A DNA stretch of 64,000 bases from an uncultured Verrucomicrobiota bacterium. Its GTDB lineage: Bacteria; Verrucomicrobiota; Verrucomicrobiia; Limisphaerales; UBA9464. This document shows positions 1 to 64,000 of the stretch, piece after piece. How positions within the stretch are numbered: position 1 is the first letter of the stretch; every line of letters begins with the position of its first letter. Position numbers and translations under genes: made by a program. The notes below the pieces were generated by a model, which had not been told where the DNA came from, searched no databases, and was given only the letters and a program-made list of their open reading frames with translations. The DNA is taken from contig CAIVQH010000041.1 of the NCBI GenBank assembly GCA_903907995.1, positions 186,001 through 250,000 on the forward strand, given 5' to 3'.

Positions 1-969
1 ATGTGCCAGACCGGCCGTCGCAAGAACCAGCAGCCACCGGGCGGCTGGCCCTCGTTTGGCTCGTGTGTCTCGCGCGTTCTGGGCGCGGCGGATCCGGCGG
101 TGCCCGCCTTTGTCGGCCTCGAACCCCGGATGCAGCACCGGCCTTATAACGCCGCCACCGCCGGCTATGCGGGTGTGGCGCACGATGCTTTCCGGCCCGC
201 CGCCGACGCCAAGTCCGACATGGTGCTCAACGGCATCACTACGGACCGCCTCGCCGACCGTCGTTCGCTGCTGACCGCCTTCGACAAGTTTCGCCGCGAC
301 GTAGATGCCAGCGGCCTGATGTCCGGGCTCGATGGCTTCAATGAACAGGCCTTCGGCATGCTCACCTCGAGCCGGCTGCTCGAGGCGCTGAGCGTCGAAA
401 AGGAATCCGCCGCGCTCCGTGAGCGCTACGGCAAGGGCGACATCAAAGTTCACGGCGACGCCGCGCCGATGATGAACGAGCAGTTCCTCGTGGCCCGCCG
501 CCTGGTCGAGGCTGGTGCCCGCTTCGTGACGGTCGCCTACGGCTTCTGGGATTATCACGGCAACAACTTCGGCAATGCCCGCAATGACCTGCCGATGCTC
601 GATCAGGGCGTAAGCGCGCTGCTGGAAGATTTGAAGCAGCGCGGCCTCGACAAGGACGTCAGCGTGCTGATGTGGAGCGAATTTGGCCGTTCCCCCACGA
701 TTAACAAGGACGCCGGCCGCGACCACTGGCCGCGCGCCAACTGCGCCCTGCTCGCCGGCGGCGGCATGAAGGTCGGCCAGGTCATCGGTGCCACCGACCG
801 CCTCGGCGGCGAACCGAGCGAGCGCCCGGTGCAATACGGCGAAGTGTTCGCCACGCTGTACCAGAACCTCGGCATCGACGTGAACAAGGTGACGATCCCC
901 GACCTCACGGGCCGCCCGCAATATCTCGTCCCCGACGGCTGCCAGCCCATGAAGGAACTCGTGGGATGA
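1..969 (+). CDS. DUF1501 family protein, 5' end outside window
   Basis: The frame is open from the first base, and the ATG at 1 is internal. It aligns with the FICYTGRP region of the paralog at 1611-2954, so roughly 130 N-terminal residues, including the expected Tat signal, lie upstream of the window. The visible 322 residues match that paralog nearly end to end: PPGGWPS, ERYGKGD, EQFLVARRLVEAGAR, WSEFGRSP near residue 225, GRDHWP near 240, and the C-terminus QPMKELVG. DUF1501 proteins are exported, sulfatase/alkaline-phosphatase-fold proteins of unknown substrate, usually encoded beside DUF1549/DUF1553 cytochrome-type proteins, as here. The two paralogs also share flanking sequence after the stop codon (ggatgaaga...gggaa), which points to tandem duplication. 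Confidence 0.9.
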   Translation: MCQTGRRKNQQPPGGWPSFGSCVSRVLGAADPAVPAFVGLEPRMQHRPYNAATAGYAGVAHDAFRPAADAKSDMVLNGITTDRLADRRSLLTAFDKFRRDVDASGLMSGLDGFNEQAFGMLTSSRLLEALSVEKESAALRERYGKGDIKVHGDAAPMMNEQFLVARRLVEAGARFVTVAYGFWDYHGNNFGNARNDLPMLDQGVSALLEDLKQRGLDKDVSVLMWSEFGRSPTINKDAGRDHWPRANCALLAGGGMKVGQVIGATDRLGGEPSERPVQYGEVFATLYQNLGIDVNKVTIPDLTGRPQYLVPDGCQPMKELVG

Positions 970-983
970 AGAAGACGGGAATG

Positions 984-1091
984 AACAACGAAGACGCAAA
1001 GACGCGAAGAGAAAGCTCAAGGAACCAAGCCTGATGCCAGCCCCGCCCAACACCCTCTCGCCCTGCTTCGTGCCTTTGCGTCTTTGTTGTT
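984..1091. repeat. Inverted repeat, AAAGACGC-type
   Basis: The left arm at 984-1009 and the right arm at 1066-1091 are inverted copies matching at 23 of 26 positions, separated by about 56 nt. The core is the near-tandem octamer GAAGACGC/AAAGACGC. The same motif recurs at 1104-1127 and, inverted, at 1582-1604 around the next gene. The pair can form a long hairpin just after the DUF1501 stop. Confidence 0.8.
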
Positions 1092-1103
1092 TTCTTCTCG
1101 GAA

Positions 1104-1604
1104 TGAACGACGAAGGCGTTAAGGCGCGAATGGGACAATGAATGATGCCCTTGGCGTTTCCAGAACAGCCGTTGAGGAAGGTGAACGTATCACCGGAAGT
1201 CGAAGCGCTGGCCTCGGTGGCAGTTCGCGCTGCCTTCGATGTTCACAAGGAACTAGGTGCGGGCTTGCTGGAGAACGTTTATGAGGCGGCGTTTGCCCAT
1301 GAACTGGAATTGCGCGGTGTTCGCCATAAGCGACAAGTGCCAATCTCAGTCACCTATAAAGGACGGGGTATGGACCTCGGTTTTCGGGCTGACGTCATTT
1401 TGGAAGAAAGGCTCTTGGTCGAATTGAAAGCCGTCGAACAAGTCATCCCGGTGCATAAGGCACAGGTTATCACTTATCTGAAAATCCTGAATTTCCCGCT
1501 TGGACTGCTCATCAATTTCAACGAAGTCCTGATTAAAAACGGCATCGATCGTGTCCTGAACCTCAATCATCGCATTTCTTAGCGCCTTCGCGTCTTTGTT
1601 GTTC
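1104..1604. mobile_element. GxxExxY gene bounded by inverted repeats
   Basis: Sequence 1104-1127 (TGAACGACGAAGGCGTTAAG then GCGC) and 1582-1604 are inverted near-matches. The right copy starts inside the stop codon of the GxxExxY gene and ends 6 nt before the ATG of the downstream DUF1501 gene. The unit therefore occupies the whole gap between two tandem DUF1501 paralogs. No transposase and no target-site duplication are visible, so mobility is an inference from the architecture only. Confidence 0.4.
1142..1582 (+). CDS. GxxExxY protein (PD-(D/E)XK-like)
   Basis: This 146-residue protein carries the defining motif GLLENVYE (G-x-x-E-x-x-Y; residues about 41-48) followed by FAHELELRG. Further on, ADVILEERLLVELKAVE (about 87-103) resembles the D-(x)n-E-x-K core of PD-(D/E)XK nucleases. 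LKILNFPLGLLINFN near the C-terminus is also typical. The family is small, widespread in environmental bacteria and has no demonstrated function; nuclease activity is only suggested by the fold. ATG 1142 is the only plausible start, and the preceding sequence is repeat DNA. The stop codon overlaps the right-hand inverted repeat. It separates two paralogous genes and is not part of their operon logic. Confidence 0.85.
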   Translation: MMPLAFPEQPLRKVNVSPEVEALASVAVRAAFDVHKELGAGLLENVYEAAFAHELELRGVRHKRQVPISVTYKGRGMDLGFRADVILEERLLVELKAVEQVIPVHKAQVITYLKILNFPLGLLINFNEVLIKNGIDRVLNLNHRIS

Positions 1605-1610
1605 AACTCC

Positions 1611-2954
1611 ATGCTGACCATCCCCGGCAACTCCCACAGCCCCTTTTGCGATGGCCATTCGCGGCGCGACTTCCTGCGCATTGGTGGACTGGCAATGGGT
1701 GGCTTGGCGCTGCCGCAACTGCTCCAGGCCGAACAGCTCTCGGGAATCCGCAAGTCACATAAGGCGGTCATCATGATCTATCTGGTCGGCGCCCCGCCGC
1801 ATCAGGACATGTTCGACCTGAAGATGGACGCGCCGCTGGAGATCCGCGGCCCGCACAAGCCGCGCGTGACCAACGTGCCCGGCATCGAGATTTCCGAGCA
1901 CATGCCATACTGCGCCCGGATTATGGACAAGCTCGTCCCGATCCGCACGATGTACGGCTCGCCCAGCGGGGACCACGACTCCTTCATTTGCTACACCGGC
2001 CGCCCGGTGCCGAATCAGCCGCCGGGCGGCTGGCCTTCCCTCGGCTCGACGCTCTCGAAGCTGCAGGGCCCGACCGATCCGACGATTCCCGCCTTCGTCG
2101 GCCTGGCGCCCAAGGCCGGCCACCCGCCCTATGGTTCCCCCGGCCATCCGGGCTTCCTCGGCCCGACGCACACAGCGTTCCGTCCCAACGGCCCCGGGAT
2201 GGAAGACCTGAAGCTCAACGGCGTATCACTCGACCGCCTCAGTGACCGCCGGGCATTGCTCGCGGGCTTCGACCGATTTCGCCGCGACATGGACAGCAGT
2301 GGGGTGGTCGAAAGCCTCGACGCCTTCAACCAGGAGGCCTTCAACATCCTGACCTCCAGCAAGCTCCTGGAGGCGCTGGATGTGAGCCGCGAACCCGCCA
2401 AGGTCCGCGAACGCTACGGCAAGGGCGATCCGAAGAACTATGGCGACGGCGCGCCCCGCAACTGCGAGCAGTTCCTCGTTGCCCGCCGCCTCGTCGAGGC
2501 CGGTGCCCGTTGTGTGACGCTGAATTTTGGACGCTGGGATTTCCACAGCAACAACCACAGCGAGCTGCTCACACATCTGCCGCTCTTCGACCAGGCCATG
2601 AGCGCGCTCGTCGAAGATTTGCACGAGCGGGGAATGGACAAGGATGTGGCAGTAGTTGCCTGGGGTGAGTTCGGTCGCACGCCGCAGATCAATGCGGATG
2701 CGGGCCGCGACCACTGGCCGCAGCTCGGCTGCGCGCTGCTGGCCGGCGGCGGCATGCGTACCGGCCAGGTGATCGGTGCAACCGACCGGCTCGGCGGCGA
2801 AATCGCCGAACGCGGCGTCCATTTCGGCGAAGTCTTCGCCACACTCTATAACCAGCTCGGCCTCGATACCGCCCAGGTCACACTGCCCGACCTCACCGGC
2901 CGTCCGCACTACTTGGTAGATGGCTGGCAACCCATGAAGGAACTGGTCGGATGA
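1611..2954 (+). CDS. DUF1501 family protein with Tat signal
   Basis: I chose ATG 1611 (MLTIPGNSHSPFC...) rather than the upstream TTG because the upstream bases belong to the AAAGACGC repeat. The 447-residue product begins with a twin-arginine signal, SRRDFLRIGG (about residues 19-28), followed by a hydrophobic stretch, so folded export to the periplasm is expected. Conserved blocks are GAPPHQDMFD, RERYGKGD, EQFLVARRLVEAGAR, WGEFGRTP and GRDHWP, and it ends QPMKELVG exactly like the upstream paralog. The fold is related to sulfatases and phosphatases, but no substrate is known. It lies 37 nt before the DUF1549/DUF1553 gene, its usual partner, and is probably cotranscribed with it. Confidence 0.92.
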   Translation: MLTIPGNSHSPFCDGHSRRDFLRIGGLAMGGLALPQLLQAEQLSGIRKSHKAVIMIYLVGAPPHQDMFDLKMDAPLEIRGPHKPRVTNVPGIEISEHMPYCARIMDKLVPIRTMYGSPSGDHDSFICYTGRPVPNQPPGGWPSLGSTLSKLQGPTDPTIPAFVGLAPKAGHPPYGSPGHPGFLGPTHTAFRPNGPGMEDLKLNGVSLDRLSDRRALLAGFDRFRRDMDSSGVVESLDAFNQEAFNILTSSKLLEALDVSREPAKVRERYGKGDPKNYGDGAPRNCEQFLVARRLVEAGARCVTLNFGRWDFHSNNHSELLTHLPLFDQAMSALVEDLHERGMDKDVAVVAWGEFGRTPQINADAGRDHWPQLGCALLAGGGMRTGQVIGATDRLGGEIAERGVHFGEVFATLYNQLGLDTAQVTLPDLTGRPHYLVDGWQPMKELVG

Positions 2955-2991
2955 AGACAGGAACAACAGCACTGACATTGCAACGCGCATC

Positions 2992-5475
2992 ATGATTTTG
3001 AGCTCTTCCACTTTTCGCCCGCCGACGCGTTGGCGCTTGGGCTGCCTGTTGTTCGGCGCGCTCGCCCTGCACGCCCACGCGTTGACGATCCAGTTCCGCA
3101 GCGGCGTCACCAATCTCGTCCTCAATACCAAGGACGCCCGACAGCAACTGCTCGCCACCACCGCCAACGACTTGGACCTGACCCGTGAAGTGGCCTGGTC
3201 ATCGGAGCCCGCCGGCATCGTCAGCATCGACAAGGCCGGCCGGGCGACGCCCGACGCTGATGGTTCGGCGATCATCACCGCCCGGGCCAAGGACGGCACG
3301 ACCGCCACTTTCCCGGTGACCGTGACGCACGCGTCGCAGCCCGCGCCGATCCATTTCGCGAACCAGATCGTCCCCATCTTCACCAAGAACGGCTGCAACG
3401 GCGGCGGCTGTCACGGCAAGGCCGCCGGTCAAAATGGCTTCCGCCTCTCCCTGCTCGGCTTCGAGCCGGGTGAGGACTACGAACATCTCGTGAAGGAGGC
3501 GCGTGGACGCCGCCTCTTCCCGGCCGCGCCCGAGCACAGCCTGCTGCTGACCAAGGGCACCGCGCAGCTACCGCATGGCGGCGGCAAGCGGCTGGAGCCC
3601 GCCTCCGACGATTACCGGCTGCTCGTGCGCTGGATTTCCCAGGGCATGCCGGTCGGACGCGCCGACGCGCCGACGGTCACCCGCATCGAGGTCTTTCCCA
3701 CCGAGCGCACCCTGCCGCTCAATGCCGAGCAGCAGCTCGTCGTGACCGCACACTACTCCGACGGTTCAACCGAGGATGTGACGCGCGGCGCGCTCTTCGA
3801 ACCGAACGACAAGGACATGGCTGCGACCGACGCCTTGGGCCGGGTCAAAGTCTTCAACCAGCCCGGTGAAGTGGCCGTGATGGTGCGCTACCAGGGCAAG
3901 GTCGCCACCTTCAGCGGGACTGTTCCGCTCGGCGCTCCGGTTGAAAACCTGCCCCTCGCCCGCACGTTCGTAGATGAGCTGGTTTTCAAGCAGCTCAAGA
4001 AGGTTGGAATGCCGCCGAGCGACGTGGCCGACGACGCCACCTTCATCCGGCGCGTGACCATCGACATCGCCGGTCGCCTGCCCACCCCGCAGGAAGCCGA
4101 GGCGCTCGCCAAGGACCCCTCGCCGAACAAACGCGACGCCGTCATCGACCGTCTGCTGGCCTCGACCGATTACGCCGATTACTTCGCCAACACCTGGAGC
4201 GCGCTGCTCCGCAACAAGCGCACCGAGGCCAAGCAGGCCCGCGGTACCTACGCCTTCCACGACTGGATTCGCGACTCGCTCGCGGCCAACAAGCCCTACG
4301 ACCAGTTCGTACGTGAGATCCTGGCCGCGTCGGGCGATGTCACCGAAAATCCGCCGGTGGCGTGGTACCGGCAGGTCCGCACCATGCAGGGCCAGCTGGA
4401 GGACACCGCCGAGCTGTTTCTGGGGCTGCGCCTTCAGTGTGCACAATGCCATCACCACCCCTACGAACGCTGGAGCCAGGCCGACTACTGGAGCTTCGGC
4501 GCGTTCTTCTCGCAGGTCGGCTATAAAACCGGCAGCCAGCCCGGCGAGGACATCATCGTCCACCGCCGCGGCACCGCCCAGGCGACGAACAAGAAGAACG
4601 GCCAGCAGATGAAGCCCGCCGGCCTCGGCGAGCCCGCGCTCGCTCTCGCGCCCGATGATGACCCGCGCCAGGCCCTATCCGACTGGCTGACCAAGCCCGA
4701 CAACCGCTTCTTCGCCCGCGCCCTGGTCAACCGCTACTGGAAGCACTTCTTCAACCGCGGCCTCGTGGAGCCCGAGGACGACATGCGCGACACCAATCCC
4801 GCCACGAATCCCGAACTGCTCGACGCGCTCGCGGCCAATTTCGTGAAAAGCGGCTACGATCTGAAGGGCCTCGTCCGCACACTCACGCGCTCGACGGTCT
4901 ATCAGCTCAGCGCGACACCGAACCAGTACAACGCCCGCGACCGGCACCACTTCGCGCGCTACTATCCGCGCCGCCTCAACGCCGAGGTGCTCTACGACGC
5001 GGTCAACACCATGCTAGCCACGGAGTCGAAGTTCGACGGCCTGCCCGCCGGGACTCGCGCCGTGGCGCTGCCCGACAACAGCTTCAACGCCAGCAGCTAT
5101 TTCCTCACCGTCTTCGGCCGCCCGGAGAGCAGCAGCGCCTGCGAATGCGAACGCAGCATGGACGCCTCGCTGAGCCAGAGCCTGCACCTGCTCAACGCGA
5201 AGGACATCCAGGACAAGCTCGCGGCCGACGCCAGCCGTCCGGCCAAGCTCGCCCTGGAACCCGCCAAGCCGGACGACGTCAAGCTGCGCGATCTCTACCG
5301 CCTGGCCTATTCCCGCGACCCGCAGCCCGAGGAGCTGAAGGTGGCCATCGGCTACGTCACGCAGAAATCCTCCACCGCCAAGGATGATGCCGCCAAGACC
5401 AAGGCCCGTCGCGAAGCCTACGAAGACACCCTTTGGGCGCTGTTGAACACGAAAGAGTTTTTGTTCAATCACTGA
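2992..5475 (+). CDS. DUF1549/DUF1553 cytochrome-type protein
   Basis: The 827-residue exported protein has a signal peptide (hydrophobic LGCLLFGALALHAHA, about residues 16-30). A bacterial Ig-like (BIG2) domain follows (about 35-115), then a haem-type motif CNGGGCH at about 135-141 (C-x4-CH, usual in this family). A second Ig-like segment (about 225-310) precedes the DUF1549 domain with CAQCHHHPYERW at about 483, a canonical CxxCH. The DUF1553 domain fills the rest and ends in LLNTKEFLFNH, the family's typical last residues. Such proteins are abundant in Planctomycetes and Verrucomicrobia and are thought to be periplasmic redox or polysaccharide-associated proteins; the reaction is unknown. 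It follows its DUF1501 partner by 37 nt. Confidence 0.92.
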   Translation: MILSSSTFRPPTRWRLGCLLFGALALHAHALTIQFRSGVTNLVLNTKDARQQLLATTANDLDLTREVAWSSEPAGIVSIDKAGRATPDADGSAIITARAKDGTTATFPVTVTHASQPAPIHFANQIVPIFTKNGCNGGGCHGKAAGQNGFRLSLLGFEPGEDYEHLVKEARGRRLFPAAPEHSLLLTKGTAQLPHGGGKRLEPASDDYRLLVRWISQGMPVGRADAPTVTRIEVFPTERTLPLNAEQQLVVTAHYSDGSTEDVTRGALFEPNDKDMAATDALGRVKVFNQPGEVAVMVRYQGKVATFSGTVPLGAPVENLPLARTFVDELVFKQLKKVGMPPSDVADDATFIRRVTIDIAGRLPTPQEAEALAKDPSPNKRDAVIDRLLASTDYADYFANTWSALLRNKRTEAKQARGTYAFHDWIRDSLAANKPYDQFVREILAASGDVTENPPVAWYRQVRTMQGQLEDTAELFLGLRLQCAQCHHHPYERWSQADYWSFGAFFSQVGYKTGSQPGEDIIVHRRGTAQATNKKNGQQMKPAGLGEPALALAPDDDPRQALSDWLTKPDNRFFARALVNRYWKHFFNRGLVEPEDDMRDTNPATNPELLDALAANFVKSGYDLKGLVRTLTRSTVYQLSATPNQYNARDRHHFARYYPRRLNAEVLYDAVNTMLATESKFDGLPAGTRAVALPDNSFNASSYFLTVFGRPESSSACECERSMDASLSQSLHLLNAKDIQDKLAADASRPAKLALEPAKPDDVKLRDLYRLAYSRDPQPEELKVAIGYVTQKSSTAKDDAAKTKARREAYEDTLWALLNTKEFLFNH

Positions 5476-5506
5476 GCCGTCGGTTACTGGTATGGAACCC
5501 GACGGC
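5476..5506 (+). terminator. Hairpin after DUF1553 gene, overlapping next start
   Basis: GCCGTCGGTT (5476-5485) pairs with AACCCGACGGC (5496-5506) with one bulged base, directly after the stop codon. The loop holds ATG 5492, the start of the MORN-type gene. There is no U-tract, so this may be a weak terminator or a structure affecting initiation of the downstream gene. Confidence 0.3.
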
Positions 5507-6361
5507 AGGCAGGTCAGCTATCATCCGAACGGTCAGATTGCCTCCGAGATGACCTATGTAGATTCGCGCGTAAGCGGCAGATTGCCTCATGGCATGACAC
5601 GCTCGTGGTATCCAAATGGAGTTTTGGCCGCAGAAATCCCGACGCAGTTTGGGAAAGTTCATGGGATAGTTCGGAATTGGGATAGCGATGGAAATTTGAA
5701 ATGCCAGTCCACCATGGAGCATGGGACTGGCGTCTGGAAAATGTGGAACGATCACGAACGGGCGGTCATGGAAACGGCCATGCAGAATGGCGCGCATCAT
5801 GGACGCTTTCGCATGGTCCTGGAAGACGGTGAAATTTTTGCCTCCAGTTACTGGCATCATGGTCGCCAAGTTTCCCAAAAACGATATCTGGCGCTTTGCG
5901 AAACGGACCCCACCCTGCCCCGCTACGACAATCTTCGCGCTGCTCCGAAGCGCCGTAAACCAGCCCCGGGGAAAAATCCGCCTGAAAAGAGCGTTGAAGA
6001 ACGGTCCCGCCATGACGGGTTAATTGCCCGCTTGCTCAACAGCCGCAAGGCAGAAGCCAGAATCTGGCTGCGGTCTTCGCCCGACGAGAATGCCTTCACC
6101 TTGGGAGAGCTGCCCACGACCCGCCAGTCGCTGGAGTTGGCAGAAGAGGCCTACACTGCCGGAGCCGTCACTGTATTGGCCGTTGAGATCAATGACTGCG
6201 AGAACGGCCAACAGAATTCCGGTAAACTCGTCATTGAGCTGCCGAAAGCCAAGGCGAAGCGAAAACGGATCATCGCCTGGGTGAACGAGCAGGCTGAACT
6301 TCAAGGTTTTGATCCCGAGTCTGACAACGGCGAGACACATCTGTTTCTCCCTCTCGATTAA
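5492..6361 (+). CDS. MORN/YwqK-like repeat protein with C-terminal domain
   Basis: The 289-residue protein has no signal peptide. The N-terminal half contains MORN_2/YwqK-type units: SYHPNGQIASE (about 9-19), SWYPNGVLAAE (about 38-48), and weaker units near VRNWDSDGNLK and VWKMWNDHE. A charged linker (about 150-175) leads to a separate C-terminal alpha/beta domain of about 115 residues with VLAVEINDCENGQQNSGKLV and GFDPESDNGETHLFLPLD; I associate this with unnamed PVC-group proteins but cannot give it a function. YwqK-like repeats occur in some proposed antitoxins, but no toxin gene is adjacent. The start ATG lies in the loop of a hairpin; the next in-frame ATG is at 5549. The gene sits between the DUF1553 3' end and a relic of a second such end. 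Confidence 0.65.
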   Translation: MEPDGRQVSYHPNGQIASEMTYVDSRVSGRLPHGMTRSWYPNGVLAAEIPTQFGKVHGIVRNWDSDGNLKCQSTMEHGTGVWKMWNDHERAVMETAMQNGAHHGRFRMVLEDGEIFASSYWHHGRQVSQKRYLALCETDPTLPRYDNLRAAPKRRKPAPGKNPPEKSVEERSRHDGLIARLLNSRKAEARIWLRSSPDENAFTLGELPTTRQSLELAEEAYTAGAVTVLAVEINDCENGQQNSGKLVIELPKAKAKRKRIIAWVNEQAELQGFDPESDNGETHLFLPLD

Positions 6362-6376
6362 GGCACAACCTTTCCC

Positions 6377-6412
6377 TTGCTGAACGCGAAAGAATTCCCA
6401 TTTAACCATTGA
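6377..6412 (+). pseudogene. Relic of a DUF1553 C-terminus
   Basis: Translation of 6377-6412 gives LLNAKEFPFNH then stop. This matches LLNTKEFLFNH, the last 11 residues of the DUF1549/DUF1553 protein ending at 5475. Nothing upstream in this frame resembles the family because the MORN-type gene occupies it. This is either the remnant of a second, mostly deleted DUF1553 gene or a duplication of the 3' end when the MORN-type gene arrived. Confidence 0.6.
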
Positions 6413-6521
6413 GGTAGCCACTTCGGGAAGGACCCCTGACAGTAAGGGCGCCAACGGGCCGCCGGCGGCGAATCAAAGGGCCGCGCAACTTTCCATGGCT
6501 GACCTCACGTCTCGGTCCCGG

Positions 6522-6552
6522 GTGGCCCCTGCCGGCAAGATGCCGGGGGCAC
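6522..6552. repeat. GC-rich hairpin, REP-like
   Basis: GTGGCCCCTGCCGGC and GCCGGGGGCAC form an interrupted stem around AAGAT. It lies in the gap 6413-6577 between convergent genes and could be an extragenic palindrome or terminator. I see no gene in the rest of that gap. Confidence 0.35.
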
Positions 6553-6577
6553 GTTGGGCGGCCATTGGCCAATCGGC

Positions 6578-7087
6578 TCACTGAGGGCGTTGAATCATCT
6601 TGGCGGTCGCCAAAAACTGCTCCACCGAAAGCCGGATGATCCGGTCGAAAAACGAGTGCAGAACAACCATGGCGAAAAGGCCGGGTTTCCCGGCGCTTTC
6701 CGGGGCACGTTGTTCCTGAAATTCGGCCAGATAGTGGATGAGCACCGTGCGTAGCGCGCCGATTTCCCGGATCAGCTGGGCGATGTCGTAATGCTGTTCC
6801 CAGCGGATGTGTCCGTGATAGGCGGCAAACCGAGCCGACTGCTCCTTGATCTCATGGTTGAACGCATCGGTGAGGGTCCGGTTCAGGTCATCGAGAATGT
6901 TGGGAATGTGGTCCCTGAGCTGGTGCGGGGTCAGATGATCCGTGGCGGGCAGCTTTTCATGCTCCTGAATCCCAACCATCCATTCGGACAGTATCTGATG
7001 CCGGCGGTCGGCCAGAAAATTGGAAAGACTGCAGCCGACGATCTGCTGCTCAGGCGATGGCTCAGGTACGCTGATGCTCATGGGCAT
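6578..7087 (-). CDS. Stand-alone RsbRD-N-like sensor domain
   Basis: The 169-residue soluble protein resembles the RsbRD N-terminal domain: LSNFLADRRHQILSEWM, LPATDHLTPHQLRDHIPNIL, and ARFAAYHGHIRWEQHYDIAQ followed by IREIGALRTVLIHYL. This all-helical domain normally forms the N-terminus of stressosome RsbR paralogs or sensor histidine kinases. Here the protein stops right after it, with no STAS, PAS or kinase domain, so any output must be through a partner. ATG codons at 7087 and 7081 (MPM...) are equally possible starts. It is a single gene on the minus strand, convergent with the upstream block and divergent from the PPC-domain gene. Confidence 0.65.
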   Translation of the reverse strand: MPMSISVPEPSPEQQIVGCSLSNFLADRRHQILSEWMVGIQEHEKLPATDHLTPHQLRDHIPNILDDLNRTLTDAFNHEIKEQSARFAAYHGHIRWEQHYDIAQLIREIGALRTVLIHYLAEFQEQRAPESAGKPGLFAMVVLHSFFDRIIRLSVEQFLATAKMIQRPQ

Positions 7088-7406
7088 GTTCAGGTGAAAA
7101 TTCCGATTTCCATCTAAGGTTTACGATGCTGCTTCGGTCCGGTCGATTTTCAAGGGGTTTTGTCGGTTGCCATGCGGTTTGATCGGGTCGCAAACGAATT
7201 TCGCCGCCGCATCCCCCATCTCTCCCCGCATAACCCATTCGCGCGGCTGGTCACGCGGGCGACTGAACCCGCAGAATTTATCCACAGCTCCTGCATCATC
7301 CCGAATTTGACCGGCCGTCAGAGCGTCTTGCTCTGTCTCCCGGGCCCTCCACGTGAGCTTCAATTCGACGATGGGAACGAAGCCGGCCGACCGGCACCGG
7401 GACTGA
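7088..7406. other. Divergent intergenic region, no gene recognised
   Basis: These 319 bp separate the RsbRD-like gene (minus) from the PPC-domain gene (plus) and should contain both promoters. Small ORFs on both strands here show no family-like composition. No repeat or convincing promoter boxes were found by eye. Confidence 0.5.
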
Positions 7407-9740
7407 ATGAATCTGATGAAAGTCCGCCCTGATCTTGCTGCCGCCCTGAGCGCTCTCGCGCTGATGGCAGGCGCTTTTCCGATCCAGGCTCAGCTTCCGC
7501 TAGCGCGCCTGAACTGGGTTTTTCCGACGGGCATGCGCGCGGGCACCACCAACGAACTGACAATTTCGGGCAGCAGCCTCGACGATCCGACCGGCCTGCG
7601 CTTTTCCGACACGCGCATCGTGGCCACGGCCAAGCCGGACAACGCCGCCGTGTTCACTGTCATCGTCCCGCCGGAAGTGCCGCCGGGTTTTGTGGATGTC
7701 CGGTTCACGGGCCGGTTCGGCGTGTCGAATCCGCGGGCGCTGGCCATCGGGGACACCGCCGAGCTCACCGCGCCGACCTCCAACACGTCCGCCGCAACCG
7801 CGTTCGAGCTGCCGTTGGATTCCGTGGTGGATGGTCGGACTGCGGCGAACACCGCCAGCTGGTTTCGCTTTGCCGCGAAGGCCGCCCAGCGGCTCGTCAT
7901 CCGCACGCAATCGCGCGAGCTGGATTCACGGCTCGAACCCATGCTCGTCGTCCTCACTACCGATGGCCGCGAACTCAGCCGCTCCCGGCGCGGCTTCCTG
8001 GATTTTACCGCGCCGGCGGAAGGCCATTTTCTGCTCCAGCTCCACGACCAGACCTTTCGCGGTGGCGACGATTTCAGCTACCGGCTGACGGTCACCGCCG
8101 GCGCGCAGCTCGAGTTTGCGCTGCCCAACGTGCTGCGCGCGGGTGAAACCAATTTCGTGACGCTGTACGGCCATAACCTGCCCGGGGACGAACGCAGTCC
8201 GGTCACCGATGCCGAAGGCCGTCCACTGGACCGGCTTGGGGTCGAGGTGATCGCCCCGGCCCTCGGCGGAACGCCGGCGGAACTGATCCGCAAACCTGCT
8301 GCCGCGATGCTGGCGGGCGAGGCCTTCGCCTGGCGGTTAGGTTCGACCAATGGCAGCTCCAATCCCCTGCTCTTCACCCTGACGACGAATCCCGTGTTCG
8401 TTTCGCTCACCAACGGGATCGTGCCGGTCACGCCGCCGTGCGAGTTCTCCGGCCTCTTCCCCAAGCGGGGCGAATTGAACGGCGTCGTGTTTGAGGCGAA
8501 GAAAGGTGACGTGCTGTGGGTGGAGCTGTGGGGCGAACGGCTCGGCCAGGCCTGCGATCCGTTTGCCCTCCTGCAGCGCGTCACTAAAAACGACAAGGGC
8601 GAGGCGCAGTACGGGGATCTGCAGGAATTCAACGACGGCGACACCAACGTGGGCGGGCGCGATTTCAACACCGCGACCCGCGATCCGGCGGGCCGGATCG
8701 AGATCAAGGAGGACGGCAGCTACCGAATCCTGGTGCGCGACCTGTTCAACACGGGAGCGACCAGTCCCCGTCATCCGTATCGGCTCAGTCTCCGCCGTGA
8801 AACTCCTGACTTCCGCCTTGTCGCCCTGCCCCAACCACCGCCCAAGGCCAAGGACGACGACCGGCAGGTACACGTGGCCAGCACCTTCCTCCGACAGGGT
8901 GAGACGCTGCCGGTCCGGGTTTTGGCGCTGCGCCGCGACGGTTTCAGCGGCGACATCGAAATCACCGCCACCAACTTGCCGGCGGGTGTCTCGGTGACAC
9001 CCGGACACATCCTCGCCGGACAGAATGCCGGGCAACTGCTTTTGACCGCCGCCGAAGGCGCGACCGGCTGCACCAACGTGCAATTCCTCGGCCGTGCCGT
9101 CATCGGTGCCGGCGAAGTTTCGCGGCTCGCCTCCTTGGGCACCGTGATCTGGCCGGTGGGCGACTACGATCAGGAGGCGGTCGCCACGCGGCTGGACCGC
9201 GATGCGTCGGTCGCCGCGGGTTCGGCCGAATGGGCTCCGGTCACCCTGCAACCGGCAGAGTCAAAAACCTATGAGGCCACCGTGGACGGCAAACTTACCC
9301 TGCCACTGAACGTCACCCGCCGTGGGGATTTCAACGCCGCCTTCAACGTGAAGCCCTTTGGCAATCCCACGCTCGACAAGGCGAAGGATGTGTCCATCGC
9401 GGAGAAGGCCACGAACGCGACCGTCGAGATCAACCTCGCGGAACTGAAACTGCCGGAAGGCACGCACACGCTGTGGGTTCAGGGCGTCGTCGCCGGCAAA
9501 TACCGGAATAATCCCGAGGCGCTGACAGCCGCCGAAGCCGAGCTGAAGGAGCTGGAGAAAAATCTGGCCACCGCGCCCGCCGCCGAAAAACCGAAGCTCG
9601 AAGAGCGCAAGAAGGCGGTCGAGGCTAAGCGCAAGGCCGCCGAAGATCGTGCCAAACCGGCGGACGTTACCGTGGCGGTCTATTCGCAGCCCTTCCTCGT
9701 GAAAGTTTTGCCCGCGCCCAAACCGGAGGTAAAAAAGTGA
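7407..9740 (+). CDS. Secreted PPC-domain protein of the cytochrome block
   Basis: The 777-residue protein has a signal peptide (residues 1-28, ending ...FPIQAQ). The first mature segment, WVFPTGMRAGTTNELTISGS, is an IPT/TIG-like beta domain that opens many PVC-group exported proteins. Residues about 130-230 (ELPLDSVVDGR...WFRFAAKAAQRLVI...) form a pre-peptidase C-terminal (PPC) beta-sandwich, and a second PPC-like module spans about 340-470. The C-terminal 90 residues contain a short Ala/Glu/Lys-rich coiled coil (AEAELKELEKNLATAPAAEK...). There is no catalytic motif, so it is probably a structural or binding partner. The stop overlaps the GTG start of the cytochrome/WD40 gene by 4 nt, which implies translational coupling. 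Confidence 0.8.
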   Translation: MNLMKVRPDLAAALSALALMAGAFPIQAQLPLARLNWVFPTGMRAGTTNELTISGSSLDDPTGLRFSDTRIVATAKPDNAAVFTVIVPPEVPPGFVDVRFTGRFGVSNPRALAIGDTAELTAPTSNTSAATAFELPLDSVVDGRTAANTASWFRFAAKAAQRLVIRTQSRELDSRLEPMLVVLTTDGRELSRSRRGFLDFTAPAEGHFLLQLHDQTFRGGDDFSYRLTVTAGAQLEFALPNVLRAGETNFVTLYGHNLPGDERSPVTDAEGRPLDRLGVEVIAPALGGTPAELIRKPAAAMLAGEAFAWRLGSTNGSSNPLLFTLTTNPVFVSLTNGIVPVTPPCEFSGLFPKRGELNGVVFEAKKGDVLWVELWGERLGQACDPFALLQRVTKNDKGEAQYGDLQEFNDGDTNVGGRDFNTATRDPAGRIEIKEDGSYRILVRDLFNTGATSPRHPYRLSLRRETPDFRLVALPQPPPKAKDDDRQVHVASTFLRQGETLPVRVLALRRDGFSGDIEITATNLPAGVSVTPGHILAGQNAGQLLLTAAEGATGCTNVQFLGRAVIGAGEVSRLASLGTVIWPVGDYDQEAVATRLDRDASVAAGSAEWAPVTLQPAESKTYEATVDGKLTLPLNVTRRGDFNAAFNVKPFGNPTLDKAKDVSIAEKATNATVEINLAELKLPEGTHTLWVQGVVAGKYRNNPEALTAAEAELKELEKNLATAPAAEKPKLEERKKAVEAKRKAAEDRAKPADVTVAVYSQPFLVKVLPAPKPEVKK

Positions 9741-12118
9741 GCCCCCTCTCCGTCTCACCCCTCACCCTATCCCCCTCCCCGTTGAAGGGAGAGGGGACTC
9801 GACTTGGGCCAATCGTTCTAGCCCTGGTCTTGGGTCTGAGCCTGAGCGTTGGCCGGACACTTGCGGCCGAAACCATTCCCGTGGCCAAGCCGGACCGTAC
9901 GGCGCCCGTGGATTTCTACCGCGAGGTTGTGCCGGTGCTTCAGGCGAACTGCCTGCCCTGCCACAACAAGACCACGACCAAGGCCGACCTGCTCCTCGAA
10001 ACGCCCGCGAACATGCTCAAAGGCGGCGAGTCCGGCCCGGCCATCGTTCCCGGCAAATCCGTCGAGTCGCTCCTGCTCAAGGTGGCAACCCACGAGGAAA
10101 AGCCGCGCATGCCGCCCAAGGATAACAAGGTCAACGCGGTCAACCTGAAGCCCGAGGAACTGGGGCTGCTCGCGCTGTGGATTGACCAAGGCGCGAAGGC
10201 TTCGGAGAAATACGAGGAGGCCATCGCCTGGCAATCCCTGCCCGATGCCCTGAATCCGATCCTGGCCGTCGCGGTCACCGAGGATGGCCGTTATGCCGCG
10301 TGTGGACGGGGCAACCGCATTGATGTCTATCAGCTTCCCTCAGGCCAGCTCCTCGGCCACCTCACGGACAGCGGGGCACCCGGAAATGGCGACACCGCCC
10401 CCGCGCATCGCGACGTCGTGAATTCGCTCGCCTTCAGCCCCGACGGAAGCCGGATCGCCTCCGGTGGCTTCCGTGAGGTCAAGCTGTGGCATCGGACTTT
10501 CGCCAGCAAACCAGCGGCGGCCACCAATGGCCAGCCAGCCAAACCCGCTGCCTCCGTCCAGCTGAGTCCGGATGGACTATTCCGACTGACTCTGACCAAC
10601 GGTGTCGTGCTCTTGTCCGATGCCGGGACAAAACAATTCGTGGCCGCCCTCGTGACCGACGCCGTCGCCGAGGCGTCCGTCGAGCAGGTGGAGCGTTCGC
10701 TGGTCCGGCTGCGCGCGGAACGGGACCTCCACCAGGTTTCCTTGGAAGCCGCGCGCAAGGAGCATGACGCCCAACGCGAACGTGTAAAAAAGGCGGATGA
10801 GGCGCTGGCAGTGGCCACCAAAGCCCTGACCGACAAGGAGCCGAACTGGGAGACGGCCAAAAAGAACCGCCTCATCGCCGAGCTGGATCAGGCCCGCGTG
10901 TGCCGTTCCTCCACCGGTGCCACCAATGCCGTCGATCTGAGAAAAAAGGCGGGCGAGAAAACAGAGGCGGCCGCCAAGGCGGTGGAACAGGCGGAGCAGG
11001 AGCTGAAACCGCTCCGGCAAAAGCTGGACTCCGCCCGCAATGAATCCGAACTCGCCCGCACGGGCGTCGTGCGCGCCGACACTGTTCTGCTCGCCGCCGA
11101 ATACCACCGACGGATGGCTGACGTGGCCATTGCCTCGGCTGAAACCGCGCTCCAACAGGCCGTAGCCCGGGCTGCCCACGCCGTCACCCCGGCTCTGGCG
11201 GCGGCGTTTTCCCCCGACAACCGCTGGGTGGCCACCACCCACGAGGATGGCACCGTGCGCCTCTGGAATTCTGCCGACGCCACACCGGTCGAAGTCATTC
11301 CGTCCGGATTTCGCGCCACCGCCATCGCGTTCGCCGATGAGCACACGCTCAGCCTCTGGCCGGCCAATGGGGCCGGGCAGCAGTTTGCGCTGCAGCCGTC
11401 GTGGGTTTTGGAGCGCACGTTGGGCGGGGTGACCAACTCCGCCTTCGCCGACCGCGTCACCGCGCTGGCGTTCCATCCAGATGGGACGCGGCTGGCCATG
11501 GGCGGCGGAGAGCCGACGCGGGGAGGCGATCTGCAGATCTGGGATCCGGTCGTTGGAAAGTTGCTCTACTCCGTCAGCAGCCTGCACAGCGACACCGTGC
11601 TCGCGCTGGCCTACTCGCCCGAAGGCAACCGCCTGATCTCCGGTGGCGCGGACCGCTTTGCGCGCCTCGTGGATATGGCAATGGCCCGCCAGACCCACGC
11701 CTTGGAAGGACACACCGGGCATGTGCTCGGCGTCGCCTGGTCGCCGGATGGCCAGACGGTGGCCACCAGCGGGGCGGATGGCGTGGTGAAACTGTGGAAT
11801 CCGGTGACCGGTGAAAAGCGGAAGCAGGGACCGGTCATCGGCCGGGAAGTCACCGCCATCGCCTTCGTCGGCGACAGCCGCCGGCTGGTGGCCGCTTCGG
11901 GTGAGAACGAGCTGCGGGTGCTCAGCGAAAATGGCGAACGCACGCTCGGTCTGAAAGGCCCGACCGACTTCACCTACGCGCTCGCCGCCACCGCCGACGG
12001 ACGCTGGCTGGTGGCCGGGGGCCAGGACGGCGTGCTGCGGGTCTGGCATCCCGATCAGGCCGATCCCGCGCTTCAGCTGCAGCCCGCCGCCCCGTTAACG
12101 ACGGCCGTCAGCCAATAA
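9737..12118 (+). CDS. Planctomycete-cytochrome / WD40 protein
   Basis: The GTG start at 9737 overlaps the preceding stop (GTGA). The first 20 or so codons come from a palindromic repeat (reading SPLSVSPLTLSPSPLKGEG), and a hydrophobic export segment, PIVLALVLGLSLSVGRTLAA, follows. Residues about 55-155 are a planctomycete cytochrome C domain: FYREVVPVLQANCLPCHN holds the CxxCH haem motif, and PRMPPKDNK and LLALWIDQGAKA are conserved features. WD40 blades follow from about 170. They are interrupted at about 310-480 by a long coiled coil (QVERSLVRLRAERDLHQ..., Glu/Ala/Lys-rich) and resume to the end with LAAAFSPDNRWVA, ALAYSPEGNRLISGG and GVAWSPDGQTVATSG. It is probably a periplasmic c-type cytochrome scaffold working with the PPC protein. 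Confidence 0.88.
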   Translation: MSPLSVSPLTLSPSPLKGEGTRLGPIVLALVLGLSLSVGRTLAAETIPVAKPDRTAPVDFYREVVPVLQANCLPCHNKTTTKADLLLETPANMLKGGESGPAIVPGKSVESLLLKVATHEEKPRMPPKDNKVNAVNLKPEELGLLALWIDQGAKASEKYEEAIAWQSLPDALNPILAVAVTEDGRYAACGRGNRIDVYQLPSGQLLGHLTDSGAPGNGDTAPAHRDVVNSLAFSPDGSRIASGGFREVKLWHRTFASKPAAATNGQPAKPAASVQLSPDGLFRLTLTNGVVLLSDAGTKQFVAALVTDAVAEASVEQVERSLVRLRAERDLHQVSLEAARKEHDAQRERVKKADEALAVATKALTDKEPNWETAKKNRLIAELDQARVCRSSTGATNAVDLRKKAGEKTEAAAKAVEQAEQELKPLRQKLDSARNESELARTGVVRADTVLLAAEYHRRMADVAIASAETALQQAVARAAHAVTPALAAAFSPDNRWVATTHEDGTVRLWNSADATPVEVIPSGFRATAIAFADEHTLSLWPANGAGQQFALQPSWVLERTLGGVTNSAFADRVTALAFHPDGTRLAMGGGEPTRGGDLQIWDPVVGKLLYSVSSLHSDTVLALAYSPEGNRLISGGADRFARLVDMAMARQTHALEGHTGHVLGVAWSPDGQTVATSGADGVVKLWNPVTGEKRKQGPVIGREVTAIAFVGDSRRLVAASGENELRVLSENGERTLGLKGPTDFTYALAATADGRWLVAGGQDGVLRVWHPDQADPALQLQPAAPLTTAVSQ
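9741..9796. repeat. CCCTCACCC...GGGAGAGGG repeat inside CDS start
   Basis: CTCACCCTATCCCCCTCCCC-GTTGAA-GGGAGAGGGG is a degenerate copy of the palindromic repeat present twice at 43617-43772. It lies within the first 20 codons of the cytochrome/WD40 gene. Confidence 0.7.
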
Positions 12119-12157
12119 CGGTTCCGGATCGTGAGCGGGGCGGAGCACGGGCGGGGC

Positions 12158-12183
12158 GCGGCTGTGTCCGCAGGACCAGCCGC
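12158..12183 (+). terminator. Strong GC hairpin after the cytochrome/WD40 gene
   Basis: GCGGCTG-T-GTCC (12158-12169) pairs with GGAC-CAGCCGC (12173-12183) around a GCA loop with a single bulge. It lies 40 nt after the stop and has no U-run. It may act as a terminator or processing stem, or it may be a dispersed palindrome. Confidence 0.4.
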
Positions 12184-12327
12184 AGAGACGGGACTCGCGC
12201 TGGAAGCGTCCGATTTCCGAAGCCTTGTCCGCCCAACCGAATTTCCCGTGGGCACGCCTTGCTCACATCGGCGCCAAGGCGTCGCGAGGAAAGTTGCGCC
12301 CGCGCCACGGGCAACGATTCTCGGCGC

Positions 12328-13125
12328 GTGAAACGGCTGAAACTGAACAGAGATGGCTACTTTGGCGAACGCATCGACCTCGACGCGACCCTGGCGGACT
12401 GCCAGACGCAGGCGAAACGTCATGGCTGGACGCTCGAAGAATTTCCTGCCGGCCACCAGAACCTGCTCGTGTTTCATCGCCCCAGCTCCAACGCCGGATC
12501 GAAGCGGATTTACCTTTCAACGGGCATGCACGGCGATGAGCCCGCCGGCCCGCGCGCGGCCTTGCGGCTGCTCGAGGAAAATCTCTGGCCCGACGCCGAG
12601 CTCTGGCTGCTGCCCTGCCTGAACCCCGACGGCATCCGGGCGAACACCCGTGGCAATGCCGAGCTCATTGACATCAACCGGGATTACCGCCATTTCCGGA
12701 CGCCGGAAGCCCGGGGGCATGTGGAATGGCTGAAACGCCAGCCCAACTTCGACCTCACGCTGCTCCTGCACGAGGACTGGGAATCGCATGGCTTCTACTG
12801 CTACGAGCTCAATCCCGACGGTGAGCCCTCCCTGGCCGAGGCCATGATCGAGGCCGTGCGTCCGATCTGCCCCATTGACTCTTCCGAGGTCATCGACGGG
12901 CGGCCCTCCCTGCATCCGGGCATCCTCCGCCCCCAGGAATGGCCCGACTTCAAGCCGCTCGAACGACCCGAATGGCCCGAGGCTCTCTGGCTCACCATGA
13001 ACCGGGCAGGGCACAATTACACCCTCGAAGCCCCCAGCGACTGGCCGCTGGCGATGCGCGTGAACGCGCTGGTCACGGCCGTCCGCACGGCGATGGAGCG
13101 TTACTGCGCCGCCCCGGTGAGGTAG
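12328..13125 (+). CDS. M14-family zinc carboxypeptidase-like protein
   Basis: I take GTG 12328 (VKRLKLNRDGYFGER...) as the start; upstream in-frame codons read non-family sequence. The 265-residue cytosolic protein has the M14/aspartoacylase metal site: HGDEP (about residues 70-74) supplies His and Glu, and LLHEDWE (about 150) supplies the second His. The C-terminal YTLEAPSDW carries the likely catalytic Glu. LLPCLNPDGIRANTRGN and DINRDY are typical of the family. It probably removes a C-terminal amino acid or hydrolyses an N-acyl amino acid; the substrate is unknown. It ends 14 nt before hemW. Confidence 0.82.
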   Translation: MKRLKLNRDGYFGERIDLDATLADCQTQAKRHGWTLEEFPAGHQNLLVFHRPSSNAGSKRIYLSTGMHGDEPAGPRAALRLLEENLWPDAELWLLPCLNPDGIRANTRGNAELIDINRDYRHFRTPEARGHVEWLKRQPNFDLTLLLHEDWESHGFYCYELNPDGEPSLAEAMIEAVRPICPIDSSEVIDGRPSLHPGILRPQEWPDFKPLERPEWPEALWLTMNRAGHNYTLEAPSDWPLAMRVNALVTAVRTAMERYCAAPVR

Positions 13126-13139
13126 TCTGTTCGTAGCGG

Positions 13140-14402
13140 ATGAATTCACTTCTCACCAGCAGACCGGCGGAGTCACCGATTGCCTTTCGCGAACGGGCGG
13201 CCGCCGTGACTGCCAACCCGTCCGTGACCCGGACGGACGCCCCTGTCCGCAGCCTCTACGTGCATGTGCCCTTCTGCGCGCACAAGTGCGAGTATTGCGC
13301 CTTCTACTCGGCGCCGCCCTCGGGCGACATCATTGGCCGTTACGTGAACGCGCTGGTGCGCGAGTTGGAGCTGATTGCGCCGGACTGCCGGCCGGACACC
13401 ATCTTCTTCGGCGGCGGCACGCCGTCCCTGCTGACAATCAAGCAATGGGAAACCGTGCTGGGTGCGATGCAGCGGCTCGGCCTCACCGGGGCCGCCGAAT
13501 GGTCGGTCGAGTGCAATCCCGCCACCGTCTCCGCCGACAAGGCGAAGCTGCTGCATGATGCCGGCGTGAACCGCATTTCCATGGGCGTGCAGTCACTTGA
13601 TGAAGGCCTGCTGGAACGGCTGGGGCGAATCCACTCGCGCGAGCAGGTTTTCCGCAGTCTGGACATCCTGCGTGCGGCCGGCTTTGCCAATGTGAACATC
13701 GACCTGATGTTTGCCATCCCCGGCCAAACGATGGAGCTGTGGCACCGCACGCTCGACGAGGCGCTGGCGCTGGGGACCGAGCACCTGAGCTGCTACGAGG
13801 TCATCTACGAGGACGACACGCCGCTGTACGAGCAGCTCAAGGCCGGTGAGTTCGACGTGGACGAGGAGCTCGCCTGCGGGATGTACGTCGCGCTGATCGA
13901 CCGCGCCGGCGCGGCCGGCTTCCACCAGTACGAGATCGCCAATTTCGCCCGGAATCGTGACTCAGCCATCCCGCACGCGTCCCCGGCCATCCCCGACTAC
14001 GCCTGCCGGCACAATGTCGGTTACTGGCGTGGACAGGACAGCTACGGCATCGGCCCCAGTGCGAGCGAATACGTGCGCGGCCTGCGTGCGAAGAACTGGG
14101 CTAACACCACCCTCTGGATCGAGCAGTTGGAGAAGGGACGCCGCGCCAAGGAACTGGCCGAGGCGCTGTCGCCGTTAGCCCGCGCTGGCGAGCTGGCCGC
14201 CTTCGGCCTGCGCATGAACGCGGGCTGGCCGCTGGCCGAGTTTAGCGAACGTACCGGCTACGACCTGAAATCCGAATGGCGGAGCGAACTCGACCGGCTC
14301 GTGGCCTGCGGCTGGGGCGAAATGACCCCGGATTCATTCCGCCTCAACCGCCAAGGGTTGCGCTATGCGGATGCGGCGGCGGAAATGTTCCTACGGTCGT
14401 AG
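13140..14402 (+). CDS. hemW: Radical SAM haem chaperone HemW
   Basis: The 420-residue protein has the radical-SAM cluster motif CAHKCEYC (C-x3-C-x2-C, about residues 46-53) in YVHVPFCAHKCEYCAF, then GGGTPSLL and VECNP. HemN proper has a fourth cysteine (C-x3-C-x2-C-x-C); here the position is Phe, as in HemW, which is now regarded as a haem-transfer chaperone rather than a coproporphyrinogen oxidase. GVQSLDEGLLERLGRIHS and DLMFAIPGQT are family hallmarks, and the C-terminal HemN_C domain is present (about 330-420). The ATG follows the M14 peptidase gene by 14 nt, so cotranscription is likely. Confidence 0.93.
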   Translation: MNSLLTSRPAESPIAFRERAAAVTANPSVTRTDAPVRSLYVHVPFCAHKCEYCAFYSAPPSGDIIGRYVNALVRELELIAPDCRPDTIFFGGGTPSLLTIKQWETVLGAMQRLGLTGAAEWSVECNPATVSADKAKLLHDAGVNRISMGVQSLDEGLLERLGRIHSREQVFRSLDILRAAGFANVNIDLMFAIPGQTMELWHRTLDEALALGTEHLSCYEVIYEDDTPLYEQLKAGEFDVDEELACGMYVALIDRAGAAGFHQYEIANFARNRDSAIPHASPAIPDYACRHNVGYWRGQDSYGIGPSASEYVRGLRAKNWANTTLWIEQLEKGRRAKELAEALSPLARAGELAAFGLRMNAGWPLAEFSERTGYDLKSEWRSELDRLVACGWGEMTPDSFRLNRQGLRYADAAAEMFLRS

Positions 14403-14549
14403 TTGCGGGAAGCATCCGGCGCCTGGTTCGTCAGGCAATGTTTGCCTTTCATCACCGGTCCTTTCAGAAGGCTTGTTTGCATGATCCTCGGAGAACGGTG
14501 CTGGACCATTCATGAACTTGGGTCATCAGGCCGCCTGCAAAACCGTCGT

Positions 14550-14996
14550 ATGTCCACTGGTTATCAGCAAAATGATCCCGATAGGTTTCTGGTCAACGTT
14601 GTTGAATACGAAGGCCATCCGCTGGCGCTCAGAGTCCGCCCCTCGGCCGACACCGCCGAGAATCGTCGGGCGTATTCGTGTTTGCTTTTGGTAACCCACG
14701 AGTTGGCTCAGGTCCTTCCGAACGGGCTGCCCGAATCCAGCTATAATCAGTCGCTCACCGGTTTCGACCAGGATGTGTTCCGGTTCCTCGAAAGCGAAGG
14801 CGACGGAGTAGTGGCGTTGGTGGAAACCTTTGCCGGGAAACGCACCTACTACGCGTATGTTGACGTTGGCGCGACGTTCAAGGCGAGAGTTGAGGAATTA
14901 AGGGCAAAATATCCCGAGCATGTTGTCAATGTGAGCCACCGGGTGGAGGTTGGCTGGGAAACCTATCAGCTTTATGGGAAGCTCTACCCATGGTGA
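14550..14996 (+). CDS. DUF695-like protein
   Basis: ATG 14550 (MSTGYQQNDPDRF) is preferred. The open frame extends back to the hemW stop, but the residues there are not family-like. The 148-residue soluble protein matches DUF695 in NGLPESSYNQSLTGFDQDVF, then FLESEGDGVVALVETFAGKR and TYYAYV. DUF695 proteins have no known function and often occur singly. No partner is evident: hemW is 147 nt upstream on the same strand and the next gene converges. Confidence 0.6.
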   Translation: MSTGYQQNDPDRFLVNVVEYEGHPLALRVRPSADTAENRRAYSCLLLVTHELAQVLPNGLPESSYNQSLTGFDQDVFRFLESEGDGVVALVETFAGKRTYYAYVDVGATFKARVEELRAKYPEHVVNVSHRVEVGWETYQLYGKLYPW

Positions 14997-15102
14997 ATGA
15001 CCACGCTCGGGTGGATGATCTTTTCCGATGCAGGCTCAGACACCGACGCGGATGGGGACAGTGAGGGCATAGTCGCTGGGAACCGCATTTCAGCATGGAA
15101 AA

Positions 15103-15130
15103 ACCGGCGCGAACTTCCGTCCACGCCGGT
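15103..15130. terminator. Inverted repeat between convergent genes
   Basis: ACCGGCG (15103-15109) and CGCCGGT (15124-15130) flank a 14-nt loop, followed by an A-rich stretch (caggaaaaat). It lies between the convergent DUF695 and DUF5069 genes. It is weak but well placed. Confidence 0.3.
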
Positions 15131-15163
15131 CAGGAAAAATACGGCCCTGGACCGCGCACGAAA

Positions 15164-15607
15164 TCACTTCAGCACGGCCTGGTGGAATTCGTACCAGTCA
15201 TCGAGGTTGTTCACGTTGATGGCGTCGGGCAGGACCGAGCCGTCGTCCGGCAGACCGTTTGCGGCGAGCACGCCCTTCCGCACCTCGTCGGGGTGGATGT
15301 AACCGGCGATGCTGACGTTGAGCTTGTGGATGTTGCCCTTGGTCAGGTTCACGCCGGGCTGGGTTTTGATCCAGGCCTCAAACTGTGGGTAGGTCGGCCG
15401 GGTGGCGATGAAAGCCTTCACCGCGTCGGCCTTCAGGCCAAGCCCGTTCACCACCATCATGTCGTAACCCTGGCCACAGCCCGGATATCCGGGGGCCAGT
15501 TTTCCGGCGGCCTCAAGGGAAGACTTGAGCCAGAGGCGCGGCAGGTGGAGGACGCCCAGCGGACCGGCGACGCCGGAGCTGATGAGGGGAACGTAGGATT
15601 CACTCAT
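15164..15607 (-). CDS. DUF5069 domain protein
   Basis: ATG at 15607 (MSESYVPLISSGVAG) gives 147 residues. Features I associate with DUF5069 are GPLGVLHLPRLWLKS (about 16-30), YPGCGQGYDMMVVNGLGL (about 43-60) and RPTYPQFEAWI. The family is small, soluble and uncharacterised, common in Verrucomicrobiota and Planctomycetota. It lies 87 nt downstream of the HGSNAT-like membrane gene on the same strand. Confidence 0.75.
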   Translation of the reverse strand: MSESYVPLISSGVAGPLGVLHLPRLWLKSSLEAAGKLAPGYPGCGQGYDMMVVNGLGLKADAVKAFIATRPTYPQFEAWIKTQPGVNLTKGNIHKLNVSIAGYIHPDEVRKGVLAANGLPDDGSVLPDAINVNNLDDWYEFHQAVLK

Positions 15608-15694
15608 GGGAAATACAGATTGCGGTGTGAGATTTGGAACGTCGCCCAGTCTGCAAACAACGGAGAAATCGGGCAATTGGTTTCAGGTCCGTTT

Positions 15695-16906
15695 TCAGAT
15701 GCGCAGGAAGATTTTGTTCCGCCGCATCCAGAGCAGGATCAGCCATTCCACCAAGAGGACAGTCGCACCAAAGACGAACGGCTCATAGTCGCCCGCAAAG
15801 CCGAAGAAGTTCTGCCCCAGATGGGTCTTCAGGTTCTTGCTGATGAAGCCCCCCCACAGGTGCGCGATGCAGTAGGCGGCGATGGAGTTGGTGCCTACCA
15901 CCACCAACGGGAAGCCCCAGCGTTTCCAGCCCTTCAGGTCCACGAGGGCATAAAAACCGGCCAGCAGCAGGCAGCAAATGCCGCCGCTGTAGAGCACCCA
16001 GGTCGGCGTCCAGATCTTCTTCACGATGGGGCAGACGCCGAGCGCCTCCAAAGTGCAGCCTAGCGCAATGCCGATGACGCCGGCCACGGCCAGCCATTTC
16101 ACCTTGGCCGGGCCGGTGCGTTCACTGCGCAGCACGCCGCCCGCCAGCAGGCCCAGCACCATCGTGCCGAGTGTCGGGATGAAACTGATCGTGGAATAGC
16201 CGCCCCCGTTGTAAACCCACGGCTTGGCGCGGGAGAACAGGTTCAGGAACCAGGTGTCGAAGGCCCAGGCGAGATTGCTGTTCTTCTGCCAGTGCGCGGC
16301 GAAACCGGTGTGGCCGTGCTCCTGTAGCCAGGCGGCGGACACCCCCACGTGTTCATAGTCGAAGTTCGCCGGCACGGGCCACAGCGCAAACGCCGCCCAG
16401 TAGCCCACGACAATCACGACAAATCCGATCCACTGGTCGCGGATCGGTCGCAGCCCGAGCAGAAACAGGAACACATAACCCAGACCGATCTGGGAAAGCG
16501 TGTCCTCGAAGGTCCAGTTCGTCTGCGACGAATGGGTCGAGCGCAGGAACACCCCCAGCAGGATGAGCATCAGCGCCCGGAGGATGGCGTGGCCCACCAT
16601 CTGGCCGTTCGTCTGCCCCCGGCCCAGACGGGCGGCGATCGAGAACGGCAGCGCCACGCCCACGAGGAACGAGAACGACGGCTGGATCATGTCGTGCAGC
16701 ACGCAGCCGGTCCATTCGACGTGCGACTGATGATGGCACAGGAAGCCCCAGATGCCCCCGCCGCCGACCTTGCTCGCGACGTCGCAGAAGCTGAGCACTT
16801 CCCCCATCATCAGCAGCATCACAAAGCCGCGATAGGCGTCGAGCGAGGTCAGGCGGTTCGAAGAAAGTCCCAGCGGAGCCGGGGGAGCGGGGTCTGGATT
16901 GCTCAT
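15695..16906 (-). CDS. HGSNAT/DUF5009-like membrane acyltransferase
   Basis: The 403-residue integral membrane protein has about ten hydrophobic segments. The N-terminal SLDAYRGFVMLLMMGEVL (about residues 20-38) is the signature of heparan-alpha-glucosaminide N-acetyltransferase-like proteins (COG4299, DUF5009/DUF1624). HDMIQPSFSFLVGVALPFSI and GTNSIAAYC near the C-terminus also fit. Relatives move acetyl groups from cytosolic acetyl-CoA to sugars across the membrane; in PVC bacteria the gene often sits with glycan-degradation genes, but none is adjacent here. Confidence 0.8.
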   Translation of the reverse strand: MSNPDPAPPAPLGLSSNRLTSLDAYRGFVMLLMMGEVLSFCDVASKVGGGGIWGFLCHHQSHVEWTGCVLHDMIQPSFSFLVGVALPFSIAARLGRGQTNGQMVGHAILRALMLILLGVFLRSTHSSQTNWTFEDTLSQIGLGYVFLFLLGLRPIRDQWIGFVVIVVGYWAAFALWPVPANFDYEHVGVSAAWLQEHGHTGFAAHWQKNSNLAWAFDTWFLNLFSRAKPWVYNGGGYSTISFIPTLGTMVLGLLAGGVLRSERTGPAKVKWLAVAGVIGIALGCTLEALGVCPIVKKIWTPTWVLYSGGICCLLLAGFYALVDLKGWKRWGFPLVVVGTNSIAAYCIAHLWGGFISKNLKTHLGQNFFGFAGDYEPFVFGATVLLVEWLILLWMRRNKIFLRI

Positions 16907-17015
16907 TGAAAAATCAGACGAAACGGACGGCTAAAGGCGACGATAAAGCGCAACTGCAATGGACGAGACATCTTAACGAGGCATTCAATCGAAAAATAAT
17001 GATTCCACGTTCACC

Positions 17016-17345
17016 TCAGTTGATTAGGACAGTCGTGTCATGCTGTCCCACGTAGAACCACTTGCAGATCAGCAGCCAACCGTGCGCTTTTTCAGTGGTG
17101 GGCGAACTCGCCTCCTGCGGAAACCTGAGCATGTACATGCCGAGAAAGGAGGCTGATCTGGTATCGACTCTCGGAGCGCTCATACCCAGCCCCTGAGATG
17201 CGGCCCCCAGTCTTCCGATGACCCAAGTCATCTCCCGACCCGATGGAGCCAGAATGTCCTGCCGCAGCCAGGCACCGAGCGCGCCCACTGCCAGCAACGC
17301 TGCCAAGCAGGCCAAGGCCCGTCTTTTTGACCCCAACAAAGGCAT
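17016..17345 (-). CDS. Small predicted membrane or exported protein
   Basis: I do not recognise this protein. ATG 17345 gives 109 residues with a basic N-terminus (MPLLGSKRR) and one hydrophobic helix, ALACLAALLAVGALGAWL (about 10-27), then a soluble tail containing FLGMYMLRFPQEA and GWLLICKWFYVGQ. This looks like a single-pass or secreted protein. It begins 64 nt after the aldehyde dehydrogenase stop on the same strand and may be cotranscribed. Confidence 0.45.
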   Translation of the reverse strand: MPLLGSKRRALACLAALLAVGALGAWLRQDILAPSGREMTWVIGRLGAASQGLGMSAPRVDTRSASFLGMYMLRFPQEASSPTTEKAHGWLLICKWFYVGQHDTTVLIN

Positions 17346-17409
17346 TGGATGAACGCCATTCAGCCCGGCCGCAAGGGCGGTATGCCCCTGCGGCACCGGA
17401 CACCACGGC

Positions 17410-18924
17410 TCAAAGCCGCACGCAGACCGCCTTGGTCTCGGTGTAGAGCTGCAGGGCTTCCTCGCCCATTTCGCGGCCCCAGCCGGACTGCTTGTAGCCG
17501 CCAAATGGCAGCGCGGCGTCGAAGATGTTGTAGCAGTTCACCCACACGGTGCCGGCGCGGAGCTGGCTGGCCAGACGGTGCGCCTTGGACACATCGCGGG
17601 TCCACACGGCGGCGGCGAGGCCGTAGATGTTGTTGTTCGCGGCCGCGAGGACATCGTTGGCATCGGTGAAGGGCACGGCGCAGACGACCGGCCCGAAAAT
17701 CTCCTCTTCCAGCACCTTCATGCCGGGCTTGGTGTTCACGAGCACCGTCGGCTGGACGAAGTAGCCGCGGTCACCATGGCGACCGCCACCCGCCATCGAT
17801 TTGGCCCCCTCGGCCTGGCCGGACTGGAGGAAGCCCATCACGCGGTTGAGCTGCTCTTCCGAAACCAGCGGACCCATCTCGGTGTCGGGCAGGTGGCCGG
17901 GACCGACCTTGATCTTGGCCGCCGCCGCCGCCACGCCCTCGACGACCTTGTTGAAGTGCTTTTTGTGGACGTAGAGGCGCGAACCGGCGCAGCAGCACTG
18001 GCCGTGGTTGAAGAAGATCGCGCTCGCCGCCCCCGGGATCGCCGTTTCCAGATCGGCGTCCTCCAGGATGATGTTCGGCGACTTGCCACCCAGCTCAAGC
18101 GACACCTTCTTCAGGTCGTTTGCCGCCGCCCGCACAATGATCTTGCCCACCTCGGTCGAGCCGGTGAACGCGATCTTGTCGACGCCCGGATGTCCCGCCA
18201 GCGCCGCGCCGGCGGTCTCGCCGAGACCGGTGACGATGTTCACCACGCCTTCGGGGAAACCGGCTTCCTGGATCAGCTCGCCGAGCCGGAGCGCGGAAAG
18301 CGGCGTCTGCTCGGCGGGCTTCAGCACCACGGTGCAGCCGGCCGCCAGTGCAGGCCCGAGCTTCCACGCGGCCATCAGCAGCGGAAAATTCCACGGGATG
18401 ATCTGGCCGACCACGCCGACCGGTTCACGCTGGGTGTAGGCGTGGAACAGCGCGCCGGGCGCATAGGGCACCGAAATGGGGAAGGTGCGGCCATGAATTT
18501 TGGTCGTCCAGCCGGCCATGTAGCGGAACAGATCCACCGCCAGCGGCACATCGGCGGCCCTGGCGACGCCGAGCGGCTTGCCGTTGTCGAGCGATTCGAG
18601 CCGGGCAAACTCCTCCAGGTTCTTCTCCAGAAGGTCTGCCAGCTTCCAGATCATCCGGCCGCGCTCAGAGGCCGTCAGCCGCCGCCACGGCCCGGTCTCG
18701 AAGGCCGCCCGCGCCGCCTTCACCGCCAGGTCGATGTCGGCCTTGTCGCCCGCCGCGATCTTGCAGATCACCTCGCCCGTGGCGGGATCGAACGTCTCGA
18801 AGGTCTCACCGGACAGGGCGGCCACCCACTGGCCGTTGATGAGCATCTTGCGGGCTTTGGGGGAAACCGTGTGGCCATTGCGGGCACCGTTGACTTTGGC
18901 GGAGGTGGCAGACTTGGTTTTCAT
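17410..18924 (-). CDS. NAD(P)-dependent aldehyde dehydrogenase
   Basis: ATG 18924 (MKTKSATSAKVNG) gives 504 residues, the normal length for class 1/2 aldehyde dehydrogenases. Visible landmarks are IIPWNFPLLMAAWKLGPALA, the cofactor loop FTGSTEVGK, the catalytic Glu in VSLELGGKSPN, the nucleophilic Cys in GQCCCAGSR, and EEIFGPVV. It oxidises an aldehyde to a carboxylate in the cytosol. The substrate cannot be read from the sequence; the N-terminal Ala/Lys-rich extension and the overall pattern are closest to retinal/betaine-type enzymes. It diverges from the small protein gene at 19185 across 260 bp. Confidence 0.92.
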   Translation of the reverse strand: MKTKSATSAKVNGARNGHTVSPKARKMLINGQWVAALSGETFETFDPATGEVICKIAAGDKADIDLAVKAARAAFETGPWRRLTASERGRMIWKLADLLEKNLEEFARLESLDNGKPLGVARAADVPLAVDLFRYMAGWTTKIHGRTFPISVPYAPGALFHAYTQREPVGVVGQIIPWNFPLLMAAWKLGPALAAGCTVVLKPAEQTPLSALRLGELIQEAGFPEGVVNIVTGLGETAGAALAGHPGVDKIAFTGSTEVGKIIVRAAANDLKKVSLELGGKSPNIILEDADLETAIPGAASAIFFNHGQCCCAGSRLYVHKKHFNKVVEGVAAAAAKIKVGPGHLPDTEMGPLVSEEQLNRVMGFLQSGQAEGAKSMAGGGRHGDRGYFVQPTVLVNTKPGMKVLEEEIFGPVVCAVPFTDANDVLAAANNNIYGLAAAVWTRDVSKAHRLASQLRAGTVWVNCYNIFDAALPFGGYKQSGWGREMGEEALQLYTETKAVCVRL

Positions 18925-19184
18925 GGAATGGACGCAGGCGGCGCCGGAACACGATGGCCCCGGCGCAGGTGATGAATTGTGTGCTGAACGGAGAAGATTT
19001 AAGCCGATCTTCACCGGGCGTCCATCCCCTTGATATGGGAATTCGCCAGGATCGTCCGCCTTCGGTTTGAAATTTGGGCCACAACCCGGTGGCAATCCGG
19101 CAAAACGGCGTCCGCCGCTTTTTCCGGTCGCGGGTTGCTTATGGCCCAAGTTCCAGGTACCAATTGTCTGACCACCCCGTCGCT

Positions 19185-19355
19185 ATGTTCGGTTCCAAGC
19201 CCAAGAAAGCGGAAGACCGCCGCTATTACCTCCTGCCAGGTCAGGGGCGCGGAGCCCGACGAAAACACCGTCAGCAGTTCTACATCGCCATTCTGGTCGG
19301 CTGCTTCTCCGCCGCCGCGCTCGGCCTCGCGATCTGGGTGTTCAACCAGACCTAG
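19185..19355 (+). CDS. Small single-pass membrane protein
   Basis: I have no family name for this protein. ATG 19185 gives 56 residues: a strongly basic cytoplasmic part (MFGSKPKKAEDRRYYLLPGQ then GRGARRKHRQQ), then one transmembrane helix, FYIAILVGCFSAAALGLAIW, and a 4-residue tail. The clean positive-inside layout and its own ATG after a 260-bp divergent gap argue that it is real. Confidence 0.55.
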   Translation: MFGSKPKKAEDRRYYLLPGQGRGARRKHRQQFYIAILVGCFSAAALGLAIWVFNQT

Positions 19356-19403
19356 GCCTGTGGGAGAAACGCCCCCCTACGGTTGAAGCCGAAAGCCTGG
19401 GCA

Positions 19404-19478
19404 GCGCGGAGCGCGGAACACGTACGAACGGCGAACCGCGAATGCCTCCGCCGTCCTTAAATCGTAAATCGTAAATTT
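19404..19478. repeat. Heptamer-type tandem repeats in intergenic gap
   Basis: GCGCGGAGCGCGGAACA (19404-19420) and TTAAATCGTAAATCGTAAATTT (19457-19478) are two different tandem runs, each with a 7-bp period, in the 175-bp gap before the PVC cytochrome gene. Confidence 0.7.
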
Positions 19479-19530
19479 CTCCAAGCCACTCCGTATTGGC
19501 CTCTGACCAGCGAGCGCGTAGCCTCGGGAC

Positions 19531-22500
19531 GTGAAACCGTTCCGGCTCCTTCTGTGGTTGCTGCTTCCCCTGCTCGGCCAGGCGCAGCACGCCGCGCTTT
19601 CGCCGGCCTTTGACACCGCCACGAGCGAATCCCAGCACTTTCAGCTGATGCCCGGCCTCCGGCTCTCCGTGTGGGCCGCCGAACCGCAGTTGAGCAACAG
19701 CGTCGCCTTCAGCATCGATGGCAAGGGCCGCATCTTTCTGGCCGAATCGGACCGGTGGGCCATCAGCGTCTTCGACATCACCACGCACACCAACTGGCTG
19801 CTGGAGGACATGTCGTTTCACAGCGTCGCCGACCGGGCCGCGTTCCTGACCAATCAGTTTGCCACCAACCTCACCTTCCTCACGAAGGACAGTGAGGTGG
19901 TCCGCGTGCTGGAAGACCGCGCCGGCACCGGCCACGCCGACCACAGCGAAATCATCGCCACCGGCTTCAACTCGGTCGTGGACGGCACCGCCGCCGGGGT
20001 GCTCGCGACCGGCACCAACCTCTATTTCGCCAACATCCCGAACCTGTGGCGGCTTTCTGCAGGAGCAGATGGGAGTTGGCAGATCGGATATGGGACAAGC
20101 GCCGCCCACTCAACTCCCAACTCCCAACTCCGATCTCCCAACTCCGATCTCCCATCTGCCACGCGTGAGCGGCTCGCGTCCGGTTTCGGCGTCCACATCG
20201 GCGTCTCCGGCCATGATCTGCACGGGCTGATCAAGGGACCGGATGGGCGCATTTACTTCAGCTTCGGCGACCGTGGCGTGTGTCTCACGAACCGCGAGGG
20301 TGCCGTCATCAATCTGCCCGATTGCGGTGGGGTGCTGCGCTGCGAGCCGGACGGGGCCAATCTCGAAGTCTTCTGCTACGGCCTGCGTAACCCGCAGGAA
20401 CTCGCCTTCGACGATCTCGGCAACCTGTGGACCGTGGACAACGACACCGCCGGCGCGGACCCCTGCCGCGTGCTGCACATCGTGGAGGGCGGCGACTACG
20501 GCTGGCGCACTAGCTACCAGCACATGGAAGGCTTCGGCCCGTGGGTGCAGGAGGAGCTTTGGAAGGGCGGTCAGGATGGCATCCTCCCGCCCGCCGGCAC
20601 GGTGAGCCAAGGGCCTTGCGGACTCGCGTATTATCCCGGCACGGGTTTTGGCACCCGTCTGGCCGGCACGTTTCTGCACTGCGATTTTCCGGCGGGTGTC
20701 ACGGCCTTCACGGTCAAGCCGCAGGGCGCGAGCTACGTTGTGGATCGGCAGGAGAAGTTCCTCTGGAACTGCTGGCCGACGGATGTGGACTTCGGTCCCG
20801 ATGGTGCGGTGTACGTGCTCGACTGGGTGAATGGCTGGGGGCAGTCGACCAAGGGCCGCATCTACCGCATCACGCCCGCCGAACGCGACCCACGACAGGC
20901 CGCCCTCGTCGCCGAAGTGAAACGCCTGCTCGCCGAAGGCATGACGCAACGCGGCGAACAGGAGCTGATCGACCTGCTCGGCCACGCCGACCGCCGCGTG
21001 CGGTTGGAGGCGCAATGGGGGATCTGTCAGCGATTCCTTGAAGGGAAGCTTACGGCCGTGACTTATGACGGGATCCTCGATCAGGCGCTGTTGAGCAAGA
21101 ACCGGCTCCAGCGAATTCACGCCATCTGGACCATGCGTCAGGCGGAACGCGAAAAGCCCGGATATGAACTGTGTTCGCGGGAACCGTTGGTTGCGTTGTT
21201 GGAGGACGAAGATCCGGAGATTCGCTGTCAGGCGGCGCTCGCCGTCGCCGAAGTCCGCCTGCAAAGCAGCCTCAGGCCCCTGACCCGATTGCTGGATGAC
21301 CGGGAGCCCCGCGTCCGCTGGCACGCCTTGCAGGCGCTGGGGATCTTGGCGGCAGGCAACGGGCTACGAAAGGAGGAAGACTCCGTGATCCAAAAACTGG
21401 CCGGGCGCTTACCCGCGCAAATTTCCCAACGGATTGACGACTACCGGAATGAAAGGCTGTGGAAATCAGTCACTTTCGGAGAGGAGGAATGGTGCCGGCT
21501 CATTTCGGACCCGGAGCGCACGGACGCTTTTGTCGAGCAGGCCGCAGGGGCCTGGGTTCTGGCCCGCTTTCACTCCACCTGGACGGCACCGAATTTCCGC
21601 CAAGGAATCCAGCACCTCCAAGCCTACGCCACCAATGTACAGCCCGCGATTCGTCAGGTCGCGCTACTGTCGATGCGTCGCCTCACCAACTCGACGATCA
21701 CCAACTTTCTCACCGATCCCGACCCGCGACTCGCCATCGCCGCCGGACGGGCCATCCACGACGTGCCCATCGTCGAGGGCTTTCCGGCACTCGCGTCCTT
21801 CATCCTGAAGATCGACTGCCCCACGAACCTGATGTCGCGCGTCATCGACGCCTGCTTCCGCCTCGGCACGCCGCAGCACGCACAGATGCTCGCCGGCTTC
21901 GCCAAACGCCAGGACGTGCCTGATTGGGCCCGCGTCCTTGCGCTGCGCGCTCTCGCCGACTGGCCCGCACCGCCGCCGCTGGACCGGGTAAACGGGTTAT
22001 GGCGGCCAGCGGTGAACACGGAGAGGGGAACGCGGAGCGCGGAGTCAACGGCGGCCAGTCCGGCGGCCCCGGCCAATCCGGTGCTGGCCCGGGCGGCCCA
22101 AGCGGTGACGGGTGGACCCGCTTCGGCGATTCCGGTGTTGCCGGCGGACCTGGGACGCTCGGCGACCTTTGCCGAAGGGATGGCAGTGAAGCGCAATCCG
22201 GCCCCTGCCCGGCGCGCCTTCCTGCGTGTGGCCGGTGAAATCATGGACCCGGCGACGCCGGATGAGAATGGCGTCGTGCTGGGCGGTGAACCCGCCCCCG
22301 TTGCAGTTCAGCTCGCCGTGATCGACACTGCAGTGCGGCTGCAGACGAAGGAAGCCTCGTCACCGCTCTTCGCGGAGTTTACCCGCAGCAACACGCCGCC
22401 GGAAGTCCGCCGCACCATCGTGCCCGCGCTCGCCGCACTCCGCGCCGCGCAGGCCGGCGACGCCGTGAAGCTCGCCCTTGCCGATCCGGACCCCGCGCTG

Positions 22501-23217
22501 CGCGCCTCCGCCCTGCCCTACCTCGACCGGCTTGAGGGCGCAGACACGGTTGGGTTGCTGGTGGGCGTGGTCAACGGCCCGCCGGATCGTCACCTTGCCC
22601 AGGCCGCCATCGCCGCCATCGCCGCCCTGGCGAAGCTGCCGGATGCAGCAGCCTCTACGGCGCTGCAAAACTTCTCGTCCGCACTGGAGACCGGAAAGCT
22701 GCCGGCAGAGCTGGCGCTGGATGTCCATGAGGCCATCCGGCCGCGCAGTACCGAGGCAAGCGGATTTCGTGATGCGCTGGTCGGCGGCGACGCGGCGCGC
22801 GGGCGGCAGGTCTTTTACGGAAACCAGACGGTGCAGTGTTCGCGCTGCCACCGGACCGGCGGCGAAGGCGGCACCGTCGGGCCGAAACTCGACGGCATCG
22901 GCAGCCGCAACCCGCGCGAGTACCTGCTCGAATCCATCCTCGCGCCCAACGCGAAAATCGCCGCCGGCTTCGAGAACGCGACGGTCACGCTCCGCGACGG
23001 GCGCTCGCTCACCGGCACGGTCCGCCACGAGGCCAACGACGCGCTCACGCTCGAGCTCGTGGACGGCGAAACGGGTACGACGAATTCCGTGTCCCTCCCA
23101 AAGACGGACATCACGCAACGCCAACGCGGTCCCAGCGCGATGCCCGAGGGATTGGCGGCCCAGCTCACGCCGTTCGAATTGCGCGATCTCGTGGAATTCC
23201 TCGCCTCGCTGAAGTAG
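19531..23217 (+). CDS. PVC-type haem-binding CxxCH protein
   Basis: The GTG start gives 1228 residues beginning with a signal peptide (FRLLLWLLLPLLGQAQ). A six-bladed propeller of the membrane-bound dehydrogenase type runs from about 30 to 460 (SVAFSIDGKGRIFLAES, GPDGRIYFSFGDRG, YGLRNPQELAFDDLGNLWTV, CWPTDVDFGPDGAVYVLDW). HEAT-like alpha repeats fill about 460-1080. The C-terminal about 140 residues are the TIGR02603-type cytochrome domain: GRQVFYGNQTVQCSRCHRTG holds the CxxCH at about 1103, followed by GPKLDGIGSRNPREYLLESI. The protein is presumably periplasmic and redox-active, with unknown substrate. Two stretches of intergenic-type repeat DNA are read in frame, at about residues 178-210 (20065-20160) and 828-840 (22013-22046), lengthening the protein without shifting frame. 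Confidence 0.9.
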   Translation: MKPFRLLLWLLLPLLGQAQHAALSPAFDTATSESQHFQLMPGLRLSVWAAEPQLSNSVAFSIDGKGRIFLAESDRWAISVFDITTHTNWLLEDMSFHSVADRAAFLTNQFATNLTFLTKDSEVVRVLEDRAGTGHADHSEIIATGFNSVVDGTAAGVLATGTNLYFANIPNLWRLSAGADGSWQIGYGTSAAHSTPNSQLRSPNSDLPSATRERLASGFGVHIGVSGHDLHGLIKGPDGRIYFSFGDRGVCLTNREGAVINLPDCGGVLRCEPDGANLEVFCYGLRNPQELAFDDLGNLWTVDNDTAGADPCRVLHIVEGGDYGWRTSYQHMEGFGPWVQEELWKGGQDGILPPAGTVSQGPCGLAYYPGTGFGTRLAGTFLHCDFPAGVTAFTVKPQGASYVVDRQEKFLWNCWPTDVDFGPDGAVYVLDWVNGWGQSTKGRIYRITPAERDPRQAALVAEVKRLLAEGMTQRGEQELIDLLGHADRRVRLEAQWGICQRFLEGKLTAVTYDGILDQALLSKNRLQRIHAIWTMRQAEREKPGYELCSREPLVALLEDEDPEIRCQAALAVAEVRLQSSLRPLTRLLDDREPRVRWHALQALGILAAGNGLRKEEDSVIQKLAGRLPAQISQRIDDYRNERLWKSVTFGEEEWCRLISDPERTDAFVEQAAGAWVLARFHSTWTAPNFRQGIQHLQAYATNVQPAIRQVALLSMRRLTNSTITNFLTDPDPRLAIAAGRAIHDVPIVEGFPALASFILKIDCPTNLMSRVIDACFRLGTPQHAQMLAGFAKRQDVPDWARVLALRALADWPAPPPLDRVNGLWRPAVNTERGTRSAESTAASPAAPANPVLARAAQAVTGGPASAIPVLPADLGRSATFAEGMAVKRNPAPARRAFLRVAGEIMDPATPDENGVVLGGEPAPVAVQLAVIDTAVRLQTKEASSPLFAEFTRSNTPPEVRRTIVPALAALRAAQAGDAVKLALADPDPALRASALPYLDRLEGADTVGLLVGVVNGPPDRHLAQAAIAAIAALAKLPDAAASTALQNFSSALETGKLPAELALDVHEAIRPRSTEASGFRDALVGGDAARGRQVFYGNQTVQCSRCHRTGGEGGTVGPKLDGIGSRNPREYLLESILAPNAKIAAGFENATVTLRDGRSLTGTVRHEANDALTLELVDGETGTTNSVSLPKTDITQRQRGPSAMPEGLAAQLTPFELRDLVEFLASLK
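20065..20160. repeat. GGGAGTTG/GATCGGA repeat inserted in CDS
   Basis: The left part (20065-20095, GCAGATGGGAGTTGGCAGAT then CGG) is an imperfect inverted match to 20111-20160, where CAACTCCCAACTCCCAACTC and the unit CGATCTCCCAACTC are tandemly repeated with a 7-bp period. The insertion encodes a Ser/Pro/Asn-rich loop (AHSTPNSQLRSPNSDLPSAT) within the propeller and preserves the frame. Confidence 0.7.
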
Positions 23218-23220
23218 CCC

Positions 23221-25737
23221 TCACGGCCCGAGCGCGCGATAGAACAGCCCCGGCCCGCTGACCGGCGAAGGCGATGTGTAATCGAGAAACCCGTCCGCCG
23301 GACTGCCGCTGGTCACGTCGGTCCAGGTGCTGAAGTCAGGCGTGGATTGGATCGTGTAGGTGAGGCCTGGCGTGCCTTGCAGGCGAAGGTGAAGGCGGCC
23401 ATCGGACAACAGCTCGAAGACGGTGAACCCTGGCCCGGGCGCACTCGATACACCGAGGGTCGCCGCGACACTGGTCACGGTACCCGCCAGATTGGTCACG
23501 ACCACGCGGTAGCTGCCCGCGTCACCCAGACTGACACTGGCGATCAGGTAATTTGTCCCCGTCGCGCCGGGTATATTCGTCGTGCCCTTCTGCCATTGGT
23601 AGGCGAGCGACGCAGTGCCGGCGGCGACGACACTGAAAGTGGCGCTCTGCCCGACGACCCGCGAGAGGCTGGCTGGAGGAGTCGTGATAGTCGGCGGCAC
23701 GCGCACGGTCAGGGTCGCCGCCGCGCTTGTGGCGGTGCTGACCACGTTGCTGACGACACAGTCATAGCTGCCCTCGTCGGCCGTCAGCACGCTGATCAGA
23801 CTCAGCGTGGCCGAGGTTTTTCCCGGGAGGGCCGTACCGCCCTTACGCCATTGGTAGGTCGGGGCCGGCGTGCCGGTCGCCGTCACGGTGAAGTTCGCCG
23901 TGTCGCCCTGGTTCACCGTCTGGCTGGTGGGATCGCCCGTGACCTGGGGCGGTGCTTGGACCGTCAGGGTTGCGGCGGTGCTGGTCACGGTGCCGGCCAG
24001 ATTCGTCACGACCACGCGGTAGCTCGCCGCGTCACCCAACGTGACACTGGGAATGGAGTAGCTCGTACCGGTCGCGCCCGGGAGGTTGGTGGTGGCCCGC
24101 TGCCACTGGTATGCAAGAGGCCCGGTGCCGGCGGCGACCACGCTAAAGGTCACCGGGTTGCCCTGCACGATAGTCTGGCTCGCCGGAGGCGTGGTGATGC
24201 TTGGCACCGTCCGCACCGAGAGGGTCGCCGCGGCGCTCGTGTCGCTGCCGGCCAGGTTGCTCACCACACAATCGTAGCTGCCCGTATCCGCCGACTGCGC
24301 GCCAGGGATGCTGAGCGTCGCCGCTATTTTACCGACGAGGTTCGTACCACCCTTGCGCCACTGGTAGCCAAGCGGGCCGGTGCCGGTGGCCGTCACCGTA
24401 AAACTCGCGGTGTCGCCCGGATTGACGGTCTGGCTTACCGGATCGCCGGTGACATTCGGTGGCACGCGCACCGTCAGGGTGGCCGCCGCACTTGTGGCGG
24501 TGCTCACCACATTGCTGACCACACAGTCGTAGCTGCCCTCGTCCGCCGGCAGCACGCTGGTCAGGCTCAGGGTGGCGGCGGTTTTTCCGGGGATGGCCGT
24601 GCCGCCTTTGCGCCATTGATAGGTAGGAGCCGGCGTGCCCGTGGCGGTCACGGTGAAGTTCGCTGTGTCGCCCTGATTCACGGTCTGACTCGCCGGATCA
24701 CCGGTAACCTGGGGCGGTGCCTGGACTGTCAGCGTCGCGGCAGCGCTGGTCACCGTGCCGGCCAGATTGGTCACTACCACGCGGTAGCTCGCCGCGTCGG
24801 CGAGGGCGACCGCCGGGATGGAGTAGCTTGTGCCCGTCGCACCGGGAAGGTTAGTCGTGGCCCGCTGCCACTGATAGGCCAGCGGACCGGTGCCCGCGGC
24901 GACCACACTGAAGGTCACCGGGTTGCCCTGCACAATGGTCTGGCTCGCCGGCGGCGTCGTGATGCTCGGCAGCGTCCGCACCGTGAGCGTCGCTGCAGCA
25001 CTTGTATCCGTGCCCGCCAGGTTGCTCACCACGCAGTCGTAGCTACCCGCATCTCCCGCCACACAGGAGGCCAGCGTGAGGGTGGCGGAGGTCTTGCCGG
25101 AAAGGCCCATGCCGCCCTTGCGCCACTGATAGCCGAGCGGCCCGGTGCCGGTGGCCGTCACCGTGAAAGACACTGGATCGCCCGGATTCACAGTCTGGCT
25201 CGCCGGATCGCCTGTGACATTCGGCGGCACGCGCACGCTCAGGGTCGCCGCCGCGCTCGTGGCCGTGCTGACCACGTTGCTGACCACACAATCATAGCTC
25301 CCCTCGTCCGCCGGCAGCACGCTGGTCAGGCTCAAGGTGGCGGCGGTTTTTCCGGGGAGGGCCGTACCGCCCTTGCGCCATTGGTAGGTCGGGGCCGGCG
25401 TGCCGGTCGCCGTCACCGTGAAGCTGGCCGTGTCACCCTGATTCACCGTCTGGCTGGCGGGGTCACCGGTGACCTGGGGCGGTGCCTGGACCGTCAGTGT
25501 TGCGTCGGCGCTAGTCACGGTGCCGGCCAGATTCGTCACCACCACGCGGTAGCTCGCCGCGTCAGCGAGGGCGACACTGGGGATTGAATAGCTTGTGCCC
25601 GTCGCACCTGGAAGATTGGTGGTGGCTCGCTGCCACTGGTACGTCAGCGGGCCAGTGCCGGCCGCGACCACGCTGAAGGTCACCGGGTTCCCTTGCACAA
25701 TGGTCTGGCTCGCCGGAGGTGTGGTAATGCTCGGCAC
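23221..25737 (-). CDS. Ig-like repeat surface protein, 5' end lost
   Basis: The 838-residue open frame consists of about ten immunoglobulin-like domains (repeated TTPPASQTIVQGNPVTFSVV, YQWQ or YQWRK, SYDCVVSN or SYRVVVTN, AATLTV). They form three super-repeats of about 255 residues that are almost identical at the DNA level (period about 765 bp; starts near 25737, 24976 and 24211). The last 70 residues are a different module ending in FYRALGP, shared with other secreted proteins in this window. There is no signal peptide: the frame starts mid-domain at a GTG, and an in-frame TAG lies only about 16 codons further upstream. The true N-terminus is therefore missing, cut at about 25740 where unrelated sequence begins. 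It is probably a cell-surface or extracellular adhesive protein in its intact form. Confidence 0.75.
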   Translation of the reverse strand: MPSITTPPASQTIVQGNPVTFSVVAAGTGPLTYQWQRATTNLPGATGTSYSIPSVALADAASYRVVVTNLAGTVTSADATLTVQAPPQVTGDPASQTVNQGDTASFTVTATGTPAPTYQWRKGGTALPGKTAATLSLTSVLPADEGSYDCVVSNVVSTATSAAATLSVRVPPNVTGDPASQTVNPGDPVSFTVTATGTGPLGYQWRKGGMGLSGKTSATLTLASCVAGDAGSYDCVVSNLAGTDTSAAATLTVRTLPSITTPPASQTIVQGNPVTFSVVAAGTGPLAYQWQRATTNLPGATGTSYSIPAVALADAASYRVVVTNLAGTVTSAAATLTVQAPPQVTGDPASQTVNQGDTANFTVTATGTPAPTYQWRKGGTAIPGKTAATLSLTSVLPADEGSYDCVVSNVVSTATSAAATLTVRVPPNVTGDPVSQTVNPGDTASFTVTATGTGPLGYQWRKGGTNLVGKIAATLSIPGAQSADTGSYDCVVSNLAGSDTSAAATLSVRTVPSITTPPASQTIVQGNPVTFSVVAAGTGPLAYQWQRATTNLPGATGTSYSIPSVTLGDAASYRVVVTNLAGTVTSTAATLTVQAPPQVTGDPTSQTVNQGDTANFTVTATGTPAPTYQWRKGGTALPGKTSATLSLISVLTADEGSYDCVVSNVVSTATSAAATLTVRVPPTITTPPASLSRVVGQSATFSVVAAGTASLAYQWQKGTTNIPGATGTNYLIASVSLGDAGSYRVVVTNLAGTVTSVAATLGVSSAPGPGFTVFELLSDGRLHLRLQGTPGLTYTIQSTPDFSTWTDVTSGSPADGFLDYTSPSPVSGPGLFYRALGP

Positions 25738-25740
25738 CGT

Positions 25741-25855
25741 CCAGCGCTGGCCCGCCGATGGCCCGACGAAGTTCTATCTCCGCACCCTCGCGGAACTTCG
25801 CGAGCATCCGCCCGAAGGAAAGTGGACCAGCGAGGTGGAATTGAAGGAGAAGTAG
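25741..25855 (+). pseudogene. C-terminal tail of a cyclase-like protein
   Basis: On the plus strand 25741-25855 reads QRWPADGPTKFYLRTLAELR then EHPPEGKWTSEVELKEK and stop. To me this resembles the extreme C-terminus of CHASE2-type adenylate/guanylate cyclases (DGPS-FYL...PP--W-G...L-EK). Everything upstream in the frame is antisense Ig-repeat DNA, so only the tail is present. The identification is from memory of the family and is tentative. Confidence 0.4.
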
Positions 25856-25860
25856 GAACC

Positions 25861-25895
25861 GAAATTTCGAATTTCGAATTTCGATCTACGATTGA
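25861..25895. repeat. AATTTCG heptamer tandem repeat
   Basis: GAAATTTCGAATTTCGAATT followed by TCGATCTACGATTGA contains at least three 7-bp units of AATTTCG, immediately after the cyclase-like tail. Confidence 0.75.
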
Positions 25896-26520
25896 TTAGG
25901 AGAAGGCCCGGAGGATTGAGTTTCGCTGGAACGGAACGGTGAACTCCCTGGCCCCTTTCGTGCCCAAAAAGCAGAACCGGCTCAGACGCACACAATTACA
26001 TCTGAGCCGGCCAGCCATCGTTTCCGCATGACCTCAGAAACGATTCTGAAATGCGGCTTGCCCGGCAATCAAGTTACACAAAAGCCAGCGCAAACCGGTG
26101 GAACATGTCCGCCAAACAACCCGCAGGAGAGGAATGGAGCCCGTCGGTTTATGTCTGGGACATGCTTGAAAGCATCTGTTGAAAAGAACATCGGGAACCA
26201 ACTTCCATCATCGCCGGCCACCTATGTTGCAACATGCACCCGATGCATTGCGCAATCTCATCCCGCAAATGGCCGTTCAAGCCCACCATCACAATCAGAC
26301 GAGACCGACCTAGGCTGCGATTTTCAGGCAGAAACAAGCGCTTTCCATTGTCTCGTCCCAGGCCAGCGATCCTTCGCAGGTTCCGTACAAAATTCCTGTC
26401 GCAGGGAATATGCCAAATCAGCCGCGTAGAATGTTTGGCAGCTCAGAAAGCAAAATCGTGTAACCGCCCGCCGAATTATTCGTCGATTCCCCCGGCTCGA
26501 AATACCCCGACGAAGATAAC
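25896..26520. other. 625-bp stretch without recognisable gene
   Basis: Short ORFs on both strands here (for example 26028-26429 on the plus strand) have no recognisable family features. The only clear structure is the perfect inverted repeat at 25977-26010. The region borders the join at 25740 and may be residual, decayed sequence. Confidence 0.5.
25977..26010. terminator. Perfect 10-bp inverted repeat
   Basis: CCGGCTCAGA (25977-25986) and TCTGAGCCGG (26001-26010) flank a 14-nt AC-rich loop. It lies about 120 nt after the cyclase-like stop codon and could have been that gene's terminator, or it could be a protein-binding dyad. No U-run follows on either strand. Confidence 0.35.
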
Positions 26521-26733
26521 ATGACCTGCACTTCCCCCTTGCCGGCGGTCCAGAAGCGCAATGGCAAAACTACCTACCATTGTCCGCGCTGCTCTGAATT
26601 CCACGTTGTTCTGGAAGACTCGTCCGACGCTGACATCGTGGCCTGGAGGGCGTTCTCAAAGCACCGGAAAAGCTGCTCCACGAAGGCGGACAGACGCGGT
26701 TCATCGCTGTTGAAGAAGGCCGTCCGAGCCTAA
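26521..26733 (+). CDS. Small putative zinc-binding protein
   Basis: I do not recognise a family. The 70-residue product from ATG 26521 contains YHCPRCSEFH (C-x2-C) and KHRKSC, about 28 residues later. Together these offer Cys/His ligands for a small zinc ribbon or finger, and a basic tail (KADRRGSSLLKKAVRA) follows. It is a lone gene, convergent with ruvB. Confidence 0.4.
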   Translation: MTCTSPLPAVQKRNGKTTYHCPRCSEFHVVLEDSSDADIVAWRAFSKHRKSCSTKADRRGSSLLKKAVRA

Positions 26734-26749
26734 GGCAACAGAAACGCCT

Positions 26750-27769
26750 TCACAGCAGTCGCGCCTGTGCGCCGGCGAGCGGTTTCAGCCCGAGCTTCTC
26801 GTAGCTGCGTGGCGTCGCGACGCGGCCCTGCGGGGTGCGGTTGAGGTAGCCTTCCATGATGAGGTAGGGTTCATAAACTTCCTCGATGGTGTCCGGCTCC
26901 TCACCGACGGCCACGGCGAGGGAGCTGACGCCCACCGGTCCGCCGCCGAACTTCACGATGACCGTTTCCAGGATGCGCTTGTCCATCTCGTCGAGGCCGT
27001 TCTCGTCGATTTCCAGGATGCCCAGGGCCTTGTCGGCGAGCACGGAGGTGATGCGGCCGTCGCCGCGCACCTCGGCGTAGTCGCGCACGCGGCGCAGGAG
27101 GTTGCCGGCGATGCGCGGCGTGCCCCGGCTGCGTCGCGCGATCTCGTGCGCGCCCGGGTCCTCGATGGGGACGTTGAGCAGGCCGGAGGCCCGCAGCAAA
27201 ATGCGCTGGAGCTGCTCCGTGGTGTAGTAGTCGAGCCGTTCGCGGATGCCGAAACGCGTGAGCAGCGGCGCGCTCAGCAGACCGCTGCGCGTGGTCGCCC
27301 CGATCAGCGTGAAGCGCGGCAGGTTCAGCCGCACGCTCCGGGCGTTCGGCCCCTGGTCGATGATGATGTCGAGCTTGAAGTCCTCCATCGCCGGATAGAG
27401 GTATTCCTCGACGGTCTTCTGCAGGCGGTGGATCTCGTCGATGAAGAGCACGTCTCCCTCCTCCAGATTGGTGAGCAGGCCGGCCAAATCGGCGGCTTTC
27501 TCTATGGTCGGGCCACTGGTGGCCTTCACGTTGGCCCCCATGGCCTTGGCCAGGATGTTCGCGATGGTCGTCTTGCCGAGGCCCGGCGGGCCGCTGAGCA
27601 GGATATGATCCAGCGCCTCGCCCCGGCGTTTGGCGGCCTCGACGGCGATTTCGAGCCGTTCCTTGACCTTGGCCTGGCCGGTGAAGTCATTGAACGCCGA
27701 GGGGCGCAGCGTCTGTTCGAGCGCCGCGTCGGGCTTTGCCAATGTGTCAGTCACCAACCGGTCGGCCAT
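26750..27769 (-). CDS. ruvB: Holliday junction branch-migration ATPase RuvB
   Basis: The 339-residue protein has the full RuvB layout. The N-terminal [19 protein letters not shown] precedes Walker [10 protein letters not shown] (about residue 62), Walker [10 protein letters not shown] (about 108), the sensor [19 protein letters not shown], and the C-terminal winged helix ending [17 protein letters not shown]. It forms hexameric rings that drive branch migration with RuvA. ruvA and ruvC are not adjacent. Confidence 0.97.
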
Positions 27770-27800
27770 GGGGCGAGCATGGGAACCGGGCCCGGAGGGG

Positions 27801-27914
27801 TAAATTACGAATTACGAGTTTCGAATTTCGAGTTCCGAGTGGGCGAAGCACCGGGGAGCAGGCAACGACGCAGCGTCTCCCCATTCGTCACTCGAAACTC
27901 GTCACTCGCAATTA
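27801..27914. repeat. Inverted arrays of ACGAATT/CGAGTTT heptamers
   Basis: 27801-27840 (TAAATTACGAATTACGAGTT then TCGAATTTCGAGTTCCGAGT) and 27880-27914 (ATTCGTCACTCGAAACTCGT then CACTCGCAATTAC) are imperfect inverted copies, each made of 7-bp units, around a central GC-rich spacer. They fill the gap between ruvB and the S8 protease gene. Confidence 0.75.
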
Positions 27915-30900
27915 CTCTGACCGCAGGCGGTAGAAGTACGGTCCACCGCTGGTCGCGAGGGCGGGATCGGTGAAGCTGTTCACGCCCTGGACCGCCGGCA
28001 CGTGCCGTTGCAAAATGGTGAAACCCGCAGCCAGGTCGGCCGTCCGCTCCACGGTGTAGAAACGGCCCGCCGCGCTGAACCACTGAAGCGGCGCGGAAGC
28101 CGGGACGTTCGGGATGAAATGCAGCTTGAACGGGTCGGTGCCGTTCGCGAACTCGGCGGAATTCTTTACGCCGTCGCCATCGGGGTCGTCGTTGCCGCCG
28201 AAGCTCAGGTCACCGAAATGTTCCATTTCCCAGGCATCCGGCAACCCATCGGCGTCGGTATCGGGATTGCTGAGGTTCAGCGTGACCACCTCGTGATGCT
28301 TGCCGCTGAGGTTGTGCTGATGCAGGAGGAGCACCTTCACCGAACCCGCCCCGGCGGCATTCGTCCGGATGAGGTTAAACTTCACATCCGTGCCCTCCGC
28401 GAAAAAAGGCGTGTTGCCGATGCCGTACGGGGTGGCATCGATGATCGGTTTCACCGCGTTGAAGGTCACCCAGCTGGTCTGGTCGGAATAGTCACCCTCG
28501 GTGACGGCCCGGTAGCGGAACGTGGACTTGCTGGTGGTCAGGCCAAGGTCGGACGCGAAGGCGGAGTGGATGAGCACGCCGTTGACGAAGGGCGCCGTGT
28601 CACCCTCGTTGGGATAGAGGGCGTTGTACGGGAACTCCTCGGTCAGGTTGCCACTGGTCAGCGACTCATCCCGCACCAGCGTCTCCAGACCGCCGTTGGA
28701 GCTGTCGTAGGCGTCCACATCGCCGGCGGCAAACGTGCCGGCGTCCCCGTTGATGAGCGTGTAGTCGGCGACCCCGTCGTTATCCAGGTCGATCTCGATG
28801 TCGTAGTTGTTGGCCGCCCGCTGCGGCGTCTGCCATTTGCCGGCCACCGCGACGCCGAAGTAGAGGATCGTTTTTCTGATGTCGCCGCCATGGGGGAAGT
28901 CACTCGCGGCACCGACGGCGACAATGTCCGTGGAGGCCCGGTCGTCCGTGAAAGACTGGGAGGCGTCGGTGGTTCCCAGCTGGAAGACCGAAACCAGCGG
29001 GTGCGTCTCACCGGTCGTGCCCCGGGTCGCCATGGTCAGCGGCACGGAATTGCCCTCCGGCACGCCGAAACCGACAACCGTCGCGGCAAACTGCGAGGCG
29101 GACCGGGCAATGACGTGCCAGGGCACATGGATGGGCACCGTCCCGCCCGTCAGCCATACTTCGCCGCTCGATTCGGGCAGCTGGGGCCGGGGAATCCCGC
29201 CCTCATCGGCCGGCGAGCTCAGGTCCTTCACATGGGTGAATTGCGCGGGATCGGCGTCCAGCCGGACATCAAAGCTGGCGGAGCCATTGGCCGGCACTGT
29301 CACCGTCTGGGTCAACGGCGTCAGGGTGACCCCGGTGTCCACCACCGTGTTGCTCACGCTGACGCTGAACGTGACGGCATCCGCTCCGTGATTCACCACC
29401 TGCAGGGTACGCTGCTTGGAATAGGGCGCAGCCAGCTCCACGGCACCGAAAGAGAGCGAAATGTCGCCGTCGCCGGTATCCGCCTTGACGATGGCCGTGG
29501 TTTTCGTGGCCAGGCCAACCTGCACCCGGCCGGCACCGGTCCGTGACTCGGGATAGGGATTGCCATCGGCATCATGGGTGGCGATGGCGGTGTTCATGAT
29601 GGCGGCCTTGATGTCTTCCGTCGGCCAGCTGGGATGCGCCTGCTTCACCAGGGCGGCAGTGCCCGAAATATGGGGTGCCGCCATCGAGGTTCCGCTGAAG
29701 GTGGCCGCATCCGAGCCGGAGCCGGACTTCACCGAAGTGATGCTGGAGCCCGGAGCCGCCACGTCGGGTTTGAGCCGGTCGGTCAGCAGGTTCGGCCCGC
29801 GGGAGCTGCTGTCATCCAGCCGGTCGGCAAATTCCGGATGCTTGATGACCACCGAGGCCGACAGTTTCAGGGTCAGCCCCTGCCCCAGCTTCGCCTTCAG
29901 GCGATCCCCATCCGCCTTCGAGATCATCACCCCGGGGATGGTGATGCCGGTGCCGGTTCCGCCCATCACGATTGGCGGCTCATCCTTGTTGTCCACCATG
30001 ACCACCCCGATGGCACCCGCCTGTTGGGCGAGCAGGATTTTGGCGTCGAAATGGCAGGTGCCACGGTCGATCAGGGCGATTTTTCCGGCCAGCGCGGCGG
30101 CGTTGTCGAGCATGTCGGCGCATGCATCGGCCGGTTCGGTGGCGACCACCAGGCCAGTCGTGTCGCCCACCGTGGCGAGCTGAGCGGTGATGTCCCCCTC
30201 GACCGCCGCGTAGGTACCGGCGACCTCCGCCGGTGCGCTCACCTGGATGCCCAGGCTGGTGATGCCGTTGTCCATGGAATTGGCCACGGTGATGGCCCGG
30301 AACGCCACCCCGGGGCTGCCCATGATGTAATGGGTGTTGCCATCGTTGCCGGCGGAAATCGATACGACACAGCCGAGCTGGGCCAGCGTGTTGACGGCTT
30401 CCAGCTCCGTATCGGCCGGGTCATCGAACCCCCAGCCGCTGCCCAGGGACAGGTTTGCGACATCCAGATGATCCGAGAAGTCACCGTCGCCGTTGGGGTC
30501 TGTGGCCCAGTCCAGACCGTCCACCACCGCGTCGGTGGAACCGCTCCTGCCGAAGATTTTCAAGGCGTACAGCTTCGCATCCGGAGCGACCCCGGGCCCG
30601 ATCTTGAACTGCGTGAAATCGACCGTGTCATTGTAGGCGCCCCCGTAGGTCTTGCCGTCCTTCGTCACGCCCAGGCCGGCGGCAATGCCCGCAACGTGGC
30701 TCCCATGGCCGTTTTCCTGGGTGTCGAGCGGATCAGGATCAGGCACCGGCGTGGTCGCGCTGCCACTTCCGCCAGCATCGTAATCATCGCCCACGAAGTC
30801 GGTTCCGCCGACCACCTTGGCCGTGGGAAACGTGCCCGGCTCGATCACGGTGGAATCGTTGGCGGTGAAGTCGCTGACCTTCCCGCTCCCGCCGAAATCG

Positions 30901-31388
30901 GCATGGAGATAGTCGATGCCCGAGTCGATGATGGCGATCCGCATGCCCGTGCCCGTCAGCCCGCCCGCCGAAGCCCAGGCCGCTGGCGCGCCGATCCATG
31001 GGACGCTCGTTTCCAGCTGGGGGCGGTAAAGATGCGCCTTCTGCACGCGCCGGACCCCGGGAATCGCCGCCAGATCCGCGATCCGCGACTCGGGAATGCG
31101 CACCCTGAGCGCATTCACCACCCGGACGAAACGCCCGGTGATTTCACCACCGGCCGCGATGATGGCCGGCTCCAGTGCCGTCTGCCGGGCCTGCGCCTGG
31201 GCCAGCCGTTGCGCCGGCGTGATGACCACGCTTGCCGGCAGCGGTCTGGCCGATTCCTGGAGGCTCTGCTGCACCAACGACGGCCCCTCGAGCTGGACGA
31301 ATACGGAGACAGAGACAGTTTCCTCGGCCTGGGCGACGAAGAGGCACAGGACGGCGAGCAACAGCGATGACAATGTTTTGAGTTGCAT
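27912..31388 (-). CDS. Secreted subtilisin-family (S8) serine protease
   Basis: ATG 31388 (MQLKTLSSLLLAVLCLFVAQ) gives 1158 residues with a signal peptide. An inhibitor I9-like propeptide is likely in about 25-125 (ALRVRIPESRIADLAAIPGV). The S8 catalytic triad is visible: Asp in IIDSGIDY (about 151), His in NGHGSHVAG (about 228) and Ser in GTSMAAPHISG (about 568). A PA domain is inserted between His and Ser (IALIDRGTCHFDAKILLAQQ, about 450-540), as in Vpr-type and lantibiotic-leader proteases. Fn3-like beta domains follow. A calcium-type repeat, DTDADGLPDAWE and DDPDGDGVKN, leads to a C-terminal module ending YFYRLRSE. The enzyme is presumably extracellular and degrades protein for nutrition. 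Confidence 0.92.
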   Translation of the reverse strand: MQLKTLSSLLLAVLCLFVAQAEETVSVSVFVQLEGPSLVQQSLQESARPLPASVVITPAQRLAQAQARQTALEPAIIAAGGEITGRFVRVVNALRVRIPESRIADLAAIPGVRRVQKAHLYRPQLETSVPWIGAPAAWASAGGLTGTGMRIAIIDSGIDYLHADFGGSGKVSDFTANDSTVIEPGTFPTAKVVGGTDFVGDDYDAGGSGSATTPVPDPDPLDTQENGHGSHVAGIAAGLGVTKDGKTYGGAYNDTVDFTQFKIGPGVAPDAKLYALKIFGRSGSTDAVVDGLDWATDPNGDGDFSDHLDVANLSLGSGWGFDDPADTELEAVNTLAQLGCVVSISAGNDGNTHYIMGSPGVAFRAITVANSMDNGITSLGIQVSAPAEVAGTYAAVEGDITAQLATVGDTTGLVVATEPADACADMLDNAAALAGKIALIDRGTCHFDAKILLAQQAGAIGVVMVDNKDEPPIVMGGTGTGITIPGVMISKADGDRLKAKLGQGLTLKLSASVVIKHPEFADRLDDSSSRGPNLLTDRLKPDVAAPGSSITSVKSGSGSDAATFSGTSMAAPHISGTAALVKQAHPSWPTEDIKAAIMNTAIATHDADGNPYPESRTGAGRVQVGLATKTTAIVKADTGDGDISLSFGAVELAAPYSKQRTLQVVNHGADAVTFSVSVSNTVVDTGVTLTPLTQTVTVPANGSASFDVRLDADPAQFTHVKDLSSPADEGGIPRPQLPESSGEVWLTGGTVPIHVPWHVIARSASQFAATVVGFGVPEGNSVPLTMATRGTTGETHPLVSVFQLGTTDASQSFTDDRASTDIVAVGAASDFPHGGDIRKTILYFGVAVAGKWQTPQRAANNYDIEIDLDNDGVADYTLINGDAGTFAAGDVDAYDSSNGGLETLVRDESLTSGNLTEEFPYNALYPNEGDTAPFVNGVLIHSAFASDLGLTTSKSTFRYRAVTEGDYSDQTSWVTFNAVKPIIDATPYGIGNTPFFAEGTDVKFNLIRTNAAGAGSVKVLLLHQHNLSGKHHEVVTLNLSNPDTDADGLPDAWEMEHFGDLSFGGNDDPDGDGVKNSAEFANGTDPFKLHFIPNVPASAPLQWFSAAGRFYTVERTADLAAGFTILQRHVPAVQGVNSFTDPALATSGGPYFYRLRSE

Positions 31389-31574
31389 GAGGTCAGCGTA
31401 GGCAAATTGACAGCTAACCAGTGGACTAGCATGCGCTTCCACCTCCCGACAGGAAAAAGCGTTGGTCCCAAGGCAGCATCCGCAGGGTGTTCCCATGCCT
31501 GCGAAATGACAGACCAAGGCGCTTAGGTCGCGGCGGTTCCGACACCCTGACCTGCATTCTTCGTGCCGGTTGGC

Positions 31575-32192
31575 TCAAACCCGGCACCGTCGCCAACCGG
31601 CAAAGCCCAACAATCCGAGACCGCTCACCCAGGCGACCGCAGCCGGCTCGGGCACTGGAGTCGCATCCACCGAAAGAAACATCGAATCGGAGACCAGCCC
31701 CCATGCGCCATTGAAGCTCCGTTCCCTATGGTAGTCACCGATGGCCCAGCCGGAGGTACCGGTCTGATTGGCGCTGGAGGTGGCGTTCCAATTCACCAAG
31801 GGGGCCGACGCCGTGGCCACCAGCCAGTAAGTAACGCCGGTGGAGAGCGTCACATTAGCCGGTGCATCATAGAGCAGCAGACTTCCGGTTGAGCCAGAAT
31901 GGAGGGTCAGGCTGGCCAGGCTTGAAGCCGCCGGACTGCCCGCGTTGTCGGCGTGAATGCTGAGCGCCAAACCGGCCGGAGCCACATAGACGGTGTCGGT
32001 CACCTGGATCGTCACACTGTTGAGTTCGACCGTCGTACCGGCGAGGAACGACTCGGCAATGGAAGTATGGTCGTCCACGGTCGCGTCGAGATGATGGGTC
32101 TCGCCGAGATTGGTGATGACCACGCCGCCCAGGGCGACGGGGACAAAGAGCAGACCGACTGCCGGCGTCAATTTGAGGCATACTGCATTCAT
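31575..32192 (-). CDS. PEP-CTERM sorting-domain protein
   Basis: ATG 32192 (MNAVCLKLTPAVGLLFVPVA) gives 205 residues. It has a signal peptide, a beta-rich body (TTVELNSVTIQVTDTVYVAP; VTYWLVATASAPLVNWNA), and the C-terminal tripartite signal VPEPAAVAWVSGLGLLGFAG then WRRCRV: VPEP motif, transmembrane stretch, Arg cluster. Such proteins are processed by an exosortase (EpsH/XrtX) and usually end up in extracellular polymer or on the surface. No exosortase gene is in the window. A short inverted repeat, GTGCCGG at 31563-31569 with CCGGCAC at 31581-31587, overlaps the stop and could help termination. Confidence 0.88.
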   Translation of the reverse strand: MNAVCLKLTPAVGLLFVPVALGGVVITNLGETHHLDATVDDHTSIAESFLAGTTVELNSVTIQVTDTVYVAPAGLALSIHADNAGSPAASSLASLTLHSGSTGSLLLYDAPANVTLSTGVTYWLVATASAPLVNWNATSSANQTGTSGWAIGDYHRERSFNGAWGLVSDSMFLSVDATPVPEPAAVAWVSGLGLLGFAGWRRCRV

Positions 32193-32275
32193 TTCACGAG
32201 CAGATGTTGGGGGTTGGGGTTGTTTCGATCGGGATGGCCTGGACTGCGAAAGCGGCGGTCTGGCTGGGCCGGGCT

Positions 32276-35200
32276 TTAGGGGAGCAGCCGATAATAGCGC
32301 CGGGGCAGATCCAGCGCGCTCAGCACCTGGAACCGGAAGTCGCCGGCGGCGTCCGTGCGGTTCGTGCTGAGCGTGGTCCAGTTGGTAAGATCCGGTGAGG
32401 ACTGCAGCTGATACGCCGTCAACGGCTGGCCTTGGAGGTGGAGCGTCAGATGGCCCATGGCCGGGACACTGGCCAACGCCGCGTTCGAGGTGTTCATCGC
32501 GGTGGCGGCTTTCCAACCCTGCATGAGGGTGCGCAACGCCTCCGGCTTGTTCGTCGGCACCGGATGATTCGCCTGGTCACGGGTGTTCAGCCCGTGGCAG
32601 GAGGTGCAGGTGCGGATCTCGCCCGGCTGGAAGGTGAGCCAGAAACGCTCCCGCACCACCGGGCCGGCATTGGTATCGGTGAGCTGCCAGGTCAGCGCGC
32701 GACGGGCGGGCACAAAGGCCGCCATGGAGCCGTCGTCCCCGAGCTTCACGCTGCCCACCAGGCCGGCGGGGGCCGGTCCGTTGTTCGCCAACGCTGCCGA
32801 ATCATGCAGCGGCTGGGCCAGCACGCGACGTCCGGCGGCAGGAGCCGAATTGGTATGGTAGAGCCCCAGCCCGCGAAGCTGGTCGCCCTGGAAGAACTGG
32901 AGATAGGCGATGTCATAGATCTTGCCGCCCGCGCCGAGTGTCTGGTTCGTGGTGCCGGCGACGCGCAGGTTGTACGGCTGCTGGTGATCGGCGTGGTCGC
33001 GGGTGGTGAGGTTGCGGCTGACCACGAGGGCCAGGTCATTCATCTGGAGGTAGGCCTTCAGCGCCGACACATCCACGCCCTCCTCGTCCATGACCGACTG
33101 CTCCGGCCCCGGCAGCGGCGTGGGGCTCGCCACCGGCAGGACGCGGGCGCGGACTTCGACCGGGTTCAGTTCCCAGAGCGGTCCCGAGTAATTTGCGAAC
33201 CCGTTGTTGGAATAGAAGCTGACGATCTTGGTGATGCCTGCGGTCAAGTTCTGGTCGGTGACCCAATAGGTCCCCGTCTTCTTGAGCGTCTTCAGGCGGA
33301 AGTCGTACTCGGAGCCGACCCCGCGCTTATGCTCCAGGTCAGTGTTGGGCGAGTGAACGGCGATGAGCGTGCCGTCACTCATGGGCAGCGGTTCGCGATA
33401 GTGGCCGGAATGGTTGGTGGTTGCGTTGGCCGAGAAGCTCTTCGTCTCCGGATGCGTGTAGTAGCTGAGCCGCATGTGGTCCGCATCCAGACCCGGAGGG
33501 GCCGTGAGGCTCAGGACCTGGCCGGAGGCGTGCGTGAAGAACTCCGGGGCGTCCGTCGCGAAGTAGGTGCCCGGATGCCGCGGGTCCTCCTTGAGGTGCA
33601 GCATGTTGTTAGCGACGTTGGTGTTGTAGCGCAGGGCGACGTTGTAGAAAACTTGGAGGTTAGGATCGTTCAGCAGGCTCTGCTCCATGTAACTGGCCAG
33701 CTCCTGACGGCCGACGTGGTTCAGCGTCTCCATCTCGGTGCCGTCCTCGTTGATCATCCAGGGGAAGAAGAAATTGAAGCTGTGCGCGTTGGTGATGCCT
33801 GACTTGAAGCGCGACTCGGGAAAGACCTCGGTGCGGTCGCCCACGAGCACCAGCGCGTTGGTCGATTCATCGGAATAGTTGAAGGTGCCGAAGGGCAGCG
33901 AGATCCCCTGCGCGATCGCATCCTTGTCGGCATCGGCCTCCTGATCCCGCTGCAGGTGGTCCCAGCGGGTGAAAATCACCCGCCCATAGCTGTCCACCGT
34001 GGGCGTGAAGTCACCGGACGGTGCATGGTCGAGCTGAAAGAGATCGCCGGACACCGGATCAAGGCTCCAGAGCCCGCTGACGGTCGGTGCAATCTCGTAC
34101 TCATCGCGTTGCGGGTAGAGGTGGGCAAAGCCACCGCGCGGCCGGTCCGTGGTGAAGAGTATCCGTCCGTCGGTTCCATAGCACGGAGCCACGTTGTTGT
34201 AGCCGGCCGGCTGGTTGGGAACCTTGGTGATGACGGTCGTCTCGCCCTGCCCGAAGCCGGTGACCTCGTAAAGCTGGAAGGTCGCGGTACTGGTCTGATT
34301 GGCCGCAGTCGGCGCCCCGATCACCATGCTGAAGATCGCCTTGGTGCCGTCCCAGTACATGGCCGGGTCACGCACGGCGATGGAGCCGGCACCCTGGAAA
34401 CCGTTGCCCGTGCCGAAACCGGCCGCCGCCGTCAGGTTCTTGAGTGAGCCGTCCGGGTAGCGGATGAAAAGATCGCCACCGCGTCCCGTGTAGTCGGTGC
34501 CGGCCTTGTGGTTACCGAAGACGGAGCCGATCGTCGTGAAGTCCTCCCCGATGGGAATCTGCGTCACGAAGAGGATGGGGTTCGTGATCCCGGCAACCGC
34601 CACCGCGGCCGGCAAGCTCGCGTAGTTCGCCGTCACCGTCGTGGTGGCGAAGGGCATCACCAGCGTCGTACTGGGGGAGGAGGTGCTGCCCACGGTCGCG
34701 CCCGTCCACTGGCCGAACGTCAGGCCCGAGGCTGGCGGAGCCGCGACAATCGCCACGGTCGTGCCCGGCAGGTAGGTGCCGCTGCCCGAGCCACCATTGA
34801 CGGTCAGTGTGTAAGGGGTCAGCGGGATGTAGTTGGCCGTGACGACCGTGTTGGCAGCAGGCATGACGAGGGTCGTGTTCAGCGCCGTGGCATTGGCCAC
34901 CGCCGCGCCGGTCCATTGCGTGAACACCTGCCCCGCCGGAGCCGCGCCCGCCTTGATGCTCAACGTGGCTCCCGGTGAATAATTCCCGCCGCCCATGCCC
35001 CCCACGATGGTGAGCGTGTAGGTGCTCGGTGGCGGGGTCGTCGTGGTGTAAACGGCTGTCACCGTGGCGTTGGCCGTCCCCATCTGCACCACCGTGCTGG
35101 GCGAGGCCGGGTTGGCGATGCCGGTGCCGCTCCAGGTGCTGAAGGTCTTGCCCGCCACCGGCGGGGCCACGATGGAGACCACTGTGCCGAAGGAATACGA

Positions 35201-35869
35201 ACCGCTCCCGCTCCCGCCGACGACAGTGAGCGTGTAATTCACCTTCGCCCCCTTGACCGTGACGATCACCGGCGCGGAAAAGGTCCGTGCGCCGGTGTTG
35301 TCAAAGGCCTTGGCCGAAAAGGCATACGTGCCCGCCGGCAGGTTGTTCAGGTCATAGGAATAGGGCACGTTGGTCACGCTGGACAGTTCCGTGAACCCGA
35401 GCAGGTAACCCACCTTGGTCACCGACCCGTCGGCGTCACCGGCAGTGGCCTGAAAACTGACCGTTGCGGGTGCGGCGAGAACGGTGCCGTTCGTCGGGCT
35501 GATGAGCGATACCGTCGGCGGGATGTTCCCGGCGGGATTGAGGCTGATCGCCACCGACGCCGGCGCCGACGCGCCCGAGGCATCCTTGGCGACGAACCAG
35601 AAGTTGTCGTTGCCGACGAAATTGGCGTTCGGCGTGTAGGTCAGGTTCGGCGGCGTGCCGCTGAGCACCCCGCGGAACGGCGGCGAAACCAGGCTGTACG
35701 TCAGGGCATCGCCATCGGCGTCCGTGGCGGCCAGAGTGATGGCTTTCGGGGTGTTCACTATGCCATCCACGCTTTGCGGCGTGGCCACCGGCAGGGTATT
35801 CGCAAGCGAGGCAACCGTGCCGGCCAGCAGGGCCGCCAGGGCCAGCACGACCCGGAGCGAAGGATTCAT
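32276..35869 (-). CDS. HzsA-like haem protein with InlB-type repeats
   Basis: ATG 35869 (MNPSLRVVLALAALLAGTVA) gives 1197 residues with a signal peptide. About 25-110 is a cadherin/Ig-like domain (TDADGDALTYSLVSPP), and about 115-210 is a second Ig-like domain. Three divergent InlB-B/Flg_new-type repeats follow (YTLTVVGGSGSGSYSFGT, YTLTIVGGMGGGNYSPGA, YTLTVNGGSGSGTYLPGT). From about 440 the protein resembles the alpha subunit of hydrazine synthase: a propeller (ILFVTQIPIGEDF, ILFTTDRPRGG, DSYGRVIFTRWDHLQRDQEA) and a C-terminal CxxCH haem site, TCTSCHGLN (about 1090). The rest ends in the window-wide module finishing RYYRLLP. Hydrazine chemistry is very unlikely: the anammox partner subunits are absent and HzsA-related proteins are common in PVC genomes. 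The role is unknown. Confidence 0.75.
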   Translation of the reverse strand: MNPSLRVVLALAALLAGTVASLANTLPVATPQSVDGIVNTPKAITLAATDADGDALTYSLVSPPFRGVLSGTPPNLTYTPNANFVGNDNFWFVAKDASGASAPASVAISLNPAGNIPPTVSLISPTNGTVLAAPATVSFQATAGDADGSVTKVGYLLGFTELSSVTNVPYSYDLNNLPAGTYAFSAKAFDNTGARTFSAPVIVTVKGAKVNYTLTVVGGSGSGSYSFGTVVSIVAPPVAGKTFSTWSGTGIANPASPSTVVQMGTANATVTAVYTTTTPPPSTYTLTIVGGMGGGNYSPGATLSIKAGAAPAGQVFTQWTGAAVANATALNTTLVMPAANTVVTANYIPLTPYTLTVNGGSGSGTYLPGTTVAIVAAPPASGLTFGQWTGATVGSTSSPSTTLVMPFATTTVTANYASLPAAVAVAGITNPILFVTQIPIGEDFTTIGSVFGNHKAGTDYTGRGGDLFIRYPDGSLKNLTAAAGFGTGNGFQGAGSIAVRDPAMYWDGTKAIFSMVIGAPTAANQTSTATFQLYEVTGFGQGETTVITKVPNQPAGYNNVAPCYGTDGRILFTTDRPRGGFAHLYPQRDEYEIAPTVSGLWSLDPVSGDLFQLDHAPSGDFTPTVDSYGRVIFTRWDHLQRDQEADADKDAIAQGISLPFGTFNYSDESTNALVLVGDRTEVFPESRFKSGITNAHSFNFFFPWMINEDGTEMETLNHVGRQELASYMEQSLLNDPNLQVFYNVALRYNTNVANNMLHLKEDPRHPGTYFATDAPEFFTHASGQVLSLTAPPGLDADHMRLSYYTHPETKSFSANATTNHSGHYREPLPMSDGTLIAVHSPNTDLEHKRGVGSEYDFRLKTLKKTGTYWVTDQNLTAGITKIVSFYSNNGFANYSGPLWELNPVEVRARVLPVASPTPLPGPEQSVMDEEGVDVSALKAYLQMNDLALVVSRNLTTRDHADHQQPYNLRVAGTTNQTLGAGGKIYDIAYLQFFQGDQLRGLGLYHTNSAPAAGRRVLAQPLHDSAALANNGPAPAGLVGSVKLGDDGSMAAFVPARRALTWQLTDTNAGPVVRERFWLTFQPGEIRTCTSCHGLNTRDQANHPVPTNKPEALRTLMQGWKAATAMNTSNAALASVPAMGHLTLHLQGQPLTAYQLQSSPDLTNWTTLSTNRTDAAGDFRFQVLSALDLPRRYYRLLP

Positions 35870-36230
35870 CCGCAAAACTCCCGGCCACAGGGCGCGGAGA
35901 CGACGGATCTGAGACGGAAACAAGAGCATTCACCCGCTGCTATGCCGAATGCGGACAAAGGTTACAGGGCGATGGGAACTTATCTTTTCATCGTACACGC
36001 CCTTGGGAGGCCAGGCCTGCGACAAAGCAAGGTGGCCGTGCCCCTTGGTGATCTGTGTCGCCATCGTCCCGCCGCATGTTGCCTGTCGTTAAACGGGAAT
36101 TCATTGGCGGAGCGGACTTAACGCCGTCCTTTCCTGTTTCCTGCGTTCCAAATTCACCCCTTTCCCTCCTTCGCCTTGCTTGTGCGCCGGGGCATGGCGA
36201 TGATCCCGCGCGCATCTTTTCTCCTTCACC
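35870..36230. other. Divergent promoter region, no gene recognised
   Basis: These 361 bp separate the HzsA-like gene (minus) from sodA (plus). No convincing ORF or palindrome was found. Promoters for both neighbours are expected here but not individually identifiable. Confidence 0.5.
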
Positions 36231-36962
36231 ATGAACACAATCACCCGTCGTGATGCTCTCAAATCGGCCGGCATTCTGACCGCCGGCTTCTTCCTCAGCA
36301 CCTCCATCACCCGGGCGCTGGCTCAGGCCGCCGCGCCGGCACCGACCGGACCGCACAAGCTGCCCGCCCTGCCCTACGGCTTCGATGCGCTCGAGCCGCA
36401 TTTCGATGCGAAGACGATGGAGATCCATCACGACAAACACCACGCCGCCTACGTGACCAACCTCAACAAGGCGCTGGCTGACTACCCCGACCTGCAGAAG
36501 CTGAGTGTCGAGGAGCTGATCAAGGACCTGGACAAGGTGCCGGAGAAGATCCGCACCGCCGTCCGCAACCAGGGCGGCGGCCACTTCAACCACTCCCTCT
36601 TCTGGCAGTGCCTGCGCAAGGACAGCGATCCGCTTTCCGACGGGCCGCTCGCCGAGGCGATGGGTGAGCTGTTCGAGAACAAGGAGGAGGGCGAACGCAT
36701 CTTCCTCGAAAAATCCCTGTCCGTCTTTGGCAGCGGCTGGGTCTGGATCAGCCTCACGAAGGATAAGAAGCTCCAGTTGGAAACCACGCCCAACCAGGAT
36801 TCTCCGCTCATGTTCGGCCGGCAGCCCCTGATCGGCCTCGACGTGTGGGAGCACGCCTACTACCTGAAATACCAGAACCGCCGCGCCGACTACGTGAAGG
36901 CGTTCTACAACCTGGTAAACTGGGATTTCGTCTCGAAGCGCTATGAAAAGCTGACGGCCTGA
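36231..36962 (+). CDS. sodA: Exported superoxide dismutase, Mn type
   Basis: The 243-residue protein opens with a Tat-type signal, TRRDALKSAGILTAGFF (about residues 4-20), so it is predicted to be exported folded with its metal. The SOD core starts at LPALPYGFDALEPHFDAKTM. Metal ligands are His in EIHHDKHH, His in GGGHFNHSLFW, Asp in LDVWEHAYYL and the His within that motif. GGGHFNHSLFW and NQDSPL are the Mn-type variants, as opposed to the AQVWNHTFYW pattern of Fe-SOD. It would remove superoxide in the periplasm, fitting a genome rich in exported haem proteins. Confidence 0.93.
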   Translation: MNTITRRDALKSAGILTAGFFLSTSITRALAQAAAPAPTGPHKLPALPYGFDALEPHFDAKTMEIHHDKHHAAYVTNLNKALADYPDLQKLSVEELIKDLDKVPEKIRTAVRNQGGGHFNHSLFWQCLRKDSDPLSDGPLAEAMGELFENKEEGERIFLEKSLSVFGSGWVWISLTKDKKLQLETTPNQDSPLMFGRQPLIGLDVWEHAYYLKYQNRRADYVKAFYNLVNWDFVSKRYEKLTA

Positions 36963-37051
36963 GCGGCTGCCGATGGTTTCTATGACTTCCTGTCAGGGCC
37001 GGTGCGCAGCACTGGCCTTGCCATTCTTACCGCAGGACGACTCCGGCGTTT

Positions 37052-37093
37052 CTCCTGTCTCCGCGCGCCGCGCCTCCTGTCTCCTGTCTCCTC
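37052..37093. repeat. TCCTGTC heptamer tandem repeat
   Basis: CTCCTGTCTCC (37052-37062) and CCTCCTGTCTCCTGTCTCCT (37073-37092) contain 7-bp units of TCCTGTC. The run extends into the last codons of argA on the other strand. Confidence 0.7.
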
Positions 37094-38372
37094 ACTTCAG
37101 CTTTTTCACCAGCACCTTGGAGTTGCGACCGCTGGTGTCATAGCGCTCGCGGCGCGACGGCGGCAGATCGTCCGCCCCGCCCTCGGAAAAGCCGGCCTTG
37201 CTCTGGAACCAGGTGAATGCCTGGGTGGAGAGCGTCACCAGTTCGGCCAGGCCCAGTTCGCGCGCCTTGCTCTCGACGAACTGCACCAGCTTACGGCCGA
37301 TGCCCTGGTTTTCGTGGGCGGGATTGACGAAAAGGAACGCCAGCTCGCCCTTGCTCTGCTCCGGATAGACGTGCAGCGCGACACAGGCGACCGGGTTGCG
37401 GTCGATCTCGAAGAGGTAGTAGTCGCCGATCTGCTTTTCGATGGCGGTGCGGGTGCGCTTCACCAGCTCCGCGTTCGCCACAGAATCCTTCGTGAGCAGC
37501 ATCAGGCTGCGGATGTCTTTCTTCAGCGCCCGGCGGATCTGCTGATACTCGTTGGCATAGACCATCGTGCCCACGCCGTCGTTGGAGAAGACCTCCGCCA
37601 GCAGGCCCTCGTCCACCCGGCCGTTGATGACATGCGCCCGGGGCACCCCGGCCTCGCAGGCGGAGACGGCAAAACGCGCCTTGGACAGCACTTCCGGCGC
37701 GAAGTCGGCGGGGTTCTGGGCAATCAACTGTTTCAGGTCCGTCACCGCGATCTGCCGCAGGAGCTTGCCGAGCCGGAAAATGCCCTCGCCTGCTGTGACA
37801 AAGATCAGCTTGGTGGCCCGGAGCTGCTCCGCCAGTTCGGCGGCGATGGCGTCGGAATTCACCCGGTAGGTCTTGCCGTCGCCATCAAAGCCGAGCGGCG
37901 GGACCACCGGCACGATGCCCTGGCTGAGCAGGGACTGCAGGAACTCCACATCCACCCGCTCGACCTTGCCCGTGAACTGGTGGTCCACGCCGCCGATGAT
38001 GCCGAGGGGATGGGCGACAATGGCATTAGTAGAGACGGCGCGTAGGTCGTTGGTGGCCAGCCCTTCCAGAATCTCGTGGGTAAGCCGGTTCGCGGCCGTC
38101 AGGGCCAGCTTCAGCGTTTCCGCGTCGGTGATGCCCGTGCCGTCCAGGTTCGTCGGCGGCACACCGCGTTCGGCCCCCAGCGCGCGGATCTGCTCCGCCG
38201 CGCCGTGCACCAGCACGATGCGGATGCTCAGGGACCGCAGGACCGCGAGGTCGAGCAGCAGGTTGGGGAAGTTGTCATCCGTCACGATGGCGCCATCGAT
38301 GGCGACCACGAAGATTTTCTCCCGAAAGCGTGGGATGTAGCGGAGGATTCCGCGGAGGTCAGTAGGCTTCAC
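37092..38372 (-). CDS. argA: N-acetylglutamate synthase ArgA
   Basis: The 426-residue protein has the two-domain ArgA structure. An amino-acid-kinase-like domain (about 1-285: KIFVVAIDGAIV, IVLVHGAAEQIRALG, YRVNSDAIAAELAEQL) is followed by a GNAT acetyltransferase domain (about 290-426: ELAFLFVNPAHENQGIGRKL). It transfers acetyl from acetyl-CoA to glutamate, the first step of arginine synthesis; the kinase-like domain normally binds arginine for feedback inhibition. Other arg genes are not nearby. The minus-strand neighbour, the Zn metallopeptidase, is 98 nt upstream. Confidence 0.93.
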   Translation of the reverse strand: MKPTDLRGILRYIPRFREKIFVVAIDGAIVTDDNFPNLLLDLAVLRSLSIRIVLVHGAAEQIRALGAERGVPPTNLDGTGITDAETLKLALTAANRLTHEILEGLATNDLRAVSTNAIVAHPLGIIGGVDHQFTGKVERVDVEFLQSLLSQGIVPVVPPLGFDGDGKTYRVNSDAIAAELAEQLRATKLIFVTAGEGIFRLGKLLRQIAVTDLKQLIAQNPADFAPEVLSKARFAVSACEAGVPRAHVINGRVDEGLLAEVFSNDGVGTMVYANEYQQIRRALKKDIRSLMLLTKDSVANAELVKRTRTAIEKQIGDYYLFEIDRNPVACVALHVYPEQSKGELAFLFVNPAHENQGIGRKLVQFVESKARELGLAELVTLSTQAFTWFQSKAGFSEGGADDLPPSRRERYDTSGRNSKVLVKKLK

Positions 38373-38470
38373 TTCAGGCTTTGCTTAAACACACCGGCGC
38401 GAAGTGGTAGAGTGCGCCACGCCCGTTGCAACGCCGAACTTTCGTTCGGCCGAGAAATCTGGGCTGCGCC

Positions 38471-39199
38471 TCACCGGTTATTGTCCCGGCTGCGGGCGAT
38501 CAAAATCCACTTCAGCAGCTCCAGGGATGTGGTCGCCAAGGCGGCCACATAGGTGAGCGCGGCGGCATTGAGCACGTTTTGCACCCCGCCGAGCTCCTGG
38601 TCGCTGACAATGCCCAGTCGGCCAAGCTGCACTTTGGCCCGGCTGCTGGCGTCGTACTCCACCGGCAGGGTGACGAGCTGGAAAAAGGCCACCAAAGAAA
38701 ACAGGCCGATGCCACCCCACATGAACACGCTGCCCAATCCGAGAAGCCCTTTCATCGAGCTCAGGAACAGACCGGCGATCAAAACCACCTGAGACATGGT
38801 GCTCGCGATTCCCGTGACGGACACCAGCGCCATGCGGAGGCCCAGCGGCCCGTAAGCTTCCTTGTGCTGCAACGCATGGCCCACCTCATGGGCCGCCACC
38901 CCGACCGCGGCGACGCTGTTGCCGCGATAGATGTCTGTGGACAGGAACACGGTGTGCTTGGTCGGGTCGTAATGGTCGGTCAACCGCCCCCCAACCTCCT
39001 CGATACCGACGCTGGAAAGCCCGTTGCGATCCAGAATCTGGCGGGCCGTCTCGGCGCCGGTGTATCCCCTCGCAGTGCCGATCTGGGAGTATTCAGAATA
39101 GGTCGAACTGAGGCGGAATTGAGCCCACATCGCCAGCAAAGCGCCGGGAATGACGACCCACCAATACGGCAGATAGAAAAAGAAAAACGAAAGCATCAT
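38471..39199 (-). CDS. Membrane zinc metallopeptidase (YugP-like)
   Basis: The 242-residue protein has an N-terminal membrane segment (FFFFYLPYWWVVIPGALLAM), the zinc motif AAHEVGHALQH (about 100-110; HExxH), and two more hydrophobic segments near 125-180. VEYDASSRAKVQL and NAAALTYVAALATTSLELLK are typical of the Zn_peptidase_2 (PF04298) family. Members are thought to be membrane proteases; the physiological substrate is unknown. A start at either of the two adjacent ATGs (MM) is possible. Confidence 0.9.
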   Translation of the reverse strand: MMLSFFFFYLPYWWVVIPGALLAMWAQFRLSSTYSEYSQIGTARGYTGAETARQILDRNGLSSVGIEEVGGRLTDHYDPTKHTVFLSTDIYRGNSVAAVGVAAHEVGHALQHKEAYGPLGLRMALVSVTGIASTMSQVVLIAGLFLSSMKGLLGLGSVFMWGGIGLFSLVAFFQLVTLPVEYDASSRAKVQLGRLGIVSDQELGGVQNVLNAAALTYVAALATTSLELLKWILIARSRDNNR

Positions 39200-39305
39200 A
39201 AGCCTAGGTCACGGCACACTGACGTGCCGTACGGACCCAGAATTAGGCGAGGAATCCGACGATGGCAAATGGACGGACGGGGCAGGTTTCCACCCGTCAC
39301 GGCGC

Positions 39306-40436
39306 TCAGACCTCGAGCACCTTTTCAAACTGGGTCAGGTTATGGGGCGGGCCGTGGGTCACCAGCGCCACATCCTCCAACCGGACTCCGCCGGTCTCGG
39401 GGTAATAAAGGCCGGGTTCGATGGTCACCACGTGTCCCGCCTGCAGCACGGAATCGCTGGTGCCGCTGACGCGCGGCAGCTCGTGCAGTTCCAGACCGAT
39501 GCCATGCCCGGTGCTGTGGAAAAAGCCCGTGTGCCGGCCTCCGGCCTTGCGCGTGCGAAAGCCCAGCGCCCGCAGGTGGTTTTCCGCCGCCGTATGCACC
39601 TCGGCGGCGGGGGTTCCATGACGCAACAGGGCGAAGGCCGCCTCCTGCGCACCCCGAACGGCCGCATATTGACGGCGCAGGGCATCGCTGGCGCGTCCGC
39701 GTACGACTGTCCGCGTGATGTCGCCAAAGTATCCCGTGCGGATGGAGCGGGGGAAAATGTCGATGACGATCGGCTGATTCGCCACCAACGGCCCGCTGCC
39801 ACGCTCATGGGGATCGCAACCCTGCGCCCCGCAGGCCACGATGGTGTTGGCCGGCAGCCCGCCCGCCCGCAATACGGCGCAGTCGATCACCGAGCGCAGC
39901 CGTTCGCTCGTCAGCGCGACGCCGTTCAGGGTGAGCTGGTTATCCTTCCCGATCTTGGACTTCCGCAACGCCTGCAGCCCCTCGGCCATGCCCACCTCGG
40001 CCATGACCAGGGCGGCCGAGATCATCTTCACCTCGGCCGCCTGCTTGAGCTCGCGCTCCGGCAGGAACGAGCCCTCGCGCAGCTTCACCTTGAGGCCAAG
40101 TTTGCGCAGCCGCCGCGCCAGCCCGAACGGAAACCGCGCCGGGACAACCACCTTCTTCACCGACAGCTCGCGGCAGAGGCGGGCGGCGATGTCCGCCAGG
40201 GTCGGCTGCTCGGCACCGTCCTGAACCGCCTTCTTCCGCAACTGGCTGAGCGAATGCACGCGGCTGAGGCACGAATGCTTGCGGGCACGGTCGATCTCCA
40301 GCTCGCTGAACACGCCGTGGGAACTGGTTGCGGTCTGCAACCAGATGAACGGATCGGTGGCATGAAATCCCGTCGCGTAACGCAGGTCGGCATCACGGTC
40401 GGAATCCGCGATGAGCAGGAGGTTCTCGGGTTTCAT
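39306..40436 (-). CDS. M24 Xaa-Pro peptidase
   Basis: The 376-residue cytosolic enzyme has a creatinase-like N-terminal domain (about 1-140) and an M24 'pita-bread' domain. Metal ligands can be seen as Asp in VIDIFPRS, Asp in FGDITRTVV, His in GHGIGLELHELPR, Glu in TIEPGLYYPE and Glu in VRLEDVALVT. It removes or cleaves at Xaa-Pro bonds. It is the last gene of the tight minus-strand cluster sppA-upp-M24, 18 nt after upp. Confidence 0.9.
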   Translation of the reverse strand: MKPENLLLIADSDRDADLRYATGFHATDPFIWLQTATSSHGVFSELEIDRARKHSCLSRVHSLSQLRKKAVQDGAEQPTLADIAARLCRELSVKKVVVPARFPFGLARRLRKLGLKVKLREGSFLPERELKQAAEVKMISAALVMAEVGMAEGLQALRKSKIGKDNQLTLNGVALTSERLRSVIDCAVLRAGGLPANTIVACGAQGCDPHERGSGPLVANQPIVIDIFPRSIRTGYFGDITRTVVRGRASDALRRQYAAVRGAQEAAFALLRHGTPAAEVHTAAENHLRALGFRTRKAGGRHTGFFHSTGHGIGLELHELPRVSGTSDSVLQAGHVVTIEPGLYYPETGGVRLEDVALVTHGPPHNLTQFEKVLEV

Positions 40437-40454
40437 CCGGACGTACTCGTTTGG

Positions 40455-41078
40455 CTAAACCCCGAAAGCACGGTCCCCGGCATCACCCAGGCCTGGCACG
40501 ATGTACGCCTTCGAATTGAGCTTGGCATCCAAGGCGGCGGTGAACACCCGCACCGTCGGATACGCCTTCAGGACGGTTGCCACCCCGGGCGGCGCTGAAA
40601 CCAGTGTCACCAGCCGCAATTCGCGCGCCCCCCGCTTCCACAGGAGGTCCAAGGTCGCCACGGCGCTGCCGCCGGTGGCCAGCATCGGGTCCAGCACAAT
40701 GACTTCCAGCCCCTTCAGGTCATCCGGCAGGCTCGACGAATAGGTGTGCGCCTGGTGCGTCACCTCATTGCGCTTAACCCCCACAAAACCGACCTTGGCC
40801 GTCGGCATCACCCGTTGGAAGGCATCGAGAAATGCCAGGCCAGCCCGCAGGATGGGTATGAGGATGACCTCTCGCTTCAGCACCGCACCGGAGGACAGCG
40901 CCAGCGGCGTTTTAACACGCACCTTCTTGGACGCCAGCTCCCGGGTGACGTCGGCGATCATCAACGTCGCGGCCTGGTCCAGCAGGCGGCGAAACTCAGG
41001 GACGAGCGTCGTCTCGTCGCGCAGCCGGGTGACCGTGGCGGCCAGCAACGGATGGTCGATGATCGTCAGACCTTGCAT
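40455..41078 (-). CDS. upp: Uracil phosphoribosyltransferase
   Basis: The 207-residue protein matches Upp throughout. Landmarks are VPILRAGLAF-type ILIPILRAGLAFLDAF, the PRPP-binding loop VIVLDPMLATGGSA (about 125-138), and the C-terminal uracil-binding IVPGLGDAGDRAFG. It converts uracil and PRPP to UMP in pyrimidine salvage. It starts 1 nt after the sppA stop and ends 18 nt before the M24 gene, so the three are probably one operon. Confidence 0.96.
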   Translation of the reverse strand: MQGLTIIDHPLLAATVTRLRDETTLVPEFRRLLDQAATLMIADVTRELASKKVRVKTPLALSSGAVLKREVILIPILRAGLAFLDAFQRVMPTAKVGFVGVKRNEVTHQAHTYSSSLPDDLKGLEVIVLDPMLATGGSAVATLDLLWKRGARELRLVTLVSAPPGVATVLKAYPTVRVFTAALDAKLNSKAYIVPGLGDAGDRAFGV

Positions 41079-41079
41079 G

Positions 41080-42270
41080 TCAGTGGAGGTGCAGCGGTGA
41101 AATGAAGTAAAGCCGCCCCTGTGGCAAGTGCGGCGCGAGTTCCAGCCCGCCCACTTCCACCTTCAACGAGTGGGCGTCCGATTTCACGAAATAGCGCAGG
41201 AGGCCGCCAAAGCTCGGCGGCATCTGGTAGCTGACCAGGTTCGCCTTGTCGGCTCCGGTCAGATCCATGGCACGCTGGACGGCGGTGTCGAAGTTGCCGA
41301 GCTCGTCCACGAGGCCCAGTTCCAGCGCCTTGGTCCCGGAAAGGATCCGCCCGTCGGCGAAATCGGTCCAGTTGGCCGCCAGCTTGTGTCCGCCCTCCAC
41401 TTTGTCCGCCTCGTTCTGCTTCGCCGCCCAGCCGCGCCCTGCCACGATCACGGACTTAAACCTGGCGTAACTCTCATCGATCATGTCCTTGAGAATCGCC
41501 CGCTCCTCGGGAAGCTCCTCCTCCGGCAGCTTGTCCGGGCTGAGCATGTCCTTGAGCTTGCCGCTCTTCACCACGCTCGAACGGACGCCCACTTTGTCCA
41601 TCAGCCCGCGATAATTGTAGGTGTGGAAAATCACGCCGATGCTGCCGGTGATGGTCAGCTCATTGGCCACGATCCAGCGGCACGGCGCGCTGACATAGTA
41701 GCCGCCGGAGGCCGCCATCGAGCCCATGCTCACCACGACCGGGATGTCGTAGTTGGTCTGGAACGCCGCCAATGCCCGGTAGATCTCATCGCTCGCCAGC
41801 ACTTCGCCACCCGGCGAATCCACGCGCAGCACCACCGCCTTCACCTTGTCATCCGAGCCCGCCCGCTCGAGCTGGTCGCGGATGAGCTCCACCATGCCCG
41901 GCCCGCCCTCACGGCCGCCTTCGCCGGAGATCACCCCGTCCACATCCATGACGGCGATCTTATCCTTCGCGCCATTGTCCTCGATGGTCACCTCCATCAG
42001 TTCCATGGCCCCGCGGCGGCCGTGACCGCTGCCCGTGACTCCGGCCAGCGGAACCTTGCCCGCCGACAGCAGGATGTTCAGCCCGACGCTGACCAGCAGC
42101 ACCACGATCAGGACAATGGCAATCCACATCCAGGCCCCGGAGCCGGAACGCGTCGGCGCGGGCCGGGATTCGGGCGCGCGCGGAGTCAGGAGGCGGGGCG
42201 GCTGCGCGGGCGGCTGGGGCGGCAGGTGCGGTGGCTCCGGCGGTGGCGTTGGCGTTTCGGAATCTTGCAT
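41080..42270 (-). CDS. sppA: Signal peptide peptidase SppA
   Basis: The 396-residue protein has a long Pro-rich cytoplasmic N-terminus (MQDSETPTPPPEPPHLPPQP...), then a single transmembrane helix, WMWIAIVLIVVLLVSVGLNI (about 48-67). The S49 protease domain follows: VVLRVDSPGGEVLASDEIYR, nucleophilic Ser in GSMAASGGYY, ITGSIGVIF, and the catalytic-Lys region SSVVKSGKLKDM. It cleaves leftover signal peptides in the membrane. The Pro-rich leader is longer than in typical SppA. It is the first gene of the sppA-upp-M24 cluster. Confidence 0.93.
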   Translation of the reverse strand: MQDSETPTPPPEPPHLPPQPPAQPPRLLTPRAPESRPAPTRSGSGAWMWIAIVLIVVLLVSVGLNILLSAGKVPLAGVTGSGHGRRGAMELMEVTIEDNGAKDKIAVMDVDGVISGEGGREGGPGMVELIRDQLERAGSDDKVKAVVLRVDSPGGEVLASDEIYRALAAFQTNYDIPVVVSMGSMAASGGYYVSAPCRWIVANELTITGSIGVIFHTYNYRGLMDKVGVRSSVVKSGKLKDMLSPDKLPEEELPEERAILKDMIDESYARFKSVIVAGRGWAAKQNEADKVEGGHKLAANWTDFADGRILSGTKALELGLVDELGNFDTAVQRAMDLTGADKANLVSYQMPPSFGGLLRYFVKSDAHSLKVEVGGLELAPHLPQGRLYFISPLHLH

Positions 42271-42492
42271 TTCGCCGCAGGCTAAAAGAGGTCACAGGAA
42301 TGGCAAGCGCGGCAGTGCCGGGCTTTTGCCACGGGCCGATTTGGGCCAATCCAGCAACCATGGTCCGAAGACCGCATTCCCGTCGGCGACGCTGATATGA
42401 TTACACTTGAAATCTTCACCCTATGATAGCAGATTGAAGCCGTCCGGGATCAATGCTCTTATTCAGGCACGGACACTGCTAAGGATTCATTC

Positions 42493-43551
42493 ATGTCATC
42501 CCGCCAAAACCCTTGCCCAAGGCGGGCCTTTACCTTGGTGGAGCTGCTGGTGGTCATCGCCATCATCGGTATCCTGGCCGCCCTGCTTTTGCCGGCGATT
42601 CAAAAGACCCTGGTCAAGGCGAAGCAGAGCTGGTGCGCGAACAACCTCAAGCAGATCGGGATCGGGTTCCACGTCTTTTCCCACGACCATGCCAGCCAGT
42701 TCCCGCAGCAGGTCCGTGCACAGGACGGAGGTGTGCTCGAGGCCAGCCTCGCGGTGACCAATCCGATTCCTGGCATCTGGCTGCGGCCCGACGTTTTCCG
42801 GGTGCTGTCGAACGAGCTTGGCAATGTGCGGGTCACCTTCTGCCCGGTCCCGAGACTGTCCGCCTCCAATTTCGCCAGCCTCAGACCGGCGCTGGTCACC
42901 TATTTTCTGGCTCTGCAGTCGCGCTACGATCAGCCCGAATCGGTGCTTTCCGGAGATAATAATCTGGTCACCAACCGTCTGTCCCAGCTCAGCAGCGTCT
43001 CCGAAGCCACCGGCTTCGATGTCACCCTGCGCTGGACGCCTGAACGGCACGACAGCCGGGGCAACGTCCTCTTTGCCGATGGACACGTCGAAAACCGGCG
43101 GGACACGTCATTCCAGTTCCGTCCCACGATCCCGCGTTCGGGGGGTGGCGGTGGCGGTGTCATGCCGCCCATTTTGCCGCGTTTTCCCACCGGCGGGGCC
43201 GTTCCGCCCGACCGCGGAGGCCCGGGTGGGCCCGGCGGGGCGATGGGCGCAGGTGTCCGGAGCGGGGTGATGGCCGCTTCGGCGGCACCGACTGGCGATC
43301 TGCCCGTACCGGTCGCTCCGGCCCCCTACGGGGCGGCCGCCCCCCGGGTTGAGACCAACGGGCAGCCCATCTCCAAAGCACTGGTCCGAAACCATGACGC
43401 CCGCCAAAATCTTCCCCATGAGGATTTGGTCGCCGAGTCCTTCTGGTGGATTTACCTCGCGATGTTCCTGCTTGGTCTGCTCGCGGTGCTCACTCACCTG
43501 TGGCAGCGTCGGCGGGAACTGGAACGCCGGCGCAACGCCGTGACCGGCTGA
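42493..43551 (+). CDS. Pseudopilin-like protein with C-terminal anchor
   Basis: The 352-residue protein begins with a type IV prepilin signal, [20 protein letters not shown] (cleavage expected before Phe). It contains the H-X9-DG signature of the PVC-expanded pseudopilin family in [16 protein letters not shown] (about 190-205). After that comes a Gly/Pro/Ala-rich linker (about 210-300), with runs such as [12 protein letters not shown], and then a second hydrophobic helix, [17 protein letters not shown] (about 318-334), with a basic tail. Most members end at the DG domain; this one appears to be anchored at both ends. No secretion ATPase or secretin gene is nearby. Confidence 0.85.
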
Positions 43552-43616
43552 AAGTACATCCTTTCACCTTGGTTAAGCCTTGGGTATTGGGAGATCAGAC
43601 GGAGTCAGGTGGTCGT

Positions 43617-43772
43617 TCTCCCTCACCCCGGCCCTCTCCCGCTGGGAGAGGGGGAATGGTCGCCCGCCGGTCGGCAACGGCAGGCGCGGTACTGGCTGGA
43701 GAATCTTACAATCAGCCTGCCGTATTCCCGGCTGTTCCCTCTCCCAGCGGGAGAGGGTTAGGGTGAGGGAGA
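43617..43772. repeat. Pair of inverted GGGAGAGGG palindromic repeats
   Basis: In the 386-bp gap 43552-43937, a copy of TCTCCCTCACC...CCCTCTCCCGCTGGGAGAGGG (43617-43652) faces an inverted copy ending TTAGGGTGAGGGAGA (43737-43772). Each contains a perfect 9-bp stem with a 3-nt loop (43632-43652 and 43737-43757). The 84 bp between them hold no gene. A third, degenerate copy lies at 9741-9796. The arrangement resembles paired REP/BIME-type or nonautonomous elements. Confidence 0.8.
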
Positions 43773-43937
43773 AAGGGTCGCGTCTACCTGAGCCGACTTT
43801 CCCTCCGAAGTCAGCGGCTGACCACGGTGAAAGGATGCGGTCGCCGGCTGACCCGCCAACAAATCCCTTCCCCGCGCCCGCCGCTTCTGGCTTAGTCTCG
43901 GTTCTCGTCCGCACGTTGTGGGCGCTGTTTACATGCC

Positions 43938-45137
43938 ATGAGTCTAGCCACTGTCCTCCTCAAGCCGGGTGAAGCCGACCGCGTCGCCGCGGGTCATCCC
44001 TGGGTCTATTCCAACTCCATCCTGCGCTTCAGCGCGCCGCCCACCGACGGTGACGTGGTGCAGGTCAAGGATCACCGCCAGCGCCTGCTCGGTACCGGGT
44101 TTTACAACTCCCGTTCCAAGATCGCCGTCCGCATCCTCGACCGCGAACGCGTGGACGTGGACCGGGCCTTTTTCCGCGAGCGCCTGACCGCCGCGCTCGC
44201 CCACCGGCGGCGCTGGCTGCCGAAGGCCACTTCCTTCCGGCTGATCAACTCGGAGAGCGACTTCCTCAGCGGCCTGATCGTGGACAAGTACGAGGATGTG
44301 CTCGTGCTCCAGACCAGTTCGCTCGGCATGGACAAGCGCAAGCACCTCATCGCCGAGGTGCTCCAGGAGCTGCTCCGGCCCAAGGCCATCCTGGAGCGGA
44401 ACGACATGTCCTCGCGCAAGTTCGAGGGATTGGCTCCGGTGAATGACGTGCTCGTTGGCGAAGCGCCGGCCAGCGTGGCGGTGAACCTGAACGGCCTGAA
44501 GTTCGACGCCGATCTCGCCGAGGGCCACAAAACCGGCCTCTATCTCGACCAGCAGGTGAACTACGAGGCCTTGGCCCCGTTTTCCAAGGGCGCCGAGGTG
44601 CTCGATTGCTTCTCCTTCCTGGGTGGTTTCGCCCTGCATACCGCCCGCGCGGGGGCCAAACACGTTCTGGCCCTCGACCAGAGCGCGGACGCGATTGCCG
44701 CCGCCGCGCGGAACGCAGCCACGAACGGGCTGGCCGACAAGCTTTCGTTCGAGAACGTCAATGTCTTTGACTGGCTGAAGGCCCACACCTCGGTGAAGCC
44801 CGGAGAACGCGTCACGCCCCGCTTCGACCTGATCATCCTGGACCCGCCGTCCTTCACCCGGAACCGCGCCTCGGTGCCCGACGCGATGCGCGGCTACAAG
44901 GAAATCCATCTCCGCGCGCTCAAGCTGCTGCGTCCCGGCGGCGTGCTGGCTACGTACTGCTGCTCGCACCACGTGGATGCCGTGCTCTTCGAGAGCGTCA
45001 TCCTGGATGCCGCGTTCGATGCCCACCGCACCCTGCGGCGCGTCGCCCAGTACACCCAGTCGCCCGACCACCCGATCATCCCTTCGATCCCGGAAACCGA
45101 GTATCTGAAGGGCTTTGCTTACGAAGTGGTACGGTAA
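43938..45137 (+). CDS. rlmI: RlmI-like 23S rRNA (cytosine-5) methyltransferase
   Basis: The 399-residue protein has an N-terminal PUA domain (about 1-75: VLLKPGEADRVAAGHPWVYS, LLGTGFYNSRSKIAVRIL) and a class I SAM-methyltransferase domain. The latter shows DCFSFLGGFALHTARAGAKH (SAM motif I, about 215), DLIILDPPSFTRNR (motif IV, about 294) and the CCSHHV region holding the catalytic Cys. It modifies a cytosine in rRNA; assignment to RlmI specifically is by domain layout. It lies 13 nt before thiS, so the two may be cotranscribed. Confidence 0.88.
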   Translation: MSLATVLLKPGEADRVAAGHPWVYSNSILRFSAPPTDGDVVQVKDHRQRLLGTGFYNSRSKIAVRILDRERVDVDRAFFRERLTAALAHRRRWLPKATSFRLINSESDFLSGLIVDKYEDVLVLQTSSLGMDKRKHLIAEVLQELLRPKAILERNDMSSRKFEGLAPVNDVLVGEAPASVAVNLNGLKFDADLAEGHKTGLYLDQQVNYEALAPFSKGAEVLDCFSFLGGFALHTARAGAKHVLALDQSADAIAAAARNAATNGLADKLSFENVNVFDWLKAHTSVKPGERVTPRFDLIILDPPSFTRNRASVPDAMRGYKEIHLRALKLLRPGGVLATYCCSHHVDAVLFESVILDAAFDAHRTLRRVAQYTQSPDHPIIPSIPETEYLKGFAYEVVR

Positions 45138-45150
45138 ACCGCCTCCGACG

Positions 45151-45357
45151 ATGGAAACGACGGTCACGGCCAACGGCAGAAAACTGCCGCTGGCCCTTCC
45201 CTGCACTTTGGAAGCGTTCCTCGTCGGTCAGGGGTTGCTCCCTCGGAGTGTTGTGGTGGAGCTCAATGGTGAGGCGGTGGCTCCCTCTGAATTCAGCGGT
45301 CGCCAGCTTCAGGCCGGTGACCGTCTGGAAATAGTGAAAATCGTGGCGGGCGGCTGA
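45151..45357 (+). CDS. thiS: Sulfur carrier protein ThiS
   Basis: ATG 45151 (METTVTANGRKLPLALP) gives 68 residues with the ubiquitin-like ThiS pattern: VVVELNGEAVAPSEF, LQAGDRLEIVKIVAGG, and the essential C-terminal Gly-Gly that is adenylated and thiocarboxylated. It supplies sulfur for the thiazole part of thiamine. Unusually, thiG, thiF and thiE are not next to it. It follows rlmI by 13 nt. Confidence 0.9.
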   Translation: METTVTANGRKLPLALPCTLEAFLVGQGLLPRSVVVELNGEAVAPSEFSGRQLQAGDRLEIVKIVAGG

Positions 45358-45461
45358 AGCCGGAGGACGCGTCAATCGAAGGCACGGGTCGGAAAGATAA
45401 AACGGCATTCACCCAAAGATTTTTCGCGGTACTTTTCTTTGGCTGGCGTGTTTCAGGGTGC

Positions 45462-46226
45462 ATGAAACTTCCCTGTCCCCGATTCCTTCGGACCTCCACC
45501 AAGCTTGGTCTGACCGCCTTGTTATTTGCCGTGTCACTCCAAGCCCAAGACAATTCGCCGGCAAGCCAACCGAGTTCGTCTTCGCCAGGGCCACGCACAG
45601 TACCTCTCAGCAGACCTTTGCCACCCGAATGGCCCCGGTTCAGCCTTGATTTCCCCGGCGGCACTCCGGAGGAACTAATAGTCCTGATGGCCAAAGCCTC
45701 AGGCCACCCGGTTAATGCCATCATCCCGGACGACCGCGCCGACTTGCGTCTGCCCAAATTGAAACTGACCGATGTGACCGCGCCGGACGTGTTTCAGGCC
45801 CTGGAATTGGCCACTCAGAAAGTAGTGACGATAGGGCCGATAAATAGCCCTCAGTCACGTGTGAACACATCAATCGGCTTCCGCCAAGCAAACGGCGTAT
45901 CTACCGGGGATCCGGTCTGGTTTTTTCGCTGCGAAGGATGCGACCTGGCAAAACCAGTCCCCATCCCCAGCACGATTCAAGTCTTCAGCCTGACCCGTTT
46001 CCTGGGCAAACCCGACCAAGGGCTTCATTCCGTCGAGGACATCACCACGGCGATCCACACCGGTTGGAAGATGCAGCAGATCGACCCGATGCCGGAACTC
46101 AGCTACCACAAGGAAACCCAGCTCCTGATCGCCGTGGGACCGGCCCAGCAGCTGACGCTGATAGCGGATGTGCTCAAGCAGTTGGAGCCAACGTCGTCCG
46201 CTCCGGCCGCGCCCAAATCGAAATAG
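45462..46226 (+). CDS. Secreted secretin-N/STN-like protein
   Basis: The 254-residue protein has a signal peptide (residues about 1-28: LGLTALLFAVSLQAQ). A domain at about 55-115 (FSLDFPGGTPEELIVLMAKA, IIPDDRADLRLPKLKLTDVT) resembles the STN/secretin N0 fold. The last 50 residues (YHKETQLLIAVGPAQQLTLI) resemble secretin N-domain half-motifs of the TNSLIV...A type. There is no secretin beta-barrel, so this is a free periplasmic fragment-like protein. An ECF sigma gene follows 69 nt downstream on the same strand, and a signalling link is possible but unproven. Confidence 0.55.
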   Translation: MKLPCPRFLRTSTKLGLTALLFAVSLQAQDNSPASQPSSSSPGPRTVPLSRPLPPEWPRFSLDFPGGTPEELIVLMAKASGHPVNAIIPDDRADLRLPKLKLTDVTAPDVFQALELATQKVVTIGPINSPQSRVNTSIGFRQANGVSTGDPVWFFRCEGCDLAKPVPIPSTIQVFSLTRFLGKPDQGLHSVEDITTAIHTGWKMQQIDPMPELSYHKETQLLIAVGPAQQLTLIADVLKQLEPTSSAPAAPKSK

Positions 46227-46295
46227 GGCATTTGCGGACGCCACATTCGTGCCCAGCCCGCTGTCAGTGTTCGCATTTCGGGAAGCTATGTTTCC

Positions 46296-46946
46296 GTGCC
46301 TCGTGCGCTCGTCAGCCCGCTCCTTGAGGCGTTCGTTTCGGTGCCTTCCACCGTGACCGCACCTGTCGCAGCCCTCAATTCCGGTCCTGATGGGCAGGTC
46401 GCTTTGCTGACGACCGGGATGGCCCGTGGCGACGAGATGGCTTGGCGGGAATTTCATGCGCTCTACTTCGACCGGTTGCTCCGCTACCTGCTGGTAGTCA
46501 CCGGCGGCAGCGAGGAAAATGCCCGCGAAGCGCTCCAGCAGACCCTGATCCGCGTCTGCCGCCATGCGCGGCGCTTTGACCGGGAGGAAGTGTTCTGGAG
46601 CTGGCTCACCGTGCTCGCCCGCAGTGCCGTGGTGGATGGCACCCGCCGCCGCAGCCGTTACGCGACGCTCCTCGCCGGCTACGCCCGGGAACTGCTCGGC
46701 CACCCGCCGGAACCTGTCCCGGATACCCGGCAGATGTGGGAAGCCGGCCTAAACCGGGCGCTTGCCGAACTGTCCCCGGAAGAACGCGGCCTGCTCACGG
46801 CCAAGTACCAGGAGAGCCAGACCATGGCCGAGATCGCCACCCAAACCGGCATGACACCCCGGGCGGTGGAATCGCGCCTCGGCCGAATCCGGGCCGAACT
46901 CAGAACCCGCCTACTACGCCAGTTGCGCCATGAAGAATCTCCCTGA
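46296..46946 (+). CDS. ECF-type RNA polymerase sigma factor
   Basis: The 216-residue product has region 2 (MARGDEMAWREFHALYFDRL, NAREALQQTLIRVCRHARRF, VFWSWLTVLARSAVVDGTRR) and region 4 (LAELSPEERGLLTAKYQESQ, MAEIATQTGMTPRAVESRLG). The GTG start at 46296 is uncertain; GTG 46341 gives a length closer to the family norm, and the fold itself begins near QVALLTTG. It overlaps the following membrane-protein gene by 17 nt, the typical arrangement of a sigma factor with its membrane-bound regulator. Confidence 0.88.
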   Translation: MPRALVSPLLEAFVSVPSTVTAPVAALNSGPDGQVALLTTGMARGDEMAWREFHALYFDRLLRYLLVVTGGSEENAREALQQTLIRVCRHARRFDREEVFWSWLTVLARSAVVDGTRRRSRYATLLAGYARELLGHPPEPVPDTRQMWEAGLNRALAELSPEERGLLTAKYQESQTMAEIATQTGMTPRAVESRLGRIRAELRTRLLRQLRHEESP

Positions 46947-47403
46947 AAGCAACCCGCTGCTCGCCGAACTGCTGGCCACGCCCGAGGCGGACCAATTTCG
47001 TTCCCAGACACTGCAGCAGGTGATCGGTTGCGCCCACACACGCCGCCGCGCCCGGGCCCGTAATCGGCTGCTGAAGCAGGCGATTGCTCCGATCCTCATT
47101 GCGTCCTTGGCATTTGCCGCCTTCCACCGCCCTGCCCCATCGAAGGCGTTGCCATTCCAACTGGTCGTCACCCAACCCTTACCGGACCAACAGCAAGTCC
47201 ATACCGCAGTGGCCAATATACAACTGATTGAGACGACCGGCAGCGGCTTCACCCTCGTGACCACCGATCTGGCCCATCCCGTAAGGCCGGTTTCGGATCA
47301 GGAGCTGTTGGCACTATTTCCTGGGCGTCCGCGCGCGCTCGTGACCGACGCCGAGGGACATTATCGCCTGCTCTTTCTTGATCAGGCACCGCCAACTGAA
47401 TGA
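46930..47403 (+). CDS. Membrane protein, putative partner of the ECF sigma
   Basis: I recognise no named family. The 157-residue protein has a cytosolic N-terminus of about 48 residues with a basic patch (HTRRRARARNRLLKQ), one transmembrane helix, IAPILIASLAFAAF (about 51-64), and a periplasmic C-terminal part (FQLVVTQPLPDQQQVHTAVA, ALVTDAEGHYRLLFL). Size, topology and the 17-nt overlap with the sigma gene suggest an anti-sigma role, although no zinc-binding ZAS motif (H-x3-C-x2-C) is present. Confidence 0.6.
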   Translation: MKNLPESNPLLAELLATPEADQFRSQTLQQVIGCAHTRRRARARNRLLKQAIAPILIASLAFAAFHRPAPSKALPFQLVVTQPLPDQQQVHTAVANIQLIETTGSGFTLVTTDLAHPVRPVSDQELLALFPGRPRALVTDAEGHYRLLFLDQAPPTE

Positions 47404-47459
47404 TCGCTGCCGACGGTCAGGCATGGTCGCCTTCCGCCTGGGAGAGAACCGGTCGGCTC

Positions 47460-48956
47460 TCAGCTCCCGAGTTGTTCCCGCAGCGCCGTCTTGAGGATCT
47501 TCCCTGTCGCGTTGCGCGGCAGCGCCGGCAGCACCACCACGCGCTTGGGCAGCTTGTAGTCGGCCAGATGCTCGCGGAGGAAGGCCAGCAGCGCCTTTTC
47601 TTCAAAAATCACACCCTCATCCAGGCTGACGAACGCCACCGGCCGTTCGCCGCGGCGGTCGCAGGGTTCGCCCACGACGGCCGCCTCACGGATGCCCTTG
47701 AACCGGTAGATAACCTCCTCGATCTCGCGGGGATAGACGTTGATGCCGTTCGGCTTCAGCATGTCCTTCTTCCGGTCGGTCACGGCGTAATAGCCATCGC
47801 CCAACCGCCGGTGGCCGATGTCCCCGGTACGGAGCCAGCCGTTGACGAGCGTCTCGGCGGTTTTTTCGGGCGCATTCCAGTAGCCCCGCATGACGTTGCC
47901 GCCCCGGACGCAGATTTCGCCGTCCACACCGTCCGGCAGGATATTCCCCGCCTCGTCCTGGATGGAAATTTCCACCCCCGGAATCGCCACTCCAATAGTG
48001 CCGGCAATCCACGGGCCGGTGACCGGATTGACCGAGACTACTGGGCTGGCCTCGCTCAAGCCGTAGCCCTCAATCAGAGGAACCTTGGGATGGCGGGCGT
48101 TGAAGGAATTCAGGATTTCCGCCGGCAACGGCCCCGCCCCGCTGATGCAGAGGCGCAGCGGCAGTTCCACGCCGGGAGGCAGCATGGCGAGCACGCGAAA
48201 GAGCGCGGCCATCGCCGGCAATACCGAACCCTGATTTTGCAGCATTTCCTGCAGCATCGCCTTGGCCGGATGCACCGACCGGATAAGCACGATGGACCCG
48301 CCGGTCAGCAACGGCGTAAGGATGCAAACGGTGAGCATGAAGCTGTGAAACATCGGCAGCAGGAGCACGAACCGGTCAAAATCCACCACCCGCAGGATTT
48401 CCCGGACGCTGTCCACATTGTGCAGCAGATTCCCGTGGGAAAGCATCGCCCCCTTGGGCCGACCGGTCGTTCCGCTCGTATAGATTAGCACCGCCAGATC
48501 TTCCTCCGTTCGGTTCAGAGCGGCGGTGGGGAACGATTCTGAAGTCGGTGGGTGCTCCGGCAGTTCCTCGACCACCAGCAGGCGCAGGCCCGGCCGAGCG
48601 GCAGCCAATTCGGCAAAAGCCTCGGTCAGAGCCGTTTCGGAAATCAGCACGTCAATCCCGGCATCCGCGAGCATGTAGCCGACCTCGCCCGGCTTCAGGA
48701 AGTTGTTGATCGGGACCGCCACCGCCCCCGCCCCCAGCACCCCGAACAACACGGAGACGAATTCTGGCCGGTTCTTGAGCCAGATGCCCACGCGATCCCC
48801 GGGTTGGACCTCGAAGCGACCCGCCAGTTCCCGCGCCAGCCAGGCGGCCGACCGGGCGAAGTGCGCGTAGGAAAACTGCGCGTCACCCCAATATAACGCC
48901 GGTTTTTCCGCGTGAGCAGACGCGGAAACGGCGAAGGCGACGGCGAGATTGTTCAT
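47460..48956 (-). CDS. AMP-forming acyl-CoA ligase
   Basis: ATG 48956 (MNNLAVAFAVSASAHAEKPA) gives 498 residues. ANL-superfamily motifs are complete: P-loop-like YTSGTTGRPKGAM (about 170), YGLSEASP (about 300), GWLRTGDIG, DRKKDMLKPNG and the C-terminal catalytic Lys in LPRNATGKILK. It activates a carboxylic acid as acyl-AMP and then as the CoA thioester; a long-chain fatty acid is the likeliest substrate by overall similarity. It diverges from rseP across a 139-bp gap. Confidence 0.9.
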   Translation of the reverse strand: MNNLAVAFAVSASAHAEKPALYWGDAQFSYAHFARSAAWLARELAGRFEVQPGDRVGIWLKNRPEFVSVLFGVLGAGAVAVPINNFLKPGEVGYMLADAGIDVLISETALTEAFAELAAARPGLRLLVVEELPEHPPTSESFPTAALNRTEEDLAVLIYTSGTTGRPKGAMLSHGNLLHNVDSVREILRVVDFDRFVLLLPMFHSFMLTVCILTPLLTGGSIVLIRSVHPAKAMLQEMLQNQGSVLPAMAALFRVLAMLPPGVELPLRLCISGAGPLPAEILNSFNARHPKVPLIEGYGLSEASPVVSVNPVTGPWIAGTIGVAIPGVEISIQDEAGNILPDGVDGEICVRGGNVMRGYWNAPEKTAETLVNGWLRTGDIGHRRLGDGYYAVTDRKKDMLKPNGINVYPREIEEVIYRFKGIREAAVVGEPCDRRGERPVAFVSLDEGVIFEEKALLAFLREHLADYKLPKRVVVLPALPRNATGKILKTALREQLGS

Positions 48957-49095
48957 CGATGGAGCGGTGCAGTTGAAAACGGCGGCCGTATCTCCGTCAA
49001 GCGGACGCCTTAGGGAATTGTGGGTTTTGAACATTTATGCACGCAAGTTGCCATACAGCCGGCACGGCACTAGCTTTGCACGCGATCAATCCGGC

Positions 49096-50550
49096 ATGAG
49101 CAATATCAACGCCATCCTTAAAGTCGTCCTCATTCTGTTTGAGGTCGTCCTGCTGTTTAACTGCATCATTTTTGTGCACGAACTGGGCCATTTCCTCGCC
49201 GCTCGGTGGCGTGGAATGGTGGTGGATCGCTTCAGTATCTGGTTTGGTAAACCGCTCTGGCAGAAGAAGATTGGAAAAGTGGTTTGGTCGCTGGGGTCCA
49301 TTCCGCTCGGCGGATTCGTGTCCCTGCCCCAGATGGCGCCCATGGAATGGATGGAAGGCCGCGTGCTAGATAACGGCCAACCGCTTACGCCGGCCAAGCC
49401 CATCGACAAGATCATCGTCGCGCTCGCTGGGCCTCTGTTCAGCATCGGATTGGCATTCGTCATCGCCAACCTGGTCTGGTTCGTCGGCAGGCCAGTGAGC
49501 GAGTCCGAGACCACCACGGTCATCGGCTACGTCGCCAAGGATTCCCCTGCGGCCCGCTCCGGCCTACGGGCTGGCGACCGGATACTCTCAGTGGATGGAC
49601 ACCCGGTTTCCCGTTTCATCGGCATGGGCGATTCCGTTACCTGGTGGGTCGTCGCCAGCGAGGGACGGACCGTGAAGGTGGACGTGGAGCGGGACGGCAA
49701 GCGGCTTACCATGGAACCCGAGCCCACCCGCGACCCGGTCAAAGCCTGGCATCGGGAAAACTTGCGGCAGCTCAAGATCGCCCCCGCTGAAACGCCCATG
49801 GTGGGTGAAGTCACCCCCGGCAGCCCGGCCGAACGGGCCGGCCTGAAACCCAGCGACCTGCTGGTCGCCGTGAATGGCGTGCCGCTGCTGCATTCGAACA
49901 TGCTTTCTGACTATCTCCGGGAACACGGTACCGAAGCGGTCCGCCTGACCGTCCATCGCGGCAAGGAAGTCCTTGAGACCCAGGTGACCCCCGAAATTCC
50001 GGTGGCGGGCGGTGTGGAACACAATCCTATGATCGGCATCATCTGGGACCAGACCGGTCCGCTGGACATGTCCTACCCCAGCCCTTGGGAACAGGTTTCA
50101 GGCGTGGTCGGGAACATGTTCAACACGTTCCAGGCCTTGCTGTCCCCGAAGTCGGACGTCAAGCCGCAGCACCTGTCGGGACCGGTTGGTATCCTGCGCA
50201 TCTACTATCTGGTGTTTGAAAACGAGCACGCCTGGCGCATGGCGCTTTGGTTCAGCGTCCTGCTCAACGTGAACCTCGCCCTCCTCAATCTGCTGCCCAT
50301 TCCGATGTTGGACGGCGGCCACATCGTGCTGGGTTTGGCCGAGTTTGTCCGCCGTCGTCCCCTGAGTGAACCGGTGGTCCGGTGGGTTCAGACCATCGGG
50401 GCCACGGCCGTCATCGGTTTCATCCTGTACGTGACCACGTTTGACCTCGTGGGAATGCGTGGATCGTCGCCCGAGGAGGCCAAGCTGCCCCGCGAGAAGC
50501 TGCGCTTCGCCACCCCGGCCAGCGGCATCACCCCCGCTCCGGCAAAATAG
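49096..50550 (+). CDS. rseP: Site-2 intramembrane protease RseP
   Basis: ATG 49096 (MSNINAILKVVLILFEVVLL) gives 484 residues. It has the zinc motif HELGHFLAA (HExxH, in the first transmembrane region) and the second metal-ligand motif LLPIPMLDGGHIV near the C-terminus. Two PDZ domains lie between (GYVAKDSPAARSGLRAGDRI and GEVTPGSPAERAGLKPSDLL). It cleaves membrane-anchored anti-sigma factors and remnant signal peptides. It lies 59 nt before ispG; in many bacteria dxr precedes rseP, but dxr is not here. Confidence 0.94.
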   Translation: MSNINAILKVVLILFEVVLLFNCIIFVHELGHFLAARWRGMVVDRFSIWFGKPLWQKKIGKVVWSLGSIPLGGFVSLPQMAPMEWMEGRVLDNGQPLTPAKPIDKIIVALAGPLFSIGLAFVIANLVWFVGRPVSESETTTVIGYVAKDSPAARSGLRAGDRILSVDGHPVSRFIGMGDSVTWWVVASEGRTVKVDVERDGKRLTMEPEPTRDPVKAWHRENLRQLKIAPAETPMVGEVTPGSPAERAGLKPSDLLVAVNGVPLLHSNMLSDYLREHGTEAVRLTVHRGKEVLETQVTPEIPVAGGVEHNPMIGIIWDQTGPLDMSYPSPWEQVSGVVGNMFNTFQALLSPKSDVKPQHLSGPVGILRIYYLVFENEHAWRMALWFSVLLNVNLALLNLLPIPMLDGGHIVLGLAEFVRRRPLSEPVVRWVQTIGATAVIGFILYVTTFDLVGMRGSSPEEAKLPREKLRFATPASGITPAPAK

Positions 50551-50609
50551 CCACGCGTCAACATCGTTGACGCTTCGCCCCGCCTTGGTCTTTAGAATGG
50601 GCTGACGAG

Positions 50610-52403
50610 ATGAAGTATTGCCCGTCGGTTTGGAATTTCTCACGCCGGCCCACCCGCGAAGTCGTGGTGGGTGATCCCGCGCATGGTGGCGTCGCCATCG
50701 GTGGCACGCAACCGGTCGTGAAGCAGTCCATGATCACCTGCGACACCATGGACACCGCCGCTTCGGTCCGGCAGACGCTGGATCTCGTGGCAGTGGGCTG
50801 CCAGATCGTGCGCATCACCGCGCCCACCGTGAAGGACGCGGCCAATCTGGAGAACATCGTGCGTGAACTGCGCGCCTGCGGTTGCCGGGTGCCGATCGTG
50901 GCCGACATCCATTTCAAGCCCGAGGCCGCGATGGAGGCCGTGAAGTGGGTCGAGAAGGTCCGGGTGAATCCCGGCAACTACGCCGACTCGAAGAAGTTCG
51001 CCGTCAAAGAATACACCGACGACGCCTACGCCGAGGAGCTGAAGCGGATCGAGGAAAAGTTCACCCCGCTCGTGCTGGAGGCCAAGCGCCTCGGCCGTTC
51101 CCTGCGTATCGGCACCAACCACGGTTCGCTGAGCGACCGCATCATGAACCGCTACGGCGACTCGCCGCTCGGCATGGTGGAGAGCGCGCTGGAGTTCGCC
51201 CGCATCGCCCGCAAGCACGGCTTCCACAACTTCGTATTCTCGATGAAGTCATCGAACCCGAAGGTCATGATCGAGTGCTACCGGCTGCTGGTCACCCGCC
51301 TCGAACAGGAAGGGCCGGACTGGAACTACCCGCTGCACCTCGGCGTGACCGAGGCCGGCGAGGGCGAGGATGGCCGGATCAAGTCCGCCATCGGCATCGG
51401 TTCCCTGCTCTGCGACGGCATCGGCGACACCATCCGCGTATCGCTCACCGAGGATAGCCCGCGTGAGATCGCCGTGTGTAACGACCTGGTCGCGCAGATC
51501 CCGCTGCTGGCGAACACCCGGGCAAAGCTGGCCGAGCTGCCGCTCAGCTACGATCCCTTCCATTACGAACGCCGTGAATCCACCGAGGCCGACCTCGGGG
51601 ATGTGAAGGCCGGCGGCGAGCAGACCGTCCGCGTCGTGGTCACGCAGGCCACCTTCGACAAGGTCGCTCCGAAGATTTCCCCCAAGGCCGATGTGAAGCC
51701 CGAGGGCATCTACGAGGATCTCAATGTCCTCGAACTCGACCCGACGCAGCCGCTGACGATCGAGCAGATCAACTGCGACACCCAGCTCGTGACCGTGGCC
51801 GACGGCGTCGCGCTGCCGCCCATCACCGCCTTCCGCCTGCTGGCCGCGAAGCTGGCCCAGCTCGGCCGCCGCAACCCGATCCTGCTGAAGGATTGCCTCG
51901 TTTTTGAGCCGGTGCCGCTGTCCCCCGAGATCGCCCTGCTCCGCGCCGCGGTGAACATCGGCTCCCTGCTAGCGGACGGCATCGGCGACGCCATCCTGGT
52001 GCGCGGTGAATCGGGTGCCGGCCAATCGCTGCGGCTCGCCTTCAATATCCTGCAGGCGGCCGGCTGCCGCTCGTTCAAGACCGATTACGTGGCCTGCCCG
52101 AGCTGTGGCCGCACGTTGTTCAACCTGCAGACGGTCACCGCGCGCATCAAGGCGCGCACCGATCATCTCAAGGGAGTGAAGATCGCCATCATGGGCTGCA
52201 TCGTGAACGGCCCCGGGGAGATGGCCGACGCCGATTTCGGCTACGTGGGCGGCGCCCCGAACAAGATCAACCTCTATGTCGGCAAGAAGCCGGTGAAGTT
52301 CAACATCCCCGAAGCCGAGGCCGTGGACCGCCTCGTGGACCTCATCAAGGAACACGGGAAGTGGGTGGAGGCGGAAGGGGCCGAACCAGTTCCTGCGGCT
52401 TAA
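50610..52403 (+). CDS. ispG: HMBPP synthase IspG (long form)
   Basis: The 597-residue protein catalyses the penultimate MEP-pathway step, MEcPP to HMBPP, using a [4Fe-4S] cluster. The N-terminal TIM barrel shows VKQSMITCDTMD, QIVRITAPTVKDA, PIVADIHFKP and KVRVNPGNYAD. The C-terminal cluster domain holds CPSCGRTLF (about 496-504) and MGCIVNGPGEMADADFGYVG (about 527-546), with three Cys and the usual Glu ligand. A roughly 200-residue insert between the two parts makes it the long form known from Chlamydiae, Bacteroidetes and plants. It ends at a strong hairpin terminator. Confidence 0.96.
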   Translation: MKYCPSVWNFSRRPTREVVVGDPAHGGVAIGGTQPVVKQSMITCDTMDTAASVRQTLDLVAVGCQIVRITAPTVKDAANLENIVRELRACGCRVPIVADIHFKPEAAMEAVKWVEKVRVNPGNYADSKKFAVKEYTDDAYAEELKRIEEKFTPLVLEAKRLGRSLRIGTNHGSLSDRIMNRYGDSPLGMVESALEFARIARKHGFHNFVFSMKSSNPKVMIECYRLLVTRLEQEGPDWNYPLHLGVTEAGEGEDGRIKSAIGIGSLLCDGIGDTIRVSLTEDSPREIAVCNDLVAQIPLLANTRAKLAELPLSYDPFHYERRESTEADLGDVKAGGEQTVRVVVTQATFDKVAPKISPKADVKPEGIYEDLNVLELDPTQPLTIEQINCDTQLVTVADGVALPPITAFRLLAAKLAQLGRRNPILLKDCLVFEPVPLSPEIALLRAAVNIGSLLADGIGDAILVRGESGAGQSLRLAFNILQAAGCRSFKTDYVACPSCGRTLFNLQTVTARIKARTDHLKGVKIAIMGCIVNGPGEMADADFGYVGGAPNKINLYVGKKPVKFNIPEAEAVDRLVDLIKEHGKWVEAEGAEPVPAA

Positions 52404-52432
52404 ACGCCCAAGGCCCACCTTCCAAGAAAGCA

Positions 52433-52461
52433 AAAAGGCCAGCCTCGTCGGCTGGCCTTTT
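52433..52461. terminator. Bidirectional rho-independent terminator
   Basis: AAAAGGCCAGCC (52433-52444), the loop TCGTC, then GGCTGGCCTTTT (52450-52461) form a perfect 12-bp stem with an A-tract before it and a T-tract after it. It sits between the stop codons of ispG (plus) and the hydrolase gene (minus) and should work in both directions. Confidence 0.92.
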
Positions 52462-52480
52462 CTTGATTACCTACCGCGAA

Positions 52481-53245
52481 TCAACGGCTGTGCTTCAGCA
52501 GCCAGTCGTAGAACGTGGGCTCGTTGTAGGCGTGGGTCCACGAGTCATGGCCGTCCTCGGGATAGACCGTGAGCTGGATGTCGGTGACGCCGGCCTTCTT
52601 GAATGCGTCCACCATGCGTTCGCTCTCCGAGAGAGCCACGACGTTGTCCTTCCCGCCGTGAAACGCCCAAACCCCGAGCGTCTTCAGCGCCTCACGCTGC
52701 GTCGGCAGGAGAGTACGGATGCGTTCGCCGCCGCCACAGACTGGCGCGACCGCCGCAAAGCGTTCGGGATGCTTGGAGGCGAGGCTCCACGTGCCGTAGC
52801 CGCCCATGCTCAGTCCGGTGACGTAGATACGGTGGGGATCCACTCCCAAATTGGCCTGAAGCTTATCAATGAGGCTCATCAAAGCATCGTCGTCCCATAC
52901 CTGCCCTTCCGGGCATTGGGGCGAGACGAGGATGAAGGGAAATTCGCGTCCGGCGGCAACAAGCTTGGGCGGACCATGTTTGGCCACGACCGCGAGGTTG
53001 GTACCCCGCTCACCCGCACCGTGGAGGAAAAGCACCAGAGGAAACTTGGTCTCATGGTCAGTGTAATAATTCTTGGGCAGGTAGAGCAGATATTCCAAGT
53101 GGTTGGTCTTGCTGACCACCGCTGTAAAACTCTGTGATGTCTGGGCACCGGCCCGCGGCTTCGGCAGGCATTGGGTCCTGGCACAGCCCGTGAGCAGGGC
53201 AACCGTGGTTAAAAGAACAACAAGGGATTTCACGGCCCACACCAT
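52481..53245 (-). CDS. Lipoprotein alpha/beta hydrolase
   Basis: ATG 53245 (MVWAVKSLVVLLTTVALLTG) followed by Cys gives 254 residues with a lipobox, LLTGC, so a lipid-anchored envelope protein is predicted. The hydrolase fold has LVLFLHGAGERG (oxyanion region), the nucleophile Ser in GLSMGGYG, Asp in GGKDNVV and His in EDGHDSW. Of the related families, the prolyl-oligopeptidase/feruloyl-esterase-like phospholipase/carboxylesterase group fits best. The substrate is unknown. Confidence 0.85.
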   Translation of the reverse strand: MVWAVKSLVVLLTTVALLTGCARTQCLPKPRAGAQTSQSFTAVVSKTNHLEYLLYLPKNYYTDHETKFPLVLFLHGAGERGTNLAVVAKHGPPKLVAAGREFPFILVSPQCPEGQVWDDDALMSLIDKLQANLGVDPHRIYVTGLSMGGYGTWSLASKHPERFAAVAPVCGGGERIRTLLPTQREALKTLGVWAFHGGKDNVVALSESERMVDAFKKAGVTDIQLTVYPEDGHDSWTHAYNEPTFYDWLLKHSR

Positions 53246-53341
53246 GACCGTGAGAACCTCGTCGCGCCAAGGAGAGAAACGGGGTTCGGATGAACCTGGC
53301 ATCAGCCGCTCAGAACCCGACGCCCCACGTTCCCCAAGCCC

Positions 53342-54193
53342 TCACTCTTCAATCACCCGGATCGTCCAGAAATCGTCGGAAAGGTTTTCGGTCATCAGGT
53401 AGGCATAAGGGATCGTGAAATAGCCTTTCTTCCCCCATTTCGGTCCCCAGGAATTGCGCACAATGAACCGCTGCGCCGCGTCGTCGTAGCCAACCGCAAG
53501 CACCGCGTGCCCACCCACCACCGTTTCCGTCGAGGCGGGCATGTTAAGATCACCCGACTTGGCCATGGCGGCGCTTTCAAAGGCGTCATAGACCGTGAAG
53601 CCGAAGACGAACGGGTAGCCCGCCGCCAGGCATCCCTTCATCTGGCTCAGGCTGCGGCTGACGCGCTGGTAGTTGAGCACCTGGTGCTTCAGGGCTTCGG
53701 TGTAGCAGCCGGTCGCCGGCTTCAGTGCGGGCTTCGCGCCGGCGAGCCAGATGTTGGTGTTGGGGTCGGCCGGGGTGTCGTCGTAGGGCCACACGGTCTC
53801 GGGACAGACCCCGAGCTTGTTGGCGCTTTTCACCCCGTCGCGGATCTGGGCGCCATTGTCCTGCGTGACGGAATGCTCCATCTCGCGCTCGTTGAAATAG
53901 ATGAACAGCCGGGACGGCGTGAACACGGTTTTCGCCTGCCTGAGCAGGTCGAACTCGATGGCGGCGGCGATGGCATTGGCCGTGCAGGAACCGATGCGGC
54001 CCTGATCATAGACCGTCTTGGGGCAGGCCTTGCGCAGGTCAACCTTGGCCGGCAGCGGCCCGAGCTTGGCCAGGGGTGCGCCATAGACCTGGTCACGCTG
54101 GTCGGGAAGGTCCGGGGACCAGCCGTAGTGGGCGATTTTCCGGGGCACGGGAGCGGTGGTGACAGAGCCGGTGTTTTTGGCGTTTTTGCTCAT
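53342..54193 (-). CDS. C1-family papain-like cysteine peptidase
   Basis: The 283-residue protein shows the papain triad: Cys in QGRIGSCTANA (about 70), His in VVGGHAVLAVGYDD (about 225) and Asn in RNSWGPKWGKKGYF (about 245). The pattern DLRKACPKTVYDQGRIGSCT places it with bacterial C1 proteins lacking the usual propeptide. No signal peptide is visible (MSKNAKNTGSVTT...), so it is cytosolic or exported by an unrecognised route. It lies 172 nt downstream of kpsF. Confidence 0.88.
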   Translation of the reverse strand: MSKNAKNTGSVTTAPVPRKIAHYGWSPDLPDQRDQVYGAPLAKLGPLPAKVDLRKACPKTVYDQGRIGSCTANAIAAAIEFDLLRQAKTVFTPSRLFIYFNEREMEHSVTQDNGAQIRDGVKSANKLGVCPETVWPYDDTPADPNTNIWLAGAKPALKPATGCYTEALKHQVLNYQRVSRSLSQMKGCLAAGYPFVFGFTVYDAFESAAMAKSGDLNMPASTETVVGGHAVLAVGYDDAAQRFIVRNSWGPKWGKKGYFTIPYAYLMTENLSDDFWTIRVIEE

Positions 54194-54365
54194 GGGATGT
54201 CCTGCTGGAAGTGGAGGCCGTGGTGAAATGATCCTTTGTGTTGTCCATGAGAGAGCGTCCGAAAAGCCCGGTCAAGAGCGCTTTGGGTGACATTTTCCCC
54301 TCCCGGAAGCACCGACAATTATCATTCGCAGCGTCGTCGGGACGGCTCCCCACCCCCTGACGGCA

Positions 54366-55337
54366 TCACATCAGCTTGAGCTTCGGCAGGTCCTGCGAAT
54401 CCACGAGGCCGACTGGCTCACGCTTCGCGTTCACGACGATGAGATCGTCGATATTGCGCTCGTTGAAGATGCGGAGGGCCTCGACCGCCAACGCCTCGTC
54501 GCGGATGCAGATGGGCTTGGGCGTCATCACGTCTTTCAGCCGCCGCATGAGGATGTGTTCGTCGTTCGCCATGTGCCGGCGCAGGTCGCCATCGGTGAAC
54601 ACACCGGCCAGCTTGCCCCTGGCATCCACCACACTCACCGAGCCGGACTTGGCCCGGGTCATCACCAGCAGGGCCTCCTTCACCGTGAGCGTCTGGGCAG
54701 CCAGCGCATTGCGTTCGTCGCGGCGCATGATGTCGCCGACCTTCACCAGCATGGCCCGGCCGATGGCCCCGCTGGGATGGCGCTTGGCATAGTCCTTCAC
54801 CTTGAAACCACGGGCATCCATCACGGCCATCGCCAGCGCGTCGCCCATCACGAGCGTGGCGGTGGTGCTCGAGGTGGGGGCGAGATTAAAGGGGCAGGCC
54901 TCCTTCGGCACCCGGCAGTTCAGGATGACATCGGCGTGCTTGGCCAGGGTGGACTTCGGCGAGCCGGTGAGGACGATGATCTGGACGCTGAACCGCTTGA
55001 GGGCTGGCAACAGGTGGACAAGCTCGTCCGACTCACCCGAATAGCTCAGGGCCAGCACCAGGTCGCCCTCATTGACGATGCCGATGTCGCCGTGCAGGGC
55101 ATCAACCGAATTGAGCACCACCGCGGTGGACCCGGTGCTCGAGAGCGTTGCCGCGATCTTGCGGCCAATGTTGCCCGACTTGCCGATGCCGGCGACCACC
55201 AGCTTGTTGCGGCGGGCCAGCGTCTCGACGACAAGTTCGACGGCGCGCCCGAAGGAGGCATCGAGGCCGGCGCGCACGGATTTCAGCGCGGCCAGCTCGA
55301 TGGCGAAGACTTCACGGGCGCGGGCGAGGTGCGACAT
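54366..55337 (-). CDS. kdsD: Arabinose-5-phosphate isomerase (KdsD/KpsF)
   Basis: The 323-residue protein has an N-terminal SIS domain (about 35-175: VVAGIGKSGNIGRKIAATLS, STGSTAVVLNSVDALHGDIG, ALSYSGESDELVHLLPALKR) and two CBS domains (about 205-320, ending LIVVNAKREPVGLVDSQDLP). It interconverts ribulose-5-P and arabinose-5-P, the first step towards Kdo, implying lipopolysaccharide or capsule synthesis. It follows lysC by 66 nt on the same strand. Confidence 0.94.
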   Translation of the reverse strand: MSHLARAREVFAIELAALKSVRAGLDASFGRAVELVVETLARRNKLVVAGIGKSGNIGRKIAATLSSTGSTAVVLNSVDALHGDIGIVNEGDLVLALSYSGESDELVHLLPALKRFSVQIIVLTGSPKSTLAKHADVILNCRVPKEACPFNLAPTSSTTATLVMGDALAMAVMDARGFKVKDYAKRHPSGAIGRAMLVKVGDIMRRDERNALAAQTLTVKEALLVMTRAKSGSVSVVDARGKLAGVFTDGDLRRHMANDEHILMRRLKDVMTPKPICIRDEALAVEALRIFNERNIDDLIVVNAKREPVGLVDSQDLPKLKLM

Positions 55338-55403
55338 GCCGTGACGAATGCCGCATGCCGGCCCCCGAATGAAGCCCTAAATGCAGGCGGAGCGAGTCGT
55401 GAA

Positions 55404-56621
55404 CTACTCGATGAAGGCCTTATGCAGCGCCTTCATGGCCTGCTCACCCTGGGCCAGCGCGATCACGACGCTGATCTTGATCTCGCTGGTCGAGATCATG
55501 CCGATGTTCACGCCCTCGTGGGCAAGCACATCGAACATCTTCGCCGCAACCCCGCTGTGGCTGCGCATGCCGACGCCGACAATGGACAGCTTGCCGATCT
55601 GCTCGTCGGCGACGGCTTCCTTGAAGCCGACTTCGGCCTTCAACCCCTCAATCACCGTGCTGGCCTTGAGCAGGTCAGGCTTGTCCACGGTGAAGCTCAG
55701 ATCGGTGGCGCGCACGCCGCCGTCGTGGCTCACGTTCTGGACGATCATGTCCACATTGATCGCCGCGTCGCTGAGCGCGCGGAAGATGCGGGCGGCGCGG
55801 CCCGGCTGATCGGGCACGCTGAAGAGGGTGATCTTGGCCTGGTTCTTGTCGAGGGACACGCCGCGGACGACGACGTCCTCCATGCTGTTCGTTTCTTCTT
55901 TCACGATGGTGCCGGGATTGTCGTTAAGGCTGGAACGGACTTCGAAGATGACGTTGAACTTTTTGGCAAACTCGACCGAGCGGAGCTGCATGACCTTGGC
56001 GCCGCTGCCCGCGAGTTCGAGCATCTCGTCGTAGGCAATCTCGGAAAGCTTCTTCGCCCCGGAAACGAGGCGCGGATCGGCGGTATAGACGCCATCCACG
56101 TCGGTGTAAATCTGGCAGAGGTCGGCCTTGAGCGCGGCCGCCAACGCGATCGCAGTCAGGTCGCTGCCGCCCCGGCCCAAGGTGGTGATCTGCCCCTCGG
56201 AGGTCTGCCCCTGAAAGCCGGCGACAATGACGACATTGCCGGCATCCAGCAGGCTGTGGACCTGCTTGGGGGTGATGTTACGGATCTTGGCCTTGGTGTG
56301 GACGCCATCGGTAACGATGCCCGCCTGCGCGCCGGTCAGGGAAACCGCCTGAAGCCCGATGGCGTGCAACGCGATCGCCGCCAGCGCGATGGTCTGCTGC
56401 TCGCCCGTGGCCAGCAGCATGTCCATCTCCCGTTCGCTGGGCAGCGCGGTGATGTCCTTGGCGAGCTTGATCAAGCCGTCGGTCACGCCGCTCATGGCCG
56501 AAACCACGACGACCACCTGGTCCCCCTGGGCGCGATATTTCGCGACCCGACGGGCCACATTTTTGATGCGTTCCGGGTTGGCCACCGAGGTGCCCCCGAA
56601 CTTTTGGACGATTAGCGCCAT
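55404..56621 (-). CDS. lysC: Aspartate kinase
   Basis: The 405-residue enzyme begins MALIVQKFGGTSVANPERI, and the kinase domain continues with VVVSAMSGVTD, LLATGEQQTIALAAIAL, GRGGSDLTAIALAAAL and YTDVDGVYTADPR. Two ACT domains (about 265-405) give allosteric control. It phosphorylates aspartate, the entry to Lys/Thr/Met synthesis. The length and ACT layout match lysine/threonine-inhibited monofunctional enzymes. Confidence 0.96.
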   Translation of the reverse strand: MALIVQKFGGTSVANPERIKNVARRVAKYRAQGDQVVVVVSAMSGVTDGLIKLAKDITALPSEREMDMLLATGEQQTIALAAIALHAIGLQAVSLTGAQAGIVTDGVHTKAKIRNITPKQVHSLLDAGNVVIVAGFQGQTSEGQITTLGRGGSDLTAIALAAALKADLCQIYTDVDGVYTADPRLVSGAKKLSEIAYDEMLELAGSGAKVMQLRSVEFAKKFNVIFEVRSSLNDNPGTIVKEETNSMEDVVVRGVSLDKNQAKITLFSVPDQPGRAARIFRALSDAAINVDMIVQNVSHDGGVRATDLSFTVDKPDLLKASTVIEGLKAEVGFKEAVADEQIGKLSIVGVGMRSHSGVAAKMFDVLAHEGVNIGMISTSEIKISVVIALAQGEQAMKALHKAFIE

Positions 56622-56835
56622 TTCTTGAAGGGCGCGTTAATGGCTGAAGAGTCGGCGGCGAACAACAAAAAATCAGAAGCGGTTTGGCCGGTGGCAGTCA
56701 GAATCATGCTGGTTAATGACCCATTTCCCGGTGCGAGGGACCCGTTTCCGCGGGGTTGAAGACCTCCGAAAGAAAAGGTTGGCGCTGGCAGTGCCCTTTC
56801 CCATCTTGATCTTCGACAGGTCGTTACACACCGCC

Positions 56836-58575
56836 ATGCACGAATTCATCCGCGACATCGCCCTCTGCATCGGGACCGCCTGGTTGCTGGGTGTGGTGGC
56901 GCACTGGCTGCGGCAGCCCCCACTCCTGGCGTACCTGGTCGGCGGTTTTGTGCTGGGACCCTCCTGCCTGCGCTGGGTTCTCGACGCCGAGACCATCGGC
57001 ACGATCTCGGAACTGGGCCTCATTTTCCTGCTCTTCATGATCGGGCTGGAAATCGACCTGAAGAAGATCATTGCTGCGGGCCGCTCCATCACCGTCACCG
57101 CCCTCGTGCAGATCGGCGGCGGCTGTCTGCTCGGGGTGGGAATCTTTTTCCTGTGCGGCTTCGGTCTGGGCGGAGACAAGGGCTGGGATGCGCTCTATCT
57201 CGCCGTGGCGGCGGCGCTGAGCAGCACGGTCATCATCGTCAAGGTGCTGCATGACCAGCACGAGCTCGACACGCTCGCGGGCCGCGTAACGCTCGGTGTG
57301 CTGGTGCTGCAGGATCTCTTCGCGATCCTGTTTCTGGCCATCCAGCCCAGCCTCGACCAGTTGCAGGTATCGGTGCTGCTCCTGTCACTAGTGCGCGTCG
57401 CGGCCCTCGTCCTCACAACGCTGGCGGTCAGCCGCTACGTGCTGCCGCCGCTGTTTCGCCGGGTCGCGCGGCTGCCGGAACTGGTGCTGGTCGGGGCGCT
57501 GGCCTGGTGCTTTCTGGTCGGCGAACTGGCCGAACGGCTCCACCTGTCGCGGGAGATGGGCGCCCTCGTGGCCGGTGTCGCCTTGTCCACCTTCCCCTAC
57601 GCGCTGGATGTGACCGCCAAGGTCACCAGCCTGCGCGATTTCTTCGTCACCCTCTTCTTCGTCAGTCTGGGATTGAAGATTCCGCTGCCCACCTGGAGCG
57701 TGGTCGCGCTGGCGTTCAGCTTCGCGGTTTTCACCGTGGTCAGCCGCTTTGCCACCACGTTCACCCCGCTGTACCGGATGAATTCGGGCCTGCGCCTGAG
57801 CCTCTTGCCGGCGATCTACCTCGCGCAGGTTTCGGAATTCTCCCTCGTGGTGCTCGAGCTGGGTGTGAAATCGAAGCATGTGTCCGAACGCACCGCCGCC
57901 GCCGTACCGCTGGCATTTGTGGGGCTGGCGGTCCTCTCGACCTTCGGCATGACCCGCTCCGATTCGCTCGTCCGGCAGCTCATCCCCTGGCTGAAGCGGC
58001 GCGGGTTGCGTGATCTCGATGACGGCGCCACCCAGGTGATCAAGCGGCGCGAGATCGCCCAGGATTCCCATGCCGCCGCCAAGATTGTGCTGCTGGGATT
58101 CTTCCGCACCGCCAGCTCGTTGCTCGACGAACTCACCCGTCATGCGCCCGATCTGCTGGCCGAGGTGGCCGTCGTGGATTTCAACCCGGTGGTCCAGGCC
58201 GAGCTGCGACAGCGCGGCGTAAAGGCGATCTATGGCGACATCAGCCAGCGCGACACCCTGGCCCACGCCGGCATCAGCCACGCGGAAGTCATCGTCTGCA
58301 CGGTGTCCGACAGCATGCTCAAGGGCACGAGCAACGAGAAACTGGTCCGCCAGCTGCGCGAACTGAACCCCAAGGCCCGCATCATCGCCCCCGCCGAACT
58401 GCTGGCCGAAGTGCCCCTGCTCCGCGCCGCCGGAGCCGACTACGTGAGCCTCGCCCGGTTGAACGTCGCGGCCGACCTCTACGAGGCCATCCGGGCCGCC
58501 GAGGAGGGCCTGCTGCCCAACAAACAACGCGAGCTTGAAGCGTTGCTGCGGGAACGGCAGGAAGTGCTGCCGTGA
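56836..58575 (+). CDS. CPA2 cation:proton antiporter with RCK-like domain
   Basis: ATG 56836 (MHEFIRDIALCIGTAWLLGV) gives 579 residues. The first about 390 form 11-12 transmembrane helices of the KefB/CPA2 type (LAYLVGGFVLGPS, ELGLIFLLFMIGLEIDLKKI, SLGLKIPLPTWS). The C-terminal about 170 residues resemble a TrkA-N/RCK domain (IVLLGFFRTASSLLDELTRH, VAVVDFNPVV, GVKAIYGDISQRDTLAHAGI). The usual glycine-rich nucleotide loop is altered: GFFRTASS replaces G-x-G-x-x-G, so nucleotide gating may be lost. It exports cations (K+ or Na+) in exchange for protons. The stop overlaps the IMPase start by 4 nt. Confidence 0.9.
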   Translation: MHEFIRDIALCIGTAWLLGVVAHWLRQPPLLAYLVGGFVLGPSCLRWVLDAETIGTISELGLIFLLFMIGLEIDLKKIIAAGRSITVTALVQIGGGCLLGVGIFFLCGFGLGGDKGWDALYLAVAAALSSTVIIVKVLHDQHELDTLAGRVTLGVLVLQDLFAILFLAIQPSLDQLQVSVLLLSLVRVAALVLTTLAVSRYVLPPLFRRVARLPELVLVGALAWCFLVGELAERLHLSREMGALVAGVALSTFPYALDVTAKVTSLRDFFVTLFFVSLGLKIPLPTWSVVALAFSFAVFTVVSRFATTFTPLYRMNSGLRLSLLPAIYLAQVSEFSLVVLELGVKSKHVSERTAAAVPLAFVGLAVLSTFGMTRSDSLVRQLIPWLKRRGLRDLDDGATQVIKRREIAQDSHAAAKIVLLGFFRTASSLLDELTRHAPDLLAEVAVVDFNPVVQAELRQRGVKAIYGDISQRDTLAHAGISHAEVIVCTVSDSMLKGTSNEKLVRQLRELNPKARIIAPAELLAEVPLLRAAGADYVSLARLNVAADLYEAIRAAEEGLLPNKQRELEALLRERQEVLP

Positions 58576-59381
58576 CCAGTGCCACATTTCTCATGAAACC
58601 TGCCGAACTCCGCCGCGCCCTTGCCGCCGCCACTGAAGCTGCCGAGGCCTCCGGCGCGCTGATGCGCACGCATCTGCGCCGCACCAAGAAGGTCAACGAA
58701 GCCGTCCAGCACGACATCAAGCTCGACCTCGACGTCCGTTCCCAGCGCCTGATCACCCGCCTGCTGGCCGCCCGCTTCCCCGAGGTGCCGGTGCTGGGGG
58801 AGGAAGGCATCGACGAGGCCTCGGCCAACGTGCCGGCCCGCTGGGTCGTGGACCCGATTGACGGCACGGTGAACTACGCCTACGGCATCCCCCACGCCTG
58901 CGTGAGTATTGCCCTGCAGGTCCGCACGGCCGACGGCGGATTCCGCTCCGATGTCGGCGTGGTGCTCGACCCGTTTGTGGGCGAGCTTTGGACGGCGATT
59001 CGCGGCCAACACACGCGGCTGAACGGGCGGCGCATCCGGGTCAGCTCCCGGCGCAAGCTTGAGGAGTCCATCGTGTCACTCGGCTTCGCCAAGAGCGCCA
59101 GCAGCATCGACGCCTCCCTCGCCCGCTTCGCCAAGATGACCCATCGCGTGCGCAAGCTCCGCATCATGGGCTCGGCGGCGCTGGCCTTCGCGTACGTGGC
59201 CGATGGGCGCTTCGATGCCTATGTGGAAAGCGGCGTGCGGCTCTGGGATGTCGCCGCCGGCTCGCTGCTGGTGGAATGCGCCGGCGGCGTATCCGGCTGC
59301 ACCCCGCTCCCGGGCGACCATGTGGTGGCGGTAAATTGTCACAATGGCCTCCTTGGGGAGTCACTTGCCGCCGTCTCGTGA
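58572..59381 (+). CDS. Inositol-monophosphatase-family phosphatase
   Basis: The GTG start at 58572 overlaps the antiporter stop (GTGA); ATG 58593 is an alternative. The 269 residues include metal-site motifs GEEG (about 78), DPIDGTVNYAYGIP (about 96) and WDVAAGSLLVECAGG (about 222). These are the standard Mg-binding sites of IMPase/CysQ/FBPase-like enzymes. The substrate could be inositol phosphate, PAP or another sugar phosphate. The overlap indicates cotranscription with the antiporter. Confidence 0.9.
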   Translation: MTSATFLMKPAELRRALAAATEAAEASGALMRTHLRRTKKVNEAVQHDIKLDLDVRSQRLITRLLAARFPEVPVLGEEGIDEASANVPARWVVDPIDGTVNYAYGIPHACVSIALQVRTADGGFRSDVGVVLDPFVGELWTAIRGQHTRLNGRRIRVSSRRKLEESIVSLGFAKSASSIDASLARFAKMTHRVRKLRIMGSAALAFAYVADGRFDAYVESGVRLWDVAAGSLLVECAGGVSGCTPLPGDHVVAVNCHNGLLGESLAAVS

Positions 59382-59400
59382 TTCCGGCAGCTTCCGCCAC

Positions 59401-60267
59401 ATGAAACTGCTTCGGTTGGCGTTCCTCACACTCTGCCTGGCCGGCGCCCTGGGGCGGGCTGCTGCCCAATTGCCCGACGGCCTTTACGCCCGCTTCACCA
59501 CGACCAAGGGCGTCTTCACCGCCAAGCTCTATTACGACCAGACCCCGCGGACGGTCGCCGATTTCGTAGGCCTGGCCGAAGGTACGCAGCCCTTCATCGA
59601 CTTCGCGGCGGTCACGGTGACCAACCGGCACTTCTTCGACGGGCTGCTGTTCCACCGCGTCATCAAGGGCTTCGTGATCCAGACCGGCTCGCCCAACGGC
59701 ATCGGCACCGACGGCCCCGGCTACACCATCGCCAACGAGATCAAACCCACGCTCACCCATAGCAAGGCGGGGATGCTCGGCGCGGCACGGACCCAGCAGC
59801 AGGACACCTACGGGGCACAGTTTTACTTCACGCTTACCAACACGCCGGCGCTGGACGGCCAATATACCGTGTGGGGTGAAACGGTCGACGGATTGGATGT
59901 GGTGCTCGCGATCGGCGATGTCGCCACGGATGCCAATGACAAGCCGACCACGCCGGTCGTCCTGCAGAAGGTGGAGATTCTCCGGATCGGGGCTGCGGCC
60001 ATGGCGTTTGATCCCGCCAAGGTCACCCCGGCATTGCCCCAGGCGAAAAACAAGGAGGTCAACATCGTGGCCACCACGAACACGCTGAATTTCACCTGGC
60101 AGACCAACGCCAACGCGGGCTACCGCATTCTTTACAGCCCGGTGCTGACCAACTGGCCCGCGTTTGATTCCGACACCCAGCTCTTCCAGGACAACAAGAT
60201 CAACGGCGATGCGCTGCTCTCCGGCAATCCGCAGTATTTCTTCCGGCTGTTCGAGGTCCAGTTCTAG
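59401..60267 (+). CDS. Secreted cyclophilin-type peptidyl-prolyl isomerase
   Basis: ATG 59401 (MKLLRLAFLTLCLAGALGRA) gives 288 residues with a signal peptide. The cyclophilin domain (about 25-200) contains FHRVIKGFVIQTGSPNGIGT and GAQFYFTLTNTPALDGQYTVWGETVDG in two conserved stretches, keeping the catalytic Arg and the Gln/Phe pocket. About 70 extra residues at the C-terminus are not cyclophilin: they form the module GYRILYSPVLTNWPAF ... YFFRLFEVQF that also ends three other secreted proteins in this window. It follows the IMPase gene by 19 nt. Confidence 0.9.
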   Translation: MKLLRLAFLTLCLAGALGRAAAQLPDGLYARFTTTKGVFTAKLYYDQTPRTVADFVGLAEGTQPFIDFAAVTVTNRHFFDGLLFHRVIKGFVIQTGSPNGIGTDGPGYTIANEIKPTLTHSKAGMLGAARTQQQDTYGAQFYFTLTNTPALDGQYTVWGETVDGLDVVLAIGDVATDANDKPTTPVVLQKVEILRIGAAAMAFDPAKVTPALPQAKNKEVNIVATTNTLNFTWQTNANAGYRILYSPVLTNWPAFDSDTQLFQDNKINGDALLSGNPQYFFRLFEVQF

Positions 60268-60407
60268 GGCATCGGTTAGAACTTCGATTGGCTGAGAGAG
60301 GATTGGTCGCCAGGAAGCATCCGCCAATCCGGTGAGTTGACGGCGCAAGCCGCTATCCTCTCGTTAGCGGGAATTCCCTGATTTTCTTGTTTGAGCTGGC
60401 GTATTTC

Positions 60408-60459
60408 TTGGGCCATGATTGGCCCAATCAGATTAGATAAAAGGTAATTAGATAAAAGG
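60408..60459 (+). promoter_or_regulatory. Palindrome plus 13-bp direct repeat upstream of RNA element A
   Basis: TTGGGCCA-TGAT-TGGCCCAA (60408-60427) is a perfect 8-bp dyad. It is followed by ATTAGATAAAAGG twice (60432-60444 and 60447-60459), ending at the first base of RNA element A. The AT-rich direct repeat could hold the promoter and the dyad an operator; alternatively the dyad ends the PPIase transcript. Within the gap 60268-60669, nothing else but RNA element A and a 36-codon ORF (60575-60685) was noted. Confidence 0.4.
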
Positions 60460-60530
60460 CATTGTCGGCGCGCCCCATGCGCGGCCGTTTCTCCGGTCAG
60501 GCGCAAGGCCTGAAAGCAAGGGAAACAATG
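60460..60530 (+). ncRNA. Candidate structured RNA, copy A (upstream of PAS gene)
   Basis: P1 is CATTGT (60460-60465) with ACAATG (60525-60530). P2 is CGGCGCGC (60466-60473) with GCGCgGCCG (60479-60487), which has one bulged G and a 5-nt loop. P3 is CAGGC (60498-60502) with GCCTG (60508-60512). The single strands CTCCGG before P3 and AAAGCAAGGGAA after it are shared with copy B. A further imperfect hairpin follows (around 60550-60565). It matches no riboswitch consensus I know. A 36-codon ORF begins 44 nt after P1, the PAS gene 139 nt after it. Confidence 0.6.
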
Positions 60531-60669
60531 CAATCGTGACATGGATTCGGCCACATCCGATTCCGTTTCCAGTGATGAATACACTCCATTGCATGGGCAG
60601 GGCCGCTTTGACGGGCGATGCTCAGACAGGAATGATTCCCGGACGTTGCGTCAGGCCGGCCCTTGAAGC

Positions 60670-61161
60670 ATGCCTATGCCCCTGATTCGGCGATGCCTCA
60701 ATGAAATCCCTGCGTTGGTGGCCTATTGGGATGCCAACGAGCGATGTCATTTTGCCAACGAAGCCTATCTGGAATGGTTCGGTCGCGCGCCGGAAGCGAT
60801 GGAGGGAATGACGCTGGGTGAATTGCTCGGCCCAATCTACGACAAGAATCTCCCCTATATTCAGGGAGCGCTTCGGGGGGAGCGGCAGATTTTTCGCCGG
60901 GCCATCCCGATCCTCAGCGGCGAGATCCGCCAAAGTTTGGCGACCTATACCCCCCATATCGGCAGCGGTCGGGTGCTGGGATTCACGGTTCACGTGGCCG
61001 ACATTACCCCGGTCCTCCAACGGGAAAAGGAATTGGAGGCGGCATTGCTGGAGACCATCTCAGCTCTGGAAAGAACCAAGCGCAGCTTTCGTTCCAAAGA
61101 ACTGGGAGAGCTGCGCGCCCGGCTGCTGAAGATGTGCGGTGAGTCGGACAGGTCCGATTGA
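60670..61161 (+). CDS. Stand-alone PAS-domain protein
   Basis: The 163-residue soluble protein is a PAS fold of the PAS_4 type: IPALVAYWDANERCHFANEA, YLEWFGRAPEAMEGMTLGEL, and VLGFTVHVADITPVLQREKE. It is followed by a coiled coil (about 115-150: LEAALLETISALERTKRSFR). There is no kinase, GGDEF or MCP signalling output domain, so it probably works by binding a partner. ATG codons at 60670 and 60676 are both possible. It precedes cheW by 189 nt and has RNA element A in front, suggesting a shared role in chemotaxis or light/redox sensing. Confidence 0.75.
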   Translation: MPMPLIRRCLNEIPALVAYWDANERCHFANEAYLEWFGRAPEAMEGMTLGELLGPIYDKNLPYIQGALRGERQIFRRAIPILSGEIRQSLATYTPHIGSGRVLGFTVHVADITPVLQREKELEAALLETISALERTKRSFRSKELGELRARLLKMCGESDRSD

Positions 61162-61235
61162 CGCGCAGGCAGTCGTGAGATGGCGCGAAGCAGGCTAAAG
61201 TCCGTAACCGCGGTGCCGATAAGGGCGGAGCAGAA

Positions 61236-61308
61236 CATTGTCGGCGCGCCCTGTCAGCGCGGCCGTCCTCTCCGGGCAGGCACAGGCTTGTAAGCAAGGG
61301 AAACAATG
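61236..61308 (+). ncRNA. Candidate structured RNA, copy B (upstream of cheW)
   Basis: P1 is CATTGT (61236-61241) with ACAATG (61303-61308). P2 is CGGCGCGC (61242-61249) with GCGCgGCCG (61257-61265), with the same bulged G but a 7-nt loop. P3 is CAGGC (61277-61281) with GCTTG (61286-61290), so the pairing seen in copy A is kept through a G-U pair while the loop changes. CTCCGG and AAGCAAGGGAAACAATG are identical to copy A. A hairpin TCGCGG-CTT-CCGCGA follows at 61312-61326. The cheW ATG is 42 nt downstream. Confidence 0.6.
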
Positions 61309-61350
61309 GGATCGCGGCTTCCGCGACCATCGACCCAGTTGCTTGCAACC

Positions 61351-61950
61351 ATGAACAACCCGCCGTCCTGCCCGACCGCGCACTTGCCGGAGGCCACCCC
61401 TTCGGAAGTTTCCGCCCCGACGGCAGAACTCGCCAACCTCGCAGGAAATTATCTCCTCTTCCGGCTCGGTGACGAATCCTATGCCGCTTCGGTGCGGCAG
61501 CTCCATAAGATCATGCTTCCGTCCGCCCGGACGGCGGTTCCGGAACTGCCGCATCATGTACCGGGAATGATCAGTCTGCGGGGTACGCTCATCCCCACGA
61601 TCAGCCTGCGCAGGAGATTGGGCCTGGCCGAAGGGCCGACCACCAAAGACTCCTGCATCCTGGTGGTCCAACTCGAACTGATCAGCGGCTGGCTGACTCT
61701 GCTGGGCTTCATTGTGGACGAGGTGGAGGAGGTCGTGTCTCTCGCCGCCTCGGACATCGTGGAAACGCCTGATTTAGGCCCCCTGCTCGGCCTGACCCGG
61801 GTGAAGGGTGGCGTCACCACGCTCCTGGACCTCGGCAAAGTCGTGGGCGACGACCCCGCTGAACTGTTCCGGCCCATCCCGCCCGGCGGAGAATCGGAAA
61901 CGACCAGACCAGATCGCGTCAGCTCCCAGTCCCATCGCACAATTCCATGA
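61351..61950 (+). CDS. cheW: CheW-like chemotaxis coupling protein
   Basis: ATG 61351 (MNNPPSCPTAHLPEA) gives 199 residues. After a non-conserved leader of about 30 residues comes the CheW beta fold: YLLFRLGDESYAASVRQLHK, VPELPHHVPGMISLRGTLIP, TISLRRRLGL, LGFIVDEVEEVVSL and VKGGVTTLLDLGKVV. It would couple receptors to CheA. No cheA or cheY lies in the window. A receptor start codon overlaps its stop by 4 nt (ATGA), but that receptor gene is only a remnant. Confidence 0.88.
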   Translation: MNNPPSCPTAHLPEATPSEVSAPTAELANLAGNYLLFRLGDESYAASVRQLHKIMLPSARTAVPELPHHVPGMISLRGTLIPTISLRRRLGLAEGPTTKDSCILVVQLELISGWLTLLGFIVDEVEEVVSLAASDIVETPDLGPLLGLTRVKGGVTTLLDLGKVVGDDPAELFRPIPPGGESETTRPDRVSSQSHRTIP

Positions 61951-62038
61951 AAACTCTGACCACTGGAAAACGCATCACCTTCGGATTTGCCACCCGATGG
62001 CGGAGACGGCCATCGAGGAGTCGTTCAAAAACCTCTGA
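61947..62038 (+). pseudogene. Remnant of a methyl-accepting chemotaxis protein
   Basis: ATG 61947 overlaps the cheW stop and reads MKTLTTGKRITFGFAT, the characteristic cytoplasmic start of many Verrucomicrobia MCPs (K-x-W-T-I-G-K-R-I-x-x-G-F). It then loses similarity within 5 codons. In another frame 62000-62038 ends in AETAIEESFKNL and stop, which resembles an MCP C-terminal tail of the E-S-F-K-x-[FL] kind. The transmembrane, sensory and signalling domains between are missing, consistent with an internal deletion. Confidence 0.5.
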
Positions 62039-62089
62039 CGCAGAGCCACCTTCGCCAGCAGGCCCAGAAGCGCGCAGCCGCAAAGCCGT

Positions 62090-63190
62090 TCAGACCACGA
62101 TGGAGTTCAGCACGGCGTTGATGTCTGCATCGGACACCCGCTGACCCCAGAGGGCCTCGCCGATGGACTTCACCAGCACGAACTTGAGTTCGCCACCGCT
62201 GACCTTCTTGTCCACCCGCATCGCGTCAAAGAGCGCGGTGCGTTTCTTCGGCGGCAGCTTCAGCGTCGTGGGCAAGCCGGCCCGGACGAACAGCTCGCGG
62301 ATGCGTTCGGAATCCTTTTCCGGCAGGCCGGCGAGCCGTACCGACAGCCGCGCTGCCGCCACCTGGCCGATGCTGATGGCCTCGCCGTGCAGGTATTCGC
62401 CGTAGCCGGAAACCGCCTCGAGACCGTGTCCGATCGTGTGGCCGAAGTTCAGGATCGCCCGTTCGCCGGATTCGGTCTCATCGGCCACGACCACGTCCGC
62501 CTTCAGCGTGCAGCAGCGGGCAACGACATTCATGAGCGTTGCGGCGTCGCGCCCGAGCACCTTGTCCATTTCCTTCTCCAGCCGCTTGAACAGCTCGGCG
62601 TCCTTGATGATGCCGTATTTGATGACTTCACCCAGACCGGCCCGCAGCTCCCGCTCCGGCAGGCTGGCCAGCGTGTCCAAGTCGCACAGCACGGCGCGCG
62701 GCTGGTGGAAGGCCCCGACCAGGTTCTTTCCCGCCTTCAGGTTCACGCCCACCTTGCCGCCGACCGAGGAATCCACCTGGGCCAGCAGCGTGGTGGGAAC
62801 CTGCACAAATGGAATCCCCCGGAGGTAGGTCGCCGCCACGTAACCCGCGATATCGCCCACGACCCCGCCGCCCAGCGCCACGACGAAGGATTTCCGTTCC
62901 AACCGCTTGATGGCCAACTGGTCATAGCATTCACCCGCGACCTTGAGGGATTTGGCGGTTTCGCCGGCGGGGACGGTGATGAGGTTCGGGACAAAGCCCG
63001 CCATCTTCAGTGTGCGGACCACCAGGTCGGCATATTTCGGCCCGACGTTGGTGTCGGTGATGACCGCGCAACGTTCACCCAGCTTGAGCCGGCGGCAGTG
63101 GTCGCCGAGTTTGGCGAGCAGGCCGTTGCCCACGTGGATGGTGTAAGAGCGCTCCCCAAGAGGAACCGGAACCGAACGCATGAGCGTCAC
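62090..63190 (-). CDS. aroB: 3-dehydroquinate synthase
   Basis: The 366-residue enzyme shows the NAD-binding VALGGGVVGDIAGYVAATYL, the substrate-site PTTLLAQVDSSVGGKVGVNL, KNLVGAFHQP, ELRAGLGEVIKYG and the zinc-ligand region NFGHTIGHGLEAVSGYGEYL (two His), with a further Glu earlier. It converts DAHP to 3-dehydroquinate in the shikimate pathway. GTG 63190 (VTLMRS) or ATG 63181 may be the start. It stands alone on the minus strand and converges with the cheW locus. Confidence 0.95.
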   Translation of the reverse strand: MTLMRSVPVPLGERSYTIHVGNGLLAKLGDHCRRLKLGERCAVITDTNVGPKYADLVVRTLKMAGFVPNLITVPAGETAKSLKVAGECYDQLAIKRLERKSFVVALGGGVVGDIAGYVAATYLRGIPFVQVPTTLLAQVDSSVGGKVGVNLKAGKNLVGAFHQPRAVLCDLDTLASLPERELRAGLGEVIKYGIIKDAELFKRLEKEMDKVLGRDAATLMNVVARCCTLKADVVVADETESGERAILNFGHTIGHGLEAVSGYGEYLHGEAISIGQVAAARLSVRLAGLPEKDSERIRELFVRAGLPTTLKLPPKKRTALFDAMRVDKKVSGGELKFVLVKSIGEALWGQRVSDADINAVLNSIVV

Positions 63191-63229
63191 TGTATCCCGA
63201 TTGCGTGCCGGGGAAAAGTGTGAACCCCG

Positions 63230-64000
63230 CTAATCCTGCAAGGCCTTGGACCGCATCCGAAAAGCCATGCCAATGCCTCCCAGGATGCAAAAGGACACCA
63301 CCCAGGCCGGGGCGGTCACATTTCCCGTCAGCACCTGGGCCACCGCGCTCACCGCCGGGCCGCCACAGATGCCCATTCCGATCAGTGCCTCATGGATGCC
63401 GCCGTGCTCACCATGCGCGTCGCTGCCATCCATTGCGTAATAAAGGGATGAGTAGTACAGCAAGGCGGAAGCCCAGCCGAAGAACACCTGCGCCAAGACC
63501 AGGAGCCACACCGAAGGCGCCAGTATCACGGTCGCGAAACTGCCTGCCAGCACCAGGAACGCGGTGACAAACCAGCCAAAGTGATAGTGCCAGCCCGGCC
63601 AGAACCACAGTTTGAGGAATGCCAGCGTCCGCACGTAGTACCAGGTGGACATCACCAAACCGGCCTCGGCGATGCTCAGGCCGACATGGGTCGCGATGCC
63701 GGGCACCACGGCCAGGATCGTGTTGGCGGCCATGTAGTTAAATGGGTTTGCCACCCAGGCCAACCGTTTGAAATAGCGCGGTCCCTCAGGAGCATGGAGG
63801 TGAACCGTATCCGGCGTTTCCGGTGGCAATGACGCCAGCCAAGCGTCGTGATTCGCCTGGAGCGGCCAGATCAGGACGAACTGGATCGCATGGATGGCCA
63901 CCGGGAGCCAATACAGGCTGGCATGGCCAAGGTGCTGGAAAATCCAGCCGCCGCAGGAAAAGCCCAGGGCGGCGGTCCCGGCCCAGATGACGTTGTACAG
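63230..64000 (-). CDS. MFS transporter, 5' end outside window
   Basis: The frame remains open to the window edge; 257 residues of the C-terminal part are visible. They contain about six hydrophobic helices (LYWLPVAIHAIQFVLIWPLQ, VGLSIAEAGLVMSTWYYVRT, WFVTAFLVLAGSFATVILAP, LLVLAQVFFGWASALLYYSS, WVVSFCILGGIGMAF). The layout fits the second half of a major facilitator transporter, possibly of the nucleoside/sugar type given the compact helices; the substrate cannot be inferred. It ends 39 nt before the aroB start on the same strand. Confidence 0.75.
   Translation of the reverse strand: MYNVIWAGTAALGFSCGGWIFQHLGHASLYWLPVAIHAIQFVLIWPLQANHDAWLASLPPETPDTVHLHAPEGPRYFKRLAWVANPFNYMAANTILAVVPGIATHVGLSIAEAGLVMSTWYYVRTLAFLKLWFWPGWHYHFGWFVTAFLVLAGSFATVILAPSVWLLVLAQVFFGWASALLYYSSLYYAMDGSDAHGEHGGIHEALIGMGICGGPAVSAVAQVLTGNVTAPAWVVSFCILGGIGMAFRMRSKALQD

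Follow-up and report, generated by a model that had tools for sequence, protein, structure and literature searches.

We conclude that two short elements in a 64-kb stretch of verrucomicrobial DNA (this entire stretch is referred to below as the window) belong to a putative new class of cis-acting, riboswitch-like leaders, a conclusion that rests on the comparison of sequences in the absence of ligand, transcript or binding data. Altogether, at least 26 copies of the element were accepted in at least 17 genomes of one bacterial class; of these, 2 are in the window genome and 24 are scattered over 16 genomes of another family, denoted f29. Under the preferred reading, to which we assign a probability of roughly 0.55, the element is part of a cis-acting switch in the leaders of sigma28-dependent chemoreceptor or chemotaxis mRNAs that is triggered by a small molecule or an ion, trigger binding being inferred. 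We are considerably more confident that the leader is a cis-acting two-state switch of whatever kind; a narrower version, namely a new riboswitch class that functions as a 5'-end ON switch of sigma28-dependent chemoreceptor mRNAs and senses a motility-wide small molecule, has in our judgment a little short of an even chance. The sigma28 promoter, the hairpin P4, the alternative stem and the pairing of the joining strands, which are described below, are new with respect to the initial annotation of this DNA.

The two copies are located at positions 60460-60531 and 61236-61309 of the window, both on the plus strand, where the initial annotation had placed them, and the architecture that it described was recovered in both: P1 has 6 bp, P2 has 8 bp and a bulged G in an identical position, and P3, here of 5-6 bp, includes a change from G-C to G-U. 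In copy 1, P1 is formed by 60460-60465 and 60525-60530, and the aptamer is intact (76.2 bits with the covariance model R3, see below). Copy 2, which was delineated on the basis of the alignment, the covariance model and covariation, consists of P1 (61236-61241/61303-61308), P2 (61242-61249/61257-61265, with the bulged G at 61261) and P3 (61276-61281/61286-61291), together with a conserved internal loop, YCGG/AAGN. Domain assignments bear out the identity of the genes behind the two copies: a PAS-domain protein gene (PAS_4; 60670-61161, plus strand) is located between the copies, behind copy 1, and a cheW-like gene (CheW, PF01584; 61351-61950, plus strand) follows copy 2. The copies can be aligned end to end, with the differences being limited to loops and single bases, and the strong similarity between them ends at the borders of the element. 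Given that single-sequence folding is unremarkable (z of -1.2 and -0.6 for the two copies), the two copies alone would not prove the fold; P1 is missing from the minimum-energy fold of copy 1 and present in its centroid.

The proof of the fold is therefore comparative: a covariance model built from the two copies found real relatives, and the alignment of these relatives covaries. The initial annotation had proposed that such a model be searched against Verrucomicrobiota genomes, and the search was run in three rounds, with models derived from the two window copies (R1), 8 sequences (R2) and 17 sequences (R3). Among 57 relatives from the same genus, family and order, R1 detected no further convincing copy (the best other match scored 22.8 bits). 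In a sample of 387 genomes from the phylum, it retrieved G238 (E = 1.9e-12) and G226 (E = 1.1e-6), which belong to the same class and to another family, f29; the f29 set was then obtained by iteration with R2 and R3 over this family and the class, with the best 12-150 candidates per genome being scored. With the same limit on scored candidates, no further copies were detected in the window genome (G000; 5.1 Mb in 60 contigs, 95.67% complete). The element is rare, with at least 16 accepted genomes among 250 of f29. The copy counts are lower bounds because only the best candidates per genome were scored and because one accepted copy, the second one in G331, was initially missed, so that the score gap on which the R2 round relied (scores of at least 55 bits followed by 25.5 bits) was imperfect; this copy then scored 36.4 bits and was accepted (59.3 bits with R3).

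With R3, 24 of the accepted copies scored at least 50 bits. The remaining two, in loci L115 and L116, scored 36-37 bits, close to the false match in L117 (33.6 bits), and were kept because they are located behind sigma28-like promoters and before chemoreceptor genes. The L117 match, in genome G156, lies within a coding sequence, has a best promoter site of only 7/16, and was excluded from all tallies of 26. Another match, L118 in genome G597 (30.5 bits), is doubtful and has a promoter-like site 16 nt from P1; it is included in the 27-row alignment (A7) and in the P4 test and left out of the 26. Matches below 29 bits (L004-L007, L052, L057-L061, L080-L087, L093-L101, and one each in L066 and the window) were dismissed as noise on the basis of the R2 score gap; alignments were viewed for L004, L052, L057 and L058, and the surrounding DNA for L052 and L057, the rest being judged by score. 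The related copies are not independent, and the E-values of the models are rough. A pattern scan of genome contigs yielded 10 stretches, of which only L067 is a relative (JAPLTR010000646.1, apparently the contig of G594); among the other nine, four scored 14-19.5 bits and five had no match at E <= 1. No similar DNA was found in plasmid records.

In the 27-row alignment, which includes L118, 96.4% of the cells in P1-P3 are paired and 12 of the 19 pairs show changes on both sides. The number of cells changed on both sides is 69 versus 18.9 in shuffles (0/500), and the covariation signal is lost when the partner is shifted by 1-3 columns. The pair counts lean towards the model because the alignment was fitted to it. 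Covariation, which the initial annotation had suggested looking for in P2 and P3, is found in all three helices; it is least pronounced in P1 (2/5 pairs, 5 cells), where 97% of the cells are paired. When RNAalifold was allowed to fold the same alignment freely, it returned P2, upper P3 and the C63-G90 pair and did not predict P1 and lower P3. The alignment contains 44 G-U cells versus 6 A-C cells, which points to the plus strand.

The initial annotation had also described nearly invariant joining strands, and these need correction in that they are not single-stranded throughout. The YCGG/AAGN motif is conserved and forms an internal loop, and a portion of these strands is paired and covaries, thereby extending P3. 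Columns 58-61 pair with columns 92-96 to form lower P3 (26 cells changed on both sides versus 8.9 in shuffles), with the column pair 58-96 represented by CG in 10 rows, UA in 10 and UG in 5; 60-93 by AU (8), UA (5), GC (3), CG (2) and UG (1); and 61-92 by UA (23) and by CG, GC and UG once each. Columns 59 and 94 are unpaired in 15/27 rows. Above lower P3 is the YCGG/AAGN internal loop with the invariant pair C63-G90, followed by upper P3; by inference, this loop perhaps holds tandem G-A pairs. The conserved letters are C63, G64, G90 and G97 (27/27 rows), A88 and A89 (26/27), and G65 and the bulged G49 (25/27). The GRAG before the 3' strand of P1 is less strict (G97 in 27/27, A99 in 21/27 and G100 in 22/27 rows), and the P2 and P3 loops vary freely. 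An alternative CCG/CGG pairing within the junction is compensated in one row and broken in others. Of the hallmarks of a riboswitch, the element has a conserved, covarying aptamer domain, in what is by inference a 5' leader.

The element could not be assigned to any known class, in agreement with the initial annotation. In the 64-kb window, nothing among the 4227 families of Rfam 15 reached the gathering score; at E up to 10, the best overlapping match in 60300-61400 was atoC on copy 1 (18.3 bits, gathering score 50), and in the 19 loci with relatives no match overlapped a relative. The two c-di-GMP riboswitch families, c-di-GMP-I (RF01051) and c-di-GMP-II (RF01786), gave no match either at the gathering score in the window or at E up to 10 in 60300-61400 and the 19 loci. 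Riboswitches of the GEMM type (c-di-GMP-I, RF01051) precede motility and chemotaxis genes, and to our knowledge, c-di-GMP riboswitches are the main examples of RNA switches by which chemoreceptor genes are gated collectively. Like these, the present element is a structured leader of genes for motility and chemotaxis, in which a single RNA serves many receptor types, but its junction and conserved letters are different. Class I c-di-GMP riboswitches also contain a conserved tetraloop contact, and given the free variation of the P2 and P3 loops, the element has no contact of this type. A three-way junction closed by P1, with the 3' strand shared with the expression platform, is characteristic of purine- and TPP-type riboswitches; the element resembles these in both respects but has no Rfam match, no conserved loops and a different core. 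No description of such an RNA was found in the literature, although absence from print is not proven because most subscription papers were not covered. The main texts of two studies on genome-wide discovery of noncoding RNAs (PMC8632094, PMC11109978) contain none of the terms chemotaxis, Verrucomicrob-, Opitut-, mcp and motility.

The consensus of sigma28 (FliA) promoters in E. coli is TAAAGTTT-N11-GCCGATAA. We scanned the 55 nt before P1 for such sites, allowing spacers of 10-12 and using base shuffles as the control; among the accepted copies, only L065 could not be included, as the sequence upstream of it is too short. In 23 of the 25 testable copies, the best site ends 7-13 nt before P1, and in 19 of the 25, the shuffle P is 0.03 or less. 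Copy 2 is preceded by a site of this type at 61196-61222 on the plus strand (TAAAGTCC-N11-GCCGATAA), which ends 13 nt before P1 and has 14/16 consensus matches, a score seen in 0/500 shuffles and in 0/352 other stretches of the 20-kb locus. No recognizable sigma28 promoter was detected in the 55 nt before P1 of copy 1 (best site 9/16, shuffle P = 0.66). In one G226 copy, the best site is at 22 nt, and in G594, the site is at the right distance and weak (9/16, P = 0.36). A FliA gene is present in the window genome (C6:15491-16168), and FliA scored above the cut-off in 9/9 sampled element-bearing f29 genomes versus 83/150 in the whole sample; 7 other element-bearing f29 genomes are outside the FliA sample. 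Given the position of the sigma28-like sites 7-13 nt before P1, the element is probably the 5' end of sigma28-dependent motility transcripts, an inference made without transcript data.

Of the 26 elements, 17 lead chemoreceptor genes, namely 13 genes with an MCPsignal domain and 4 with sensor parts that are cut by the end of the locus. Together with the sigma28-like promoters, this placement is as consistent as the initial annotation had asked for. The MCPsignal genes have sensor parts of the Pro_CA, 4HB or Tll0287-like type or ones without an assignment; in G594, the MCP is preceded by a 90-codon frame and starts about 430 nt away. The remaining 9 elements precede other genes. In the window, these are the genes for the PAS protein and CheW; elsewhere, one codes for a response regulator and three for porin-like proteins (two beta-barrel-like, with similarity to TIGR03016 far under its cut-off, and one alginate-export-like porin). 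Of the three others, two (L109 and L119) have no assigned family, and one is a 71-codon frame, behind which come a second element and then an MCP. In L107, the MCP gene beside the element has a sigma28-like site (11/16) and no element.

Fusions of a beta-carbonic-anhydrase domain (Pro_CA) with an MCP are found behind four elements (L062:5168-7633, L064:260-2770, L065:1233-3620 and L106:166-2652), and there are probably two more with the signaling part beyond the locus (L110:1-1428 and L112:3-1460); these fusions are possible CO2/bicarbonate receptors. The beta-barrel-like genes led by elements (L062:7977-11480, L063:8708-12220 and L103:5256-6668) are alginate-export-like or very weakly TIGR03016-like. 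In two of these cases, a long gene comes directly next, the one in L063 reading like an MCP (no domain scan was made), and such pairs perhaps represent porin plus receptor operons. In L102, L104, L109, L064 and L113, a short frame of 25-90 codons that does not encode a receptor begins 25-44 nt after the element, near the usual start position; these frames are possible leader peptides.

The same body of evidence bears on the possibility that the element is a mobile DNA repeat, such as a MITE, a REP or an attC-like sequence of integrons. Two copies only 0.7 kb apart, each bounded by a short terminal inverted repeat (P1), would fit this explanation, but only two copies were found in the genome (with the best 12-150 candidates scored), the changes are compensatory with G-U pairs on one strand, and copies in other genomes are preceded by sigma28-like promoters, so that this explanation can be virtually dismissed. 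None of the findings that, according to the initial annotation, would refute its interpretation, that is, random intergenic or antisense locations without compensatory changes or a match to a mobile repeat, materialized. Its view of the element as a structured RNA rather than a DNA repeat is thus upheld by covariation and placement; binding of a ligand or protein has not been demonstrated, hence the term riboswitch remains an inference.

The distance between the element and the gene behind it is constrained as well. The first ATG is located 35-48 nt after the element in 16 of the 26 copies, compared with an expectation of 7%. Shine-Dalgarno-like sequences are rare, being present in 2/24 leaders and in 4/68 control genes of the same loci. 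The open frame of cheW begins at 61306, and the start at 61351, 41 nt after copy 2, is favored, by inference, because it fits the family spacing of 35-48 nt. The ATG at 61306 within P1 of copy 2, along with AAGGG, was considered as a designed start and ribosome-binding site and rejected because this ATG is not conserved in the relatives. A role of the purine-rich 3' strand as a Shine-Dalgarno sequence was rejected as well, given that this strand takes part in P3b as well as in the alternative stem, and that such sites are uncommon in these genes. The 35-nt stretches immediately after the element tend to form a hairpin, denoted P4: z is below -1 in 19/27 of them versus 3/27 controls (Wilcoxon P = 1.9e-6). 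In copy 2, P4 (61312-61326, plus strand) directly follows the element as a perfect 6-bp stem, TCGCGG/CCGCGA, with an energy of -11.6 kcal/mol and a z of only -0.5; the hairpin after copy 1 has -7.8 kcal/mol and a z of -1.0.

The tract after P4 offers a possible second pairing partner to the last 20 nt of the element, which take in the AAG side of the internal loop along with GRAG and the 3' strand of P1. In duplex energy, the true partners outperform swapped ones (-16.27 and -14.43 kcal/mol, respectively; P < 0.0001, 26 copies), the difference persists after thinning at 80% identity (P = 0.0003, 21 copies), and 22/22 control tests with other element segments or other stretches of DNA gave P >= 0.065. 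Since the region was chosen after viewing folds, the swap test is partly post hoc and does not amount to an independent prediction. When the tract was restricted to the 22 nt that precede the first ATG beyond +30, P was 0.0004 for the 26 copies, 0.0038 for the 21 and 0.0126 for a set of 13 (thinned, with the first ATG at 35-48 nt); for the first 22 coding nucleotides, the respective values were 0.28, 0.16 and 0.024. The mean z of complementarity is -0.53 for these coding nucleotides and -0.84 for the pre-start tract. A first shuffle test of downstream complementarity was weak (mean z of -0.58; z < -1.5 in 7/26 copies, with 2/26 and 1/26 for other segments), and we regard the swap test as the better designed of the two. 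When the 3' part was folded alone, without a shuffle control, at least 7 of the 20 bases paired beyond +10 in 24/26 copies, and according to a crude energy comparison, the alternative arrangement is the more stable one in 18/26.

In copy 2, the alternative (OFF) stem spans 61288-61348 on the plus strand, encloses P4 and ends 2 nt before the ATG at 61351. It is formed by 61288-61300 (UUGUAAGCAAGGG) with CCC at 61334-61336 and UUGCUUGCAA at 61339-61348, and cannot coexist with P1 or with the 3' strand of P3. The fold of 61288-61365 has a z of -3.2 (1/200 shuffles equally stable), and the stem also appears when the entire leader, 61236-61365, is folded to minimum energy (z of -1.6, 11/200). No alternative stem was found for copy 1 (0 bp to the downstream region), and the L062 copy at 7717 has only 5 bases in the alternative pairing. 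In L115 (G610), the 3' strand makes up the 5' half of a long stem that is followed by a U run, so that the second shape looks, from its sequence, like a putative intrinsic terminator; a terminator scan limited to loops of 3-8 found nothing in L115. A further hallmark of a riboswitch, pairing to the start region or a terminator that is mutually exclusive with the aptamer, is accordingly met, except by window copy 1.

Functions other than a ligand-responsive switch can be envisaged. In E. coli, MotR and other sigma28-dependent sRNAs derive from the 5' UTRs of motility genes (PMC10578931), and the element could similarly be an sRNA that is freed from a 5' UTR and acts in trans. The resemblance consists in the use of a sigma28 promoter to produce an RNA within the 5' UTR of a motility gene, and most copies do have such a promoter of their own, window copy 1 being an exception. 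Unlike MotR, however, the element is linked in cis to the start region, through its spacing and through cognate pairing; the fixed distance to the first ATG and the local pairing behind P4, as well as the occurrence within one genome of several diverged copies that each precede a gene of their own, all speak for action in cis. Moreover, a terminator-like stem with a U run was noticed only at L115, in the absence of a systematic scan. We consider an origin as a trans-acting sRNA improbable. A constitutive 5' structure without a specific ligand, serving to protect the mRNA end, to enhance translation without a Shine-Dalgarno sequence or as an RNA thermometer, is in somewhat better agreement with the data, in that P1 begins near the expected +1 and Shine-Dalgarno-like sequences are few; but simple protection requires neither conserved letters in the junction and the loop nor a selected, exclusive second fold, and a thermometer would need no conserved core, so we regard this possibility as unlikely, too.

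A more serious competitor, which we nevertheless deem clearly less probable than the preferred reading, retains the same two-state leader and has the junction bound by a protein (a motility regulator, possibly a CsrA-like one, or else a ribosomal protein or an RNA chaperone) that sets the ON or OFF state. One leader for receptors of many specificities is what would be expected of a motility-wide regulator. In Campylobacter, CsrA is reported to regulate the flagellin mRNA (PMC4894983), and the element would share with CsrA-regulated flagellar leaders a post-transcriptional control of late motility genes through GGA motifs. GGA occurs in the purine-rich 3' strand of most rows, and CsrA is encoded in all 14 tested genomes of the 16 element-bearing ones in f29. 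Unlike in CsrA-regulated leaders, however, the register of GGA is not fixed and GGA lies outside the hairpin loops of the fold. CsrA is also present in 10/15 f29 genomes without the element and was not found in the window genome, which is nearly complete, yet the aptamer fold of the copies in that genome is intact. CsrA is therefore unlikely to be the binder, and there is no other named candidate.

In the preferred reading, a small molecule or an ion is the trigger, a preference that derives from the conservation of the letters in the internal loop and the junction. Under this scenario, the element would be the aptamer half of a cis-acting, riboswitch-like RNA that serves as the 5' leader of mRNAs which, in Verrucomicrobiota, depend on sigma28 and encode chemoreceptors or other chemotaxis proteins, and the leader is most likely an ON switch. 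Binding of the inferred trigger at the conserved junction and internal loop would hold the junction together; the 3' strand would then be locked, leaving the pre-start tract free and allowing translation to start. With the junction open, the 3' strand would pair with the pre-start tract, with P4 inside, and initiation would be blocked. In L115, the 3' strand would form the terminator-like stem instead, with the same polarity, that is, read-through when the junction is formed. In the window, copy 2 would control cheW via the switch at the start region, and copy 1 appears to have kept the fold and to have lost the promoter and the switch stem, or never to have had them. Given the multitude of sensor domains, the attractant of any single receptor is a less likely signal than a cell state that is common to motility; a cyclic dinucleotide or the receptor methyl donor can be named only as guesses. 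If this scenario is correct, the leader adds a gate to the flagellar hierarchy after sigma28, through access to the start codon or terminator read-through, and some late flagellar genes of Verrucomicrobiota are subject to a second check, on their RNA. Since the aptamer has been defined, along with both folds and several variants that occur naturally, the signal can be sought directly; the element would be a target for ligand discovery with a clear read-out, along with a natural terminator-like variant in G610.

Copy 2 is typical of the family, and copy 1 lacks a recognizable sigma28 promoter and the alternative stem; copy 1 may be a decaying duplicate or may be transcribed from another promoter. 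The PAS protein encoded behind copy 1 is 57% identical over 156 residues to the element-adjacent PAS protein of G594, a genome from another family, compared with at most 36% for matches of at least 100 residues in the searched relatives of the window genome; two short matches of 36 and 50 residues in these relatives show 49% and 46% identity. Given that the PAS protein is closer to that of G594 than to matches of similar length in its own relatives, the sequences suggest that the PAS gene and the element moved between lineages, although this is an inference. For cheW, transfer from f29 was considered as well and is not supported: the window CheW is 40% identical to the G226 CheW, 40% to a protein from the same genus and 49% to one from another family of its own order. 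The window genome has FliA, but CsrA was not detected in it, unlike in the 14 tested element-bearing genomes of f29. A tandem TTAGATAAAAGG repeat at 60433-60459 of the window abuts copy 1, in the place where other copies carry the sigma28 promoter.
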